NCBI GenBank assembly: GCA_000467715.1
Contig: AJFK01000064.1
Location: 1 to 64,000, forward strand
Direction of reading: 5' to 3'
Source: Hysterium pulicare CBS 123377
Lineage: Eukaryota; Ascomycota; Dothideomycetes; Hysteriales; Hysteriaceae
Length of the DNA stretch: 64,000 nt
This document shows positions 1 through 64,000 of this stretch, piece after piece. The position numbers and the translations under genes are program-made. Numbering within the stretch: position 1 is the first letter of the stretch; every line of letters starts with the position of its first letter. The notes beneath the pieces are model-generated. The model worked only from the letters and a program-made list of their open reading frames with translations, made no database searches and had not been told where the DNA came from.

Positions 1-63
1 CAACCTCAATCCAAGCTTCTGCGTATTCCAAGCCGTAGCTTTAGGATTCTCTGGGGCTCCCAT
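1..63 (-). CDS. 5' tip of an unidentified gene (partial, runs off left edge)
   Basis: Reading leftward from an ATG at 63, the minus strand is open to the window edge and encodes 21 residues beginning MGAPENPKATAW. The reading frame is uninterrupted and the ATG context (AAAATGG) suits fungal initiation. Nothing in this short stretch identifies the family. It lies downstream of VPS36 on the same strand, so the gap to 445 would hold both the VPS36 3' end and this gene's promoter. It could be a chance ORF. Confidence 0.35.
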   Translation of the reverse strand, partial: MGAPENPKATAWNTQKLGLRL

Positions 64-444
64 TTTCACCGTACGAATTGGGCTTTTCAGATCAATGACA
101 CTTATATCGACGGGAACGGGTGCGAGCGGAGGAGTCACCGCGCGTTGAGAGCTTTCCCTCTCCTTCCCTTCCTCCTCTTTTCTCGAAATACTCCAACGAT
201 GGGCTGCATGCGAGATAGAAGATTACAAGCTCAATACAATTGGCGAAAGAAATGGCGGCGGGCAGGTCTACAGACAGGGTAGATAATGCGGAGGTAAGTT
301 TGAGGGAGTAGCTTAGTAAGTAAAAGCCGATGTCGGCTTAATTTCACCCGAACACGAGTATCGAGAAGGACTGTCAACAGCCAGCAAGGAAGTGATTCAA
401 GTGCTTGTGATTAATGTCTTCTATAGTTCTATATCATTATAATG
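64..444. other. intergenic: VPS36 3' end and presumed promoter of the left-edge gene
   Basis: No coding exon could be supported here on either strand. The stretch 140-190 is pyrimidine-rich on the plus strand. Confidence 0.4.
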
Positions 445-2410
445 TTAGATCCCAGAAGGGGCATTGACAAGCCAGTTCTCCCAGAATCGCAAACCATCTA
501 GTCCTTGTTCACGGCAGAGAGCTCCGTTCTCTTCTGCCATTTCCAGCTCCTCAGTCGCTACTCCAACACTCCATCCAAATCTTTCGGCAGTTTCTTGCGC
601 TGTGACGCCTCTGCCATATGTGTGCCAGTTCCACGATACCTCGATAGATGGTGGCATATTATGCAATCCTCGAAGCCATGCCAGAAGGCTTGCAATGGTC
701 TTTTCGTCCGTGCGATCACGTCCTTGCACAACGAGAAGACCACTCTTAAACCTGCGTAATCGTACGGGTAGCTTAAGTTTGTCCCACAGTCTGGCAGCCT
801 TCTCGAAGTCAGCAGGACTTACCAGCTCAACTCCACCTCGAGCGCGGTTGAACACAGCCCATAGATCAACCAAGGTCATGATTCCCCCTTCTCTCTTCAA
901 AATGCCCCTGGTATCATCGGTCAGCCACTCTGCAAGATTCCTCGATAGCTCAGATACATATAAGGATTCAGAGCCTGATCCCAACATATCTTTCGTCGTA
1001 ACAAGGCCAAGCGCCGAAGCTGATTGAGAGAGGACTGCATTGGCTTCTGAGCTTCCGTTTGCGCCCAAGTTAGCTTGCGAAGCAAAGGACTCTGCAAGAG
1101 CGATGATTTCTTTCGCAGACGTCATAAGAGCTTCCAGATCCTCAAATGCGCTTCCGATCATAACCTCATTGTTTTTCTGCTGCGCCAGTCCACGGCGTTC
1201 TAGACCGGCAATGCCAACGAGTTTGTTGCGGTCATCATCTCTTCCGCCATGCTCGGAAGCAGAAGAGTATCCATCGTCAAATGTACCGGACAACCGATTC
1301 GATTTAGGTATAGGCGGTGCACTTTGAAGCAACCACTTGCGTTGGACCAAGGCGTTCTTAAGCCGCTCGTAGAATATCTTTTCTCCACCAACGCGGAATG
1401 AAAATTTGATGCACTCAATAGAATCGTCTTGAAGAGAGGAGTTGGCGAGAGATGGACTAGGCGAGTCAGACCTGACGGGACCTCTCGCGACGTCGAGACG
1501 CCTATCCGCCGCTGACAGTAAAGGCGCCCCGCATATCTCGCAAGAGAGTAGAGACGGATGATTCTCAAATGTGCACCTAGGGCACTTGAATAAACTCGCT
1601 ACTGCTGAATTAGCATCCTCATTAGAAGTTTTGCCGCCTGATGTGTCGAATCTCTGACCGGTGGCAACTGCCTGAGCCGGTGGGGGAAATGGAGAGCTTT
1701 GTCTATTCGTCATCGCTGATATAGCTGCCTTAACAACATGTACTAACGGCGGTTTGATTCCACATGCGAGGCATGGGGGTAGAGCAGTACGAGCGTTCGC
1801 AGTCGCGGGATCGAAGTTCGATGGGACTGGATTGGAAAACGAACAAATTGGACATATCCAGGTCGCAGTGGAGGGAGCTGCTGGCGCCGGAGAAGGCGCT
1901 AGTGACCGTATTGGACTCCCATGTCTCTCTGGTGTAGTAGATGAAGGGCTATGTACTGCATTGCCTGATGATAGTGCAGAGGGACCGCGCGTCGATAGCG
2001 AAAGCCGTTTCGAAGGTTTGGGGTATAGAGTTATCTTTGCTGAAGACTTGAGGAAACCAGCCTGTCCATAGGTCAGAAATCATGATGCACAATGCATAAC
2101 TAAATTCTCCTACATAAAACTCAGGACGCTCTACATCTTTTAAATTGATCGCTACGGAGTATTTCCGGGGTTCTTCGTTGTCGACATAGCAAACGCGATG
2201 TGATGTTAGATAAGCCTGGCCGTTTTGATATTGCGGAATCTTATATTTCCTGCAAGAAGGTCTTTCGTTAGTAAACTTGCAATAATAGCTTTGAGACTGG
2301 GTGACGTACCCTTCATACAATCCCACTGCATCTTGCACAAATAGCAAAGTCTCCTCCGGCAGAAGCGAAGGGCGTAAAGCAGTGGTGAGGTCGAGCTGGT
2401 GAAGAAACAT
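445..2410 (-). CDS. VPS36: ESCRT-II subunit Vps36 (GLUE domain with two inserted NZF fingers)
   Basis: Vps36 is the ubiquitin- and phosphoinositide-binding subunit of ESCRT-II, which sorts ubiquitinated membrane proteins into multivesicular endosomes. Three exons are supported: 2410..2310, 2249..2114 and 2061..445. The introns are 2250..2309 and 2062..2113, both GT-AG, and together the exons give 617 residues. The N-terminus (LPEETLLFVQDAVGLYEG, then KYKIPQYQNGQAYLTSHR) is the start of the GLUE domain. Two C-x2-C...C-x2-C zinc fingers follow: the first at about residues 149-179 (CPIC...CLAC), the second at about 239-256 (CPRCTF...CEIC). This insertion of NZF modules into GLUE matches budding-yeast Vps36. 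The C-terminal half holds the winged-helix EAP30-type region (VDLWAVFNRARGGVELVSP). The longest single open frame starts at an internal Met at 1713 and would lose the GLUE domain, so the spliced start at 2410 is preferred. It is divergent from the next gene. Confidence 0.93.
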
Positions 2411-2789
2411 TCAGGTCATTAGTGTTGAGCAGAGCAAGAAATCTCTCGTATCAATCGGACATCCACTCTGCGCTTCACCGCGCCAGCGTCATGGTAGTTC
2501 GTATGATTGGCTGACACGCTGACTAACATTTCTTGGCGTACTCCAGCCGACCTGAAGACCTCTCGCACACAGTCCTCACCGCCAACCACCCACACCTCCC
2601 ACCCACACCTTGTACAATCAAAGAAAAGTTCACTTTCATATCTAGATACAACCCACAGCCTTCTGCGGTAATCACACATACGCGCCGCTCGTCCATATGT
2701 CAATACCAACCACCGTTGGGTGGCGCCAACGTCCAATGCACACACCCGCGTACAGTTCTGTCCCCGCCCGACAGACACTCACTAAACCC
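2411..2789. promoter_or_regulatory. shared divergent promoter, VPS36 / THP3-like gene
   Basis: The 379 bases between the two start codons must hold both promoters. A C- and A-rich run with repeated CCCACAC/CCACCCAC units lies around 2583-2612. No conserved exon was found. The ORFs on both strands here are short and do not resemble a family. Confidence 0.4.
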
Positions 2790-4399
2790 ATGCCTCAACA
2801 AGTAAGTCCTCATCATCATCTTCGTTGGTGAAAATGTCTCGCTCATGCTCGTACCTTCAGGAACAGACACCCTCGTCAGCTTCGAAACCGCCTGCCCGTA
2901 AAATCGAGTGGCCTGCGTCAGTTCGTGAATATGTACAGCGCTCATTTGACCCTGCCTATGCCATACCTGGTATTGAAAAGCCGGAAATGGAGAACAAGCT
3001 GAAACAAATCATATCCGACGCAGCTGCGAGAAATGCACTCCTTGAGGTGGATTGGGTCAATCACCCACTCCCGCAATATTACATTCAAGAAGAAAGAAAG
3101 GCGGCAGCTGCGATGCTTGGAACTAGGAATCCATGGGTGCACGACTCCAATACTTCTCATATGACACATCTTAACCGAGACGCTAACAGCCCATCATCAT
3201 CCACCTCATCTTCGTCATCCAAAAAGCGCAAGTCTAATGAAGCGCTGACCGAGCAAGCCGAAGAAGCCTTGCCACCATGGAGAAAAAAGACTAACAATAA
3301 TCGTAACATGTTTGAAGACCGAATTACGTATGGGAATCAAGAACAGGCCGAACGTGTCGGGAAGCGTCAACGCAAGAACGACAAGACTATAGAGCCAACT
3401 ACCAGTAAGTTTTCCCAGGCCGAGCTGGAGAAGCGCAAGCAGCGCTTCCAGATTGGAAAGCCTGGAAATCAACACACTCCCCCATGGGCTTCTCCGCGAG
3501 TAAATCCAGATACCGAAGCCAACAATGGACCTGTTGTCGGAACATGTCAAGATCTGGAGAAGAAGTATTTCCGATTGACCGCACCCCCGAAACCCGAAAC
3601 CGTTCGCCCGCAGTCTGTCTTGGAGCAGACCTTAGACTTCTTGAAGAAGAAATGGCGCAAAGAGAATAACTACGGTTATATTTGCGATCAGTTCAAGTCC
3701 CTCCGACAGGACCTGACCGTCCAGCATACCAAGAATGCCTTCACCGTCAGCGTCTACGAAATCCACGCCAGGATCGCTTTAGAGAAGGGGGACTTGGGTG
3801 AGTATAATCAGTGTCAAACACAGCTACGGGCGCTGTATTCGCAAAACCTTGGAGGACGCCCCGATGAATTCCTGGCATATCGTATTCTATATTTCATATA
3901 TACCTGCAATCGATCCGACATGAACGATGTCTTGGCAGAATTAACCCCCACAGACAAGAAGCAACCTGCCGTCAAGCATGCACTTGAGCTACGCTCCGCG
4001 TTGGCTTTGGGAAATTACCACAAGTTCTTCCAGTTGTATCTCATTGCGCCTAACATGGGTGCATACTTGATGGACATGTTCATCGAGCGCGAGCGTCTCG
4101 CTGCTCTCGCTAACATTTGCAAAGCGTAAGTACCTCTATTGTCACCTTTTCACTGAATCATCTCATTGCTAACATATTGGCACAGGTACAAGCCGGATGT
4201 GACCGCTAGGTTTCTCACTGAGGAGCTAGGCTTTGAATCCGATTCGGATTGTCTCGAATTTCTCTGCGCGCACAACGCGCAACATCTGCTTCAAGAGACG
4301 GATGGCGGCGTAAGAGTCCTTACTGGCAAGGCCGGAGCAATATTCGAGAACCTAAAGGCCGCAGCTTTTAGCAAAGTTGACATCAAAGGCCAGATCTGA
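2790..4399 (+). CDS. THP3: SAC3/GANP-domain protein, Thp3/LENG8-like
   Basis: The product resembles the Thp3 / leukocyte-receptor-cluster-8 branch of the SAC3/GANP/Nin1 family. In yeast, Thp3 acts with Csn12 in transcription elongation and mRNA processing in the nucleus. Preferred exons are 2790..2801, 2861..4125 and 4186..4399 (496 residues). The second intron has a perfect TGCTAACAT branch site. The first intron is inferred from the ideal AAGTAAGT donor and makes the protein begin MPQQEQTPSS. The alternative is an unspliced start at the ATG at 2834. The first half is basic and low complexity (serine run, KKRK, KRQRK). The SAC3 domain occupies the second half: QSVLEQTLDFLKKKW, then CDQFKSLRQDLTVQ, the usual family signature, through MFIERERLAALANICKAYKP to the winged-helix end. 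Confidence 0.85.
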
Positions 4400-6398
4400 T
4401 GCACTTCGCCGATCTGCATTCAGCCGTGCCTCTTCCTTTCCCATTCAACATGCGTACACTCATACCTTTGAAACGAATTGCGACAATGTTCCCACATCAC
4501 GTGAACAATATTTCTTATTTCGATATACCCTACGCCTCCACCAACAGGCCTGTTACGTCATCATCGTTCTCTTTCCAAATTAATTTCCTCAAACTTCCTT
4601 TCCCCGGCGCAACTGGTTTGTTTCAACAATGCGAGGATGGCGAAGCTTCGTTTTGAACGAAATTTTACCGACCGGATCGTTGGATTGCCGGTTTATGCAA
4701 TGTTGCGGAAATCTCCTTTTTCAAAAGTCTCAGACACAAAGCGTCTCGAAATGCTCCTTGGGGCATGGACGTCTGTCTACTTCTATGTCACTACGTCACG
4801 CCCATGCCTTCTCGAAGGACTAGAAGCTATTGTGTTCGAAAACGAAATGCAGGGCCCTTGGATCGGGTCTCGTTCCGTTCGGCCCGTTGCCTGGAGCATG
4901 GATGTTGATGACAGTTTTTGAGAGCAGGCCGGTTCTTTGTCTCAAGAGGCACATTGTGTTTTTGGGGCTGCATCTTGTCCTGTCGCCACACCATATGCCT
5001 TACGACTGACGCCTTGACATTGGTGACAAATAATTTCACAGAGGTACGTATTTTCTTTCAGATACTGGCGCTCTTTGACACCAATTTCCCACATACCTTT
5101 CCCCTGCACACTCTGGATATGGTCGGAATGGCAATGTTTTGGCTTTGTGGGCTTCGGGAGGCAATGCGATGGGATTTCATGGCGTTTTGCATCTGTATAG
5201 CGGTTCTTTGACGGAGAACCCTTTTTTCTTTGAGGCGCTGCCAGAGGGCCAATGGTGTTGGGAGGGTGGCGTTCCCAGCGATGATTGGTTGATGTTGGCG
5301 GAGAATGCTAGCTCTGGACCTCTCTTAACGGTCGCCTTGACCCAATTCTATGGCTGACCCGCGCGCAACGGGAATTCTGTTCAAATTCCACAAGCTGAAA
5401 TGTTCGCTCGTGTGGAGAACGCGTGCCTTTGGCGACCGAGACCGTCGTCGATAGAATTCCATGGAGTGAGCTGATAGCAATTGGGCCCATACTATTTGTC
5501 CGTAGCGCGCATAACCTTTGTAGCTCCCGAGAGAACATGTGGAAGAGACACAAGTTCAAAGGTACTTTGTACCATGGTAGCCGCCGTGTAGTCGCTTTAT
5601 TCCTCGTGGTCAGGAAAAGGTTAACGGGTAGGGCACGCCTAAGCGCCTCTACGTTTTTTTCTAATCGATAGGTGCTGCATGTTGCTCTGGAGGGAGGTCG
5701 TTGGTGTTTACAAAAATAAAACAGACGGCGCGCTTCCATTGATATGGCCTTGCAACGAAGCAGAGGAATAAGGCTAGAATTTAGCATAGAATCCCTTAGT
5801 AGCTGGACCTGCATCGCTCAAGGTGGATCAATCGGCCTGACTCGAGGCTGTTTTGACCTGCATCCTCCCCCGCCCATACTCAACTAGATTTTCGCCCTCC
5901 TCGCAGCATCGGCGAACGCTTTAACAGTGTCATTGCCAGCACCACTTGCATCCCCCCACCCGCATTCAACAAAGAGAGTCGATCCTTACAATCGGTGGCT
6001 GGCAACGCTTGGCCTTGTCTACGGTCCATCATCCCGCAGCGTCGCAGCCACGAGTTGTGCAGGGACCCTTGCGTTGAAAGGGTGGCCCACTCCCTCTCAT
6101 TTCTCTGCGTCGACCACAGCCGATTTGCGCAAAGCATCTTCAACACCATCTTCGGTCGGCAGCGCGCTCTCTCTTGCGCACTATCCAAGCTCAAGCCCAT
6201 CTGGTGGAAATTTGCGCCCAACGCTGCGACCCCCTCCTGTGGTCTAAGCACCATCTGCCGCATTTCCTGGCAGCGACCCTCACGCACTTCACTCACCAAG
6301 CCAACTGTCACGTCAACACCTCACACCTGCCCGTATATCGCGCATTTTCTGTGCGAGTCCGACGTCCTTGCTATCGCCGTAGCGCAACTACCGTCAAC
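4400..6398. other. intergenic: long gap before BEM1
   Basis: This holds the THP3-like 3' end and presumably a long BEM1 promoter and leader. ORFs of up to 168 residues occur on both strands (for example 5308..5814 minus), but none shows a family motif, splice-joined continuation or domain. I see no supportable gene. Confidence 0.35.
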
Positions 6399-8515
6399 AT
6401 GAAGGTATCCATACTTTTGCCACGGCCCTCAAGCTGTGCCCGCCTCCGCATGCCACCCTGCTAAAACTTGACAGTTCCGACGGTCCATGAAGAGTGAGAG
6501 GGAGACGAACAAACCGCATCACATCTCTATACCCCCCAAAGACGCAATCGCAATTGTTCCTCCAAAAAAGGCAAGTTTTCAGAATCTGTGTCACCTTCCT
6601 CGTCCGAGCTGCGGTTTAGGCAGCGAGGCTGACCAACGTGGAACAAACGGTGCTGACTGATTCACTTTGGTTTGCATTTAGGTCATCAAAGCACTGTACG
6701 ATTACCAAACGCCGGACCCCAACCCTGCCTCTGGATATCTTAGTTTCTCACAAGGCGATTTCCTCCATGTCGTAGGACGAGAAAACGATAACGATTGGTA
6801 CGAAGCCTGCAATCCGCTCCAGGGAACGCGCGGACTCGTCCCAGTAACATATTTCGAACCTGTCGGAAAAACGGTACGGGACAGCGGGAGCTCTACAAAG
6901 TCAATTACTTCGGGCCAGGCGAGTGCACCACACGATTCCGGATATTCAGAGAGAACTACGCTTGTTGGCAGCACAAACGGTTCCGAGTCGTCAGAGAATA
7001 AATTTCCCATGCGCATGTCAAAAACGATGGGAAAAGGCACTGGAGCAATGGTATATGGCATAGTCATGTACGATTTCAAGGCAGAGCGGCCAGATGAACT
7101 TGAGGCAAAAGAGGGGGAAGCTATCATAGTCATCGCACAGTCGAATCCGGAGTGGTTCGTTGCGAAACCCATCACGAGACTCGGCGGACCTGGATTAATT
7201 CCAGTGTCATTCATCGAAATTCGAGATATGGCAACAGGACAGGCTGTGTCTGACGCACAAGAAGCTGTCTCAAGAGCAGGAGTTCCAAAGGTCGAAGAGT
7301 GGAAGAAGATGGCTGCAGACTACAAAAATGGCAGTATACCTCTTGGCAGGCTTGAATCGAACTCTGGACAAACACTACAACAGGGAATGGAGAGAATGAG
7401 CCTTGGCAACAAGAGTCAATCAGGGTATGACGCTAACGGCTATCGTCAAGGGAACTCGGTGAGTTTTGCCTGATTAAACATTTTCCCGCCCTCAATGCTG
7501 ACCAGGGTCTGTTTCGTAGGCCGTCGGCCATTCACGTAGCCCATCTGCCTATCAGCAAAACCAGCCTCAATACCGACAATCCGATTCGAATCTTCTCGCC
7601 CCGGTTAAAGCTTGTGTTCCACGTTATTGTTTCGCGGATGACATCTTCTGGTTTATCATCGAATGCCAGATGGAAGATGGCAGGCATTGGGAGCTCCAAC
7701 GTCTGTATCAGGACTTCTATGATCTCCAGATTCAGCTAATCGCAGCCTATCCTGTCGAAGCCGGCACGAGTGGTAACGGCGAGCGAACTCTACCTTTCAT
7801 GCCAGGACCCGTGACGTACGTCACAGATAACATCTCTAACGGCCGCCGCGCCAACCTAGATGAATATATCAAGAATCTTCTGAACTTGGGACCTCATATC
7901 ACGCAAGGCGCTTTAGTCAAGGGTTTCTTTGCGCCACGCCAGGGCGACTACGAGATCGATCCAGATGTTATTGCCGCTGAGGAGTACCGTCTTTCCCAAG
8001 CCTCCCGCAACTCCTCGGATCCGTCTCAGGGTGCCTCTCGACAATCATCCGCCGATCAACTACAATCCGCGACCCCCCAGACACCCTACTCGACCAACTC
8101 GAACTATCCTCAAGGAGGTCACCAACGTGGGCAGCCATCTATGTCTGGTCAGCAAGGCCACTATCGCACGCAGTCCGATCTAGCACCTCCGATGCAACAC
8201 CAGAATTCCAGTCTCTCTCAGACGTCTACATCCACCGGGACTGGTCTCCAAGCGCTAAAGATCAAAGTCTGGTTCGAGGAAGACAACTGCGTGGTCATTC
8301 GCATGCCACCAACTCTCGGGTACGAGAGTTTATATCAGAAATTGAAGGACCGGAGAGCGTTGGAGCGACCGGAAGACGGCAATGGAGAAGAGTTGATGGT
8401 GGAGTACAGGGACGAGATCGAAGGGCGATTCTACCCGATTGAGAATGATGAGGATTTGGCAATTGCGGTGGAGAGGAATCCTAAGCTGACGCTTAGTGTG
8501 ACTGCTATGAGGTAA
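6399..8515 (+). CDS. BEM1: polarity scaffold Bem1 (SH3-SH3-PX-PB1)
   Basis: Bem1 links Cdc42, its exchange factor Cdc24 and PAK kinase at sites of polarised growth. It also belongs to the fungal NADPH-oxidase regulatory set. Exons are 6399..6404, 6475..6570, 6682..7458 and 7520..8515 (624 residues). The first exon is only six bases (Met-Lys). The joined N-terminus MKFRRSMKSERET...PPKDAIAIVPPKK matches the conserved Bem1 start. Domains in order: SH3-1 about 35-96 (VIKALYDYQT...WYEA), SH3-2 about 156-215 (GIVMYDFKAERPDEL), PX about 320-425 (FWFIIECQMEDGRHWELQR), and PB1 536-624, with ALKIKVWF and a C-terminal acidic loop (IENDEDLAIAV) that would be expected to bind Cdc24. The second intron (6571..6681) has a GC donor (AAG|GCAAGT). 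A stop follows immediately after VTAMR. Confidence 0.95.
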
Positions 8516-10102
8516 GATATGAAATACCCCGTGGTGTTCCTGGGTGGGATCCCAGGAATACCTCTCCCCCTTTCCATTTGCTGCGTTGCTGCTTTTCATA
8601 TTCGATTGGTGTTTGGCTCGAATAGAGGACACGACTCTGGCTACGACGAGACCCTTGGCACGGCATCATGAGACGAGGAGAATCTCTATTCAAAACTTCT
8701 CTTTCAGAGACTTGGATTAGGATGAGATGGAATATCTTCCATCTTGTCTCCTCCATCTCTCTATTCACATCTTCTCCTTTGTTACCAGGGAGTTCTTGGT
8801 AATAAGGATTCGGATCGGACGAGGCGTTTCTGGCGTATGGGCGCTTCGGAGAGGCTTTCTTCTACAATCTTCCCGTGCTGCTGCTTGTTCTTTTTTGTTA
8901 GCTGTTTTTACTTCCGGCATGCTGCTGGAATATCACTCGATGCGCGTCTATGGATACCATTGTCGAAGGATGGTGCCTGCATGTGGGGAGACCTATCTTC
9001 TCTTGCGGGAGATGGGAGTGAAGTGGACCAGATATTCAGCGTGGCGAACCTTTATTTTGTTCTAGGGGAGGCTGAATGTGTTTTTAGTTGAGATGAACCC
9101 GAACTGAGAGATGTCATTTCGCTTTTCTTCCACTTTGCTTTTGTTCCAACAGTGTTACGTTTTCTCTTTTACATTGACCCCAAGACTTTGCCTTCGATTC
9201 GGTTCGGTTCCATTTTTCCTTTTTGCATTCCCAATGTTCTAGGGCGGTGGTTTTCACTCGGCGGCTTTCTTCGTTTTCTCAATTCCTTCTGGCTCTGAAA
9301 AGTCTTTGGAGTTGGGGAGGTTTGGAGGGAGGGTGTGGATAGGTGGGAGGTTTGGGTAATGTTAGCTGATATGTTTAAATACGTTCTGAAATCATGGGAA
9401 TTGGCTGTGGATTGTGACGTGATGTGTGTGGTGAGGGTGTTGATTGGTGTCAGCTGAACCCTTATTCCAAGGGGCGCTGAGAGCACTAACAGTGGCGGCT
9501 CCAAACTTCTAATAAGGCCTTGAGAACGGTAGACCAGTGCATGCATTCATGTCCGAAGAGAAACTATGTTTGAGCGCTTTCATGGGCCTTACTCCCGACG
9601 ACAGATCCGAATTGATCGACGTCGCACGAGCTGAACCATGGTCAGTAGGCCATGCCCATTCAACACTATCCTTTCTGCAAGTCGGCATCCTTATTGCATA
9701 GCCCCTGAACATCAACTCGGGAAAGATCCGTAAACTCCCTCCAACTCTATTCCCTCACGCCTCCGGCTTTGAAGCAAGGGCCACAAATCCGAGATCTCGG
9801 TGACTACAATCTACCGAGACCGAGCATCCCTCGCACGAGGCTGGCATCACTTACTTCCAGATCTCTATTTATATAGAGTTTGTTCCGTACCTATGAATCA
9901 CGGCACACTAGCGGAGTTAAGTGAGCCATGGAGTTAACGGTGTCTTACATTCTAGAAGATCAATATTTAATTCCTTGATTTCTTCCTATCTCAAGCTATA
10001 TCCTTCTACGTCTACTGCTTCTTCTTCTCCACACTCAATACCACTGTACACTTCCTTATTTTCTAAATCGTCTGATCTCCAGTCCAATCCCCAAACGTTG
10101 AC
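8516..10102. other. intergenic: BEM1 3' end and dehydrogenase promoter
   Basis: No supportable coding exon. The ORFs (for example 9169..9546 minus, a low-complexity Ser/Thr/Pro-rich frame) lack family features. The part nearest 10103 is pyrimidine-rich (TTCTTCTTCTCC near 10020), as is common just upstream of fungal start codons. Confidence 0.35.
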
Positions 10103-11106
10103 ATGATGACCTCAGGAGACAAATCTATCGTCCTGATCACAGGCGCCAATCAGGGTATAGGCTATGAGACTGTCAAAGCGCTGCTTCAGTCCTCGCACAC
10201 CTACACTATCCTCGTCGGCGGCCGATCAATCGAAAAGGTTAAAGATGCAATCACATCTCTAAAGAAAGAGTTTCCCGAAGCGAAGAGTGAGCTTGTACCG
10301 CTGCAAGTTGATATTGTTAGCGATGACTCCATCACAAACGCATATAAAGAAGTAGAATCCAGATTCGGAAGACTGGATACTTTGGTGAACAATGCTGGTA
10401 TATCATCTCCTTTTGTTTCTCCACACGCCAACAGTTGTCTCTTTCATTTCCTCCTCAACGTCTCCTCCTTCTCAGAAAGTTTACATATCACGTTCAAGCA
10501 AATCTAACACCCTCAAAGGCGCCTCATTCGACCCCCTCCTCGACGACCCCACGCCCGCCAACATCCGCTCCGCCTGGAACCTCAGCTACGACGTCAACGT
10601 CGCCGGCACACAAGTGAGTCCTCTTCTTCCGAGTTGCTGAATCCCCGCAAGGGAAGACCCCAGCTGAACATCCCCAGGTCATGACGCACACCTTCATCCC
10701 CCTCCTGCTCAAATCCCCCTCCCCCCGCCTCCTCTTCATAACTTCCGGGCTCAGCTCCCTAACCACAGCTGCCCAAGGCCGCACCACAGCCTCCCAAACC
10801 GGCACTTTCCCACCCGCCGGCTGGCCCAAGCCTCCCACACCCATGCCGTCCGTCGTGGCATACAGGAGTAGCAAGACGGCGCTGAATATGATGATGTTGG
10901 ATTGGGCGAGGGTGTTGAAGAATGATGGGGTCAAGATCTGGTGTATTAGTCCCGGGTTTCTGGCTACGGGGTTGGCGAAGAATATGAAGGCGGCTGGGGC
11001 GGGAGATCCGGCTTTGGGGGGGATGTTTATTAGGGATGTGGTGGAGGGGGTGAGGGATGAGGATAGTGGGAAGATTATTAATAGGGATGGTGTGCAACCT
11101 TGGTGA
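10103..11106 (+). CDS. short-chain dehydrogenase/reductase (classical SDR)
   Basis: A NAD(P)-dependent oxidoreductase with a Rossmann fold; the substrate is unknown. Exons are 10103..10397, 10519..10613 and 10678..11106 (272 residues). The cofactor motif TGxxxGIG appears as ITGANQGIGYET at about residues 12-23, the NNAG motif closes exon 1, the catalytic Ser lies in LLFITSGLSS, and the catalytic Tyr/Lys pair is YRSSK. A following CISPGFLATGL matches the family's PG motif. The first intron (10398..10518) was placed so that NNAG joins ASFDPLLDD. Its acceptor follows a CTAAC-type branch 10 bases upstream. There is no cluster around it to suggest a pathway. The first two codons are both ATG. Confidence 0.88.
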
Positions 11107-11415
11107 GCTGTTTGGTGGATTGGGAAGCTAAGAAATATGGATATATGAGAAACTTGGGCATTGTAGAGATGTGTGCATTTGAGGACGTAGTCTGATCCTT
11201 GATATGAACAAGATATATATCTCTGAGGGGTAGTAGTAGGCAACCACATACCCAGATCTTATTAGTTCCATAGCAAGTTTGTCTGGAGGGTTTAAGAAAG
11301 AAATCGATCCAAACTCCACCGTCTGTCTTACACTTCGACATGCAGCCATGACAGAACCAACACATCCATCCTATTCCATCTTCTCCCGACCTCCACTTCC
11401 ACACCCACCACATCT
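11107..11415. other. intergenic, convergent gene ends
   Basis: This lies between the dehydrogenase stop and the stop of the minus-strand MYND relic. I see only AT-rich 3' flank and no gene. Confidence 0.4.
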
Positions 11416-12409
11416 TCACCTCTTCGCCCTCAACCTCCTAATCATCTTAACAGCGCCCCCCGTCTCCTCCCAAGCTTTCCAATTATAACTCAACACCAAC
11501 TGCATCTGCGGCAAACTACCGGAAGTACAAACCTGCGGCGGCACACCAAGATACTTCGTCGGATCCAAGAGCCCAGCCCAAAAAAACCCATTTTGTTTCG
11601 CAATCGCATTATGCAACTTCATAATCTGCAGATCCAGCGCTTTGATCTGCGTCCTGTAGTCCTTCCTTCCGATGACATCGGCATTCGATCGAACGACTGA
11701 GCTAACGAGATTCTCGAGTAGCACGATCTCGAGATCTTCTGGTGCGACATCTTTACTATCTCGAGGCCATCGCTGAAGCGTCCGGAGATCTTTGAGCAGG
11801 CGGATCTTGAGTAAGATGGCGGGGACGGCGTAGGAGAGATTCCACTCCCCAAGCCAGATATCCAGCGGTTCCTCAAACGCATCCGCGTCCTTGGTGTTCA
11901 GATACGGCAGTTCCATATCACCCGATTCGTAATCGGATTCTTGGGCGACGGTGCCCCACCACCTGAGGAAATCATAGCACTCCTGATCTCGATCTAGCCG
12001 GATCAACATAGCGGGGACAAGCTCTCGAATTCCCATGTTGTCGGCGCGGCAGAGATGCAGCATCTCCATGGCGTGGCATAGCGCGGATTCAACGGCTGAA
12101 AACGTGTCGAGCTTTAGCAGCGCATCGAGGACGTCCCAGCGAGCGCGCATCTAAGGTCTCGTTTCGGTAATCGCATAGAATAGTCCGCGGCCGTTCTCAA
12201 AGACGTCGGGCGGAAAACATGTCGCCGGAGAGAGCTGTCTTCTTGTCGGAGTTTCGTCTGCGCTTTCTTGATTCTGTTGCATGCTGCTTTGTGGGAGGGT
12301 CAGTCTTGGACTTGCTCTTCTTTGCTGCAGTACTGCATCGGAGTAGACTTTCGTCTGTGTAATCGTTTAGGCATTCTGAGTATTGGCAGAAGGGATCCGG
12401 GACGGGCAT
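11416..12409 (-). pseudogene. broken MYND-type zinc-finger gene (host gene relic)
   Basis: The 244-residue C-terminal frame (ATG at 12150, stop at 11416) matches the conserved C-terminal region of a family of fungal MYND-finger proteins of unknown function: FSAVESALCHAMEML, then CRADNMGIRELVPAMLIRL, then QECYDFLRWW. The N-terminal half is present but scattered over frames. MPVPDPFCQYSECLND...LLRC starts at 12409, QYCSKEEQVQD and PSHKAACNRIKKA continue in another frame, and CFPPDVFENGRGLFYAITETRP returns to the C-terminal frame. Breaks seen: a small deletion between two TGCAG repeats that removes the middle of the finger, TGA where the MYND finger has Trp, a frameshift after LRR, and TAG directly before the C-terminal ATG, where I would expect Tyr. 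The remaining ORF is intact and could still be expressed in shortened form. The family assignment rests on memory of its motifs. Confidence 0.72.
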
Positions 12410-12685
12410 CCTGGTTATTAAGGCTGGTAAGGGTATGATGAAGCTCTGTGGACAAGTCGGTTATTTGCTTGAGAGTCAATCTGATGTTAACATGATGTCC
12501 AATTGAGCGGACAGATTCAGGTGTTGAAGTAAAGTTTGCTCGTGTAGGGGGCAGCACTAACTTTTACCGACGCGTGGGCGCATCAGGGGTGCGTTATCAC
12601 ATGTTGATCACAAAAAGAAAACCCTTCTGAGATGTTTCTCCTACTCGAGTTTAGTCCTTCTTATTGAAGAAGCAAAAAGAATATT

Positions 12686-12779
12686 TCCGTCGCCGGGAAT
12701 TGAACCCGGGCCTTGCCGGCACTTATAAGTGATCAAGCTCGATGAGAGCGGCAAATCCTAGCCACTAGACCACGACGGA
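12686..12779 (-). tRNA. tRNA-Glu (anticodon CTC) with a 23-base intron
   Basis: Read on the minus strand, the acceptor arms TCCGTCG and CGACGGA pair fully. The D-arm contains GGTCTAGTGGCTAGGAT, as in fungal tRNA-Glu. The anticodon stem TGCCG/CGGCA encloses the loop C-T-CTC-A-C, with an intron of about 23 bases inserted one base after the anticodon, the normal position. The T-arm is CCGGG-TTCAATT-CCCGG. A run of five T on the minus strand just downstream (about 12675-12679) is a suitable polymerase III terminator. No CCA is encoded, as expected. Confidence 0.93.
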
Positions 12780-13348
12780 TATGAAACATATAAAAGTTTT
12801 GGAAAAATTAAATTATCTATAGTTGTGTAATCTTTATGGAGCGCAGCGATGAACAAAGACATCTCGAATGAAAGACATTCTATTGTTGGGACGGCTTTGT
12901 GCGGTGAGTGGGGTCTTGTCGATAAGGAAAGTGGGATGAAGGATGAGTCAGGGGCCGCGGTAATCCATCTGTAGTTTTTGATGCCAAGAAAGTTGCGAAA
13001 ATTCACTGCGGCGTAACATTTTGATGGATGACATAGCCATGAAAGATTGAACTCCTTGAAAAGAACTACATATCCTTGTCGGGAGCGAGATGTAGGGGAC
13101 CCCAAAAAGGCAAAACTCGCGCCGTAACAATTAGAACTTTTTGCTACGTGCCATCTCGGAGAAGGTGACGGACGCGTTCGGCCTTTGCTTCTACCATATA
13201 CTTGATACTCAGTTTGAAATCAAACGCTGGCAGGGGATGACATAGTTTTATAGGGTCGTATACACATTGATCCCAATATCTCTTCTTCTTCTCCCAGCAC
13301 ATCCATAGTTCCCACTCATACCCAACCAGAAACACACACCTGGCGGGC
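12780..13348. other. intergenic between tRNA and membrane-protein gene
   Basis: Minus-strand ORFs of up to 115 residues are present but lack recognisable features. No gene is supported. Confidence 0.35.
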
Positions 13349-15279
13349 TCATCTATTTACCTCTCTTAATCCGACTCTCACTTCCCCCAATTCCCTCAAA
13401 ACCTCCTTGTCATTCCCACTCGCCAATCGCTGCATTCTCTTCTCCATCCCCATTGTATCATATTCTGGTTTGTCGATCTCATCAAGTTTATACATAAAGT
13501 CAACTAGCGGGAAAGAAGAGGTGTTGATGTAGTTGCCCGGTCGCTCAGCAAGACATGACCATAGAATGACCGCCCATGCGAAGAAGAGAATCGTGCACTG
13601 TAATATTACGTAAACTTCAAAACTTGCCGCATTGATTCTTATCCTAAGGAATGCAGAGCAATAAGATCCCCATGTATGGAATTCTTCAGGCAAGAAATCA
13701 AGGGGTCGATCCCAGTGTGACATGGTGTTGAACCGCGGGTTGCCATGGTTATTGACTTGAAATAGGTAGAGCGAGTAAGCGAGGATATTGTAGAGGAGAT
13801 ATCGGGGCTTTTCGCCCCATATCTCGGAGTAAAGATCATCTTGCATCGTCCAGAAGTCCCAGACAACCGAAGATTTGGGTGGTATCCCGGCTGCTGTGAA
13901 ATTTAGTATCCAACCTGTTACGTTCCGGAGGGCCGCGGGGGATATTGAAGGGTTCAATGTAGGAGACGTGAGGGAGGAGACTGCTGTAATGCTGTTGTTG
14001 CTCCGAGCACAGGTGGTTGTTGCGGATAGACTGTATATGGAGAGTGTTGTGGCGATATTCCGGGAGCTAAGAGAAGTAGCACAAGTTCGGTTGTCACACA
14101 CATATACGCCTTGAAAGGAGTCAATTCGCGGACTTCGCAAATGTGTCGGATTTATGACGAGTCATACCTGCTAAAATAGAACCAGGTGAGTTACGACTTG
14201 ACCCAATACAAACTTTCATTCCGAAGTATGGATCCTCGTTGCTTGACAGATTGTCATATATGTCGCAATCTTGGTCCCAGAAAAAGTCTTCGGTTGGTCT
14301 CTTTCTGTCGAAGACTAGTTGGCTAGCAGGAGCATGGAATATAGTGGCGAGGGGCTCCTTGGACACGTTTGGCATGAACCAGGGATTCTGAGTTTCCACA
14401 CCACCTGGAAACAAGAAAGAATCACATCCGGAGCAGGACACTGGAGGGACGGTGATCGCGTATTTCGTGTTCGTCACGAAACTAGATATGCTACCCCAAA
14501 TTTCATATGGCAATGGATTCTCCATGGCTTGTGAGGCGAATGAGCTGTTGAATTGGCCTACACCGGCCGTGATGTTGACTCTTGAACTGTGGGTGTACTG
14601 GATATCTACGTTTGTCTGAACTGCATGAGGTCGTCATGAGTTAGCTATTGAGTACGAACCAATCCTGCGGAGACACTTACTAAGTAAGATAAACCCGGCA
14701 AGCCAAATCAATGCTTTCGAAGTGAGCCTTTTAAAAGAATGCTCATGTTAGGAATAAAATTCACCAAAAGCAAAAGAACGAAGGAGGTTCGAGCCTTTCT
14801 TACTTTATCAAAGTCCATATTTTATCCACCCTAGTAGACTCTCGATGGAAAAGGATCCTAAATGATCCGAAGGCCCCGGTTGATGGAGAGAGGCCCAATA
14901 GACTAAGAATACGAAAGCCCAGAGTACCTCCGGACAAGCAGTAACCTAAACCCTCTAGTGTGTGATCTAGCACCAAGGATGCAGTTGCCGATGTGAGTGC
15001 TTGTAAAATGCTCACGAGTGTGACTGTGAAAGGGATTGAATGATACAGTGGATTATTGCCGGCGTCCTGACTCCCATACTGAATTGGTATGGTAGCATGA
15101 GTAAAAGAAGCTGTCGCAGCGAAGAAGAGGGTTGCCGAAACCGTCGTGAGGATTCGTGAAGGACGAAGATAAGCTAAGCGGCTGAGGCTTTGCGTCGGCA
15201 TTGCTTCTGCAATAGAAACCTTATTTCCAGATTCTAGGTCTTTGGGAAGCGGACACGGGGCAGATCCGTCGGACTCCAT
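13349..15279 (-). CDS. multi-pass membrane protein of unknown function, glycosylated ectodomain
   Basis: Four exons join in frame: 15279..14804, 14727..14681, 14620..14168 and 14109..13349 (578 residues). All introns are GT-AG. The protein starts MESDGSAPCPLPKDLESG. Hydrophobic segments lie near residues 48-66 (RILTTVSATLFFAATASF), 83-106 and 164-174 (ALIWLAGFILL), followed by a long ectodomain. A last membrane span near the C-terminus reads VYVILQCTILFFAWAVILWS. The ectodomain has several N-x-S/T sites and paired cysteines (CSGCDSF, CDNRTCATS), suggesting disulphides outside the cytoplasm. I recognise no named domain; proteins of this general shape are common orphans in filamentous fungi. 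An alternative start 42 codons upstream (15405) would add a hydrophobic leader and is less likely. Confidence 0.72.
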
Positions 15280-17231
15280 ACTGAAAAAAGAAGCAAAACG
15301 ATTGAATATTCCACTGTAGAAATTGAAACCTTTAAAAAGTCGGACACGAGCTCTTGAAACACATAGTGGAAATAGGAGAACTATAATGCATGATAAACCA
15401 ATCAACTACCTGGGTCTGTACGGAACCCGAGAGAAGTTCCTATTCGTTGGCCACTCATCTTTTAGTCCGAAGCATGCTGTGGCAGCAAGAAACAGGCCAT
15501 CAAAGGCAGGTCCTGGTCAGACATACCTTGACAGTGTTTGGAATGGGGCCGCATCTTAATATACTATAAACATCGGACAAGACACCATTGGCCCCAGGGA
15601 CACAATGCTTCGGCTGTTTCTGACAATGGTTATGATAACGTCCCAGAAGACGTCGTGCAACACAGAGCACCACACCTCTTCGGTAGAATAACATCCATGA
15701 AATGCGCGTGGAATCCATTTTATTGAAAATGGGTTTCACACTTAGCACCCCCTCGTTACGATAAGGCAATAGGCAAACCCAACCTAGAACTCCAAACCAA
15801 ACCGTTGGTGGCTGGTGCGTTTATTCAGCTCAATACTCCTCGTGAAGTCTGTATTTATTCATTTTCATAAGCCCAGAAAGCTCGCTGTATGCCGAATTAC
15901 ACACCGTGAATATGCTTTGGCTTTTCCTTCTGACAATCTCATGAGCGAATTTTGCTGCAAGGATTCCATTCCCCCGCGCCATAACTGCAGCCAAGAATGG
16001 GTAAGTCGCATGAAGGATGGACTCCAAAACTTACTGAGCTACCTAATCTTCCAAGGATAAGGGATCTACAAGAAGAAAGGAGTACCAGGCCTGGTAAGTT
16101 CATTCGCGGCATGACTATGAAAGGAGAGCAGTACTGATGATGTGGCGTTGCATTGCAGAGTATCCGAATTACGGTTGGGTTGGAATTGCGAGACAGATGG
16201 CTCCTGGATTGGCTTTTCAGTAGCGAGCTCGTCAACAGGAATGAATTTGCTTACCTAGAGTTCCGTAAACCGTCTTACTAGGAAGTGGCTGCTCAGGGAC
16301 AAAATGATCATAAAGAAAGGGATCAAGTCACGAAGGTTGGATCAACTGATTAGTCATCCTGGTTAACCCGCCCGATAAAGATAGGTAGGCCGTTGTTAAG
16401 TTCCTCTATACCTATGACAGCCTTGGAAGAGCGACCACCTCACATGTCCTTATGCTCTGTTCGCATCTGACATTCGACATTTTGCGTTCACATGCTGGGG
16501 CGTCGCGTGCACTGACCTTGTCTGCCTTACCATACCATCCCTCCGGTCAACGGGTTAGTCGACAATGTACACATAAAAACTGAGCATATATTTTCTGAAG
16601 AATCGCTTGGAATCCCATAGTCTGCCTTTTTTTCAGCTGCCGAGATTCCGCTCTGCCTCAACGTGGTTCTACCACATACGGCGGTGATTGTCATACACAC
16701 AACGTGCATTCGACTAATATTAGGTATAGTGGAACTTTCGCCTACTAACTTTATGACCTCCGCTGAATAGTGCAGATGGGCAGAATCTGAACTGTTTTTA
16801 CTATCAGCCATATCGTCCTCGGGGCGCACGGTGATTTGTATTTTCCGAGCATGGCTTGTTGTGAAAAGACATCTCTAGGCATAGCGGCCTCTTCCCTAAG
16901 AGTCTGATACTGAGGATGGAATTCTTCCGGCCGACGTCTTGGCGTTATAGTTAAACTATTACCGTAGACTTGCTTCAAGAGACATTCATTGAGTCTTACC
17001 GGTAATATTTACGCATGTAAACCTTTCCCTCTTGAATACTACACCCTCTCTTCGCCCCTTCGCCCCCTTCGGCCCCTTACGCCCCTGAATAGTCTTCGAA
17101 TCAGTCATGTTCACCTTAAAACGAAGGTTTCAATCAAAAGGCATTAGGATCAACAGCCGACGTGGTATTAAAGAGAGTAAGCATTGAGAATCTACAACGA
17201 TGCTAAACTTTCCCCATTTCTCCTGAACTCC
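15280..17231. other. intergenic, no gene seen
   Basis: Nearly 2 kb without a supportable gene. Short ORFs on both strands have no domain features or spliced partners. A C-rich imperfect repeat is listed separately at 17051..17085. Confidence 0.35.
17051..17085. repeat. C-rich imperfect tandem repeat
   Basis: Four consecutive units of roughly TTCGCCCC (8-9 bases, diverging to TTCGGCCCC and TTACGCCCC). It lies about 150 bases beyond the 3' end of the GH28 gene. Function unknown; it could be simple replication slippage. Confidence 0.6.
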
Positions 17232-18602
17232 TTAATTATTCCCCTTCAACTGCTGCGGCCAATTCCCCGGACAAGTCCCCGTACATGCCAACCCACTATC
17301 CTTCTGATTCGCAATATTCGAGCAGAGATACTTCGGCGTGCCCCCAGCCTTCGGCTTAATATCGATATTCTTGAATGTGAAATTCTCACATGGAACAGCA
17401 CTACTACAATGGATTCCCGCTGCAACATTATATCTGCTCGTCCCACTCACGTTCTCCCATGTCACATCCGAGATCTTCAGTCTCGAGCTGTCGCAATTCG
17501 AGTAGGAGTAGATGCAGGAGGTGACGTAGATGGGTTGGTTGACGTCTTCGAATTTGATGTCGCGGAAGGTAATGTTGCGGACGTGGCCCTGGCCGGGGTA
17601 GGTTTTGATCCATGCGGCGTTGGAGCTGTGGATTGCGGTTATGTTCTCGAAGACGACGTTTTCGACGTAGTCCGGGGTCGAGGCGGGATTACCGAGGCTG
17701 CCGACTACGACGGCGCCGGATTCGTGGCAGACGACGTTGCTGACGTGGACGTTCGTGCTGTTGCCTTTGATGGAGATGCAGTCCTAATCGAGGCTTTAGT
17801 GATGATTGATTAGGAGATAGATATGTTGAGGGAGGGGGGAGAGGGAATTGGGGGAAGACGTACATCGCCACAAGTTACGGTCCAATTTGAGAGTACAATA
17901 TCCTTTGAGTTCCAGGTATCGATACCATCCGTGTTGACCGTACCATATTGGGAACTGGATGTTGTGCTCATATCCAGATTCGTCATCGTCACGTTCTGCG
18001 AGTGTGCAACGAAGGTATGCCTATCCATAGATGTTAGCCTTCGGCCATATTCGGGACCTTCCAGAAGAAAAAATGGGCTATTTCCTGTCTTACCAGAACT
18101 GAGACTGTCTCCAAGTAATCCCATCGATAAGCACGTTCTTCGCCTGCCAGATAGTCAAATTGATGGGCCGGCCCTTCATGTTACTCCCATTCTTATTCGC
18201 ATCGATCCAAACCTGCCCGTTCCCATTAAAGAGAGCTTTTCCAAATCCCCGCATTCTGATGTCAGTCCCGCCAATTCTCCAAGACGTCGCAAGTGACGCA
18301 TATGTCACTCCCATGACGTGCGATGTCCAATAGCTGATGTCCGTACTCCAGATCAGAGTGCCGTGGATGTTGATGTCGACATTGTTGAGATTGAGAACGT
18401 CCATTACTTGACCGATATGGAATTCACCTTCTGTAATTTCGATAGTGCCATCTTTGCCGCATTGCTTGAAGGCATCGAGGATTGCGGGGGTGTCGTCCTT
18501 GCCGCCGCCGGGTGACACTGTACATGTCGAGCCATCTTTGGTCATGGCCGCCAATGCTGGCGCAGAGAGAAGCAGGAGCCGTAGAACATAGTTGAGCAAC
18601 AT
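17232..18602 (-). CDS. secreted GH28 glycosidase (polygalacturonase family, exo-type features)
   Basis: GH28 enzymes hydrolyse pectin backbones in plant cell walls. Exons are 18602..18094, 18020..17864 and 17783..17232 (405 residues). A signal peptide is evident: MLLNYVLRLLLLSAPALAA. The parallel beta-helix core shows NTDGID with Asp at 201, and the catalytic pair D222-D223 (GD|DCISIK), which is split exactly by the second intron. In place of the usual G-H-G and R-I-K motifs the sequence has ESGAVVVGSLG (about 243-253) and WIKTY, so the canonical His and Arg are missing. This pattern is seen in some exo-acting and rhamnogalacturonan or xylogalacturonan branches of GH28. An exo-polygalacturonase or related exo-enzyme is more likely than an endo-polygalacturonase. 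The paired cysteines near the C-terminus (CTGTC) are typical. Confidence 0.88.
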
Positions 18603-19597
18603 CTCGATTAAACTTCCGTGATAACGCTGTAGAATGAAGAGAGAAGAGAAAAATGGTGGGCTATTAAGTGGGACTTATGACGGCTTCCGCCACCCTGCGC
18701 ACCTTGGCCCTTCATATTAGCGGGCTTGTTCAAAAGTTCGAGTATTGAAGAAGCTTATTGCGAGGCCAATGACATTCTGTACGACCTAATGTTAGCAGGA
18801 TGAACCTGAGAAGATTGGTGCAAGGAAGTATGTCCGTCATTTCCTCGGATGAAACAGTGATGGTGATCCAGATGCTATATGTTCGGTTGTTCTCAAATTA
18901 GCCGTACTTCTGATATTAAGTTCTAGGATCCAAAACGTGGGGAACCTGTAAGGTGGGTCGGCAATAAGTATAAAAGCATGTTCGGAAACAATGTATATTT
19001 GCAGATGGTATTCGGCACAGGTGCTCGCTGATCCAGGTGAGCTTTAGAAGGGAACTTGTAAGCCAGATGGCGCGCTATGAATAGCCCAGTTACGAACAGC
19101 TTTACGAACAGCTTCAGTTGACATGCATGGTGTTTGGTCGCTGAGTTGTAGAAACAGAGGCTAGGTGAGACGCCGCTGCAAAAAACCGCTAACTAATTCG
19201 GGAGAGTCACGTGGGGCGTTCACAGAAACGAGATTGACGGCAACGCCGTCGGAAAAGAGGGCTGTTTCATAGAGACGATTGCATCGTATCTCAAAGGTCA
19301 CCTGGAAAGTATTCCTAGATTTTGATGAGGGGAATCGTGACTTCAAGTTGTCCTTACAATCAATTTTGATCGCAAGTGATGACCCAACTACACAAAGGGG
19401 CACGCAAATTCTTTTGCGGAGACTTAAAAACAACTAGCAGTAAATCGTAGGGTTAGTTCATAAGGAGTAGGAATTGCGAAGATCTAGAACACCTAAACGT
19501 GCTGATACGCAGGTTCCAGTCCATCATTGCCTTCCCGAGGCCCATTCCACTTCCCTTCTTCTTCATCCTGGCCGAATTGAGACTTCATCAGCCTCTT
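18603..19597. other. intergenic: GH28 promoter and 3' flank of the 699-residue gene
   Basis: No coding exon is supported. The tandem GTTACGAACAGC / TTTACGAACAGC near 19089-19112 is a short direct duplication of ACGAACAGCTT. Confidence 0.35.
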
Positions 19598-21697
19598 TCA
19601 CTTCATACCTCCTAGCCAGTTCCACTCAGGCAACTCATAGCGAGGAGTTCGTTTGTCATCGCCCACAGACGGTGAATTTCCATCGCCGCTATGGATGCCC
19701 GTCCTGACTGATTTCAACCTTCCATGGTAAACACAATATCCCTTGAAACTGCCCCTATATTTAGGATGCAATGGACACAAGGGACTTGATGGTAAATGCT
19801 CTGGAGTAGCCCACTCAAACTTTTCTCTCCTGGCGACAGCGTCAAGACCTTCCCTGGTTGGAGACCAACCGTCTTCGTTCACGCGAATCCGGAACCAGTC
19901 GCTCTCGCCATTCGCTGACTTCGGTATCGTGGAATTCCGATCTGGGTATAATAGCGGTATGTCTGGGGCCGCACCCGGAGTTAGACCCGGACTCTCGTCG
20001 TCGTCACTGCCTTCTGGCGTCATTGCGATTTGTCCCATTAATAGAGTGTCCGAGTCCCACACGCCAATCTTTTTATTCGGTGTCTTAGTATGACCTTCGC
20101 CTTTCCTTTCGGCTTGAAAGTCGAAGAAAAAGTCTGCCAATTTGCCTTTGACTTCTCCTGTTGTGTCGAATAGTGGTGGTGTAGGGACCCGAATTGTCCC
20201 CGGTGGCCGAAATGGTACTGGAGGGAGAGGAGGAGTGTTAGTAGATACACCGGCGCGCGTAGGTCCTAACATGGAAAAGCGAGTGGGTCTCATTGGGTAT
20301 TTTTCGGCATAGTCAGATATGGTGAAAGCGTCAGACCGGCTCCGTTGAGCATTCTTGTAAGGGTCCCTCGAAGCCCCAGTGGAAGGAAGTGGAGGCGTGC
20401 TTAAAGGTTTTGGGTTGCCAGATTTCAGGGGGTTCCAGAATCTAGACATCCTTCGCTCCCAGGGCTTCGTGTTGTTTGACTGGTCATTTACAGTATCCAC
20501 ATTGTCTGGGTCACTATTTGATAATACACCTCGCCAAAGTTTCCTAGGGCGTTTTCGAGTCTCATTAGATGAGGCGGTACTGCTCTGTTTTGCATCATCA
20601 GTTGCCGTAGAGCTCCCCGCGTACGAGGTGGTGGAGCTCTCGCTCTGTTCTCTCCTACTAGATCTCTGCTTCAATGATCTATTGCTATGAGATCGGAAGT
20701 GCCCTGGGCGTTTTGCTTTTGGAGACGCCAGAGGAGAATTCCCAGGCTCGCTAGGACTCGGTGTAGCATTTGAAAGTGACCATGGCACTTCTGCTATCGT
20801 GCTGGGGGGTGCGACGAGATGGGTAGGCCACTGCATAGGGACATCTCTCAGAAATGGCGTCTTGGGACTACGTGGACGAGGGAGTCCAAGTCCATGAGGT
20901 TCACGACTTGAAAGAGGAGATATTGGGCTGCGTGAACGCGCCGGGAGGTCCGGTATTGTCAACGGCAAAGTGAGTTCCATCGTACCTAAACGTTGATCCA
21001 ATCTGCGGCGCTCTTTGAGACCTTCTTTATCTGGAGATTTGACTGCAGTCGTTGTCGGCCTGCTTTTCACTGGTCCATCGGGCAACCTCACAGGTTTTGG
21101 AGCCTTCGTTGCCGAATTGCTCATTTTCAACGCCGGCAACTTGAGACTCATCGTTCGTGCTGCGGTGCTGAGCCGACGGATGGGCCCGTTATTGCTACTG
21201 TTGTGCTCGGGTTGCTGGTCTAGATGGGGATGCATTTCATATATCCTGAGATCGGCTTTGCCTTTCATGAACCCTCTTGCAATGCTGCTGATAGATGATC
21301 GGTTTGTATCTTTGCGTGTGGGACCCCTAATAGAAGGTTCGGCCGATGACCCCTTTGACGTGGAATCTCGACTCGAACGTTCACCTTGTTCATCATAGAC
21401 GATACCCTGAGGCTCGGGATTCGCAGATTGATGTAAGCCATGTTTTCCCTTCTGCTCGTTGGGGTTCGTCGTCGATTCCCACGCGAAGCTTTCCCGACGA
21501 GAGTTAGGTCTCCGACTAGACACGCCTGGCGTGCTTGACCCGTAGGTGGTGCTTGCATGCTCTTCAAGGGAGAAGTAGTGCCTGCGCGGATTGGGCGGAT
21601 CGGCGTCTTCGATGGGGCTTTCGCTCGCTTCTCTTGCAGTGGAATTCGGGGTCGTGCTCGCCAAGCTCGAAAGTGAAGCGGAAGAGAGTGGTGGCAT
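19598..21697 (-). CDS. conserved-looking fungal protein, largely disordered, unknown function
   Basis: A single uninterrupted frame of 699 residues starting MPPLSSASLSSLASTT. Most of it is Ser/Pro/Arg-rich and probably disordered, with many SP and TP sites and basic patches that suggest phospho-regulation. Ordered-looking parts lie near the middle (KPWERRMSRFWNPLKSG), then GKLADFFFDFQAERKGEG, and a C-terminal block with CPLHPKYRGSFKGYCVYHG (Cys/His pairs that could bind metal), ending YELPEWNWLGGMK. No domain name came to mind. The length without stops and the ordered C-terminus argue that it is real. No intron is needed. Confidence 0.82.
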   Translation of the reverse strand: MPPLSSASLSSLASTTPNSTAREASESPIEDADPPNPRRHYFSLEEHASTTYGSSTPGVSSRRPNSRRESFAWESTTNPNEQKGKHGLHQSANPEPQGIVYDEQGERSSRDSTSKGSSAEPSIRGPTRKDTNRSSISSIARGFMKGKADLRIYEMHPHLDQQPEHNSSNNGPIRRLSTAARTMSLKLPALKMSNSATKAPKPVRLPDGPVKSRPTTTAVKSPDKEGLKERRRLDQRLGTMELTLPLTIPDLPARSRSPISPLSSREPHGLGLPRPRSPKTPFLRDVPMQWPTHLVAPPSTIAEVPWSLSNATPSPSEPGNSPLASPKAKRPGHFRSHSNRSLKQRSSRREQSESSTTSYAGSSTATDDAKQSSTASSNETRKRPRKLWRGVLSNSDPDNVDTVNDQSNNTKPWERRMSRFWNPLKSGNPKPLSTPPLPSTGASRDPYKNAQRSRSDAFTISDYAEKYPMRPTRFSMLGPTRAGVSTNTPPLPPVPFRPPGTIRVPTPPLFDTTGEVKGKLADFFFDFQAERKGEGHTKTPNKKIGVWDSDTLLMGQIAMTPEGSDDDESPGLTPGAAPDIPLLYPDRNSTIPKSANGESDWFRIRVNEDGWSPTREGLDAVARREKFEWATPEHLPSSPLCPLHPKYRGSFKGYCVYHGRLKSVRTGIHSGDGNSPSVGDDKRTPRYELPEWNWLGGMK

Positions 21698-22160
21698 TGG
21701 CTTCGTAGGAAAGGTGTGCTGGAAATAGAGGGGCGATGGGGTCGTTTAGCTGCCCGGTTCAAGGCGCACTGGCGGATACGATGGACTTGGACATTCGTGG
21801 ACCAAAAGATATAAGGAATGCAGAGGTGAAGGTGAAGAGGATGTGATATGAAGCAGAAACGAAAGACGCGACGCGGGACATGAGGTTGGCAGATGCATGC
21901 TGCCAACAGGGAAGGACAGAGTCAATGCAGAGATGAGTCGCGGCCAGCGCAAACGGAAGTCGTCGCTTCCACACCAAGATATAGGACATGACTAGTGGTA
22001 TACAGAGAATCAGCGCCCAAACTGGGAACGGCCCCAACGCCTCTGAATGCTATCAAACAAAGCGCCCCAATGGCCATCCATACCGTGGCCTACATGTATC
22101 TAGCGACCGCCCCAAACCCAGAGTCTTTCGCCAACCTGTAAGCAATCAACAACTCCGTCG
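21698..22160. other. intergenic: upstream of the 699-residue gene, downstream of SMC2
   Basis: The ORFs here on both strands are short frames extending from neighbouring genes. No separate gene is seen. Confidence 0.4.
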
Positions 22161-25100
22161 TTATCTCATATCAGCTGGAGTCAATGCCTGTACAACGCTG
22201 GTTCCATCCACAAATCTTGTCCGGAAGATACGGTTTGCGTTCTGGAACATGCCATCTTTGAGACTGACGACAATGAATTGCGCCCCTTTGAACCTCGTCT
22301 TGATGAGTCGGCCGATGTTCTGCGTGTGGGAGAGGTCCAGTGCGGCGTCCACTTCGTCGAGGATGTACATTGGTGCTGGCTTGAATTGCAGGAGCGCCAT
22401 GATCAGGGAGAGCGCGATAAGCGACCTGATCTCTGTTAGCATGCTTCAACCGCTCAATGCTAGTTGACACGTACCGTTGCCCTCCACTCAACTCCGTCAA
22501 GCTCTGTTTCCACACTTTGCCTAGGCAAACCTTCACCTCCAGCCCATCTGCGATCGTTTTACCTTCGGGCGGGTCCAGTTTGGCAAAACTACCAGGTAAC
22601 AGCTCATTGAAAATTTGCCCGAAGTCTCCGTTAACCTTTTCCCATGTCTTCTGGAGTGCCTCTTTCTTGTATTCGTCTAGGTTGACAATGGTCTCCTCAA
22701 TCTTCCGTTTGTCCTTGATGACAGTTCTCATCATGTTCTTTAGGCTAACCTCTTTTTTCTCTACGCTGTCAATCATGCTCATGACCTTCGGATTGATCTT
22801 GTTCTTCATGCCGTGGAAGCGTTCCGACAAGTGCTTCAGTGTTGCCTTGCATTCTGTCATGTTCTGGCCCTTGAAATCATAAGGAGATCCTTGTCGGCCA
22901 AAATTATCGCATTCGTCGGCAATCCAGTCATGTTCTTTCTCAAGAGCTTTGAGAGTCTGCGCAGCCCCTTCTCGTTCCTTGTGAAACTTCTCGATCTGGT
23001 GACCGAGCTTTTGCTGTTCGAGCCCTTCTTCGGTTATAAGAGCAGCCTTAGAGCGCGATGCTTCTTCCAAAGCTCGTAACTCATCATCAAATCCGGTGAG
23101 CTTCGCCTGCTCATCGGCGAGGTTGGCCTGTGCAAGGTCGTGTGCGTCCTGTGAACGATTCATTAGTGGTTTTCGCTCTCTAAATTTGATCAACGTACCT
23201 TGATAAGAGCCTGCTCTGCAACAAGTGCGTCGATCTCCTCTTCTTGAGCAGCCAAAGTTGTTTGAGCATCTTGCAACTGCTCTTGAGCGGCAGCAAGGTC
23301 ACCACCACACTGCTCGGATTCAACCATGGCTTCACGCATCTCTTGTTGAAGTGGCTTGATGGAAGCCGAATTTTTGCTCAATGCCTTCTTTAGCTTGTCT
23401 AAGGAGGACTTCAGTTCTGCAAGTTTACTGTCTTTGTTGTTGTCGAACTCGTTCATGTCACGCTCTATGCGCTTAATTTCTTTAGATGCCTCGTCTTGGC
23501 GCGCTTTAGCATCAGCAACGGCTTGCTTCAACTGCACAATATTTGCTTTCATCTCTTCCACTGCTTGAATAATCTATACCTTAATTAGCAGCGAAAGATA
23601 ATGGAACACCATCGGACTTACCGAAGAAGATGAGTTGCCGCTAATCTGCTCCTCGGTGAGTTTGATCTCGTGAGACTTGAGATCGAGGTCTTGTTTCGTT
23701 TTCCTCGCTGAATCAAGCTTCTTCTTTTCCCTCGCCATTGTCGCCTGAAGCGTCGCCAGCGTCTGCTCTTGTGCCTTGAGCTCCTTGTTAAGTTCATTTA
23801 GCTTCTGCAAAGTCACAAGAACGCCGCTTGACTGAGGCGAACTACCTCCAGACAACGTTCCAGCCGGATCATAGACATCACCTTCCAGAGTAACACTCTT
23901 CATGCGTACAGCCGCATCGAAAGTCACACGTTTCGCTGTTTCGGCGTCATCGCACACAAGAGTTGAGCCGAAGACGTATTCCATCGCGGCATTGACTTCA
24001 TCATCATAGCCGACTAGTGACAGAGCTAGATCGACCTTGCCAGGTGCTATCTTCTGTGCAGCGCCGATTTTCTAAAAAGAAATTGTCAGCTTAAAGTGCG
24101 TATGATTGGATTCTGAAAATACTGACCTCCGCAGAAGCCCTAAACGCAGAGATCTTGTTGAGCGGAATGATCGTAACACGCTTTTTAAGCTTGCCATTTT
24201 GAAGCAACTGAGTGCCTGTGTCCGCCGAATCGACGACAACATTATACAGACGGCCACCGGCACATATCTCCAGAGCAGTTCCGGCTCGGGTGTGTTCCTT
24301 TTGAAGGGTGAATAACTGGGCGACCAAACCCTTGACTTTCGATCGGTCGAAATTCGGCGAGGGGTCGCTATAACTGAAGTCAATATTAGCAACCCTCCGC
24401 TTCAACCCTTCTGCTTGTTGGCGCAATTCTCGCATTCGGGACTGGAGGCCGGTTTCTTCTTGATACATCGCTTCCTCTTTTCTGGGTTTAAAACCAAGTT
24501 TGGAGAGATCCGCTTCAAGCTTCTTCGCTTGTGTTCGGAGTGTCTCGAGATCTCTCAAGAGACCGGAGTTTTGCTCCTTCGCCTTCTTCGCTCGTGGCTC
24601 TTCCTCTTTAATACGCTTTTCAATATGGGAAATTTTCATCTTGGCTTGTTCTTGCTCTGTAGCAGCAGCGCTTTGGCGGTTCCTGGCATCCTGAAGTTGG
24701 CCCTGGTACCCACTCTCTTGACCTTCTTTCGAGGCAACACCGGTCTGCAATGTCTGAAGAAGTTCCTCCTTCTTCTCAACCTCTTCCGTCTGCTTCGCTA
24801 AATCGTCATGGGCTGTCTGGTAGCGCTGTTGAAGCTTCTCGTAGATCTTGGTTTTCTCTTTCAGTTGAGCCTCGAGTTCCTTTACGCTCTTCTCGACCTT
24901 CTTCCGCTTCTCGGTTTCCTCAGCGACGCTGGATTTCTTCAAATCCAGTACAGTGCTTAATCGAACGATCTCGTGTGAATGTGTCTTAACGTCATCTTCC
25001 AGTGCTTGAAATTTGCCTCCTTTCCGTAGCTCCTTCTCCCGTGTAGCTTTCACCTTCTTGACGTCCTCTTGTAGGAGAGCAATCTCGTTCTTTAGCCGGA

Positions 25101-26057
25101 CTGCAGATTCCTCCAAGTCTTTGGCCCTCTGTTTCTTTGCTTCTAGGTCATCCGCAGATTGCCGCAGCTTTTCTTTGTATCTGATATAGTCGTGGGCCAC
25201 AACCAGTCTCGTTAGCCGCTCCAGGTCACTCTGTGTTTGCTGATAGTCGAGAAACGCGCGTTTCTCTTGTCGCAATTTGTCCAGCTTAGGATCGATTTCA
25301 TCCTGCAGAAGCTCCGTGATCTCTTGCACCTTCATTTCCTTTTTCGCCATCGTCTTAAATGCCTTATCCCGTCGGTCTTCGAACATGCGTGTTCCAGCAG
25401 CCTCCTCGATCATCGCAAGTATCTCCACAGGCTTCATGTTGAGGACCTTTGTAATGCGACCCTGCATGATGAGGAAATTCGGGTTGTTGATGTTTAGCTG
25501 GACCGACTGAAATAGGTTCTGTACGGTCTGCTGTTGCGCTCGATGCCCATTGATGAGGTATTTACTCGTCCCGCCCAATACGATTTGCCTTGTGACAGAT
25601 ATTTGTGCATACTCCTCAAAGCCGATTGGACTCTTTTTCTTGTCGCGATTGTCGAACACGATGGTAACACTAGCCTTTGTGACTCCGGCTTGCCCACGCT
25701 TATATATAAGGTCCTACGACGCCGTTAGAATGCACATTCCAGCTGTGCAGAGCCTTTCGGGATGAATCGTACCTGCAAGTTTTGCGCTCGAACTGTGCTC
25801 ATGTTGGTGATACCGAGAACAAAACATATTGAATCCAAGATGTTAGACTTTCCGCTTCCGTTTAAACCAGTGATGGAATTGAAACTCTCGTCCCTAGGTA
25901 GTGTCAGCCTTGGGCCGTTGCAGCGCAAGAAGTAAACAAACCATCCTGATATCACAGTACGGACAGCGTAAGACTTAAAGCCCTGGTTGGAGTTAGCAAA
26001 GTTACTGAAGATACGAATTCAGACATTTACGTCTATTACTACTTCGATCACCCTCAT
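22161..26057 (-). CDS. SMC2: condensin ATPase subunit Smc2
   Basis: Smc2 pairs with Smc4 to form the condensin core that compacts mitotic chromosomes. Eight exons are supported: 26057..26031, 25982..25942, 25893..25773, 25713..24127, 24071..23622, 23573..23199, 23148..22475 and 22425..22161. Introns are 48-59 bases and the product is 1179 residues, the usual family length. Walker A is GLNGSGKSN with Lys at about 38. The head continues [21 protein letters not shown]. Long coiled coils flank a hinge around [18 protein letters not shown] and [16 protein letters not shown], the glycine-rich Smc2 hinge. The C-terminal head has the signature LSGGQR (split by the last intron) and Walker [14 protein letters not shown]. 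The second intron has an unusual GTTTGT donor, needed to read [13 protein letters not shown]. Confidence 0.96.
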
Positions 26058-27217
26058 GTTGGCGGCAATGACTAATGTTGGGGTTGCGATTATGTGAGGT
26101 CGCGTTGGTTGTTTTGACTTTTGTGTTGACAGGCAACCGGCGCGAACATTGTCCAAACGCCGACGTGATGTGATGCACGTGACTAGCTTGTCTGCGCCAC
26201 CCGTTTTACATTTCCCAATTAACACCATCAAAGCTTGTCTCGTGTCTGTTAAGAACCTAAATCTACGTCTGACGGATACAATCAATCGAACCTTCTATCT
26301 ACCCCAAGTCTCTGATGTCTTGTGGTCCTGCAACGGTACTAAAAGCTATCCCAAGTCCACGGATCAAAAATTGTTTCCCCGCTGCAGCGGTCATGGGGAT
26401 CTATCGACTTCAACTTCAGCAGATCAGCCTCCGGGATGTTGAATGATGATATGACTTCCGTGCTCTTTGAAAGCTACACAGCCTTCCGCTCCAGAGCTGG
26501 ATGTAGCATGGCTTTTCTGTCGACTCTCAGATTGATTAAACCCTCGCCATGCTGGTGTCTCCTGGACATCTTGAATTGAAATAGACTACAGAACCGTTGC
26601 TGGCCGCCCATCATCCTTATCTTCATCCAGTCGATGCAACTTGAATGCTTGCTCACCACCATCCTTGCAGCAGGACCTTTCCCCCGCAGCCAGGATTCCG
26701 GGTTAAAGTAAACGACGAGGGTATGCGTTGGAACTCGCTCAAAAACTGGAGGGCATGCCGCCGAAGCAATACCTCGCAAAAATTGGCCCCACAGAAGCTC
26801 GTGTCCATAGAGATGCTCCTCCAATTCCGCTCAGGATCATGTTCGTGCTCGTAGATCCATGGCCGTCGGTCAGGCCATCTATCCAAAGCAACAGTGCGGT
26901 ATGGCGTGCTCGCGTGGAGTCAACCTCGCGAAATGAAAATAGTTGCAGGGTGAATCGCCCTCTTAAAAAGGCAGGTTACATGCCACCGAACAATCAATCG
27001 TCTTCCAATCAAGGAAAGCCCACTAATTGCGACTTTAAGCACCTCGCGCAATTGCGGGGGTCGTTGTCGCACTCAACGATAAGTGAGCTGCTTCAAGGTG
27101 GCGATTGTACCCTCTTGTCGCATTAAAGTCCTCCATCGCCGCTTGTTGCAGCCTTCTGGTAGACGCTGTTGGCGACTAAGATCGGTTTCATTGGGTCGTT
27201 CGGTCAATGAAATCATC
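26058..27217. other. divergent intergenic region, SMC2 / OPT transporter
   Basis: About 1.16 kb separates the two start codons. The ORFs here (for example 26474..26824 minus) show no domain or spliced partner. In-frame codons extend the OPT frame upstream of 27218, but they lack a better start. Confidence 0.4.
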
Positions 27218-29778
27218 ATGTCAAGCATTCTCAAGCGTTTCACGCGAAGGCGCAACCGCGGCACCGAGAGTTCGGAGCGTGACGGCAACACGGCGATGGA
27301 GAGTAAGGAAGCACATGAAGGGCCTCCAGTGCCAGGCAGTGAGAAACACGATCCTGAGGTTGCAGTGTCTGGGACAGCTTCTGGAGACTCACCAGTATCC
27401 AGACCGCTCGATGAAGAAAGAGAAGAAGATCTACCAGAAGACGTGCGAGAGATTCCATTGATGGTCCGCAAGATTGTCAGCTTAGAGGATGACCCTACTG
27501 CACCGACAATCACTTTTCGATACTTCCTACTCACTTTCTTATTCATCGTCCCGGGTGCCATTCTTTACCAGATGGGAGTGTATCGGACTACTGCTTCCGC
27601 TTATCCTGTTCTCTTCGTCCAGATTGGTAAGAAGTTAGAAGGGAGATTTTCGAAATTCAATATCTCTGACTTAGAATAGCTTCTCACTACGTCGGCCTCT
27701 GGCTTGCACAAATTTTACCGGCCTACATTGTCCGCGTGCCTTTCACAAGGTTTAGTTTCAGTCTCAATCCAGGTCCTTGGAGCAGCAAAGGTACGGCATA
27801 CCATCTTTCCTAGGCAGAGCCAAAAGAGAAAGTGCTAATTCTAGTTAGAGCACGTCCTTGTCACAGTTTCGGCAGCATCAGGCGCAACCTCCAATGCAGC
27901 CTGGTCGACCATTTCTTTGGCAAAGATTTACTATGACACAGAAATTCCTGCAGCGGCGTCGCTCTTTTTCATGTGGGCTGTCGTTTACATTGGCTATGCT
28001 ATGGCTGCTTTGGCGAGACAATTCCTACTCTATGATCCGATCTACACCTGGCCTTATTCTCTCATGCAAACGTCCGTGTTTGAAACTCTCAGGAAGTCAC
28101 CTCACGACTCATGGATAGCGAGGAAGCAGAGATATGTTTTCTTCGGAGTCTTCGGCGGGCTATTCCTTTGGCAATTCCTACCAGAATACGTTTTCCCCTT
28201 CCTCAGCTCATTCTCATTTCTTTGCTGGGTCGCACCGGAAAACCCAATAGCAAACTTCATCGGCGCCGGCATTGGTGGCATGGGCTTCTTGAATCTTTCC
28301 TTAGATTGGTCCAACATCTCTAATAGCGTACTCAACAACCCAATGATCGTACCGTTCTGGACCACCGCCGTTCTAACTGCCGCATATGTATTGAATTGCT
28401 GGATCCTTCTTCCGGCTGCCAAGTGGGGCAATCTTGGAGAATGGAAACACGGCCTCATGTCGAATCGAGTTTTCCTCGAAAACGGGACCAAATATCCTGT
28501 AACAGCACTTATTGGACCAGATAACACATTCAACGAAACTGCGTACCAACATTACGGTCCTGTCTATATGGGTACACAGCAAATATGGAGTATGTTTTTT
28601 GACTATGCTTCCTACATATCAGCCTTGACCTGGATGCTTCTCTTCGGCTGGCCAAAGATTCGTGAAACCGTTCATAAACTCCGGGAACGAGCCAAAACGC
28701 GAGGACAAGAATCTGCCAATGATCTGTACACGGACAGACTCAACATACTCATGCGATCTTACAAGGAAGTACCATTGTGGTGGTATATAGCTCTTTTCGC
28801 GGCGTCTTTTATCACCATTATCACGATCCTTGCCAAAGGTTACTTCTTCATACCAACTTGGACATTTTTCGTAGCGATCGCTACTTCAGGCTTCATGATC
28901 ATCCCTTTCTCCTGGCTCTATTCCTTCTCTAGCTTCCAGGTCCCCATTGGCTCTTTCAATGAACTCATATACGGCTACATGGTCCATTCGGGAACGAGCC
29001 ACCGGCATCCAGCAGGAGCAACAGCTTACGGAGCTATAGCAGGCGACATATGGTAAATCCCCTCTTGAACTCCTTCTGTTCTCCCTCGCTGACCCAAATG
29101 CAACAAAGGTACCGGGCACAATACATGCTCCAAGATCAAAAAATCGGTCATTATATGCACGTCCCTCCACGGGCAATCTTTTTCTCTCAGATTTTCGGCG
29201 AATTACTTGGTGTTCCGGTCAACTACGGCATCATACAATGGGTCCTCAAAACCAAGCGCGAGTATCTCTTAGGAAATAAAATCGACCCTTTGAACCAGTG
29301 GACTGGTCAAGCACTGTCAAACTACAATACGATGGGCGTTCAATACGTCCTTATCGGCCCCAAACGACTATTCGAGCAGCATATGTACAAACCTCTGCCT
29401 TACGCCTTCCTTTTCGGCGCTGGTGCACCGCTGGTCCTCTGGATCCTACATCGCCTGTTACCCCGTGCTGGTTTGAAATTCCATCTATGGAACGTTACCA
29501 TCTTCTGCGTGGGTATGTCGCAGTTTTACGGCAACTTATCGACGGGCTACATCTCCCGCTTCATCGTGGGATATATCTCCATGCGATGGTTCTACCGAAA
29601 GAGATTTGAGACTTGGAGGCGGTATAACTTCTTGATTGCCGCAGCTTGCGATGCTGGGTTCAATATAGCTATGTTGGCTATGTTCGTATTCTTCAGCTCT
29701 GGGAAAGTGGTTTCAATGCCGAACTGGTGGGGGAATAATAGTGAAAGTGTGGAGCGGTGCTTTGCACTTGACTCGTAG
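27218..29778 (+). CDS. OPT-family oligopeptide transporter
   Basis: Members of the OPT family are proton-coupled importers of tetra- to hexapeptides, glutathione or metal chelates in the plasma membrane. Exons are 27218..27626, 27680..27790, 27849..29052 and 29109..29778 (797 residues, normal for the family). The start MSSILKRFTRRR is followed by an acidic cytoplasmic tail, then DDPTAPTITFRYFLLTFLF, the usual OPT beginning. Later motifs include NPGPWSSKEHVLVTVSA (the family's NPGPFN-K-EH signature), IPFSWLYSFSSFQVPIGSFN, RAQYMLQDQKIGHYMHVPPR, and NYGIIQWVLKTKREYL. I count at least a dozen hydrophobic segments. The substrate cannot be told from sequence. Confidence 0.94.
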
Positions 29779-30484
29779 AACAGCGGGTTGGAGGGGAGAT
29801 GCGTATATCAATCTTTGATATCCGGGGACATTGATCTCAGCCATTGCTGCTATTAGAGTTGCACTCTATGATGTCGAGATGCAACGTGATCATGGTCGGA
29901 TGCCTACTATGCATCTGAAATCAAATATACCTTGTATTTGCAATAACGTTTCGTAATGGCAGAACCCCTTTGATGATACGTACAGCGCTCAAATCTTACT
30001 AGAAAAGTCGGCAACAATCCTGACGATGCCAGGATATAGTTGATTTGTTGAATAGAAACTACGATCCGTGCACGTGATAGCGTGTGTATAGGTACCTGTT
30101 TGGATAAGCTTCCAACTTCATGCTCCGACATCACAAACACGAACCCCAAATCCCACAATGCCTTCAAAATTTGTTTTTAACGCTTTATATCCCCTATTCG
30201 GTGAACGTGAGGACACACTCTGGACTGCCATGACATCATCATCCAACATCTCAGCGCTCTCAACGACGCGTCCGCTAGGTCTCAGAATCTTATACAAGCT
30301 TTCTATAAGGGCGGCTCCTTTAAGCTTTTACTGCAGTTAAACAAATAGCTGTTCCGAACACTCCGTACAGCTTCTTTCAGCAGATCCTCTTTTCTTTACT
30401 CCCAATCAATGCAGAAATGGATGAAGTGACCCCGCAATTCTTCGCCAGTCTCCATTACAGCATACCACATTTTAGCACAGAAAG
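29779..30484. other. intergenic: start of the accessory stretch
   Basis: A 61-codon plus-strand frame at 30158 (MPSKFVFNALYPLFGERED) and a second open frame ending at about 30504 could be exons or remnants of the candidate gene that follows. I could not join them through convincing splice sites. Confidence 0.3.
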
Positions 30485-30939
30485 ATGTCCTACATGGACT
30501 TAGGGACATTTCAATTCACAAGACGTTGCATGGGATTAATAACTCCAGCGTAAGTTTCTTCATTTAGTCCCCTAGTGATGAACAACATCATCGTGCTGAC
30601 TGGTCGAAATCGACATCTAGCATTCCTGCACCCCTGATCTCCTCCCTCAACGACCTTGCCGAATATGACGCATCCACTACCTACCTCATATCCCGAACTA
30701 TAGGATATCCCGATCCTTCTGCAAGGCAGGCTCCATACTCTGAACAATTCATTCACTTGTCGATTTACCATCAGTTTCCAAGTGTTAATAATGTCGCACA
30801 TAGCTATTCTTCGACCCTTGTTGCAAGAGGGGCTGGTGACAGACCCCTAAGAGCGATTTGGCACGTTGCCGGACTCTTAAAGAGCGAAGAGGAAGGTGTG
30901 ATGTTGTGGGACATTTGCCTTACGGACACAAGGCCATAA
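30485..30939 (+). CDS. possible small orphan gene or relic, two exons
   Basis: A plausible 127-residue product: exon 30485..30549 (MSYMDLGTFQFTRRC), GT-AG intron 30550..30620 with a GTAAGT donor and a GTGCTGACTGG branch site, and exon 30621..30939 ending ICLTDTRP. The frame is continuous across the join (ITPA|IPAPLISSL). I do not recognise the protein. Open frames upstream suggest that it may be the 3' part of a longer or decayed gene. Confidence is low because nothing conserved supports it. Confidence 0.3.
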
Positions 30940-32585
30940 AAAAGCGGAAAGATCTCCTGTTAGCAATAAGGAGCTAGGGGATGGTCTCGCCAACGGATTT
31001 GCTGGATACGGACCGACCAAACCAGTAAGATCCATTGTGCTACAAAGAGGTCATGGATTAGGTCGCTCTGGGGGGTAGTGTACACCAATCTGTGTATCGG
31101 GCCGTGTATACCCAACAAAGTACAATTGTGGAACGGAAAGCCGAGGAAACTAGCCGAAAGTTATGGTATGATGAGATTCCCAACTAAAAGGGAAGCAGAA
31201 AAATGTGCCGCAGTGGACATTGGTTGCCAGGGAAACTTTGGCCCCTTTGTGCTGCCGAAGCAAAATCGACGAACGTGTTCAAGAATGAATTGGAGCAGTG
31301 TTAAGGAAGACACCAAGGTAGCCCCCTTGCAACGTGCTTGCAATTTAGTATCACCCTGGTCTTACTCCTGAACGAATCAGCTCCACTGATTCAGTTCCAC
31401 TTACTCTCTATCGGCAAGCAAACAATCTTCTGAGACTAAACCAACTTGAGTCGACGCCTTGCTAATAATGACTACATTTTGACTGCTCATGTCGTTGTAT
31501 AGCTTAAGTTTGCATACCAACCAGAACGAAACAAGCCTCCCGAAGAGCCAGGTGGTTTTCACTTTCTACCTCTTCATATGACAGAGAGAAACTCCGAAGT
31601 TTGGTGGCATCCAGAGCCTCCCTTCTGCGCCTGACCATGCACTTGTTTTAATCATGTGCATTGAGTATATATATTTGCTTTTAAACCCACCATTTGCTTT
31701 CTATATTGCTGCACTTGTCCATACACCATTCGTTGCTTCTATACTGCTGCTAGTCGTTCAGATTTCTCACTGTCTTAATCTCCCAACGAACATAGTCGTC
31801 AGACCTTACCTCTGCACTGCCGAACCTGCGCTTGTTTGAATGAGAATGATAGAATCATAACTTCACCTTGTTATGAGGACATCATATCTAATGATCAATC
31901 GTATCCGGCGTTGCAGTGCGATGATTGTGTTTGGGTATAGCCACCCGAAATTACTTCTGCGACTCCCCCATGGATCGCTTCACCCTCGCTGCGGTCCGTG
32001 TTGTTAGGGCCCTCCAGTCCCGAAATCGTCTTCCGCTCCTCCAAGTACAAGCTTGATATACGATAGTCAGTTATTGGCCGCAGACAACCTTCAAAGTTTT
32101 CGAATATGGGTTCGATTACACCCCGAAGCAGCACCAGCATGCATTTCGATACGTTGTTGAGCAGTGCTAACTATGTTTTAGATACTCCTCGAATAATGTG
32201 CGATCGATTCAATGTTCGTGCTTGTGCAAGGTCGGTCCACGTTTTTGACTCTTTCGTCAATGGTGACGATAGCGTACCAGAACCAAAGAACCAAAACTAA
32301 TGAGAACTCAACGTAAAATCAAAGAAGCACCGTTATATCATTCAATCAAATCAACCATAAACGAGGGCTTTGAAATTAATCACCGCTTACGCGAGGTCGA
32401 GCTTTACCCAACTTTTATATATAGTCGGTCTTTGTTCTGTCTTTTAATGTGTCGACAATTCTTTGTGCCTGTCCGCTTGAGGACATTGTATACCTCGAAC
32501 CACTGCAATAAAGGGTATAAATACTCTCGTCGATCGATCGTCAAAAATTTTTCCAGCATATAACCTATTCAGCAAACCGCAGAAC
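30940..32585. other. gene-poor accessory DNA
   Basis: No supportable gene; only short unrelated ORFs. The last 200 bases, TATA-like around 32415-32425 and rich in CGATCGATCG near 32530, are the presumed promoter of the next gene. Confidence 0.35.
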
Positions 32586-33503
32586 ATGTCCGAAAGTCGA
32601 TCTTCTACGATGGAATCGCAGGTCGTGTCCCTAGACCAAGTTGAGCAGGTCTCGACAGAATCCAAGAAGACATATGACGGTGTCGGTGGCCGTACTTACC
32701 TCTGGGATGAACATGGGAATTGTTGGGTTGGACCTGGTGAACAGAAGGCCTGGCTAGTAGAGCTACTAGACGAGTGCTACACGAATCCCGATCAATGTTG
32801 CGGCGACCCTAGCAAGCCCGTGCCCTGGGAGGCATTTGTTGATAAGCCCTTCCATGTGTACCTGGACATCAGCGCAGCTAAGTCGATACTCCGATGCGCA
32901 AAGGCAGGGCTGAAGAAAATCGACGAATGCTTCGGAACCATCGAGCACCACAAGTTCGATGAAAAGAGCTTCGAAAATGCCGAGGACAGCGATAACATCT
33001 CTGACATAAACGGCAAACAGTCGCTAGTTTTGGCATGGATCGTGATATCAGAGTCCTTGAACAAAATATCTCTGATCACACCGTGCACAGAACTGGCAGA
33101 ATGGCCCCCAATTATTGAGAGGCGTTGGCCAAACCTTTCAAAATGCCTAGGGGCTCCACTAAAAGACCAGCGCAACATATGCGCACATTCTTATGGTGTC
33201 CCTGGTGCGTGGCGAGAGCGAGAAGGCAGGTATGCGTCTTACAGTAGTAAGAAGCATTGGGACAACATGCATAGCATGTTCCCAGACCTTCGAGAAGACT
33301 TGAAGCTTATGATCGAACAATTCCAAGCCAGCATCGAGGCATGGGTTTACCCGGAGCCCGACACGTCTGCGCTGAATCCTGACAACTGGGATCCCGAGAC
33401 CGACTTCCCGTGGCCAGCAACCGCCGAGGACGATGCTACTCTCGTCGAGGGCCAGGCTGATCAGCCTGACCAGTGGGCCGTGAATGATACCGAGGCATGT
33501 TGA
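32586..33503 (+). CDS. member A of an unnamed R-N-x-C-x-H paralogue family (HEPN-like, inferred)
   Basis: A single open frame of 305 residues starting MSESRSSTMESQ; function unknown. It shares a core with genes at 34214, 39119 and 60156. A helix DISAAKSILRCAKAGLKKID leads to IEHHKFDEKSF (about 119-129), a middle helical part follows, then LKDQRNICAHSYGVPGAW (192-209) and HWDNMHSMFPDLREDL. The R196-N197-x3-H201 spacing equals the R-x4-H motif of HEPN ribonucleases, with the customary polar residue after Arg. That is inference, not recognition. The N-terminal 85 residues (VGGRTYLWDEHGNCWVGPGE) have no counterpart in the paralogues, and the C-terminus is acidic. It has no signal peptide or membrane segment, so it is probably intracellular. 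Confidence 0.75.
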   Translation: MSESRSSTMESQVVSLDQVEQVSTESKKTYDGVGGRTYLWDEHGNCWVGPGEQKAWLVELLDECYTNPDQCCGDPSKPVPWEAFVDKPFHVYLDISAAKSILRCAKAGLKKIDECFGTIEHHKFDEKSFENAEDSDNISDINGKQSLVLAWIVISESLNKISLITPCTELAEWPPIIERRWPNLSKCLGAPLKDQRNICAHSYGVPGAWREREGRYASYSSKKHWDNMHSMFPDLREDLKLMIEQFQASIEAWVYPEPDTSALNPDNWDPETDFPWPATAEDDATLVEGQADQPDQWAVNDTEAC

Positions 33504-34213
33504 TTTCGAAAGCAACCATCGATATACTCGATTTGGATCGAGGTCTCATCTGGCCTGTCTCCCCTCATGGTCATGTCAACGATTCGGAACCCGCAACCTC
33601 GGCGCTCCAAAAACATCGAAGCGCATAAATACTTCAATATTGAAAAACATATAGGAAAAGTACTGGGAACTATAATGAGATGGTGATATACTGACCAGAG
33701 GTTCGTGGTACATCCCCGCTCCGCAGCCAGCTGTTGACAGCTTTGTTTACACCTGCATGTCCGCATGCATCAACACGTAGGACTCTACTGATATTTTCGC
33801 AGGACTTTCATATTCGGTTGCCATCACACATGCAGTGGTGGGTTTCACTGTACTCCTGAGGTCGCCGGCTCTTACCCTGCTGCCGCCCCCCCAACGCCCT
33901 GACAGTCACGGGATATGGCGGTTGTTGCATGCATATCTGCCTAGTTCGGTATGTGATGTAATAATTCACAGGATGAGGCGTAAGAATCGCGTCAAAGCGT
34001 CAGGCTTCGTTATATGGCTACCGCGGGACAACGCCGCGCCAGCATATAAATTTTGGACTCGCATATATATACTGGCTCGCAAGCTCCACGGATCGAACAG
34101 CACGACCAACACCACCGCCTCATTACCTGCCTCCTCACGCCTTTGCTCCACGGCTGATAGGTCTTTTCGCCTCTTTTACGAACCCCGAACATCTATTCAT
34201 CTTCATATCCAGA
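33504..34213. other. intergenic between family members A and B
   Basis: No gene is supported. A TATA-like stretch (CATATATATA near 34061-34070) about 145 bases before the next ATG is a plausible core promoter. Confidence 0.35.
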
Positions 34214-35064
34214 ATGCCTATCCTAAACCCCACCGTGAACGGTTTAGGTCCGCTCCTCGATCTATTATCCAGACTTTTTCCATGGCTCTCCAAACCGAAG
34301 GCCGTGCAAACAACTAACGGGGTTCAAACTACTCCTGACCAAGCCAGCGAGTCCCCCGAACAACCGGTTCCGCAGTTTGATTTCGGATACCTCGACTACG
34401 ATAAAGCCGAGAAAGTCTTAGAGCTTGCTTCTGCGGCCCTCCGCTGGGCCAAAGAAATCAAACAGACCGTTCAAATGTTCACTCTCAATAAAGCGAAGCT
34501 ACAAGCTGCTTGTGATAACAATTCGGTCTACCTCGTCAAAGTGGGTGTTCAGGCCTTGGTCACGCAGACGGTCTCATTTTCGGAGACCATGCAGAAACTG
34601 GACTACCCATTAGAATCGGATCCAAAGCTCCACGATCGCTTCTTTCGAGTAAGCATGCACCTTGGCAACGGCAGCCCTTTGAAGTCCGTACGGAATCAAT
34701 GTGGTCATAGTTATGGGGTCCCTCGACGATGGGATCATGATGACAACAAATATCAGGAGATTCCCTACAGCGTCTCGGCACACTGGTCCCTCGTAGAAGA
34801 TATTATAAAGAAAATGTTGCCGGCGTTGCATGATATGGTCGACACCATGGATGAGGTTCTATCGAAATTGGAAAAATCTGTTCGAGAAAAGTTCGATCAA
34901 TGGAATGTTGTCAGTGTTAGTACGTTGTAAGGTAACTTCTATTAGAACTCAACTCACTTTTTTTAGGCCTGTACCGAACCGTATTGGCGATTCCACTAAT
35001 TCTCGCTATCTTCGCAACTATCTATTATACCAAGATGTGTAAGCATTGCTACAAGGACTTGTAG
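34214..35064 (+). CDS. member B of the R-N-x-C-x-H family, with a spliced C-terminal membrane anchor
   Basis: Exons are 34214..34919 and 34967..35064 (267 residues). The intron has a GTACGT donor and a T-rich acceptor (TTTTTTTAG). Without splicing the protein would stop after VVSVSTL. With splicing it gains a hydrophobic span (VLAIPLILAIFATIYY, about 242-257) and a short basic, cysteine-containing tail (TKMCKHCYKDL), which makes it a likely tail-anchored protein. The family core is clear: YDKAEKVLELASAALRWAKEI, SFSETMQKLD, then LKSVRNQCGHSYGVPRRW with R160, N161 and H165, and HWSLVEDIIKKMLPALHDM. The function is not known. The HEPN-like assignment is inferred from the motif and the helical context. 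Confidence 0.75.
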
Positions 35065-36474
35065 CTGCCTTTGACTAACTTGCGGACAGATCTGGCATGA
35101 TACGCAAACGGCTACAACGGCTACAGAATCTTAAAAGACGTTCCAATTGACGATCTGTTGTAGAAATGGTTGTAGGGAGAGACGGTTTTGAGTTTTCTTA
35201 TTTTTATCAATGGCGATTGGTGCAATACTCATCTGTTTGGGTCTGCCATACTTAGTAATGGCATGTCGTTGTACATCTTTTTCTCCAGCTCCGGGTGTTC
35301 TTTGCGAGGCCAACCGGATTTGGATTGAGATACACAAGGAAGTTTCTTACAGGTTGTTTTCTAGCAAGCATTGTTTCTATACATATTATCACCATCAAGA
35401 ATCTGGATACCATCTTTCATGCTCTAGCATATAGGCCTTTGTGAAGTATGCATGACCTTACAAACTCCGTTACCATCTGTGTACGCAGATGAAATGAAAT
35501 CAACTCAACTTCTGAAAAGTGCAATCCATCTAGGCGCCGATCCTATGAGTTCTACAAGCAGTGAGACCAATGTCTCTGTTGTAGGGGAAATGGATGTTAA
35601 GGAACTCATAAACTCTAAGATAATAACGCTACAAGATGCTTTCAGATTTATGGTATTCGGGTTGGACTGTATTCTGTGTCAAGACCTCTCCTTCTGGTGC
35701 ATCTTCGTGAGTTCACGCTGGACCATTTGAGGGTTAGGATTAATCAGGTTAGCCTGAGACGGATGCACGCACGTCGACCTCGCGACATCTTTCTCTAACT
35801 TGCACCCCTTCTCCATTAATCACGAGATACTCCCAGACGGTTGCACTGAGCTCACAATAATATCAGTAATGCTTTAGAAGCAATGATAGAAGGGCGAACA
35901 CAAGAGATTAGCATTGCTATTGTGGGGATCGAGTAGGTAGAAATACTCTTCTACAGGCTATAGCGGTAAGGTTTCTCATTGGGAATCCGCTATGGCTTTT
36001 GCAGTATTGAGAGTCTCAAATCTCGTTAGAATAGGCTAGGCTCACAATAGAATCACAGTCTATACCATTCAGATACGGCGAAGTATAAAAGCGTCCTCTT
36101 TGTAACGACTTACTAATAATCACAGGGATGCTTGAAGGCTAGATCGAGAATGGAATGATACTACAACTCAAGACCAGGCTTATATTGCGTGCTCCGAAGC
36201 TGGGCGTCGTTCACGGCCTCGACATCCTCAAACTTGTCCTCGAACTAGCCTGTAGCCCGCATGAAGGAGGCAGCCGATCATCCTTCGATCATGTTGCAGT
36301 GTTTGATTGTTGCGAACACGAGCCGCGTCAAAAGCCTTCATCGCGTCATCATTCGAAATCCACTTTTTATGATAATATAGGAAGAACAAAAATTGCTTTG
36401 ATGTTTTTACTTCTCCTCCATGTTAGCTGTTTGTCTCATCGTACAGGACGAGCATATTGGATCAAACCTGCGCC
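35065..36474. other. gene-poor accessory DNA upstream of the MFS relic
   Basis: No intact gene is seen. Short frames (for example 35452..35730 and 36155..36478 plus) are open but featureless. They may be remnants of decayed genes; I could not assign any. Confidence 0.3.
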
Positions 36475-37977
36475 ATGAGTGAACTCCATCAACCATCCGA
36501 TAGTAAAGAGGCAGGGGAGAGCAAACAATCATCAATCCAACATCATGCGACACCGCGGCCTACGCATTCGGGTGCAGACGCTGCACTCGTTCTCCTCACC
36601 TCCACAGGCGGACTTCGTCGGCCACTTGACCCCGCCATCGACAAGAAACTCCTACGCAAAATCGATCTACACATGCCACTCATCTGCATCGTGTACTTTC
36701 TACAATATATCGACAAAACCGCCATATCCTACGTCAGCGTAACAGGCATACTCACCTCAACGCACCTTCATGGCAATTAGTTCAACTGGGTCGCATCCGT
36801 CTTCTTTTTTGGTCAGCTTGCGTTCGAATTTCCAACCATCCGCCTCATACAACTATTTCCGCTTGCAAAATATGTTGCCGTTAATGTGACGATATAGGGC
36901 GCCATTCTAGCATCTCTCGCGGCTTGTAAGACTTATGGATCGTTACTAGCTTGTCGATTTCTCCTCGGTATGGCTGAGGCGGCGATTGGACCCGCCTGGG
37001 TCATCTTCACCTCTCAGTGGCACACAAAAGAGGAGCAGGCCTTCCGAGTTGGTATCTGGTTCTCAGTCTGCGGCGCTGCGCAAATGTTTGGAGGATACTT
37101 TGCCTATGGTGTCACATCTCATGTCGGAGGTGATGTCCACACCGCATTGAGAGACTGGCAAATCATCTTTCTCTTTCTGGGTCTCCTTACCTTCTTGATC
37201 GGCATCAGCTTCTGGTTCATAATGCCGGATTCACCGACGGTAGCAGGAATTCTCTCGCAGGAAGAGAAAACAGCACACATCGAGCGCATTCGCCATAATG
37301 AGCAAGGTTTTGGCTCTCGTACGTTCAAATGGAACCAGTTCTACGAGGCTTTGAGAGCTCCAATGACCCGGCTGTACGCTTTCTAGGTCTTTGCCGCAAA
37401 CACCGAATTCTATCGCGACTAGCTTTGGTAACATTCTCGTAAAAGGAACGGGATACACCGGTAGAGAGTCTCTCCTACTCGTGAGACCCCTCGGGGCGTA
37501 CGAAATTGTTGCCCTCGTTGGCCTTACCTACATCGCCATGAAGACTAAACAACGCCTCTATGCCTGTATCGACGGCCACATTCCTGCCATCATTGGTGCC
37601 ATTCTCATGGCAACAACAAATAAGGCTTCGGCACTCGTAGGGTACTATCTCTCCGGCGGGATTCCTATCGGCTGGACCACCATCCTTGGCCTCCAAAGCT
37701 CGAGTGTGGCGGGTTCAACGAAGAAGGTCACGGTTGCGTGTATCGGAACAATTGCATACACGGTCGGGAACATAATTTCTCCCATACATTCCAATCCAGG
37801 GATGCACCACGGTATCTACCAGCCAAAATCTCCATTTGCATTCTGTACTTTCTGATCACCGTCGACCTCTTTGTTATGCGTTGGGTCTTTGTAAGGAGAA
37901 ATAGATTGAGAGATGAAGTCAAGAGCGTACAGGGTGATGCGTACAAAACGGAAGAGAACCAGAATTCTTTGATTTGA
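36475..37977 (+). pseudogene. broken MFS anion:cation symporter (allantoate-permease-like)
   Basis: The Dal5/allantoate-permease branch of the major facilitator superfamily is recognisable along its length: IDLHMPLICIVYFLQYIDKT, FNWVASVFFFGQLAFEFP, GMAEAAIGPAWVIFTSQWHT, the VGIWFSVCGAAQMFGG region, FGNILVKGTGYT, YYLSGGIPIGWTTILGLQSS, and IGTIAYTVGNIISP. The C-terminus DAPRYLPAKISICILYFL lies in a different frame. In-frame TAG codons occur at about 36778 (after HLHGN, where the family has Gln or a similar residue), at about 36896 (after VNVTI, where Trp is usual), and at about 37384. There is a frameshift just after the third stop and another near 37785-37795. No introns are needed to explain these breaks. 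The transport substrate of the ancestor cannot be told. It is a single-copy relic within the accessory stretch. Confidence 0.88.
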
Positions 37978-39118
37978 CGGTTTACAAAATCCCGAGTTCA
38001 GATATGTGGTATAGGGCAATAAAGTTTCCTACCTACAGACAATCTTCTTAAGTTTAAGCAAGTCCAAGACGTATACCCTATCGACAATAGATTAGATAGT
38101 ATGTTAAGGATGAGCAGAGAACCACAAGTTGGAGTTAGAGCAAGGGCAGAGCTTTCATTCCCTTGAAGCCTTCCATGCATCTCGAGCAACTATAGCTTTG
38201 TACTTCATCTTTTCTAAATCATTGTCCACTCCACAGGAACGGATCCACAACCCTGAAAGAAAGTTAACCTTGGTACTTTCCCCGGTTACGAATCCAAGGC
38301 TTAGCAGAAGTTCAGCTCGCCTTCCTGTCCATCTCCGAAGTGAGCACACTAGAAAATTGACTCACACATTGAGACGTCTTGGAAACATGAGAAGTCTTGG
38401 TCTTAGATTACAACAGATAGCGAATATCTTCCTTCGGGCAACAGCAATCACCGGGAAGATGTCAATCGTCCGAAAGTTGTTGGAAGTTTCTAGGAGGGGA
38501 TGGGTGGAACTCAATAAGTAAGTTGCCAGGTGAGCAATGTTTGCATCTCTTCAAGTTTGTTTTCTTGGTCGTAAGTACACTTATTTCGCAAGTTGCCCGT
38601 ATAAAGTGGTAAGAGAGCGAAGGTACTCTCGCCAGCAATCTATCCGAAATTTTTATTTTTTTGGGGTGGTTTTTGAAGAAAACCCCTTCAGCACTCAGAT
38701 GTATGAACCCACTAACTGTTCTCCTACATTAGATTTCAGGGCTTGGTACCTTACTGAACAAAGATTTTGTTCTGAGAAGATGACAAGGACTGCCATTGTC
38801 TTCCATCTCCAGTCTCTGATTCACAGTTTCTGGCAATGTGAATGTCGACAGAGAGCCAGTTCCACTCGCCTATTCACAAGTTTCATTCGTTTCAATCCTT
38901 GACGAAGAGAGTTTGATTCACATCAATAGGACATTCACAAGATTCAGGCACGCTTGGTCTAATCCTGTCGCAATGCCTCGTCCAAGTCTGAGCAAGAGGC
39001 ACTATATAATGCCCATTCTTACAGCCACTACCTTCAATATACCTCGACCTTGTCCACAGATACCAAGAAATACCACTGCAAAGCTTCAACAACAGGATTG
39101 TAGTTCCACTCCTACGTA
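37978..39118. other. gene-poor accessory DNA
   Basis: No supportable gene. A 130-residue plus-strand ORF (38129..38521) shows no family features. Confidence 0.35.
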
Positions 39119-40359
39119 ATGCCAAACATGGACCCTGCCAACCCAGAAAAAGATGGTTAGTAACCCGAACTCCCCTTTTAGGCACAGTACAGATGGCTAT
39201 CGATGTTGGAGTATCTATACACTTCGAGTCTGCCATGATGCCCCCACTGTTCTCACTCATTTCAATCATGAAATAAGTAGCTAACAATTTCGCACAGCGA
39301 CTGGAAAGAATCTGAATATCAATTCTCCTGAACCTTCGCACGACGAATTAGTGTCAGACACTATGTCTCCAACGGACTGGGTCGCGGACTTACCTAATGC
39401 GAACCCTGAGTCGAGTGACAATTCCCAACCGGAAGTTGAAGACGACGAAGAGGAACATATATCCCAAGCTGCCAACAATATCCCCAGAGTTCACATTCCC
39501 GGTTTTGGTCCATCTTGTTGACGAGGGAAAAGGCGGAATATGTACTCGCTGTGGCACAAGCTGCGCTGTACCAGCTCTCTGAGATCCGAACCAATGTCAA
39601 CCGGTACAGATTCACTTGGCAGAACTTCGATGAGAAACGCGAAGACCCGGACCCAACTATACGGAATGCTGTAAAGGCCGTCGTCCAATGCACGACTAGC
39701 CTTTCAGAGACGGTACAGAGGTTGGATGAAACTTGGGCCAACGATCCCGTCCTTGATAAGCGCTTCGTGGTGATTGACAGTGTCCTGGGAAAACAATGTT
39801 CCCTAGTTCTGATGCGTCACAAATGTGCCCATAGATTCGAGGTCCCGCCGCCCTGGAAATACGACTACGTCCAGCATCGCGAACCTTATATTTCTGTGGG
39901 TCATATGACATATCTTCATGAGATATATGGCCCTCTTACCAAAGACCTCAAAGATGTTGAGGCCATCTTGTCTAAAGCGATTCCAAGTCTGCCAGACTAC
40001 GGACGCGAGCAATCAGATCCCGTGGATGATCCTGCAAGTTGGAATTCTGCGCCTAAGCCAGAATGAGACCAAGACGAAACTCCTCCTCTCCGGCAGCGAT
40101 TCATCCAGAAGGTTTCGAACTTTTGGTCATCCACTGTTGGGAGAGTCACAGCGTCATCAAAGAAAGATAGAAACTTGTTGTATAAGAACGTGAAGTAGAG
40201 GCTGGTTGTTTGGACGCGTACGAAAAGGTATAAGTAGTCGGGATATGCAGCGAATATACCTGGTTTGGGAATAGGACCAATACAACTATCAGGGGCACTG
40301 TTGTTGGAGGCGCGCTTGGATTTGTCATGTCATATACTCTTAGAAAGGGGTACTGTTGA
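39119..40359 (+). pseudogene. member C of the R-N-x-C-x-H family, apparently decaying
   Basis: The best-preserved part is the frame 39515..40066. It carries the family core (REKAEYVLAVAQAALYQLSE), TSLSETVQRLD, and RHKCAHRFEVPPPW, with Arg near 39815 and His near 39830, followed by GHMTYLHEIYGPLTKDL. Here the residue after Arg is His instead of Asn, and GVP has become EVP. An acidic N-terminal segment begins at the ATG at 39119 after a small first exon. A hydrophobic tail segment (TVVGGALGFVMSYTL) lies near the end, as in member B. The reading frame is interrupted about three times over the locus, so the gene looks broken, probably recently because the core is well kept. The exact gene structure is uncertain. 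Confidence 0.6.
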
Positions 40360-40773
40360 TCGATGATGTTGGTATAACTTTTGTTACTATAAACTTACTA
40401 AATGCAGAGACCGCAAGCATGGAGAGTATGATGAGCTTTCGTAAACTTCTATGTTAATGGTAGGAATATTCCAGATGCGAGTGGTCGTTGGCCGCACATG
40501 CGGTGAAGAGTGAATGTTGCTTTAGGTCTAGCGTAGATCCCCAAACGACACCAGACCAGGGTCCCCTCACCGCCCCGACCCGTCAAGATTCTGCCAAAAG
40601 ATCGGCATGCATCTGGCCCCAGCTCCCACCGCTCCTTCGAAAGTCTGGTCACTTGGGCAAAGAGCAACCGTCACACGGAGCTATCACGATGATCTGCCCC
40701 TCCCAACCATTTAAGGAGCCTTCGATGCCTAACTCGCTCCCCCCAACGGCGAAAAGGAAAGACTCGGATCAAC
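40360..40773. other. intergenic: boundary of the accessory stretch, cyclophilin promoter
   Basis: No gene seen. Upstream ATGs exist (for example the one opening MPNSLPPTAKRKD near 40728), but the conserved cyclophilin start is at 40774. Confidence 0.4.
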
Positions 40774-42039
40774 ATGGAGGGAATTACTCGGCCCAAGGTA
40801 TTCATGGATGTCAGTGTGGGGACGGAACATATTGGGAGATTGGCCGTTGAGCTTTTTGTGGAGGAGACGCCGAGGACTTGTGAGAAGTATTGTTCTTCTG
40901 AATTGTTACAAGAGGCGATGGGGTCGATTGCTGATTGCTGAATAGTTTCCGTGCTCTATGTACTGGCTCCAATCCTCCTCTGAGCTACCAGATGGCCTCC
41001 TTCCACCGTGTCATCAACGGTTTCATGGTCCAGGGTGGAGATATCACTCGTGATGATGGGACGGGAGGGACATCCATATACGGAGACGAGTTTGAAGACG
41101 AGAATCTGGGTTGGAGAGATATGGATACGAAAGGGCTCGTGTGTATGGCAAATCGAGGGAAGAATACAAATAACAGCCAGTCAGTGCGACTCCTACCCGA
41201 ACTCTTAACCTACAAACCTGAAGAAGTGTGGAGTTGACAGAGCAATGGACAGGTTCTTTATCACTCTAGCCCCTTGCCCCCACCTCACCAACAAACACAC
41301 CATCTTCGGTCACCTAGTCTCAGGCGAGAATGTGCTCGACCTCATCTCCAGAGTTCCCGTCGGCAAAGATGACAGACCCACCACGGACGTCCTGATCTCA
41401 CGATGTGGAGAAATAGGCGCGCTGCTCAAACCCAAGCTCAAATCTCGGGCCTCATACCTCAGCGCCGCCTCCCGTGCCAATTCCAATACCTCGATTCTCT
41501 CCGTGGAAGACCGTGGTCGTCGCAAGCGCCGTCGTTCGCGCGTAGACTCAGCCTCTCGCTCCCAGTCACCTTCAAGAGGTCATGGAAGAAGGAGTGCTTC
41601 AAAGCATCGCCATCACTACCGTAAGCACCACCGGCGCTCTTCTTCAGGATCCATATCCCCTCCTTCAGATGCTGGACGTAGAGGTCGTCGCCGCAGTGAT
41701 GCCTCTCCGGATCATAATCTTCGTGGGCGCCCACGGAAGCGCTCCCGCGGTAGGACTAGTTCTCCGATCTGGGAGAGCGTTGAGGAATTGAAGAGGCATC
41801 AAAGGAAGCGCAGTCCACCACCTTCAAGATCAAAACGCAGAGACGAGACAGCGGATGAGGTGAAAGGGAGCTTGGAGATACGTCGGCAGAGAAGTCTTCC
41901 GAATTTGTATAACGATGGTGATGCGAATGTGACAGACGAGAATGCGCGAGAGAGGTGGGATCGGAATGAGAAAGCGAATGACATTGCTTACAAGAGTGGT
42001 AGAGGAAGAATGCGATATCAGGATCATGATAGACGGTGA
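40774..42039 (+). CDS. cyclophilin-type peptidyl-prolyl isomerase with an SR-rich tail
   Basis: The protein catalyses cis-trans isomerisation of prolyl bonds. Cyclophilins with Arg/Ser tails are nuclear and associate with splicing factors and the RNA polymerase II C-terminal domain. Exons are 40774..40886, 40946..41179 and 41253..42039 (377 residues). The catalytic domain starts [20 protein letters not shown] and contains [14 protein letters not shown] (the active-site Arg, Phe and Gln are present), [17 protein letters not shown] and [16 protein letters not shown]. From about residue 180 the protein is basic, with repeated [16 protein letters not shown]-type and [17 protein letters not shown] stretches. 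The tail suggests a CypG/SRcyp-like role in mRNA processing. Confidence 0.92.
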
Positions 42040-42221
42040 TGAGCTTGAGTTGAGGTACAGGTCTAGCAGGATGGTTTCATATTCTTTAGTGAGTATGGAG
42101 GTTTGGGCTTCTTGTGCTTGTTGATATCAGCGACTGCAGGCGTCCAGAATGAGATGATACCCATCCTTAAACTAGAATTATGAAATCATGCTTTTGCTTC
42201 TGCGTCTCGAGCATCCGTTCA

Positions 42222-44099
42222 TCAACTTGGTACTCCCGCTAATGCAGTGACGACGCTCACCACCTGTGGAACTGAAGTCAGCGCTACAGTCACTGTCCCG
42301 AACAAACTCATCGACAGAGTTGCGAACGCAGCGGCGCGTGGATCCGTGACAAGGAGAAGTGCAGTAGCGATTGCGGAGGAATTAGCGCCTAGAGTTACAC
42401 CACGAGTAATGTAGTCATCTACAAACATCAGCAAGCCCGTTCGACAACCTATTGCCAACCAGATTTGGAAAGTTTAACTCACCCTCGGGTATCCTCATCC
42501 ACTTCAGCATTGGTGGTCCGATCAGTACACCCAGAATACCAGAAATAATGCACAGAACAGCCACAATGCTGAGGTCTCCCCCAAGATTCGCAGTTGCTGG
42601 CTGAGCAAGAGCGAGAGTGAGGCTCCTGCTTGCAAATGAGAGATTTAAGGGAGGTGATATTGAGAGTGCGTGGCAGAGGGCTGGATAGCCAAACAAGGAG
42701 GCAAGCGAAAGTGAGACGTTTGGGATGATAATTTGGAGGAACTGACATGTTAGGCCGGCTTTATCTGGACGTAGAAAGGAATAGGGGTCTCACATGTCGT
42801 TTTAACTCCGTCCGATATTGGAACATAGGGAGTGCCAAGGCTACAATGCCAACATCTAGCATTGAGCTGAAGATGTCACCGGCGCCTGGAAGTAGGAGAT
42901 TCTTTTCGCCGCGCCATAGTTGCGTGTACTTGGTTCCAGTTTTGTAGTCGTGCAGAGCATCATGAAGGGTGTTACCTCGGATAAGGGCGAAGATCCAGAT
43001 ACCTATCGCTGTAATGAAGGACGAGACTAGAACGGGGTGTAAGAAGCGTTTCCAGTGTGCAGGAAGTTTCAGGGCGATGAAGTAGGCCAGGATATTGAAT
43101 GAGAGTTGAACGGGCGTCGCGTATCCAAAATTATAGTAGATCGGAATGCCAATGAGAATAAATATCGAAGTATATGTGTAAAGATCTAGATTGCTTTCCA
43201 TCACTAATGCCCATTTCTGAGCGCGGGTGAGTGGAAGCGGATCTTGGCGTGGTGGGTTTATTAAAGTTGAAGTCACTCTAGGGGCTGCTTCAGGAGGCCC
43301 TCCGGATCCAGTTACCAATGACGGATCCTGTGCTCGGAGAGGTGCTTGGAGTTCATCGGCAGGGGAGGATCTATAAGAAGACAAGGAGATTTCAGAAGTA
43401 GCTATAGAAGGGGTAGCTGGCTCAGAAACATGGTGGCGTTGGGTCAATGGGATGTTGTCGTCCAGAGCACCTAGTTCTTCAGCTCTTTCAGTCATGGCAC
43501 GTTTTGACGTCCCTAGGACATACTGAAGCCCACGAACAAGGTAAGCAGTGAATATCATCATAGCAAAATAGCCAACAACTGAGAGAAAGTTAGTAAAAGC
43601 AGCAAACCCGATATATAAACGTGCTTACCAAAAACACCAATGACCTTCGCTATTTCAATGCCTCCAATGCGTGAACTCAGGGGCAGAAGAACGAATGAGG
43701 GGGAGAACAGGATATTGATGTATCGAAGAGCAAAGCCTCCCTACCTCGACTCAGCATACTTCCTGAACGTAACCATAATCATCTTACCGGCACATCGACT
43801 ACTCTTACAATACTTCTGGTCTTTCTTTCACCAAGAAGCATCTCGCAGCCAATAAGTGAAAAGAACAGGATGATCATGCAAGCCACCGACGACGGAAAGG
43901 ACACTGAACTCAATCCAATAAGACAGTCAACTCCAAGACATGCAAGCAGAATCATAAGTATTCCAATTGGAACGTATATCCAAGCTGTAAGTATTCGATG
44001 CCATGATGAGCGAGCAACCTGTGGTAATTTATTAGCCCGATTGAGTAATAATGCAATTACAAGGGATTTCAACCAAACGAACCGCTCTAGCGGCATCAT
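42222..44099 (-). CDS. LrgB-like multi-pass membrane protein
   Basis: Five exons join in frame: 44099..43788, 43740..43629, 43578..42794, 42741..42483 and 42418..42222 (554 residues). The C-terminal third matches the LrgB family (bacterial LrgB; the plant chloroplast glycolate/glycerate transporter PLGG1 is a fusion of LrgA and LrgB): LGGDLSIVAVLCIISGILG, then DDYITRGVTLGANSSAIATA. Hydrophobic N-terminal segments (LTAWIYVPIGILMILLACLG, SVACMIILFFSLIGCEMLLG) resemble an LrgA-like half. A polar, Ser/Pro-rich loop of roughly 110 residues separates the halves. In plants the family exports photorespiratory acids. The fungal role is not established. It shares a 304-base divergent promoter with GLO3. 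Confidence 0.85.
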
Positions 44100-44403
44100 G
44101 TATTATCATCTTCATCCAAAACCTGACTCTTGAGGTGACAGAAACATGTTGGACCTGGGGAGACCATTTTCTTCAAGATGATGAAAGGCGGACAGTGACG
44201 GGAATTGTCGGAGTTAGAGCCCGAATAGTGCCAAGACTTTCTGTTGCTGACAAGGGGATTAAATACGATACGCGAATAAAGAAAACGGTGTCCCAAGTGG
44301 CCCCGAAGCGCATACCAAATAATCCCCACCAACACAACATCCCCTAACCCTTACCCTTCCCTTCTCCCTCCACCGTTCATTTTTTCTTTCCGAGTCTGTC
44401 AAA
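44100..44403. promoter_or_regulatory. short divergent promoter, LrgB-like gene / GLO3
   Basis: Only 304 bases separate the two start codons. The last 60 bases before GLO3 are pyrimidine-rich on the plus strand (CCCTTCCCTTCTCCCTCC near 44353). No other gene fits. Confidence 0.5.
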
Positions 44404-46139
44404 ATGGCCTTGGCAACGAAGACACAGTCGCAAAATATCTTCTCGAGATTGAAGGCAAAGCCAGCAAATAAAGTCAGTGCATACATTCCCCACCGCCGTA
44501 ATGCGAGGAGCGAGCGAGGGCTAATGGCGGGTATAGATATGTTTTGACTGCGGCGCAAAGAATCCAACATGGTCCTCGGTGCCATTCGGTATCTACCTAT
44601 GTCTGGACTGCTCGGCGAACCACCGTAATATGGGCGTGCACATCTCGTTCGTACGGTCGACGAATCTGGATAGTAAGGGATACATATTGTTGAGGTTCGA
44701 CGCAGGAGCTGATATGAATACGTAGTTTGGCAATGGGATCAGCTCCGGATAATGAAAGTCGGCGGAAACGAATCCGCCACGAAGTACTTTCAGACTCACG
44801 GCGGTTCTGCTGCACTGGCTAGCAAAGATCCAAAGACGAAGTATACCTCGAATGCTGCCACGAAATATAAGGAGGAGTTGACTAGGAGATGTGCGGCGGA
44901 TGCCGGACAGTACGCTTTTCCCTGCTCACATTCTTGCGGAGATTCCGCCGACTCATACGATCTTTTCTAACCGTAATAGATTTCCAAATGAAGTCGTAAT
45001 CACAGACGCCGTCGACAGCCCTTCCGGCGACGGCACTAGCACTCCTGCTGAGAACGAAGATGACTTTTTCTCTTCTTGGGACAAACCCACCATCAAGCGT
45101 CCCTCGAACCCACCCTCTCGCACTGGCACTCCGGCCAGCGGCACTCGAACCGCCTCACCCTTCCTTAATGCCCCCGCCAACGGCAATGGCACCAACCGCC
45201 CCAAATCTCCCCTTTCCGCAGCCGCAGATGGTACCCCGACAAGTCCAGGTGCCGTTCCCGCCATTCGTACAACCTCATCCAACGCAATCCGCAAATCCGC
45301 AACAGGCGCCGGCCCCCGCAAAGCCAACATCCTCGGCGCAAAGAAAACCAAACTCGGTGCCAAAAAAGTAGCACCCACAGACGGAGGTCTCGACTTCGAA
45401 GAAGCAGAACGCAAAGCAAGGGAAGAGGCCGAAAGAATCGAGAAATTAGGCTATGACCCTGACGCCGAGGCCGCTGAAGCAGCGGCCTCGAAGGCGAAGT
45501 CCGCAACAGTCGAAACCCCAGGGATTGTATCCCCAACTCCGGTCAGCCCTCGTGGCGGCTTCGGCGCAACAAAGCAGGAGCGCAGTAGTCAGGAGATGGA
45601 GAGGCTGGGTATGGGAATGGGACGGCTTGGATTCGGACAGGTGGGGTCTGCGAAGCCGGCAGCGAAGGCGGCACCTAAGAAGATGGGTGGATTTGGGAGC
45701 ACGAGTAAAGCTTCAGGTATGTTTAGACATTATTTCTTCCTTCCGTACCTTATACGAACCCCTTATACTTTGTAACAATATTAATTTGAGGCCCCTAGAT
45801 GATTCCGAAAAATACGCCCGCGACAAATTCGGAACCCAAAAGTCCATCTCTTCAGACGAGTTCTTCGGCCGCAACGCCTATGATCCCGCTGCCTCGTCCG
45901 CCGCAAAGGAGAGACTTTCTGGCTTCGAAGGCGCTACCGCTATCTCTTCGAATGCTTACTTTGGCCGTCCGGAGGATGATATCCCTGAGGACGATTATGG
46001 AGACTTGGAAGGTGCAGCTAAGGATTTTGTTAGGAAGTTCGGTGTCACAGCTGGTGATGATTTAGAAAATTTGACGAATCTGCTTGGGGAGGGCGCTACT
46101 CGGCTGCAGGGAGCTATTAGGAATTATTTGAACAGTTAA
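44404..46139 (+). CDS. GLO3: ArfGAP Glo3 (COPI coat GTPase activator)
   Basis: Glo3 stimulates GTP hydrolysis by Arf1 on COPI vesicles in Golgi-to-ER retrieval. Exons are 44404..44472, 44537..44672, 44726..44909, 44980..45716 and 45799..46139 (488 residues). The zinc finger C25-x2-C28-x16-C45-x2-C48 ([20 protein letters not shown]) is followed by the arginine finger in [15 protein letters not shown] (R53). After the third exon join [17 protein letters not shown], the ArfGAP fold continues to [15 protein letters not shown]. The middle is low complexity. The C-terminal region has the repeats [12 protein letters not shown] and [12 protein letters not shown], the ISSxxFFGR Glo3 motif that contacts the coat. 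In exon 3 the unspliced frame runs on for 20 residues, but only splicing to 44980 gives QFPNEVV. Confidence 0.94.
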
Positions 46140-46712
46140 GAGGCTGCTGAGGGGAAATCTATTCAGGGGCTTAGGTGAAAAGCTGCATGAATCAATGAGG
46201 CTGTACGGCTTGCGGAGAGTAGGCGCATTAGGATTCGGCGGCTTGTTGACGGAGTTTGAATTCTGCGTGAGTGGATCAGTGGATGCAGCGGGGCCCATAA
46301 TGACGAAGCGTACGGAAAGAGTATACTAGAATCTGGTTATTCATAGGTTAGGGTTTGGGTTCATTACTCAAAGCATTAGTATGATAGAAAGCAACGATAT
46401 GAAAGTTTAAGAATTTCCATTGCATGTTGTTTTGCCTAAGAAAATGTTGGGCATCTAGTGCTTTTTGATGGAACTCCATGACCTCCTTCTGCATGGTCAT
46501 CTAAATGGTAAGCCTCATTGGCCTCAATGAGGGTCTTGAATGGTAACACCCTCGTCCAAACACCATTTTTGATTTAAAGAGATCCAGAACGAAAAAAAGA
46601 TACCACGTTACTAAGCCGAGTTGGATCGAACGTAGCAGAGGTGGCTGAAAACCATGCCTTTACCATCTAACCCTTTTCCTTTGGTTGATGAGTCCATATA
46701 CGCTCTTGATAT
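46140..46712. other. intergenic, convergent gene ends
   Basis: Lies between the GLO3 stop and the cystathionine beta-lyase stop. A tRNA-like trace near 46603-46676 was examined and rejected. No gene is supported. Confidence 0.4.
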
Positions 46713-48269
46713 CTAGGATGATGCAGATGCGGCTCCAGAGCTTTCCGCTTCACTCTCTCCACCAACAATGTGCTTTTCGGCTCCTAAAGCACGGAACCCG
46801 TCAACCGAAACAGTTACTGCGCCGGCTTGTACAAGCTGAAAAAAACATGTCAGCACTAATCGGCAAGTTATCATACGAAATCATGGTACTCACAGCCCTG
46901 CTCAAATCATCAATCAAATCCTCCGGATCCTCAATTCCTACGCACAGCCTGATAATGTCCTCGGGCATCTGTCTCTCAGCCCTCGTCTTCGCATCAATAC
47001 TTGCATGGCTCATCCTGCATGGCATGCTGATCAGACTGTTCACGCATCCAAAGCTCACACTAATTGCCCAGAGTCTCGCACTTTCAACAATTCTCTCGCT
47101 AACATCCACGTTCCCGGTTTGAAAGGACAGAACGGCGCCGGCGCCCCGTGCCATGCTCCAGTGCAAATCATATTGCGGGTGTGACTTGAGGCCAGGATAG
47201 CGTACGCGGAAACCGTGCGATTCGAGGAATGTGGCTATCCTCATAGCGTTGGCTTGTTGCTTTTCCATGCGGACGCTCAGGGTTTTGATGCCCCGAAGGA
47301 GAAGCCAGGAGTCAAATGGTGAGAGACCGCACCCCGAGGCGTTGATCGTGAAATACAGCTTTTCGCCCAAAGCGGAGTCGTTAACAGCAATAACACCGGC
47401 CATAAGGTCGTGATGGCCTGAGAGATATTTGGTCCCAGATTCGTAGACAATGTCAGCGCCGAGGTCAAGTGGGTTTTGGAGCATAGGAGACAGCATCGTG
47501 TTGTCCACTGCTACTATGGCAGAAGAATTTGCGGCATGAACGACTGAGGCAATTGAAGGGATATCGACGATTTTGATGAGGGGGTTTGTAGGCGTCTCGA
47601 GGAGCACCATAGCGGTCTTATTGTTCACAACCTTGCGGACGGACTCTGGGTCTGTGGTATCTACGTGATGCACGATGATGCCACCATTAGTGGAGAGGTA
47701 TTTCAATAAGCGGTTAGTTCCACCGTAGAGGTCATCTCCAGTTATTACTTCGTCCTCTGGGCGTAGCAGGCGGGTTATTACATCCAAAGCGCCCATGCCT
47801 GAGGAGACGACGAGGGCTCGGTCTGCATTCATGATCTTGGCCAGGTGCCTTTCGAGGTGGGTGCGTGTTGGGTTTCCGGAGCGTGTATAGTCATATTCTT
47901 CGCCGCCTCCTGTTGCGGAGTTTTGCTTGAAAGTTGCAGACTGTAGAAAGTAGATCAGCAATGTTCGAACGGAAGAGAAGATACGGGAGTGCTTCGGGGT
48001 AGCCAACGGTGTCGGAGCATCTTAGGTAGGAATTTAAAAGATATTCATACTTGGTAAATTGGCACACTGCTGGCGTTATACTGGTCAGTACTTTCGGTAT
48101 AGACCAGCTCAGTCGCCAAAGCGTATTTCCGGCCATTCCGAGGGGTAGAGGGAGCAGGTGAAGGAGGCAGATCATGACCGTCAATGTCCTGCGTCCTGAA
48201 AGCCTTCCCTAACCCATTGAGCTTTCCTTTGGAGCTCTCCGGGCCTGGAGATGAAGAACCAGATGACAT
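46713..48269 (-). CDS. STR3: cystathionine beta-lyase (PLP-dependent, methionine synthesis)
   Basis: The enzyme cleaves cystathionine to homocysteine, ammonia and pyruvate in methionine biosynthesis. Exons are 48269..48051, 47940..46894 and 46835..46713 (462 residues). Motifs of the Cys/Met-metabolism PLP family: YDYTRSGNPTRTHLERHLA, SSGMGALD, the aspartate-containing AVDNTMLSP, and ESGTKYLSGHHDLMAGV with the PLP lysine at about 244. It is closer to fungal beta-lyases than to the gamma-lyase or synthase enzymes by the start (KYALATELVYTE) and the 70-residue N-terminal extension (MSSGSSSPGPESSKGK). The last exon codes a 40-residue Ala/Ser-rich tail. An unspliced frame starting at 48006 would lose the conserved N-terminus. 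Confidence 0.93.
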
Positions 48270-48870
48270 GGTCGTCGTGATTTGTGGAGGCGTCAGAGGT
48301 CCGGTCGCGGGGCAAACTTTCTTTGTGTCGAGGAATTGGCAGAGTAGAGTTACGACTGGCAGTATTTACAGGCCAGGCGAGGGTATCAAGTAGAAATATA
48401 GGGTCGAGGAGCGTAGAAGAGAGAAGGTCATTCGTGATGGATGGTTGAAATGCAGGTACTGTCAGTTGGCTGGAAGAGTTCGGCGTGGGGAGGGCCCCAT
48501 TTGCGCCTGGAGTCACCGCTGGAATTGCACCATCGACGGCGGAGTCTGATTCGGCTGATGCAAGTGCCGGCCTGTCTCCGAATTCGCTCTCCGTTTTCAC
48601 CACCAATATATCACAACGAGTTATCATGCATTCATTGTTGCATTCTTCACAGCTACCAAAGATGAGGGTATTGAAGAGTAATTACAGTCATAGCAGCAAT
48701 GATGCTGTTCCAAATCGTCCGTCCTCGCTTCCTAGACGCCCGCTGATGTGATCCCATTGTTCCCGGAATGTCGCGGCCAACCAAGACAGATTCATGAATC
48801 ATCCCAAAATGTAAATAACAAGCAGAATACAAAGGGAGAAGAGACAATCCTGGTCGCCCAGGCATCCCAT
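48270..48870. other. intergenic: STR3 promoter and 3' flank of the DUF2415 gene
   Basis: A minus-strand frame at 48181..48627 (MITRCDILVVKTESEFGD) overlaps the first STR3 exon in another frame. It could be an upstream ORF in the leader but shows no conserved feature. Confidence 0.35.
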
Positions 48871-51044
48871 CTACCTTGGAACAACGGCTGGGAAACCCTT
48901 CCGCTCGTGCAAATTCATGTTGAACTCAAAGATACCCTCTTCCGTACCGCAATACAATTTGCGTCCATCCTGGCTCATTGCAAGGCCAGCAGTTCTGGTG
49001 CCGTTTGCGGGATCATGGTTTCGAGCCGACCTTCGGTACAACGTTGCTTCATAGGCGCCAACCCCAGGTGGTTGCGTTTCGCGGCGGACTCTCTCTCGCG
49101 GCTGTGCCAGTTGCCGTAAACGTGTCATCGAAGCTCGAGACGACTCTGGCATTGGACTACGCGCCAAAGCCGCCTCAATGGTTCTCCACGGATCGTTGAG
49201 TGATGATTCAGCTTGCTCAGCTCGTCGGGCATGTGGAGGAATCGGATTTGGCGAACGGGTTGTGGCAGCGCTAGAGATGTTGTTCCCGTTCGCAGTGTTT
49301 TCTGTGTTGTTACTCGATCCATCACTAGAGAGCACCACAGAGGGCTGTCGACGTGGCAGGAATGGTTGTCTGTCTAGGTCTTGATTTCGTTCCCTAAGAA
49401 AATCTCTTAATGAGCTTGCTGGTGGCGCTGCGGTCGTATTGCTACTCCGTTCACTACTACGGAGGCTCGGGAGGAAATCCATGGCTGCAATGCCATACCG
49501 TCTAGTGTCAGTCGATCCTAGTGGGTTGTAGTTGATACTACGAGGGGTTGCACCTCGTTCACGTGCCTCTTCCCGTTGACGTGTTGTTCGCAGAGCCTCA
49601 AGAATTTGCCGTTCATGTGCTGTCAGTCCAAGTGGATCGTTGTCTGATTCAACAACTCCAAGTTGTCGATGTAGTCTCCGTCGTTCTGCAGAAGCCTCTA
49701 TGTAATCAGTCGCAAAATTGACTGCGGCAGCATTGCCTTCTGAGTCCAATGCGCGACGATACCTGCGGATGAAATCTGCCTCCTGGTTTGGTTCTGGTAC
49801 CTCGGGACTAAGCTCGAATTCAAAGTCCGCTATCTCGACTTTCTCGAGGTTATCTTCTTTAGGGTTTAAAGTCAAGATTTGTTTGACCTTGAGTCCAGAT
49901 CGGATATCCGCAACGCATACCTTTGCTTGGTCCTCACTCCAGATCAAGAAGTCCCAAGGAGTAGGGGAAAAGAGCATGGTACGCACAGAACCGGGCCCTA
50001 CGATGACATCAGGCCGAGAAGATTTGATTATTTGGACAATTGCATCTTCTGCCCACTCGCAGGATCTTAGCAGCTCTACATCAAGAACTGTTATATACCC
50101 ACACTCGGAACCCACAGCGCACAGACTAGCGGAAGGTGACCAGGCGGTCGTAAAATATCCTTCGATTGCAGAGCCGGGAGGAACGTAGAGTTGGACATCG
50201 GCAAAAAGTAGCCAATCGGATGGCATAGATTGGACTCTGCCTTCGGGGGTCTTCATCATACTAGGCTTTTGTTTCTGCACTCTTTCGAAGAAGAACGCTT
50301 GTTGGTGATCGCCGACCGCTACTAATAATTGCCCATCCGGAGATACGGTGGCGTGATTCATCGCGAACGGCAGATCCAGAACAGTGACTTCCAAATCTCG
50401 TGTTAGGGAGTAAATACGAACAGTCTTGTCATTGTTTGTAAGAACAGCCACGACCTCATCCTCACCGTCTCCTTCGCCATCGAACTTGTGGATTGATATT
50501 GAGTTGACGATATCTTCCCCGATCCTGTCTAGTTTGACACGGTGTGCTGAGCCTAAGAGCGGGGGGCGTGGTAATGTTGTCCGACTTGAAAGATCAAGGG
50601 GTAACAAGGCATCAACGTCGGTCGGGTTCGCTGGAGGGAAGCCTTCCACTTTAATGGCCGCGAAATTGCCATCTTCCGCTCCTCCTACGCACACCCAACC
50701 ATATCCGGAAGCAGTGCATCGCGCTTCGAATGGTAGAGTGGTGACATGTGCTTGTATTTTCGTCGCGCTGTTTAAACAATAAACATTTGGCCCGCCGGCG
50801 TAGTATAGGAGATCCGGCTCGGGTGAACTGATGAAATGCCGTAGTTGATAGTGACTAAGATTGGGTCAATATATGGTCGAGAGAAGCATTGAGCATAGTA
50901 CTCACGCGATGGGGATCGAAAGCGGGTAGTAGGTCTTCGAGGGCAGGACAAATGACTCGGTTTCTCGACTTCTAGACGCGGTCAGATTCCACTGCAAGGA
51001 AGCACTTGGTCAGGCAAAACATACAGAAAGTCATCGACTGCCAT
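48871..51044 (-). CDS. WD40-like protein with a DUF2415-type segment
   Basis: Exons are 51044..51025, 50971..50906 and 50854..48871 (689 residues). The 20-base first exon (MAVDDFL) was chosen because only the acceptor at 50972 continues into RETESFVLPSKTYYPLSI in frame. Beta-propeller-like repeats follow: LLYYAGGPNVYCLNS, VVAVLTNNDKTVRIYSLTRD, ATVSPDGQLLVAVGDHQQ, YFTTAWSPSASLCAVGSECG. A segment LFSPTPWDFLIWSEDQAKVC resembles the fungal DUF2415 region; that identification is from memory. The second half is long and disordered, then ends in another blade (GLAMSQDGRKLYCGTEEGIF). The molecular role is unknown. WD40 proteins of this sort often act as scaffolds or substrate receptors. Confidence 0.85.
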
Positions 51045-51559
51045 TCTGAAAGATCAGGTCGGTGGGTGCAGCATGACCTGGGAGATACGAGGAAGGAGGG
51101 GTGCTATGGGTACAGTTGCATGAGAGGCGATCGAAGATATACGTCACAAAGGCGAGTCGAAGAGAGCCGTGAGGAACACCAAGCCGAGTAAAGGGAAGGC
51201 AAAAGAGGCTCTTGCAGTAAGTAGACTTATGGAAGCAAAGCCCTGATGAGACGTTCTAGACGTTGGGGAAAGACTTTGTGCTTAGGGCTTTGTGCTATCC
51301 TTCCAAACGTGAGGAATGCTTCACTGCCTTTGCAACTCCGCGCGCCTGAGACGTTGGAGGCCACGTGAGCCGCGGGATGAGTGAGAAATGCGCTGCACTT
51401 GCCAGCGCACAGCATTGGAGACTCGCGCATGTATCTAAATCAGTACAGAGTGAACTCTAGACGCACTCGCCTTTGGTCGAAGTCAATTTAAACCCTCAAT
51501 TCTGTGTCCCGACTTCTTAGCATTGAAGTTCGGAGGTGGTCGGCATCTATTCGGCATCG

Positions 51560-51567
51560 GAATCTTC
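51560..51567 (+). promoter_or_regulatory. two-unit heat shock element (GAAnnTTC)
   Basis: GAATCTTC, a palindromic pair of the Hsf1 pentamer core, lies about 175 bases upstream of the SSC1 start. One such site alone could be chance. Confidence 0.4.
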
Positions 51568-51616
51568 CGCCCTGGCCAAAGCCCCTAAAATTTGAAAGTT
51601 TCTCTGCCATCATCAT

Positions 51617-51629
51617 TTCTCGAAGCTTC
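51617..51629 (+). promoter_or_regulatory. three-unit heat shock element upstream of SSC1
   Basis: TTCTCGAAGCTTC reads TTC-nn-GAA-nn-TTC, three perfectly alternating Hsf1 units, 113 bases upstream of the SSC1 ATG. Hsf1 control is expected for a mitochondrial Hsp70. Confidence 0.62.
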
Positions 51630-51741
51630 GCGCAACTCATCTATTCATCAACAATCTCTCCCACCACCCTCACTACCAATCTTCCATTTCTTGTTGCTTT
51701 GATTCTTGTTCAGCAGCATCTGTTGTAATATACCCTACACC

Positions 51742-53885
<2,144 letters not shown>

Positions 53886-55942
53886 AGACTTTGACACGTC
53901 GAAGCTTCGCAATCTTGTCTCTTCTCGCTCCCATTTTCCCGGCACAAAAGCAGGCGTCTGAGTTGCATTAACTGGTCTTGGGTTTTAGATTTTTCTCCTC
54001 TGTCCATTACCCCATTTTCTAATCCTACCTTGTATCCATAGCACTTTTCTTCGCCTCTCTAGCACTTGTCTTAGTACCACTTACAAGATTCTCCTTTCTT
54101 GGCTATGTTTTTATTATGAAGCGAGGGGATGAGTGAGGAGTCTAGGTGGGAAGGTTGCCATCTTTTGGTCCTTTTGGTCGGAGACATCTAATGGATGTCG
54201 TTTTGTACAATAGTAGGCTAGGACTCAAGATGTAGTGTGAGATATCTCCCCTCTTATGGCGAGTTAATTACTATCCAACTGTTTCGTTGTAGTGTACCTC
54301 AGTTTACTCTAACTACCTATAACAATGTAGTAAAGAAGAGGCAATTCTCGCATGGTGGAGGAGTCTCCTCCGGACGAATGGCAGCTTTGTTCAGGGTGTT
54401 GTTGACCTGGCTTTGACATTGCAGATTCCAGGACGCAAGGACCCAGGGCCAGGGGACGAGGAAGGCTTGGTTTCGGCGTTTTACACAGGAGTCAGGGGCA
54501 AAGGAGTGTAGAGGTGGCGCTAAAAGATACGAGATTATATCGTTTTATGGTCAGCATGCATAAGATAGTTCGTCGATATGCTCATTCAAATATCGTCTAT
54601 ACTGAGAGCAACAGCCATTCTTTCATGGGCTGCATATTACATGAAGAGCAAAAGAACACTTATGATCTGACTCCACACAACCGAACTAGACTTGTTGTAG
54701 CTCGACCAGATTCGCGTGAACAGATGACCTATCTCCAGTCGTTCATGGCTCTGTGTAAAGCCGAAGTTGAAAACAACGGCCGAAACAGGACTAGCTTCCC
54801 TCTTCCGAGCTCTTCGGATGAACGCAAAGTTCTCATGTGTCGAACCTCACGCCATCAGCCCAGCGTGCCTCAACACCAACACGACCAGCCCTTGACCCGA
54901 ACAGTCAAACTTCCAAGACGCTATATCGATTCACTTCTCCGACGTTTGAGGAAAACGCCGTGGACGTGTTCCCGCGCATATACCGCCACTAGAGACGGCA
55001 TGTTTTCAACTCCCAGCTTCACGAGCGGGGTCAAACAGTAGGCTTCCCGAGGAGGCCGAAGCCTATCAAAGAGAGAAATGGATCAGGTGCTGGCCATGGA
55101 CTCCTCACTTGTCCAAGAGCTGACGTGTGGGAATAACGGTCGAACACAGTGGGACCTAAGGCAAAGGACGTGGCTTTCCCCGCAAAGTGTCCCATCTTAG
55201 ACGCAAGATCTCCCTCTAGCTTCCCCTTCCTCATCCCCAGTCTTCCCAGCTCCTCTTTCTTACGATCCACTCATCCCTCCAGCCCTCCTCTCTATCGTTT
55301 CTCCGCCACTCTCCGCCAATCCGGCTCTAAAGCAATTGTCCAATGGCTCTGGACATGACCTCATCACCGAACCAATCATCTCTCTCCACCCTGACCATTT
55401 CTGGTCCACTGCTGAGGCTCCATGATATTCCCATGAGTCCGTCGGTCAAAGAACTGCCTTACTCTTCCTGACGATTCAACGTTCCAGCAGTTCTCACATT
55501 CCATCTAGGTAGTCCCGATCACGATCAAGCTGCTCACCTTGCCCCCGGCCAAGTCAAGGGAAACCTGATGCCTGTGGCCTTGTTTTGTACTAGTTCTTAG
55601 TGCTCCGAACCAGTAACCTTTACGCTCTTCCCGTCTTTGTGCTGCATGTGCAAGCTTATTACTCCTCGTCAGCAACCTCTTTGATCCACAATTGTACACG
55701 GTCGATGGTCTGAGCTGATCGGCCACCATGCTTGTTAGACCTGAATACCATTCACCCCTCCGTGCGGAGCCACTGTTCATTTATCGAGACTATTTGAATC
55801 ACCCTACCATCCCCCATGTCCTCGGCCTTTACTTGATTACTTGACTTTTCTGCCCATTGACCTCATCTCTGTACCGAGCTTCGCCCAACTGTTCAGTAAA
55901 CCTACACTCTTAGAGATACCTTCATCCATCTAGTCTTTCATC
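53886..55942. other. intergenic: SSC1 3' flank and acetate-transporter-like promoter
   Basis: About 2 kb without a supportable gene. The frame 54514..55041 plus has no family features. Pyrimidine-rich tracts occur at about 55205-55320. Confidence 0.4.
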
Positions 55943-57233
55943 ATGGCATCCGAGCCGAACAACTACTCTACAACTCAAAACAATGAGAACTTGACTGCAC
56001 CACCGGCTCGACTCAACGGTGGCGGCCATGGCGCCCCTCTTGAGAAAGACTTCAGTCACAATGGTACTACCAAAGCTTATACCTGCTCAATTTTCTTCAC
56101 TCACACAATACACCGTTCCTAGGCAATGGTTACAACGACAACGAGTACCTAGATCATCGACATGACTCTGGTGAGGCGCTGAGGAGGATCCGGACAGCTG
56201 GCAGCATTTCCATCTCTCCGGAGCTCTTTGAGAAAATCTATCTGTCACCACAAAACAGAGTGCATGGAGATTTGCGCAAAACATTCGGTAACCCCACACC
56301 ACTGTATGTTTTTGCCTCGTTCATCAATTCTCGATTGGGCAAGACGCTAATTCTGTCCAGAGCTCTGATTGGATTCCTGATCAGCTTGAGTCCCCTCAGT
56401 TGTGATCTTATGGGATGGAGAGGTGCCGGTGGTAATGGAGCTGCCGGAACTGGAACATACTTCTTCTTCGGAGGGCTGTTGATGATTATAGGTGGCTTTG
56501 GCGAGGTATGTGGTTTTAGCTATTCCAACACTCAATCTCATAACCCCTCAAATGCAGATCAAGCCGAAGCTTACAACCATGTAGTGGATAATCGGCAATA
56601 CATTTCCCTTCGTCGTCTTCTCCAGCTTCGGCGCCTTCTGGCTAGGCTGGGCCGCAACACTACAACCCTTTTACAACGCCTACGGAGCCTATTCAACCAC
56701 CAGCGTACCCGCAGATGGTCTCAACACCGTCGGCTTCAGATCCAGCTTTGGTACGATCTCTCCCATTAGCCATTTTCCCTCCTCCCACCAGCTCACTAAC
56801 ACCATCCCCCAACAGCCTTCTTCTTCCTCGCCATGGCCATGATGTGTTTCGTCTACCTAATCTGCTCCCTACGCACCAACATCATCTTCTTCTTCATCTT
56901 CCTAACCCTCGTCATCGGCTTCAGCTGCCTCTCGGGCGCGTTCTGGCAACTCAATAACGGAAACACGATCCTTGCCGGTCGATTGCAGGTCACGGCGGGA
57001 GCGTCGACTTTCGTGACGTGCGCTATGGGTTGGTATCTTTGGGCGTCGATTATGCTTGCTGCGTTGGATTTTCCGTTCCAGATGCCTGGTGAGTGGGATT
57101 TTGCCTCTTTTGTCCTCTGGTTATCGTACTATGTATTGGCAGGGGACTAACGGTTTTGGTAGTTGGTGATCTGTCTGGATTGATCAAGGGTGCGAGTGAT
57201 AGGGCCAGGAAGTCAGGGGATAGTGCCGTCTAG
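55943..57233 (+). CDS. GPR1/FUN34/YaaH-family transporter (acetate permease-like)
   Basis: Members such as yeast Ady2/Ato1 and Aspergillus AcpA move acetate (and possibly ammonium) across the plasma membrane. Six exons join in frame: 55943..56063, 56123..56303, 56361..56505, 56585..56750, 56816..57088 and 57163..57233 (318 residues). A polar tail precedes FGNPTPLALIGFLISLSP, the family's NPxPLGL motif, split by the second intron. Six hydrophobic spans follow: YFFFGGLLMIIGGFGE, IIGNTFPFVVFSSFGAFWLG, FFFLAMAMMCFVYLICSL, NIIFFFIFLTLVIGF, QVTAGASTFVTCAMGWYLWA and the region before FPFQMPV. The third intron must end at 56584. An earlier acceptor at 56556 would run into a TAG, so the frame is intact. 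Confidence 0.94.
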
Positions 57234-57558
57234 TAGGACTGAAGTGGCAGTGGTTAGTGTTGTTGTGTCTGTATATCCAGGAGCGCAATGTAGTAAAGAG
57301 ACCGAGGCTGGGAAAATGTATGGGTAGGGGTGGCATCTATTGTTACGATGGGAACGAAATGCATGACAGATGAAAGTGTTCTCTAAGTATGGGAATTATT
57401 GACGAGGTATACCTGCGTCGCTTATCCAATTCGGTGGAAGTTGCAAAAAAGATTGTACATAGGGCAGCAACCATCTTACAAACATGTTTATAATGAATCG
57501 AAAGATATAGTATTACAAGTCCCCTCTTTGAGATTACCAAAATCTTAAATATCACGCA
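57234..57558. other. intergenic, convergent gene ends
   Basis: AT-rich 3' flank between two stop codons; no gene seen. Confidence 0.45.
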
Positions 57559-59328
57559 TCAATCATCCCCTCCCTTCCCCCACACATCCGTCGCCTCCCT
57601 AAACTCATCCAAATCCTCCATGATCACGGGACTCGCCACCCTTCTTCCCCCTTCTTCTTCCTCCTCTTCCTGCTCGGCTGGCTCCGCGCTGGCCATAGCC
57701 CCCCATCCTTCGTCATCCTCCTCTGGGTCCGGCTCTCGTCGCATCTGCGGTACGGATGAATCAAGAAGACTTGCCGGCATATCTCTAGGATGCGAAGACG
57801 GCGGCGGAGACAAAGGCATCATGGCCATTTCAGGATGATGTGACAGTTCCGGGGGCGGAGGTGTGAGGTTGGTGCGAGATGGTAGCTCTGGCTTAGATCT
57901 ATCGTGGTCATGTTCTTGGGTCGCGGAAGCAGTGGCCGGCTCTGCTGCTTCTTCGGAAATTGAGGCTGTTGGGGGTGCGGTTTGTGGTGGACGAAGAGAG
58001 CTTAGGGTTTGGGGTTGGGGTGTTGAGAAGGTGAAGGATGGGCGGGAGGGGAGGAGGGAGAAGATCGAGGAACTTAGGCTTTGGCGGTTCGGTAGTGGTG
58101 GGCGGAGTGCGGATGATGATGTTTCATTTGCGTCTTGAGCTTGAGCGTTCGATGGTTCAGACGTGGAATGCATGTGGCCTGGTTTACGTGGAGAAGCCGA
58201 CGATTGAGTTAGTTCAGCAGGGAGATCCGCGCCGCACATTTCGCAGTCTACGAGTTCGGGGTGGTTGAGAAATGTGCATCGTGGACAACGTTTCTGACCC
58301 TGTGAAGGCGCTGGTGGAGAAGGCGGACTTTGAGAGGGTGGTGGCGCGCTTTCTTCTCCGCCGGGCTTTCCTGCGTTGCTAGGGAAGACGTAGCCCGGAC
58401 TATATCTCTGTGCTGCCTTCGATGAGTCCCTTCGTGCGGAGATATTGGATGCAGGTGCTTTGGCTGCGGCCGTATCCTCCTTCCTCACTGGACCGGGAGC
58501 CGGATCGATGGATATGACGACGGTAACATCCCTCTTCGTCCCACATTTTAAGCAATCTGTCGATCTAACCACGCTCTTGGTCTGCGTCTCAGAGATATAC
58601 GTCGGCGCATCGAACCGTATCTGAAACGTATCTGCCTGTGCACTCGCAGGCGCGAAACTCGCATTCCTCTGCACCTGTCTACTCTCGAACCCAGCTCCCT
58701 TCGCCTGGATAGGTAGAATGGGTTCCACGGGTCCGAAGGTCAGATGATCCACATACGGCACCAGCATCAACTGCGTACTCCTTCTAATCCTGTCATCAAC
58801 CTCCGGGCGAAGCTTGAAGTCATCCACAGAGTGCAGGAGTCGGAAATATTTAGTGAACATATCTCCATACCAACTCCTAACTTTAGCACCCTGCTGCACA
58901 AGATCCTGCGGATGTCGGAGTGAGGATGGCCAAATAGAATCCATAAGATGTTTCTCTTTCAGCGCTTTCTTAACCATCAAATCCACCCTACAGTTCTCAT
59001 ACAACTTCTTCTCCAGGCGTTCGTGGACCTGGTACTTCGAGAACCGGACCACGATTCCCCTTACAAATCCCGCATCTAGATTTCGCCTTTGCACGAAAGC
59101 GTCTAGAGACTCAAGATCCTTTTGCGCCTGGGCGTTTGCGGGCCGGAATGAGAAAGGCATTATCTCGTTGCCCATGTCGCACCACCGCTGCGGTTGCTTG
59201 GGCTCGGCGGTGGCGGTGCTGAAGATGGAGCGGATGGGTGCGTATTCGGCTTTGAAGTAGTTGTAGATGAAATCAATTACATCGAAATCTGTTAAGGGAA
59301 TCATCGCATGTCCTCGTGGTATATCCAT
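57559..59328 (-). CDS. NZF/RanBP2-type zinc-finger protein of unknown function
   Basis: A single frame of 589 residues starting MDIPRGHAMIPLTDFDVIDF; no intron needed. The N-terminal 215 residues look folded and helical: WCDMGNEIMPFSFRP, VRFSKYQVHERLEKKLYENC, KVRSWYGDMFTKYFRLLHSV. An isolated C-x2-C (DCLKCGTK, about 259-262) may be half of a metal site. A clean NZF finger lies at about 348-366 (CPRCTF...CEMC), the type that binds ubiquitin in Npl4 and Vps36. The remainder is Pro/Ser-rich with acidic Glu runs near the end (EEDDEGWGAM). I do not recognise the N-terminal domain. A ubiquitin-related role is inferred from the finger only. It is convergent with the transporter gene. Confidence 0.83.
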   Translation of the reverse strand: MDIPRGHAMIPLTDFDVIDFIYNYFKAEYAPIRSIFSTATAEPKQPQRWCDMGNEIMPFSFRPANAQAQKDLESLDAFVQRRNLDAGFVRGIVVRFSKYQVHERLEKKLYENCRVDLMVKKALKEKHLMDSIWPSSLRHPQDLVQQGAKVRSWYGDMFTKYFRLLHSVDDFKLRPEVDDRIRRSTQLMLVPYVDHLTFGPVEPILPIQAKGAGFESRQVQRNASFAPASAQADTFQIRFDAPTYISETQTKSVVRSTDCLKCGTKRDVTVVISIDPAPGPVRKEDTAAAKAPASNISARRDSSKAAQRYSPGYVFPSNAGKPGGEESAPPPSQSPPSPPAPSQGQKRCPRCTFLNHPELVDCEMCGADLPAELTQSSASPRKPGHMHSTSEPSNAQAQDANETSSSALRPPLPNRQSLSSSIFSLLPSRPSFTFSTPQPQTLSSLRPPQTAPPTASISEEAAEPATASATQEHDHDRSKPELPSRTNLTPPPPELSHHPEMAMMPLSPPPSSHPRDMPASLLDSSVPQMRREPDPEEDDEGWGAMASAEPAEQEEEEEEGGRRVASPVIMEDLDEFREATDVWGKGGDD

Positions 59329-60155
59329 TTTGTGCGGTTTTGCGGTGGTTTGTGGTGGAGAAGAGAGTGGCGATTAGGGCTGAGGACGCCTCGTTCTGGA
59401 AATCCAAGTTGGCTGTGAATTGGAGAAGTGGGCAAGAGAATGATTTTTTAGATAACTCTTGAGAAGTTTGGAAAGGACACTTAATGAGAATCGCTACCAA
59501 CCCTTGGAGTTTCTTGTATGCTGCTGCCTTGGGCAGAGTCAGCTTTAGGGTACGTGGATTGTGGTTCGAATGCGTGAGCAGAAAGCGATGAATACGTAGG
59601 CATGGTCAGCCACATGCTCGTGACTATTTCCGAACTCGCGAATGGTGTGCTCAGAATTGTCCAACGACCCGTGCTAAGGGCAGGGTGCTCTACCGCCGGA
59701 GACATGACGATGTTCGGGTGGCGCTGTGGCGGTGCAACGGTGCTTCATCCACCTGCTGACGGCCGCTTTGTACGCCTTTCCTACAAATACGTTATATCCA
59801 AGGAATCCGGTCAGACCTTATATTCTTACTTCGATTCTAACTAATGGCCTCTCACAGTCAACACAAGGCCAAATGCTTAGCTTTTCTGAAAACACCCAAG
59901 CCTTATCTTAGAACGAACCCTATTAGTCTCATGGAAGCATTCGCCAAGGCCTCATATACAAAACTATTCTTCCAGCCAACTCGCTCTTCATCCTCTTCCT
60001 TGTAAACCCAACATGTCTTAATTTCCGTCTCCCTTGTTACGACTTCGTAGCCGGTAACTCTTTATTTCTCAAATGGCCAACAGTGTGAAAGCTCTGCTTC
60101 TTCCAACGAAGTATCACTCACTTGTTGCCAGCGCTTTCCTCGGTGCTACTCTGAC
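59329..60155. other. intergenic: zinc-finger gene promoter and 3' flank of family member D
   Basis: An AATAAA on the minus strand (about 60060-60065), some 90 bases past the stop of member D, is a plausible polyadenylation signal. A 36-residue plus-strand ORF at 60073..60183 overlaps this end and is discussed in the findings. Confidence 0.4.
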
Positions 60156-61121
60156 TTATCGCATGTTGTACCGAGCTAAGTAGTCCCTGATCTGCTGTTC
60201 GGAGAAGGACATGCTCCAACCGTCAGCCTTACTATCTTTTCTCTCGGGATGCTTTTTGGAGTCTGGAGTTCTGTCCCAGGATTCCTTTTCTGCTGCCGCC
60301 CACTCTTCTGGAGTGTCTTCCTGGTTCTCCTCCTTCGGCTTAGGTAGGCCCAGAAGCGCGTCTTCCATGAGGTCTTCAAGCAGTTCCAGTTCAACTCGGA
60401 TTCCTGGGAGCAGGTCGGATACGGTCTGCCAGTGTCCTGCGCTACTGTATGTCTCAAGATACTCCACATCGTCCGGCAACCAAGGGCGAGGCACCCCAAC
60501 CGCATGTCCGCATTTGTTTCGTTGCATCTTCAAAGCGCTGCCTATGCCCATGCAGTCCTCCCTGAGTCTCGGAAAGTTATAGGGAAGCACTAGATAATTG
60601 ACAAATACGGTTTCCAACAGGTCTAGCGTTTCAAATAAGCTGATGGTCAATAGACAGATTGCCAAAACACCCTCTCTTCCTTCTAGCTCATGGCTTCTAT
60701 ATGCCGCCACAAATGTGTGGCTATCAAACTTATGGTGCTCAATGATACCCTCGATTTCCGTTATAAACCTGAGAGATTTCTGGGCGACCTCGAGCACCCA
60801 TTTGGTCTTCTTCCAAGCGTCGGTGAAATCTGGGTTGAAAAAATGTACCCAGTCCCATTGGGGAGCATCTGGCTGTTGGCAAACCGGGGCTTGTATAGAG
60901 TCGCCTTGTTTCTTACGCTTGACAGCCGTCAGAAGTCTCTTCAGGGACAACTTCCCAACGCGATTCTTGGCCGACCGATATGCACGGATAGGCCAGTGCT
61001 GCGAAGTAGCGTTGCGCTCATCCGACTCTCCATATATCGTTGCTGGTTCCTCGTGGCTTCGATCTTTGGCTTGGTCTGCAGCATCAGTTCGAGACCGAAA
61101 TAAAGCCCTAAGGACGTGCAT
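60156..61121 (-). CDS. member D of the R-N-x-C-x-H paralogue family (HEPN-like, inferred)
   Basis: A single open frame of 321 residues starting MHVLRALFRSRTD. It is similar to members A to C: WKKTKWVLEVAQKSLRFITE, IEHHKFDSHTF (127-137; its first seven residues are identical to member A), TISLFETLDLLE, LKMQRNKCGHAVGVPRPW with R201, N202 and H206, and HWQTVSDLLPGIRVELELL. The N-terminal 90 residues are basic and polar and unique to this member. No membrane span is visible, and the C-terminus is charged. It lies 20 kb from the other three and on the opposite strand. The function is unknown; HEPN-like ribonuclease activity is a hypothesis. Confidence 0.78.
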   Translation of the reverse strand: MHVLRALFRSRTDAADQAKDRSHEEPATIYGESDERNATSQHWPIRAYRSAKNRVGKLSLKRLLTAVKRKKQGDSIQAPVCQQPDAPQWDWVHFFNPDFTDAWKKTKWVLEVAQKSLRFITEIEGIIEHHKFDSHTFVAAYRSHELEGREGVLAICLLTISLFETLDLLETVFVNYLVLPYNFPRLREDCMGIGSALKMQRNKCGHAVGVPRPWLPDDVEYLETYSSAGHWQTVSDLLPGIRVELELLEDLMEDALLGLPKPKEENQEDTPEEWAAAEKESWDRTPDSKKHPERKDSKADGWSMSFSEQQIRDYLARYNMR

Positions 61122-62743
61122 TGCGGAGACCTTTTACTCTGAATATAGCAGTATTGATGAAGCGGAGATCAATCGACGCTTGAAGTCAATCTCGATGGAC
61201 AGACACGGTGCTACACAGGATTCGTACAGCCAGGGGTACTCTTCTACTACAACAATGTCTGGTTGTTGTGGGTGCGGCCGAGATGCTGGGAGGGAACTGG
61301 ATCAGAGAATGAGGCTGAGAACAACCTCATTTTGATATATTCATATATTTTGGGCGTTTATATCTATTCACGACTACGTCCACCCGATGATTCGTCATAA
61401 TCACCACCTACGTAGATGTGTTGTGAATTCTCTGCTGGTTTGATTTGAAGCCTTCGCTTCGTCCTCTCGTTTTTGTGAATTTGACGTTGGCAGATCTCCT
61501 GAAATCCAATGAGACGGGGAGGACAATTGATAACGACAAGTGATCACACATGTGCTTCCAATTCGAAGGATGCAGCACGGATATATGGCAAGATGGCTGT
61601 TTGTACGCTGAGTCCCGATGTCCTAACGCTCATTTTCTTAGTCGAACCAGAATAAAGGTGCAAATAGATGGTACAAAAGATAAGGGGGTTCTCCCCTGAG
61701 GCATCTGGGAAACTACCCACTTCTTCTCTTCGTTTTGAGAGAACGGCCGCGTAGAAAGAGACGAGCCTGACTCCCGACCGTAATAGCCAGGCGTGAGATA
61801 TATTTCCGATTGCGGGTCCGACTGTTTCATAGTTCCCTTACGCTCAGCGCAAGAAGCCCGAAGCGTGGCTGACTGCAGAGATTGGAACGTGGGAATGGTC
61901 TTGCGGCGTTCGAAACCGTCTTGAAGGACTACGTAGAACATTTACGATCAGAATTGTCCTCTCTAAGAAGTTTGTCCGTGCAAACTCCGGGTCGGCTGGA
62001 AGGATCCAAAATGAGAGTGATGTGCCGCATTTTTATTTGCATTTTGAAGTTTGAATCTTTGTCGTTATTGAGAAGTTTCTGTATAGTGCGGCAAACGTGT
62101 TTGCTGCGCGTTGTGAGTAGCAGGCCATTCTCCAAAGCCTGGGTCAGGTGACTAGATACAGCTATCTGTTCGTGGCAGCTTCACCAACCTCGATTCTGCT
62201 CTCTTTGATTGTTATAGATGATCGACCGACTAAGAGATCAGCTTGATCTTAGGAACGGTTAGACGAATAGCTTACAGGAACAAAGATGAGAGAACAGTAG
62301 AGCCATAGAGATGCAAAGGTCATTTTATCATGAAATAAATTGAACGAAAATGGTAGAAAAGGCATTAAATGGCAGTCTCATAAAATAAATCTCCAAGGAA
62401 TTGGAGAATCAAGGAAGTTTCAACAGAAATAACTAGCAGATCTACGCGTTTTTAAAGTAGGGCCATGTAAGAAAATGCTGGAAACGATGGGGTTCGTAAA
62501 CGTGAATAGAAGCATATAACGGAGTACATATACAAATGCTAAGTGCAACTAAATTATGTATCGGCATTTTCTCATCTTATCTAGTCTCTGCCATAGACGT
62601 CGTGATACTTCTATCCAGCCATTGACCTATTCATGAGTATCGTGTAAGCTCTTCGAGCAAAGTATGTACCTGAAGCTGATATACATCTTTCGTATGATGG
62701 GATGTCCGTTCGAGAGGTTGAGGTGGTCAATTAGTCGATTCCT
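61122..62743. other. intergenic, no gene seen
   Basis: 1.6 kb with only short featureless ORFs. The part 62200-62640 is AT-rich. Confidence 0.4.
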
Positions 62744-63475
62744 TCAATATCCGAACTCCCAAATATCCTTCTGGTATTCTTCCGTCAAGCTCTTATCATC
62801 ACCATACCTAGAAAAACAACATCAGCACCCCAATTATCCCATAATCCCCAACAGTTCAACTTACTTCTCTTGCCACTTCACAAACCCTCCATCCAGCACC
62901 ACGACTCTCTGCGCCTGATCCTTCTCCTTCTCCCTCGCCACATCCCCCGTACTCTCCCCCATAACCCTCTCGCCCATATCCAACAATCTCGCCCTCTCCC
63001 TCATATAACGCAACGCAGCACTCGGCCCCCGCTGTTGACTCAACGCACAGTGGAAGACCACTATCTCCTTATCCTTCAAAGTTCTCACTAACTCTGGGAT
63101 TCTGTAATCGAGTTGGGAGGAAGGTACGTGCGTAGAACCTTTGATGTGTCCGCCGAGGTGGTCGGAGTCTCGGACATCAATGATTGCGAGTGAGGGGGGA
63201 ACTTTGCCGGAGGAGAGTCGTGTAGAGAGTTCTTCGCGCGTTATGTGGCCTAGGTTGGCGATTGTGAGGGAGGACATGTTGGTGAGTTGTGGGGCTCTGG
63301 GTTGGGAGTAAGGGTAGAGGCGATATACGTCCATGGAAGGGGAAGAAGTGGGCTTTGGTGGAGCGGAATTAGCTAGATACCGCAATCGAACGGCAGGCTT
63401 TATCGATAAGGAGCCAGCAGGATTGACTCGCGAATAGTGCGGATGGATTAAATGTCTTTTGAAAATATACTCCAA
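62744..63475 (-). CDS. rhodanese-fold phosphatase, Ych1/Ibp1 type (Cdc25-like)
   Basis: Small single-domain rhodanese proteins of this type (fission-yeast Ibp1, yeast Ych1/Arr2-like) act as Cdc25-like phosphatases or arsenate reductases. Exons are 63475..62865 and 62807..62744 (224 residues). The domain shows LAIIDVRDSDHLGGHIKGS, the active-site loop HCALSQQRGPSAA with C143-x5-R149, and VVVLDGGFVKWQEKYGDD after the splice. The N-terminal 66 residues (basic, few acids) could be a mitochondrial presequence. A shorter cytosolic form could start at Met67 (63277, MSSLTIANLGHITREE), which is where close relatives usually begin. The two possible starts suggest dual targeting, but this is inference. 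Confidence 0.88.
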
Positions 63476-63680
63476 GTGATGGATTCAAGAATCAGGTTCT
63501 CATCCTGTAGCACCAATTCATGTTTCGCGTCCAACATCAACTGTATTAGCCAAAAGAATAATACTCCTAAGTCGCACTACCGAGACCTCTCGATACCCAC
63601 TGGCAGACCCAGATAAGGACATATGATACAATTCAGAAGAAACAGAAGACTCCATAATTCACCCCACCAAGAGAAATCAT

Positions 63681-64000
63681 CTAATCGACCTTCCCATTAC
63701 CGGCGCCGCCTCCCAAAAGGCCTTCTTTGCCATCAAGCTGGAAGAAACCACCCGTATTCCCAAAACTTCTCCCTCTCCGCATTCGGGACTTACCCCAGAT
63801 AGATAGGCCTATTAGGAAGCCTATTAGGACTCCTATGGAGAGCCAAGGATGACTGCCGCAGGCATTCCGCATCTGGAAGATGACATGTTCAATGGTTCCA
63901 GTTGTGGATTTGGGACTAATTTTTGGTGGTGAGGCGACGACCTTTGAAAGGGTCTCTAGAATAGATGTTCGGGATGGTCGAATGGGATCTCCATTGATGG
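63681..64000 (-). CDS. C-terminal part of a single-span membrane protein (partial)
   Basis: The minus-strand frame is open from the window edge to a stop at 63681 and codes about 105 residues. A polar stretch (INGDPIRPSRTSILETL) leads to WLSIGVLIGFLIGLSIWG, a clear membrane span, followed by a basic segment (KSRMRRGRSF) and a Gly-rich tail (GLLGGGAGNGKVD). Positive charges after the span point to a lumenal or extracellular N-terminal part and a cytoplasmic tail. An ER thioredoxin or disulphide-isomerase-like protein is one possibility, but the diagnostic domain lies outside the window. Confidence 0.6.
   Translation of the reverse strand, partial: INGDPIRPSRTSILETLSKVVASPPKISPKSTTGTIEHVIFQMRNACGSHPWLSIGVLIGFLIGLSIWGKSRMRRGRSFGNTGGFFQLDGKEGLLGGGAGNGKVD

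What the first reader, a model, noticed from the sequence alone, without database searches (positions are those of the whole stretch)
32586..40359. An unnamed paralogue family with an R-[N/H]-x-C-x-H motif that looks like HEPN
Three loci here and one at 60156..61121 share, in order: a helix with an A-x2-V/I-L-x3-A pattern, an S-x-S/F-E-T-like helix, then an exactly spaced R-[N/H]-x-C-x-H-x3-V-P-x2-W block and a later H-W/M and helical tail. R-x4-H with a polar residue after Arg inside a helical protein is the hallmark of HEPN RNases (HepT, Las1, RnlA and relatives). No fungal family with this Cys and V-P-x-x-W decoration is known to me. Expansion, divergence and decay in a gene-poor stretch suggest a conflict-type or self/non-self role.
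Basis: partly seen in the sequence, partly recalled or inferred. Interest (0 to 1): 0.8.

Follow-up and report, generated by a model that had tools for sequence, protein, structure and literature searches.

The report
Small fungal family of HEPN-like proteins
A fungal genome carries a small cluster of related proteins whose predicted helical shape and conserved residues resemble a widespread class of RNA-cutting enzymes (HEPN), although no database search made here confirms the kinship.

Summary
Four proteins in the window (A 32586-33503, B 34214-34930, C 39443-40066, D 60156-61121 minus) are one family, pairwise E 2e-5 to 3e-18. Searches of the window's 37.2 Mb genome found those four, in one 108 kb contig, and a divergent fifth on contig C468. 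R-[N/H]-x-C-x-H is kept in 5 of 5; VPxxW in 4 of 5. No convincing Pfam, NCBIfam, PHROG, PADLOC or PDB sequence match. Two AlphaFold models (pLDDT 79.9; pTM 0.78, 0.76) show the layout that defines HEPN: four main helices, an insert between helices 2 and 3, Rx4H at the end of helix 3, a conserved Glu in helix 2 (Ex3[KR] in A, B, C). The motif arises in 18 of 200,000 column permutations. Against this, Foldseek found nothing at E<=0.001: HEPN chains fill 3 and 6 of the top 50 rows, below generic bundles. Profile-profile comparison with two HEPN families was negative, but those two also fail to find each other. Conclusion: probably an uncurated fungal family of the HEPN superfamily, likely RNases; C looks broken, B may be membrane-anchored. 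A conflict role is unsupported beyond duplication and decay.

The parts
32586..33503 (+). Copy A: open frame of 305 aa, HEPN-like core about residues 80-260
33171..33188 (+). Copy A motif RNICAH
34214..34919 (+). Copy B, probable exon 1 (holds the whole domain); unspliced, the frame runs to the stop at 34928-34930
   Evidence: exon end read by eye
34691..34708 (+). Copy B motif RNQCGH
34920..34966 (+). Copy B, putative 47-base intron (GTACGT ... TTTAG), read by eye, not tested
   Evidence: sequence
34967..35064 (+). Copy B, putative second exon encoding a hydrophobic stretch (LYRTVLAIPLILAIFATIYYTK), a possible membrane anchor; hydrophobic stretches are common by chance here (118 of 300 random 600-base stretches)
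39119..39155 (+). Copy C, putative first exon (MPNMDPANPEKD), read by eye
   Evidence: sequence
39443..40066 (+). Copy C: core in an open frame with no in-frame ATG before it; the likely upstream exon runs in another frame, so probably a broken gene (or a sequence error)
39815..39832 (+). Copy C motif RHKCAH
60156..61121 (-). Copy D: open frame of 321 aa; core modelled as 60306-60866
60504..60521 (-). Copy D motif RNKCGH

Best explanation
The four window genes (and a fifth elsewhere in the genome) encode a fungal protein family built on a HEPN-type domain: two alpha-hairpins, an insert between helices 2 and 3, and R-[N/H]-x-C-x-H at the end of helix 3. By the mechanism proposed for HEPN enzymes the His would activate the 2'-OH of RNA, the Arg would bind the backbone or stabilise the intermediate, and the polar residue after Arg and the helix-2 Glu would assist, probably across a homodimer, giving metal-independent RNA cleavage. 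Shown: kinship of the copies, conservation of the motif, predicted helix order and motif position. Inferred: HEPN ancestry, helix packing, RNase activity, dimer. Speculative: membrane anchoring of copy B and any role in stress or conflict.
For: Family kinship. R, C and H of the motif invariant in 5 of 5 copies; the residue after R is N in 4 and H in 1. In 200,000 permutations of the 153 gap-free columns the motif (invariant R, next column all N/H/D, invariant H at +5 to +7) arises 18 times. Literature definition: Rx4-6H, polar N/D/H after R, at the end of helix 3; acidic residue in helix 2, often in Ex3[KR]; frequent insert between helices 2 and 3 (PMC3710099, sections 6 and 7 read). The models match: D has H14-45, H61-89 (E79), insert with H93-97 and H99-105, H111-123 (R116, H121), H142-173; B has H5-31, H49-71 (E67), insert, H98-106 (R103; H108 just after), H130-172. 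Ex3[KR] is met in A, B and C (read). HEPN chains recur in the 50 rows shown for both models (7ae6, 7ae8; 8yuf, 7bxo, 3jrt, 5yep, 6m6u), best TM-scores 0.48 by query and 0.52 by target.
Against: No Foldseek match at E<=0.001; designed bundles, Borrelia surface proteins and sensor domains rank above HEPN. Only the best of five AlphaFold models in each run reaches pLDDT 79.9 (the weakest 53.9 and 58.0), from four-row alignments. Confidence is low at and after the motif: in D the blocks 121-130 and 131-140 average 62 and 60; in B the block 101-110 that holds the motif averages 68 and the next 47. Profile-profile comparison with pEK499_p136 and RnlA HEPN families was negative, and the best alignments did not pair the motifs (the positive control failed too). 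No HEPN hit in Pfam, NCBIfam, PHROGs or PADLOC. The helix-2 Glu is absent in the fifth copy and Ex3[KR] fails in D. The short motif occurs in unrelated proteins: a viral glycoprotein chain with RNICAH matched at E 0.91. Helical models can match HEPN folds without meaning: authors of PMC13211469 (passage) dismissed a K28 killer toxin match to the Swt1 HEPN domain, in a case that lacked the motif.
Confidence: 0.62

Rival explanations
1. A non-HEPN helical bundle in which R-x-x-C-x-H is a structural or metal site (Cys119, His121 and the later His145 of D could hold a metal), resembling HEPN by convergence.
For: Foldseek ranks generic bundles above HEPN; Cys is as invariant as R and H (5 of 5); H145 is invariant in 4 of 4 window copies.
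Against: H145 is missing in the fifth copy; the R and the N/H after it have no obvious role in a metal site; motif position and insert match HEPN.
Confidence: 0.2
2. A HEPN-derived domain that binds RNA or protein but does not cut, for example a regulatory or inhibitory paralogue.
For: Non-catalytic HEPN domains exist (PMC3710099); helix-2 Glu and Ex3[KR] vary.
Against: The R and H are among only seven invariant positions of the five copies, whereas the HEPN domains taken as non-catalytic have lost the motif or conserved polar residues.
Confidence: 0.15
3. Helical membrane-acting effector domain of fungal non-self recognition (HeLo-type, recalled), with no enzymatic activity.
For: Helical prediction, duplication, one decayed copy, possible hydrophobic tail in B.
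Against: No Pfam match for the five proteins beyond two weak unrelated ones; no HET or NACHT neighbour among the 30 ORFs scanned; invariant R and H are unexplained.
Confidence: 0.03

Closest known systems
HEPN superfamily RNases in general (HepT, RnlA/LsoA, Abi families)
   Same: Helix order, Rx4H at the end of helix 3, polar residue after R, Glu in helix 2 in 4 of 5 with Ex3[KR] in 3 of 5 copies, insert between helices 2 and 3.
   Different: No sequence-level match; invariant Cys between R and H, and a V-P-x-x-W block after H in the four window copies; in a fungus, with no nucleotidyltransferase partner seen among the 30 ORFs scanned.
pEK499_p136-type HEPN family nuclease of plasmids
   Same: Motif RNSVAH, compared with RNQCGH here.
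   Different: hhalign finds no significant similarity (probability 0.57%) and does not pair the motifs.
Las1, the HEPN RNase of pre-rRNA processing
   Same: HEPN enzyme of eukaryotes; at E<=0.001 this genome has it at one place, two stretches on contig C388.
   Different: None of the five proteins matches the Las1 Pfam model.
C6orf70/DUF4209 and Ire1-KEN, membrane-associated eukaryotic HEPN RNases (PMC3710099, passages)
   Same: Would be the analogue if the hydrophobic tail of copy B is a real anchor.
   Different: No match to any HEPN model in Pfam; the tail is tentative and not shown for A or D.

Membership tests
HEPN superfamily | Rx4-6H motif | tested here: met
   R-x4-H invariant in 5 of 5 copies
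HEPN superfamily | Polar N, D or H directly after the Arg | tested here: met
   N in 4, H in 1 of 5
HEPN superfamily | Four-helix up-down fold, often with an insert between helices 2 and 3 | tested here: met
   Helix number, order and insert from two predicted models of moderate confidence; packing not inspected, only suggested by bundle hits in Foldseek
[quoted passage not shown]
   R116-H121 in H111-123; R103 in H98-106 with H108 just after; pLDDT there is modest
HEPN superfamily | Acidic residue in helix 2, typically Ex3[KR] (many families, not all) | tested here: inconclusive
   Glu in 4 of 5, Ex3[KR] in 3 of 5
HEPN superfamily | Significant profile or fold match to known HEPN | tested here: inconclusive
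   Foldseek HEPN rows at E 0.54 to 1.7, not significant; hhalign negative but its positive control also failed; Pfam negative
HEPN superfamily | Arg and His facing a shared cleft across a dimer | not testable with these tools
   No coordinates returned and no complex prediction offered
HEPN superfamily | Metal-independent RNase activity | not testable with these tools
   Needs biochemistry
Las1 | Match to the Las1 Pfam model | tested here: not met
   At E<=0.001 the model matches only contig C388 in this genome; no hit for the five proteins
Abi_2 (PF07751) | Match to the Abi_2 Pfam model | tested here: not met
   No match at E<=0.001 in the genome

The most novel reading that the evidence does not exclude
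A locally expanding family of fungal HEPN RNases, in none of the libraries scanned, with an R-[N/H]-x-C-x-H active site, at least one member anchored in a membrane, acting as a suicidal or antiviral RNA-cutting effector in the manner of bacterial HEPN toxins or Ire1.
Probability: 0.15. Interest if true: 0.7.

Novelty: new member of a known kind. Interest (0 to 1): 0.5.

Why it matters
The HEPN families that the survey passages read here place in fungi or in the eukaryotic ancestor (Las1, KEN, C6orf70, Swt1; PMC3710099) serve core RNA processing or stress responses; another paper lists the Pfam HEPN domain in some fungal proteomes without a role (PMC4102429, passage). A duplicated, fast-diverging family that keeps the catalytic pair while the rest drifts would be a candidate fungal RNA-cutting effector and gives a directly testable prediction: substitution of R or H abolishes RNA cleavage.

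Tried and rejected
Pattern scans for R-N-x-C-[A/G]-H codons over the genome gave 12 and 4 matches, with reversed-pattern controls of 12 and 3; by eye only the known copies (A, B, D and the fifth) lie in fitting frames, so the bare motif is not enriched. Copy C has RH and was outside that pattern. Searches for relatives in viral contigs (D), in bacterial and archaeal genome contigs (B) and in plasmids (B core) found none at their thresholds. No fungal collection was available and metagenome scans were capped at zero, so the spread among fungi is unknown. hhalign against two HEPN families was negative and without power. A RIP-type signature was looked for because of the decayed genes and not seen (thresholds recalled). 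A hydrophobic tail near each copy was sought; 118 of 300 random stretches also hold one, so only B, next to an intron-like sequence, is mentioned. Literature: searches 'HEPN fungal RNase four-helix', 'HEPN fungi' (30 of 130 papers listed), 'HEPN NLR fungal' (10 of 12), 'HEPN heterokaryon incompatibility', 'HEPN ascomycet', 'HEPN fungal genomes': among the titles and abstract openings listed, none describes such a family. Opened: PMC3710099 (abstract, outline, sections 6 and 7, passages), PMC4102429, PMC13211469 and PMC8195603 (passages only).
Full report
Observation. Searching the window's own genome (37.2 Mb, 596 contigs) with D finds C, A and B at E 3e-18 to 8e-17; A, B and C find the others at E 2e-5 or better. 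These searches score only the best candidates, so copy number is a lower bound. A profile search over the six-frame open stretches (25 aa or more) of the 108,177-base contig returns these four at E 4e-73 or better and nothing else below E 1; the profile was built from them plus the fifth, so this shows absence of further copies rather than kinship. One further copy lies on contig C468 (a 421-codon open stretch): A finds it at E 0.0077, its core finds A back at 0.0017, and a profile of the four window cores alone scores it at 18.9 bits against a best of 5.8 for 2000 shuffles of itself.

Motif. R-[N/H]-x-C-x-H is kept in all five copies; in the five-row alignment the invariant positions are L, A, R, C, H, P, L. 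The VPxxW extension is kept in the four window copies only. Permuting the 153 gap-free columns gave an invariant R followed by an all-N/H/D column and an invariant H at +5 to +7 in 18 of 200,000 orders. The definition was fixed by the literature, but the test was run after the motif had been seen. The bare codon pattern is about as common as its reversed control across the genome (12 against 12, 4 against 3), so it is conservation and place that count, not occurrence.

Structure. Two AlphaFold runs on window sequences (four-row alignments), D and B first, gave mean pLDDT 79.9 and 79.9, pTM 0.78 and 0.76; the other four models of each run were weaker (down to 53.9 and 58.0). Both have a long helix 1, a shorter helix after it (D 49-57, B 36-45), helix 2 with the conserved Glu, an irregular helical insert, a short helix 3 ending at the R-x4-H motif, a loop with VPxxW, and a long helix 4. 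Apart from the extra short helix, this is the order that Anantharaman et al. 2013 (PMC3710099, sections 6 and 7 read) give for HEPN. Local confidence at the motif is modest: 86 and 62 for the two blocks of D that share it, 68 in B, with 47 for the block after it. Coordinates were not returned, so the packing and the facing of Arg and His were not measured.

Fold and sequence searches. Foldseek against the PDB found 406 and 565 matches at E<=10 and none at E<=0.001. Among the 50 rows shown, HEPN chains take 3 (D: 7ae6_B, 7ae6_A, 7ae8_D) and 6 (B: 8yuf_A, 7bxo_G, 3jrt, 5yep_B, 8yuf_B, 6m6u_H). The titles of 3jrt, 7bxo, 5yep and 6m6u do not say HEPN in plain words: 3jrt is named as an integron HEPN in PMC3710099; 7bxo, 5yep and 6m6u are taken as HepT-type chains by title, length and recall. 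These rows come from few distinct proteins, and designed bundles, Borrelia proteins and sensor domains rank above them, so this is consistent with HEPN but not enough alone. Pfam, PADLOC, PHROGs and NCBIfam gave no convincing match (the best was KwaB at E 0.0028 on B, weak and off the motif; others were E 0.014 or worse). PDB sequence profiles gave nothing below E 0.07, the best being SNARE and ice-binding chains; one chance hit was a viral glycoprotein with RNICAH, a reminder that the short motif is not diagnostic. hhalign against four pEK499_p136 and four RnlA HEPN sequences was negative (probability 0.57% and 0.31%; 1 of 60 and 5 of 60 column shuffles scored as high; the motifs were not paired), but the two HEPN families also failed to find each other (0.37%, motifs not paired), so the test has no power at this depth. 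A published caution: a low-confidence helical model of the K28 killer toxin matched the Swt1 HEPN domain and its authors judged that match not functionally relevant, in part because the motif was lacking (PMC13211469, passage). Here the motif is present.

Genes. A (305 aa) and D (321 aa) have intact open frames. B is intact and may splice at GTACGT (34920) to TTTAG (34966) into an exon coding a hydrophobic stretch; this was read by eye and is not tested, and such stretches are common by chance (118 of 300). C has no ATG before its core in that frame, and its likely upstream exon (ATG at 39119) runs in another frame: probably a broken gene, or a sequence error. Neighbours are ordinary: Vps36, Sac3/GANP, a PX-PB1 protein, SMC, OPT transporter, an MFS relic, cyclophilin, an LrgB-like protein, a Cys/Met enzyme, Hsp70; beyond the window a thioredoxin-domain protein, a fungal rhodopsin-domain protein, a peptidase M1, a carboxylesterase, a SET protein. 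That covers 20 window ORFs (the window has 122 of 110 aa or more) and 10 flank ORFs; no HET, NACHT or nucleotidyltransferase domain was seen among those 30, several of which had no match at all. Fungal_rhodopsin and Fungal_trans domains fit a filamentous ascomycete (inference).

Verdict. Real family; HEPN is the best-supported reading (0.62), ahead of convergence (0.2) and a non-catalytic HEPN (0.15). RNase activity and any conflict role are inferences. The family is in none of the four libraries scanned; its spread in fungi could not be tested here.

Noticed in passing
36427-37977 (+): Relic of an MFS transporter gene between copies B and C: Pfam MFS_1 on 36898-37383 (E 3e-17), with same-frame stops at 36778-36780, 36895-36897 and 37384-37386 and apparent frame changes after (frames read by eye).
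   Followed up: partly
60073-60183 (+): Short open frame MANSVKALLLPTKYHSLVASAFLGATLTYRMLYRAK that overlaps the tail of copy D on the opposite strand; possibly a small gene (read by eye).
   Followed up: no
37744 (+): A chance R-N-x-C-x-H in a frame that seems non-coding inside the MFS relic, showing that the six-residue motif alone is not diagnostic.
   Followed up: yes
12685-12779 (-): tRNA-Met (CAT) reported by ARAGORN; 95 bases, long enough to hold an intron.
   Followed up: no
42764-43624 (-): LrgB-like membrane protein (E 7e-11) in a fungal genome, a family better known from bacteria by recall.
   Followed up: no
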